Shown piece by piece: positions 1 through 6,513 of a stretch of DNA of 6,513 nucleotides. A model generated the notes under the pieces. It made no database searches and was not told the DNA's origin. It was given only the letters and a program-made list of their open reading frames with translations. Source of the stretch: Holophagales bacterium (GTDB taxonomy: Bacteria > Acidobacteriota > Holophagae > Holophagales > Holophagaceae); assembly GCA_031283145.1 (NCBI GenBank), contig JAITCJ010000098.1:1-6513 (forward strand), read 5' to 3'. How positions within the stretch are numbered: the stretch's first letter is position 1; the number at the start of each line of letters is the position of its first letter. The translations under genes and the position numbers were made by a program.

Positions 1-827
1 TTAGCTTTGGCCTCATCCGAAAGCGCCAGAATCGCGTTTGCCTCACGCGGAATCGCGTTTCGCTTATTGCCGCCCTTTAAACTGGCGATACCGATTTGCG
101 TCCCGGCCTGAAGCGCGTAAAGAGCGCGAGCCAGGATCCTGATTGCGTTTCCGCGCCCATCGTTAATATTTATACCACTGTGACCGCCTTTCAAACCCGA
201 TACCTTGAGGCGGAACCCCTTGCTGCCCGCCGCGGGAGCAGTAACCCCCACCTTTTTCTTAGCCTCAGTGTCTATGCCGCCGGCGCAGCCAATGGTCATA
301 AATTCTTCTTCTTCACTGTCCAGGTTGAGGAAATACTTACCTGTAAGGATGCCTGCCTTAAACTTATTAGCGCCATTGAGACCCATTTCTTCATCAATGG
401 TGACAAGCAGTTCTATTTGAGGATGTACAAGTTCTTTTGAAGCAAGAACCGCTAAACCGGCGCAAACGCCAATGCCATTGTCGGCGCCGAGAGTCGTGCC
501 GCACGCGTAAAGGTGGTCGCCCTTAATCTGGAGCTTGATGGGGTCTTTTTCAAAATCATGCGCTGTGTCTTCATTTTTTTCACAGACCATATCAACGTGA
601 GCCTGGAGTATGTATCCGGGATGATTTTCGTATCCCGGCGTCGCGGGCTTGCGTATGACGACATTTCCCTCTTCGTCCTGAATAGTTGTCAGCCCAAGGG
701 CACGACCCTGCTCGGCGACCCATTTGGCCGCTTCAGCCTCTTTCTTGGAACCGCGGGGAATTTTAGACAGCTCAATGAAATAATTCCAGAGCGTCTTAGT
801 CTCAGGGTTTTGAAGCAGCGCTTCCAC
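1..827 (-). CDS. pepD: Aminoacyl-histidine dipeptidase (PepD, peptidase M20 family), 3' end beyond window
   Basis: This is a cytosolic metallo-dipeptidase of the PepD/carnosinase-like M20 family, which cleaves Xaa-His and related dipeptides. I translated the open frame from a GTG at 827 to the window edge: 275 codons with no stop, against roughly 485 for the family, so the C-terminal part is missing only because the window ends. Visible motifs are AHVDMV (His77, Asp79), LGADNGIG (Asp116), TIDEEMG (Glu146, Glu147) and NLDSEE (Asp170), followed by the lid-domain motif GGHSG. As I recall, the metal ligands in Vibrio PepD are His80, Asp119, Glu150 and Asp173, with catalytic Asp82 and Glu149. All six match here with a constant offset of three, so an active enzyme is expected. 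The final His ligand lies outside. GTG is chosen because AGGAGG stands 5 bases upstream and the N-terminus aligns with the family. Family assignment is very secure; exact substrate is not. Confidence 0.95.
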   Translation of the reverse strand, partial: MEALLQNPETKTLWNYFIELSKIPRGSKKEAEAAKWVAEQGRALGLTTIQDEEGNVVIRKPATPGYENHPGYILQAHVDMVCEKNEDTAHDFEKDPIKLQIKGDHLYACGTTLGADNGIGVCAGLAVLASKELVHPQIELLVTIDEEMGLNGANKFKAGILTGKYFLNLDSEEEEFMTIGCAGGIDTEAKKKVGVTAPAAGSKGFRLKVSGLKGGHSGININDGRGNAIRILARALYALQAGTQIGIASLKGGNKRNAIPREANAILALSDEAKA

Positions 828-832
828 AGTCG

Positions 833-838
833 CCTCCT
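833..838 (-). promoter_or_regulatory. Shine-Dalgarno site of pepD
   Basis: A full AGGAGG on the minus strand lies 5 bases before the GTG at 827. It fixes the start on a GTG codon where an ATG-only search would miss the gene. Confidence 0.85.
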
Positions 839-886
839 AAAAATGAGGCCCTCTTGACCGGAATTAGTCTCAGGGGCGTATATTCT

Positions 887-915
887 ATTATAGCGGCCAC
901 AAAACTGCGTAACAA
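887..915 (-). promoter_or_regulatory. Sigma70-like promoter for pepD
   Basis: On the minus strand a consensus -10 box TATAAT (887-892) is preceded, after 17 bases, by TTGTTA (910-915), which matches 4 of 6 bases of the -35 consensus. Transcription would begin near 880 and give a leader of about 50 bases ending in the strong ribosome site. The position, spacing and orientation suit pepD. It is predicted only from sequence. Confidence 0.6.
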
Positions 916-966
916 AATTTTGACATGGAAATTTTGGAGCAGTCTTCTGTAAATTGAAGCAAGCTT

Positions 967-980
967 TATAGCAGTTCAAG
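967..980 (+). repeat. Solo terminal-repeat-like sequence
   Basis: TATAGCAGTTCAAG matches the first 14 bases of the inner element's left terminal repeat (1677-1690) at 12 of 14 positions. No matching inverted partner of its own is visible close by. It may be a remnant end of a related element, possibly the upstream boundary of the mobile region holding the transposase fragment, or chance. The surrounding gap (828-1124) otherwise holds only the pepD promoter and the candidate transposase promoter. Confidence 0.25.
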
Positions 981-1074
981 CCGACTTTTACATTTTCAGA
1001 TTATTTTTTGTTATAGGGGTATAGAGGGAGTATAGATTGTATGCGTATTTGCGTATTGATTTGGGTTTTGGATA

Positions 1075-1102
1075 TTGTGTTATGATACAGTTATGGTATA
1101 AT
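1075..1102 (+). promoter_or_regulatory. Possible promoter of the transposase-like ORF
   Basis: A perfect TATAAT lies at 1097-1102, with TTGTGT at 1075-1080 (spacing 16) as a weak -35. A second candidate -10, TATGAT at 1081-1086, has TTGATT 19 bases upstream (1056-1061). The region is very AT-rich, so TATAAT-like strings are expected by chance. No convincing ribosome site precedes the ATG at 1125. Confidence 0.35.
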
Positions 1103-1124
1103 ATGATATACTGAAGAGTATTGA

Positions 1125-1544
1125 ATGGTCAAGTTCAACAAGGTGACTCGAAGCGGGAGGCTCAAAACATGGGTATGCGTGCTGAAAGGGTATCGTCCGG
1201 GGCCAGGGTTGCCGCCCAAGCAACGGACTATTAAGAGTTTTGGTTATTTGGAGGATCAGGCGGACAGAGAAGCCTTCATGAGGGAAGTTCTTGAGTTCAA
1301 CGCTAATTTCAAACAGGACATGTCGCTTAGTATTGTTCAGTTGGATGATGTAGGTGGTGCAATTGCTTTCAAAAAAGCAAAAAATACCAAGGGCGAAATT
1401 GCTGATACTCTCCAGTTCGCAAACGAAGACCAGATAGTTTTGGACTATAAACTCATACAAGAAACTTTCGGCGCTGACTTCTACAATGCCTATCCTGAAC
1501 AAGAGGTGTTTAACAGATTCCTCAAAAATATCTCTGTATCATAA
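1125..1544 (+). CDS. Truncated transposase-like protein (IS1634/IS4-type N-terminal region only)
   Basis: This 139-residue ORF begins with a basic segment followed by RTIKSFGYLED (residues 34-44) and an acidic helix. That arrangement resembles the N-terminus of IS1634-type DDE transposases, where a short basic region leads to a 'TIKSLGYL' motif and then a variable helical stretch. Those proteins usually exceed 450 residues, and the catalytic DDE core is absent here. Reading past the TAA at 1542 gives no recognisable continuation, so this looks like a stranded 5' fragment that could not transpose by itself. The first outer terminal repeat of the adjacent MITE-like element begins 27 bases after the stop, so an insertion may have cut the gene. 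The start is the first ATG after an AT-rich possible promoter, but no ribosome site supports it. An unrelated small protein cannot be excluded. The family call rests on motif memory, not a search. Confidence 0.5.
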   Translation: MVKFNKVTRSGRLKTWVCVLKGYRPGPGLPPKQRTIKSFGYLEDQADREAFMREVLEFNANFKQDMSLSIVQLDDVGGAIAFKKAKNTKGEIADTLQFANEDQIVLDYKLIQETFGADFYNAYPEQEVFNRFLKNISVS

Positions 1545-1723
1545 CAAGAAAATCTACAACCCCGCCTGCATATAGTCAATGGACTTCAGGATAGGAACAA
1601 GCCGTCCTATGGATAGGCATTCAGAAAACCAGTCGCCTCGCCTTGAAAACGGCGCGAATGCGCTAGACTGTGCCGATATAGCAATTCAGGTTATTGTAGT
1701 CCATCGCTGAGGCTCTGGATGCT

Positions 1724-1758
1724 ATTAATACCAAGTCGCGTTCAATTGACATTGAACG
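1724..1758. repeat. Family A repeat, partial copy (A1)
   Basis: ATACCAAGTCGCGTTCAAT matches the arm of the complete copy at 2176-2216. Here the expected right arm is degenerate. Only the inner stem GTTCAAT/ATTGAAC (1740-1746, 1751-1757) is intact. It stands in inverted orientation to the right arm of the copy at 1835-1882, so these two could also be the ends of a small element. Confidence 0.55.
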
Positions 1759-1769
1759 CTAAAACGCCA

Positions 1770-1811
1770 AAGTTTTTGAAAAACAGGGAACCCCTGATTT
1801 TTCAAAAACTT
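1770..1811. terminator. Long hairpin with bidirectional terminator-like core
   Basis: Arms 1770-1783 and 1798-1811 pair perfectly for 14 bases. Inside them CAGGG (1784-1788) pairs with CCCTG (1792-1796) around a 3-base loop, with one bulged A. The core reads A-run, CAGGG stem, T-run on either strand, which is the shape of a bidirectional intrinsic terminator. It could stop transcription running from the transposase-like ORF or toward it. It may equally be just part of the mobile element's structure. Confidence 0.5.
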
Positions 1812-1814
1812 GCG

Positions 1815-1834
1815 GGCGGCGATTACTCGCCGCC
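1815..1834. repeat. GC-rich 8-base-pair hairpin
   Basis: GGCGGCGA (1815-1822) and TCGCCGCC (1827-1834) form a perfect 8-base-pair stem around a TTAC loop. It sits 3 bases after the preceding hairpin and directly abuts the next one. No T-run follows, so it is not a typical intrinsic terminator. Confidence 0.7.
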
Positions 1835-1882
1835 ATACCAACTTGCAATCAAAAGTAATGCCGTTTGATTGCAAGTTGGTAT
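1835..1882. repeat. Family A palindrome (A2), 19-base perfect arms
   Basis: Arms at 1835-1853 and 1864-1882 are perfect inverted repeats starting ATACCAACTTGCAATC, with a 10-base loop. The same arm sequence makes the palindrome at 5561-5614, while the loops differ. Confidence 0.85.
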
Positions 1883-2175
1883 AAGCACAAAGCATTGAAA
1901 GCTGGATTGACATTGTGTCTATGGACTACAATAACTGAAATTGCTATAATGGAGCGAACCGCCGATAGGCGGTGAGCGGAATGGGAGGCGTAGGCAATGC
2001 ATACCTTTTGTTACGACCGTCAAGTCCATTTGCTATAAATCATTACATGACAATGCTTTACAATGCCATACCCTGAAATAAATGTAAAAGTAGGGCGTGG
2101 CCGTCATAGTGTGGGGCGTGATCCAGAGTAAGAAAGAAGCACCCGGACTTACGGAAGAATAGACACATCTCTGAT

Positions 2176-2216
2176 TATCAAGTCGCGTTCAATTGGGATT
2201 AACGCGACTTGGTATA
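2176..2216. repeat. Family A palindrome (A3), CGCG-type arms
   Basis: CAAGTCGCGTT (2179-2189) pairs perfectly with AACGCGACTTG (2201-2211). The outer part ends in GGTATAA on the right, with two bases missing from the left arm. It shares the ATACCAA end motif with A2 and A4, but its stem bases differ in both arms together. It is followed after 12 bases by the family B hairpin. Confidence 0.7.
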
Positions 2217-2228
2217 AGAAAGCACTCT

Positions 2229-2274
2229 CAACAAACATGAAAAACAGAGCGCAGCCTGCTTTTCATGTTTGTTG
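2229..2274 (-). repeat. Family B hairpin (B1) just after the stop of the 777-residue gene; candidate terminator
   Basis: Arms at 2229-2243 and 2260-2274 pair over 15 bases (core AACAAACATGAAAA). An inner CAG/CTG stem lies beyond one mismatch. It begins 7 bases after the stop codon at 2282. A second copy with nearly the same sequence lies at 5613-5656. On the minus strand the core reads AAAA, short GC-containing stem, then GTTTTT, so it could act as a terminator or an RNA 3'-end stabiliser. The GC stem is short, so terminator strength is uncertain. Confidence 0.7.
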
Positions 2275-2281
2275 GCTGTAA

Positions 2282-4615
2282 TTACTTCAACTTTGCTTCC
2301 CAATCCCTCGCAAGTCTTTCCTGACCCAATGCTTTGGCTAATTCAAGTATTTTTAAATTATCTGTAAATTTACCGCCGCTATCCAGCACGGCGTTAAATA
2401 TTTCGTCAGCCTCATGGTACTTATTGTCATGCAGATATGCTTCAATAAGCGGCAAGCCAACCTTGAAAGCGAGCGAATTAATATCTAACAGTTTAAGAAA
2501 ATATTCATCATCAGGCGCGTTAATCCTTGCGTATTCTCTGTCCCAGGCGGTTTTTAGCAGCTCAATGGCTTTGGGCCAGTTGCCGTTCTTTTTGCACTGC
2601 TGATAATACTTATCAATTACAAAAGCAGGCGGCACTGTTCCTGCCTGGGAAAGCGGGCTGAGTTTTATCCTGTCCAAAAAAGTGTCAATGGAGCGGTCAG
2701 CGCCTTCTATTGCTTGCCACAAAAACCACTGACTCCATAATGTATCCGAGGATGGCTTCCTCTCCAGCAGTGATTCAACATTAGCCAGCCAGGGCTTAGA
2801 GAGCGCTTTCATGGTTGAATTCTGTATTGAAATTGTGTACCGCGCGACTAAAGTCATATTCACCACTATCTCAGGATAATCTCGCAATACTCTGTTCAAA
2901 TATCCAACAGCTTCGCCCCATAGGGTCCCGTCCTGTTCTTTAATCGCTTTCATAGCGTTTTCGTAAATTAATCCAAAAGCGTATATAAGCTCAAGCCCTG
3001 GTTTGTCTTTGTTAGTCTCAAGGTATTTTTTTAATAGGGATTGGGGAGTTTCAAAATTGAAACGGTTTAAGATAGACTGAATATCATCCTGTTCAGGAAT
3101 AGCTGTACCCTGGGTCAAAACCAGCCCATCCCGCGCGATCAGAGCCCATCTGTTGCCATCGTTTTCTTTCCAGCCCAATGTGTCAATGGCAGAATCATCA
3201 GAATCAACTTGTAAGACAGAGATATTGGGGGAAAGTTTTTTACTCAGTTTTTTAAAGTTAAAATAATGATCATTTTGATCGCCGTTGTCACTGGTAAATA
3301 CAAAAAAACAGGGTGAATCTGAATTATTTAAAATGGGCTTCATATAAGGCGCCTTATTTATAAGCTCGCCCTGTTCCCATACTTTAGCAATATCCTCCAT
3401 GCCGGCAGACCTGGCGGCATTGGCCGCGATCAGCGCGTTGTTCGATTCATATTTATCAAAATTCGTTTTTCCATAAACACGAATCATTTCATCATAAACT
3501 CTGTTTGCGCCCTCAATGTCGCCTAAGCGCAGCAGGGCTTCGAGATGGGGCGCGTACGCTGATTTTGCCGGATAGCCTTCGAGTGTTGTTTCTGGGGAAG
3601 CAGCAAAAAACATAATAGGAGCAGAGCCAGGCACCCACTCTGTGGTTAGCGAGGTCCGTGGAGAACCGTAAAAGTCCTTTGCCATTTTCGCAAACTTAAT
3701 AACAGAGAACCAATCCTTTTCAGCCCTAAGTTTTTCAACGATCCAGGCGCACGCCTTTGCGGTGGGGGACATCGTTCTATAAAAAGCAAATGTATCAAGG
3801 GAATTAATAAATGTATCCCACTTGTAATCAGGCTGGCTCTTTGCCATCCAGAGCCAAATATCCCATAGGGCGTCGCTGGTGGGTTCCAACCTGATGGCTG
3901 ATTCCAATTTGGAAATATGTTTACGGAAAACATCTCTCATCAGATTGCTGCGTCGCTCCGGCTGGCTCTTATCCGGCTTGAAAAAATCTATATTAATGCC
4001 CAGCCAGGAACCTCCGAACACATTGTCTGTCTCGGCTGCCATAACGCCCCAGACACGCAGGTCTGTCTCAGTGTCAAGGTCTTCGGTTGTATCCGGCGGC
4101 ATTTTTTGAAGGGCGCGGCGGCGAACTTCTTTTAACAGGTCTGCCTTGGCATCTAAATGATCCTGGTTTTCGCGCAAAAACTCACGAACTCTTTTTAAGG
4201 GTGTTTTAATGCCATTTTTCTCCAGTACTTGTTCAAATTCTTTGGGACTTGGGATATTGGCTCCGAAGACGATTAATTTGTTTCCATGGTCCAAGGCCGC
4301 CCACTTGACGCCGCCGATGAGACCATATATCTGCCTGAACCAGCGCTCAAAGGCCTGGATGTTTCTCACGCCAAGGTAGTTGCTGCCGTCGGCTTTGAAG
4401 CTGCCTTGGCTCAGCGCTTTGAAACCGTGTTCATAAATACCGTCAGAATCAATGACTCGCTTCCATTTTCCTGTGTCGGCGGTCTTCCAGTTGCCTAAGA
4501 GGACTATTTTGTTCCCCTTATGCCTGGTCAAGTTGTACTCAAAATCTGTCTGTGATAACAGCGGTACGTTTAGCAATATTGTTACTATGGCCGGAAGCGT
4601 TAATTTCTTGCGCAT
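2282..4615 (-). CDS. Secreted 777-residue protein, tandem duplication of thioredoxin-like plus helical-repeat unit
   Basis: I do not recognise a named family. A Sec signal peptide is visible (basic MRKK, hydrophobic residues 5-20, cleavage probably near 20-22), so it should act in the periplasm or outside. Two similar halves follow. Each has a beta/alpha segment resembling a thioredoxin fold without a CxxC site (about 33-132 and 434-520), then mostly helical, TPR-like sequence (about 138-418 and 523-777). Matching landmarks are KWAALDHG (104) with RWALIARDG (489), TP at 138 and 523, PTSDALW (245) with PSSDTLW (621), DTF at 267 and 644, and AKVWEQG (410) with ARDWEAK (769). AGGA lies 6 bases before the ATG, and the gene starts 18 bases after the ptb stop, so they are likely one operon. 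A scaffold or binding role is only a guess. The gene is real; the function is unknown. Confidence 0.85.
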   Translation of the reverse strand: MRKKLTLPAIVTILLNVPLLSQTDFEYNLTRHKGNKIVLLGNWKTADTGKWKRVIDSDGIYEHGFKALSQGSFKADGSNYLGVRNIQAFERWFRQIYGLIGGVKWAALDHGNKLIVFGANIPSPKEFEQVLEKNGIKTPLKRVREFLRENQDHLDAKADLLKEVRRRALQKMPPDTTEDLDTETDLRVWGVMAAETDNVFGGSWLGINIDFFKPDKSQPERRSNLMRDVFRKHISKLESAIRLEPTSDALWDIWLWMAKSQPDYKWDTFINSLDTFAFYRTMSPTAKACAWIVEKLRAEKDWFSVIKFAKMAKDFYGSPRTSLTTEWVPGSAPIMFFAASPETTLEGYPAKSAYAPHLEALLRLGDIEGANRVYDEMIRVYGKTNFDKYESNNALIAANAARSAGMEDIAKVWEQGELINKAPYMKPILNNSDSPCFFVFTSDNGDQNDHYFNFKKLSKKLSPNISVLQVDSDDSAIDTLGWKENDGNRWALIARDGLVLTQGTAIPEQDDIQSILNRFNFETPQSLLKKYLETNKDKPGLELIYAFGLIYENAMKAIKEQDGTLWGEAVGYLNRVLRDYPEIVVNMTLVARYTISIQNSTMKALSKPWLANVESLLERKPSSDTLWSQWFLWQAIEGADRSIDTFLDRIKLSPLSQAGTVPPAFVIDKYYQQCKKNGNWPKAIELLKTAWDREYARINAPDDEYFLKLLDINSLAFKVGLPLIEAYLHDNKYHEADEIFNAVLDSGGKFTDNLKILELAKALGQERLARDWEAKLK

Positions 4616-4633
4616 TATTGATCCTGTAATAAA

Positions 4634-5536
4634 TTATACGCTCATGGCGGCCAGGGCAATTGAGTACAACTTTGTCTTTACGCTGTCGCCGCGGCTGGAG
4701 AGTACGCAGGGAGCCTTCGCGCCGACAACCATCGCCCCGACTTCGCACCCGAATAACTTGGTCATTGTCTTATAAAACACGTTTCCAGATTCAATATTGG
4801 GGAATAACAGGCAGTCGGCGTCGCCCGATACGGGGCTTCTGACGCCCTTTATGTCGGCGCTCTCTCTGTCAATCGCTACATCAAGGGCCAGAGGGCCGTC
4901 AATAACAGCGCCCTTGATCTGGCCTCTGTCGCCCATTTTGGCCAACAGGGCGGCGTCAACACAGGCGGGCATTTTTGGCAATACTTGCTCGCTTGCGGCC
5001 AGAATGGCTACTTTTGGCGTTTCAATTCGGAGCGATTTTGCTGTGTTGACCAAATAGTTAAGTATGGCCGTTTTTTCTTTCAAATCCGGCGCGGGTATAA
5101 CCGCCACGTCGCCAACAATAAGTAATTTGTGATATCTGGGGTTTTCTACAACCGTGACGTGGCTCAGTATGGCTCCTTGTTCCATCAGACCCTGATCTTT
5201 ACTGAGTATCGCTCTCATATATTTATCGGTAGAAAGGATGCCTTTCATCAGTACATCGCCCTCCCCCGCCTTTACCATAGCCACCGCCCGCGACGCGGCT
5301 CCGGTCTCAACAGGTTCATTGATTATCCTGAAAATACCGGGGTCAATACCGTTACCCTTACAGATTCCCAAAATCTTTGACTCGTCACCTATGAGGATGG
5401 CCTCTGCTATGCCCGCGTCCACGGCGTCTTTCACGGCTTCAATCGTGTGTTCGTCATTTGCGGCGGCGGCCACTAATTTTTTTCGGGGCTTGCTTCGCAG
5501 GTCGTCCAGCATCTGTTCCAATTTGGTAATGGGCAT
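4634..5536 (-). CDS. ptb: Phosphate butyryltransferase / phosphate acetyl-butyryl transferase family enzyme
   Basis: This cytosolic enzyme family exchanges CoA for phosphate on short acyl groups (butyryl-CoA plus phosphate to butyryl phosphate plus CoA), usually paired with butyrate kinase to make ATP. At 300 residues it has the usual Ptb length. Visible family motifs are DVLMKGILSTD (94-104), IDGPLALD (212-219), SPVSGDAD (234-241), PNIESGN (246-252) and GAKAPCVLSSRGDS (272-285), with the typical C-terminal TKLYSIALA. All are intact, so activity is expected. The start is supported by GGAG 5 bases upstream of the ATG. No acyl kinase follows; the next gene is a secreted protein 18 bases downstream. 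Sequence motifs alone do not separate butyryl from acetyl, propionyl or branched-chain acyl substrates. Family confidence is high, substrate confidence moderate. Confidence 0.92.
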   Translation of the reverse strand: MPITKLEQMLDDLRSKPRKKLVAAAANDEHTIEAVKDAVDAGIAEAILIGDESKILGICKGNGIDPGIFRIINEPVETGAASRAVAMVKAGEGDVLMKGILSTDKYMRAILSKDQGLMEQGAILSHVTVVENPRYHKLLIVGDVAVIPAPDLKEKTAILNYLVNTAKSLRIETPKVAILAASEQVLPKMPACVDAALLAKMGDRGQIKGAVIDGPLALDVAIDRESADIKGVRSPVSGDADCLLFPNIESGNVFYKTMTKLFGCEVGAMVVGAKAPCVLSSRGDSVKTKLYSIALAAMSV

Positions 5537-5560
5537 AGGAACTCCATGTAAAAGGGATTA

Positions 5561-5614
5561 TTAATACCAACTTGCAATCAAACGAAATACCGTTTGATTG
5601 CAAGTTGGTATTAA
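5561..5614. repeat. Family A palindrome (A4), 24-base perfect arms
   Basis: Arms 5561-5584 and 5591-5614 are perfect inverted repeats running from TTAATACCAACTTGC to AAACG around a 6-base loop. The central 19 bases of each arm equal those of A2 at 1835-1882. It occupies the gap upstream of ptb, 25 bases from the ptb start, and its last two bases overlap the family B hairpin. In the ptb-operon transcript it would fold strongly in the leader. Confidence 0.9.
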
Positions 5615-5656
5615 CAAACATGAAAAACGGAGCGCATCCTGTTTTTCATGTTTGTT
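5613..5656 (-). repeat. Family B hairpin (B2) just after the stop of the DUF4920-like gene; candidate terminator
   Basis: AACAAACATGAAAAAC (5613-5628) pairs perfectly with 5641-5656, and an inner GGA/TCC stem extends it. It begins 11 bases after the stop codon at 5668. The AGCCAACAAACATG flank on the minus strand is shared with B1. The core is again an A-run, a short stem and GTTTTT, so it may end or attenuate transcription before ptb, or stabilise the upstream mRNA. Confidence 0.75.
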
Positions 5657-5667
5657 GGCTATAAAAT

Positions 5668-6102
5668 TTACTTGGCTACCGCTCCTAAGCCATTAATCCT
5701 GACCTTGATTGGGGTTGCGTCTTTCTTTTCGCCGTGTTTGGCCGTATCTTCGGCTTCACAGTGTTCTTCTGTCGCTTTTGGTATCATTTTAACGACTATG
5801 CCTTCCGCAACGACTTCCTGGCCTTTAAGCGTGACGGGAAAAGAAATTACGCCGTCTTCCACTTTGAACACGATGCTATGGGCACGCTGATCTCCGCTAA
5901 TCGTGATGTAACAGCCCATTGAGGGGCAGACATCAATGATTGTGCCGCGAACTTGGACCAGCTTACCGTTGTAAGCATCCGGGTTGGTCAGTATGTCGGA
6001 GATATTTGTTTCCTCTTTGAGCGTCAGCGGCTTGCCGAATTGCTGGGCCATCAGCGGAGCGGCCATGACTAAGGGAAGTAAAAGTGTCAGTTTGCGGATC
6101 AT
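5668..6102 (-). CDS. Secreted DUF4920-like small domain protein
   Basis: This 144-residue protein has a clear Sec signal peptide (MIRK, hydrophobic stretch, probable cleavage after Ala19 in APLMA/QQ), so it is predicted to be periplasmic or secreted; there is no lipobox. The mature part fits the DUF4920 pattern: FGKPLTL near the N-terminus, NPDAYNGKLVQVRGTI (40-55), the signature VCPSMGCY (58-65; Cys59 and Cys64), then VFKVEDGVISFPV and a GQEVVAEG strand (94-101). The many short strands suggest a small beta-barrel, possibly OB-like, which is inference. A C-terminal extension carries His114, Cys115 and His123, which with the Cys pair could bind metal or form disulfides. AAAGGAGG lies 6 bases before the ATG. 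The gspF-like gene ends 78 bases upstream and ptb follows after 131 bases. Biochemical function is unknown for this family as far as I know. Confidence 0.8.
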   Translation of the reverse strand: MIRKLTLLLPLVMAAPLMAQQFGKPLTLKEETNISDILTNPDAYNGKLVQVRGTIIDVCPSMGCYITISGDQRAHSIVFKVEDGVISFPVTLKGQEVVAEGIVVKMIPKATEEHCEAEDTAKHGEKKDATPIKVRINGLGAVAK

Positions 6103-6180
6103 AATTATCCTCCTTTCAGGATAGAGTTTTTTGGCTTGTGTTTTGTTTAAAGCTAATAAACATGCTCACACACTCTGATA

Positions 6181-6513
6181 CTAACGTACTATATTGCTCA
6201 TGTTGAACATGGGCACATAAATAGCCAGCAGCAAGCAGAGAATCATAATACCCATGCACAAAATCAGTACCGGGCCTATCAGACTGGTAACTGCAACCGT
6301 TGACTTTTCAACTTCCTGATCAAAGAAATCGGCAACGTGGTTCATCATCTCAGGCAGGGCGGAACTCTGTTCGCCCACGCGCGTCATTTCCACGGCGAGA
6401 GGATCGAGCATTTTAGACTGCTCAAGCGCGTTGTGCAGTGAACTGCCGGCGCGGATCATTTCTATCACCGTGAACAGCTTTGTCTTCATGTTATATGAAC
6501 TGCTTGTGCGCTG
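6181..6513 (-). CDS. Type II secretion / type IV pilus inner-membrane protein (GspF/PilC family), 5' end beyond window
   Basis: This is the C-terminal 110 residues of an inner-membrane platform protein of type II secretion or type IV pilus systems, which couples the assembly ATPase to pseudopilin or pilin assembly. The frame stays open to the window edge at 6513, so the Met at 6489 is internal, not a start. The fragment corresponds to the end of the second T2SSF domain: AGSSLHNAL, then GEQSSALPEMM (from fragment residue 47), the helix VADFFDQEVEK and SLIGPVLI, ending with a long membrane segment (about 77-101) and the usual short tail YVPMFNM. The full family length is about 400 residues. The stop is TAG at 6181. 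Sequence here cannot tell GspF from PilC. It shares strand with the following genes, but a 78-base gap gives no clear sign of co-transcription. Confidence 0.9.
   Translation of the reverse strand, partial: QRTSSSYNMKTKLFTVIEMIRAGSSLHNALEQSKMLDPLAVEMTRVGEQSSALPEMMNHVADFFDQEVEKSTVAVTSLIGPVLILCMGIMILCLLLAIYVPMFNMSNIVR

Follow-up and report, generated by a model that had tools for sequence, protein, structure and literature searches.

Hairpin repeat B, which stands behind two minus-strand genes of the window (the whole 6,513-nucleotide stretch of Holophagales bacterium contig JAITCJ010000098.1), is best explained, judging from sequence, as a dispersed REP-like, MITE-type hairpin that is likely spreading and being retained at the ends of genes as a 3′-end structure of their RNA, a reading to which we assign a probability of about one half. 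Because it occupies at least 96 places in the genome, almost half of those counted being at stop codons and with the hairpin end towards the gene, B is likely a small mobile element that would bring along a ready-made RNA end. Palindromic repeats behind bacterial stop codons are already well known, and B is a variant with its own head and tail anatomy. The window contains the following features.

1728..1882, plus strand: full 155-bp A repeat, parent family of the A palindromes, with about 40 places in the genome (a lower bound, with 40 of 58 candidates scored)
2176..2214, no strand: A-type palindrome of left-end sequence, outside B; 14-nt arms, 93% complementary
2216..2281, minus strand: B head, foot motif (ACAGCC) and start of the tail (GAGAGTGCTTTCTT), cut before the A palindrome
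2230..2273, minus strand: B hairpin 3′ of the stop of the 777-aa gene; stop offset -9
2282..4615, minus strand: 777-aa gene, stop towards B; TPR/PPR-type repeat matches, weak, at the Pfam cut-off
5564..5611, no strand: A palindrome of right-end sequence alone, outside B; arms of at least 19 nt
5613..5656, minus strand: B hairpin 3′ of the stop of the DUF4920 gene, without tail; stop offset -12
5657..5663, minus strand: TATAGCC foot motif, the left terminal repeat of B
5668..6102, minus strand: DUF4920 gene, stop towards B; DUF4920 domain confirmed

Both palindromes are present, in the order and orientation that an earlier note on this DNA had described, and both B hairpins do adjoin minus-strand stops. 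The stops lie 8 nt (777-aa gene, complement of 2282-2284) and 11 nt (DUF4920 gene, complement of 5668-5670) from their respective B feet; the two hairpins are 92% alike across 52 nt.

Anatomy and copy number of the B element

Searches with nhmmer models, themselves derived from copies in the genomes searched, yielded at least 96 B sites in the window's own genome after merging, a lower bound obtained by scoring the 150 highest-ranked of 1,065 first-look candidates; eight of the 96 score below 40 bits, and some (e.g., on contigs C163, C11, and C201) are partial copies that were retained in the count. The stop-codon test described below is independent of these scores. The B hairpin proves to be the head of an element of ~140 bp with terminal inverted repeats, TATAGYCAATTAAC...GTTAATTGRCTATA, which start and finish in TA (TATAG...CTATA). 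In most copies of an alignment of 40, the foot has the sequence TATAGYC; the hairpin ends are AGYCAAC and GTTGAGA, and the tip, AAAAACAG...CTGTTTTT (CAG...CTG followed by TTTTT), is invariant. The right end was matched in 21 copies among the 96 sites, some of these matches being loose. The arms of the hairpin covary, with both sides changed in 12 of 21 pairs and a score of 0.314 against 0.128 for shuffled sequence, and the covarying lower stem is found past the U-tract. Such paired arm changes could also come from hairpin-templated mutation without any selection.

This anatomy, non-coding, multi-copy, shorter than ~200 bp, and bounded by terminal inverted repeats, is that of a MITE. The RUP, ERIC, and Correia types, as characterized in one source (PMC2229807), are likewise non-coding elements below 200 bp with TA-ended terminal inverted repeats and many copies, and the effect of ERIC on mRNA is said there to depend on orientation. 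B differs from them in that one of its ends is a long perfect hairpin directed towards stops (12 copies vs. 1, see below), and it is a candidate MITE for which no mobilising IS was found among 453,739 of the genome's 1,324,862 bases. Pairs of ends up to 4 kb apart, sought in the same bases, returned repeats of ~161 and ~231 bp, with no copy that clearly bore a transposase. B would be a small non-autonomous transposon that likely spreads as a MITE and would transpose into TA sites. Its ends read TATAG...CTATA, a candidate TA target duplication, and the orthologous empty sites are too diverged past the stop for a duplication to be read.

Integron attC sites have GTTRRRY and RYYYAAC ends, occur in same-direction cassette arrays, and go together with IntI. 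The proposal that B is an attC-like recombination site behind cassette genes draws on a hairpin with variable arms and preserved pairing directly 3′ of a stop, yet it is almost certainly wrong: the B ends are unlike the attC consensus, the element extends far past the hairpin, and neighboring copies are mixed in orientation, the two sites of contig C8, for example, pointing in opposite directions.

Position relative to stop codons

A sense-gene stop falls between -20 and +13 nt from the hairpin foot at 45 of the 96 B sites, compared with 7 of 96 in the antisense control and 5.9% at random; genes here are home-made ORF/codon-score calls, so that single stop offsets may be wrong. The sister species G001 gives 15 of 36 over the same range, the 36 sites being a lower bound from 150 of 1,870 candidates. 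B resembles REPs in lying near the 3′ ends of genes. The two ends of the element are far from equivalent: in the 21 copies with a right-end match, the hairpin end is at a stop in 12 and the opposite end in one (stops from -25 to +20 nt). Repeats that share the ends of B and have another body are stop-adjacent in only 5 of 23 cases, whereas full-length B reaches 12 of 21 over the same range of -20 to +13 (p 0.03). Against the preferred reading, the C palindromes also exceed random at stops, at 17 of 69 with either end counted (-20 to +13).

B is not confined to gene ends, since head-to-head gaps make up 11 of the 68 gaps with B (by the home-made gene calls) and, of 40 copies between codirectional genes, 12 run antisense to both neighbors. 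The copies in head-to-head gaps fit an ordinary selfish MITE without cellular function, inserting at TA-rich places and purged from genes and promoters, while copies at or just behind stops survive because insertion there, with TAG at both ends of the element, is nearly neutral. The terminal inverted repeats, the other repeats with identical ends, the filled and empty pairs described below, and the stop located inside the element itself at 19 of the 45 stop-adjacent sites all speak for this alternative, which is possible if doubtful. It leaves unexplained the 12-to-1 disparity between the two ends, the lower stop rate of same-ended repeats (5/23), and the hairpins kept at orthologous stops where the DNA beyond does not align.

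Orthologous loci in sister species

In G001, B has the same hairpin head, often joined to another tail. At two orthologous genes, both species have the hairpin 3′ of the stop; its arms differ by paired changes, and the DNA beyond these hairpins shows no alignment between the species. One further shared gap has the hairpin in both, and at three other orthologous stops it is filled in the window's own genome and absent from the sister. The own-genome DNA entering this comparison was enriched for B loci, and the shared counts are accordingly biased upward. B is absent from two congeners. A locus of a Holophagales MAG bearing the nearest ptb (84% aa) revealed no B core by pattern search, and only ptb aligns to the window.

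Retention at two orthologous stops, together with the position behind stops generally, would also be expected if the B hairpins were native intrinsic terminators, possibly bidirectional, that are alike because of duplication and not because they belong to a mobile element. An intrinsic terminator is a short GC-rich stem with a U-run after it. The invariant tip recalls the A-/U-flanked stem-loops described in low-GC firmicutes as possible bidirectional terminators (PMC1590033), which likewise have AAAAACAG...CTGTTTTT at the tip and stand behind stops. B differs from them in that it forms a repeat family, that its covarying lower stem sits past the U-tract, and that a terminator scan of the window left it unflagged; in a 17-kb contig (C204), the scan picked out a single B hairpin, and this solely on the strand opposing the model orientation. 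These scan results also count against the preferred reading. Intrinsic terminators belong only at the 3′ ends of transcription units, whereas B also occupies head-to-head gaps (11 of 68). With the terminal inverted repeats, the long common tail, and the absence from two congeners also against it, the native-terminator reading is quite improbable, and a mobile hairpin retained at gene ends is preferred.

Known families and mobilising enzymes

REP elements (GTAG- and CGTC-tagged palindromes, and BIMEs) share with B the character of dispersed palindromes near gene 3′ ends. REPs of two species are reported to lie mostly between convergent genes, at most 20 bp from the flanking 3′ ends (PMC3733652), and 260 of 496 E. 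coli REPs, sited no more than 15 nt from a stop, have been suggested to regulate translation (cited in PMC12306157). The foot tags are given as GTAG/GTGG or CGTC (PMC2817692, PMC3733652), and CGTC REPs are reported to lack a dedicated transposase (PMC3733652), as B seems to. What would recommend B as a true REP, moved by a tyrosine transposase of the REP-associated kind (RAYT), is its palindrome close behind the stop. In contrast to REPs, B has neither a GTAG/GTGG nor a CGTC tag at its foot and is the head of an element whose terminal inverted repeats are ~140 bp apart. No Y1_Tnp domain (PF01797) was found in either of two carriers, the window's own genome (64% complete) and G001 (92% complete), while the congener G021 has one such domain yet lacks B. 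Mobilisation by a RAYT is very unlikely and was set aside, with both carrier genomes being incomplete.

A known RNA family was also considered and rejected: the window gave nine Rfam matches with E values up to 1, each scoring far under its gathering threshold. At gathering scores, none of six further loci, one of them (L174) an unrelated Bacteroidales locus, had a match. No plasmid record matched window positions 2170-2290, and the exact B core was not found in a collection of genome contigs that may lack records close to the window's own genome.

The A palindromes are separate repeats

The earlier note had read A and B as one composite unit moving together, on the strength of their identical order and orientation at two places in the window. 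Genome counts led us to reject such a unit, which is extremely unlikely. An A-type match lies within 200 nt at 6 of the 96 B sites, all A matches counted, when 2.9 to 4.2 would be expected by chance given 40 to 58 A places. Two of the six are those in the window, and the other four have A on the tail side of B, one being an overlapping weak match. The note itself had held that families occurring mostly apart would speak against a pair traveling as one unit, and no A lies within 200 nt of the other 90 B sites. Nor do the two window copies form the same module twice: the stems of their A palindromes are unlike (AAGTCGCGTT... vs. AACTTGCAATCAAA...), mainly the ends being common to both, and B is cut after ...GAGAGTGCTTTCTT at one site, whereas at the other the cut falls right behind the hairpin.

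The note's suggestion that one hairpin recruits the other finds no support in the neighborhood of B. When only the nearest listed repeat on the tail side is considered, this is an E-type end at 26 of the 96 sites (a pattern that also catches the right end of B itself), C at 13, D at 5, A at 4, and none at 48. The A palindromes are separate repeats within the same intergenic space as B. Of the dispersed 3′-end hairpin module that the note proposed, the part that stands is B alone, enriched at stops in its own genome and in the sister; the A–B pair, sought across the genome, stays near chance.

Interpretation

How B might come to mark gene ends can be outlined from these distributions. An element settling at a stop with its hairpin towards the gene would provide a ready-made 3′-end structure that could end or protect the transcript, and selection would retain many such stop-adjacent copies. 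The hairpin would presumably act in the RNA, through termination, 3′-end protection, or damping of translation. A bolder version, which we consider unlikely, casts the hairpin head as a portable gene end: joined to a different mobile body in each species, the same head would be dropped onto stops, bringing at once a stop codon and a fresh 3′ end for the RNA, after which the tail would be lost, so that a single element would rewrite gene ends genome-wide and selection would preserve them.

For palindromic repeats adjacent to stops, it is hard to decide between tolerated parasites and working gene ends. For the B family, two sister species offer orthologous stops that carry the element and others that lack it, and the same-ended repeats without the hairpin serve as a further reference. 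Such comparisons make the idea that a mobile element becomes a 3′-end structure testable gene by gene.

Layout of the window and fate of the A-B pair

The window, contig C12 of the source assembly (GCA_031283145.1; 1.32 Mb, 64% complete, 207 contigs), carries two kinds of repeat, families A and B, and a phosphate butyryltransferase-like gene whose closest named match is a 'Holophagales bacterium' metagenome-assembled genome at 84% amino acid identity, which makes Holophagales the probable group of the host. The repeat features of the window are as follows.

1125-1544, a 139-aa open reading frame adjoining the repeats
1571-2037, nested inverted repeats (1571-1600 with 2008-2037; 1677-1704 with 1921-1948) surrounding a full A element, a repeat within a repeat
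1728-1882, the 155-bp A element, with ends ATACCAA and TTGGTAT
2176-2214 and 5564-5611, A-type palindromes
2230-2273 and 5613-5656, B hairpins, the ends of which facing the stop codons of minus-strand genes are termed the foot

The palindromes described in the earlier note are present, and their order in gene sense is the same behind both genes: stop codon, 11 nt (DUF4920 gene) or 8 nt (777-aa gene), B hairpin, A-type palindrome. The further proposal that A and B travel as one unit did not survive a genome-wide search. Of 96 B sites, just 6 had an A match within 200 nt, always to the tail side; two of these lie in the window, and another is a weak, overlapping match. Chance alone would give 2.9 to 4.2 if non-coding DNA holds 40 to 58 A places. 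The two A palindromes of the window are not copies of each other, that at 2176 being a palindrome of the left-end sequence and that at 5564 of the right-end sequence. On the tail side of the 96 B sites, the nearest listed repeat was an E-type end at 26 (a pattern that also picks up B's own right end), family C at 13, D at 5, A at 4 and none at 48, while 91 of 96 had no listed repeat upstream. The A-B pair is best seen as neighbors within dense intergenic repeats.

The A element itself occurs at about 40 places in the source genome (40 of 58 candidates scored), near-complete copies sharing 95-97% identity, and the right-end palindrome has 29 exact-end occurrences. Because contigs C7, C34, C48, C49, C54, C63, C117, C147, C153 and C165 have an A element right at an end or no more than about 110 nt from it, A probably breaks up the assembly and is under-counted. 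At E 0.001 the 139-aa reading frame hits nothing in Pfam, and in NCBIfam its only hit, a weak one to a phage portal model, stays below the cut-off; it may represent the start of a transposase.

Anatomy and distribution of B

The B hairpin forms one end, the head, of a larger element. In gene sense, aligned copies read TATAGYC, the hairpin AAYNAACCTGAAAAACAG-loop-CTGTTTTTCAGGTTNRTT, then GAGAGTGCTTTCCCAGAGGCTGC..CTACAGAAAATCTTCAGGCTGGTTCAAGC..GTTTGTGTTGCTTTTAAAGTTAATTGRCTATA, the ends being inverted repeats with about 140 bp between them; many copies lack the tail or continue into another repeat. Two families of repeats, roughly 161 bp and 231 bp long, carry these ends around a different body, and together with B they may share one mobilizing enzyme. 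The 161-bp family (at least 12 copies, e.g., C192:10934-11094) and the 231-bp family (at least 11, e.g., C34:185-416) have ends like B's right end. A covariance model built from 40 copies gave 146 matches in the source genome, merging into at least 96 sites, a lower bound because scoring was limited to the top 150 among 1,065 first-look candidates.

Of three congeners, only the sister species G001 contained B under this model, and the family sample's 57 further genomes gave none; the filters were stricter here, and scoring covered the 60 best candidates in each genome. In agreement, the core pattern of B occurred 38 times in the source genome, six in G001 and never in the other 59 genomes. A second model, built from 13 G001 and 20 source hairpins, gave 69 matches in G001, or at least 36 merged sites (best 150 of 1,870 candidates scored), and again none in congeners G012 and G021. 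Several G001 copies, judged by eye, share a different tail, GAAAA..TTGGRCYNGGCTT..AAGTC. Other repeat families span the genus, whereas B was found only in these two species. Short repeats at C192 ~15780-15906 (L246) and C14 ~13994-14049 (L247) have many copies in the B-less G012 and G021.

Preference for stop codons

By our own gene calls, 45 of 96 B sites have a sense-gene stop between -20 and +13 nt relative to the hairpin foot, compared with 7 of 96 for antisense genes at the other foot. In 20 complete contigs, together 251,502 bases with 186 called genes, positions drawn at random from non-coding DNA gave 5.9%, and 14 of the 25 B sites there were stop-adjacent. In G001, 15 of 36 sites were stop-adjacent when only the scored strand was considered and 22 of 36 when both ends were counted, compared with 5.8% for each orientation. 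Counting either end, B (49/96) exceeded C (17/69), D (7/38) and right-end A (4/28), C and D themselves also being frequent at stops. The preference is one-sided: in 21 copies with a right-end match, the stop lay at the hairpin end in 12 and at the other in one (window -25 to +20). When the -20 to +13 window is applied to both, repeats with B's ends and another body were stop-adjacent in 5 of 23 cases versus 12 of 21 full-length B (p 0.03); the two sets are not fully independent, since 10 of the 23 have a B no more than 300 nt away. The stop falls inside the element in 19 of the 45 cases, as its own TAG in six and in a hairpin arm at +1 to +13 in 13; TAG is not significantly enriched at B-adjacent genes (15/45 vs. 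72/273, p 0.37). Of the 68 gaps that B occupies, 11 are head-to-head, and its copies in codirectional gaps divide into 28 sense and 12 antisense. These head-to-head and antisense copies speak against B as a pure gene-end element.

Eight G001 sites had alignable source DNA within about 260 nt. At C203/L103 and C9/L098 the hairpin directly follows the stop in both species with both arms changed, and the DNA past it scarcely aligns; at C48, B is aligned in the same gap. Two sites have a source B elsewhere in the same gap, and three have none at the corresponding place. Conversely, all three source sites examined lack the hairpin in G001. At C192 the source protein (...MKTPQFF) stops at the TAG of the element and its G001 counterpart (...MRLPIF) at a TAA; at C14:13069 the source protein terminates within the hairpin at about its relative's length; and at C14:745 the gene retains its own stop, with B a few nucleotides further on.

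Hairpin structure and proposed role

In single-strand folding the hairpins are supported by z values of -3.3 and -4.3 (window) and of -7.3 and -6.4 (G001). Across 33 hairpins from both species, 12 of 21 pairs changed on both sides and 93.4% of cells pair; the covariation score was 0.314 versus 0.128 shuffled and at most 0.087 slid, although kinship of copies inflates such scores. Double changes number one in the upper stem (nine pairs, columns 19-27) and 63 in the lower (eleven pairs), so that the upper stem is conserved in sequence and the lower in pairing. Hairpin-templated mutation, without selection, could have produced part of the paired changes.

The left/right bias, the difference from same-end repeats and the hairpins common to orthologous stops together suggest that the hairpin would be the reason stop-adjacent copies are retained. 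In RNA it would sit just behind the stop or overlap the reading frame. We favor a putative role at RNA 3' ends in general rather than termination of the classical kind, because the terminator scan flagged no B in the window and because the lower stem, where the covariation is, is situated past the U-tract; on contig C204 the scan flagged a single B hairpin, and that on the opposite strand. Several precedents are described: REPs help Rho-dependent termination (PMC2817692) and lower translation when less than 16 nt from the stop (PMC12306157), the mRNA effect of ERIC depends on orientation (PMC2229807), and A/U-flanked stem-loops have been considered for bidirectional termination or RNA stabilization (PMC1590033).

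By position B resembles REPs, which are described as insertion hot spots (PMC1525189), but it lacks the REP tag, and no RAYT was found in its two carriers, both incomplete genomes. A Y1_Tnp (tyrosine) transposase gene (L292, G021:C144:6538-6900) occurs in the B-less congener G021. By anatomy B resembles a TA-ended MITE. No report of the family was found in the open-access papers searched.
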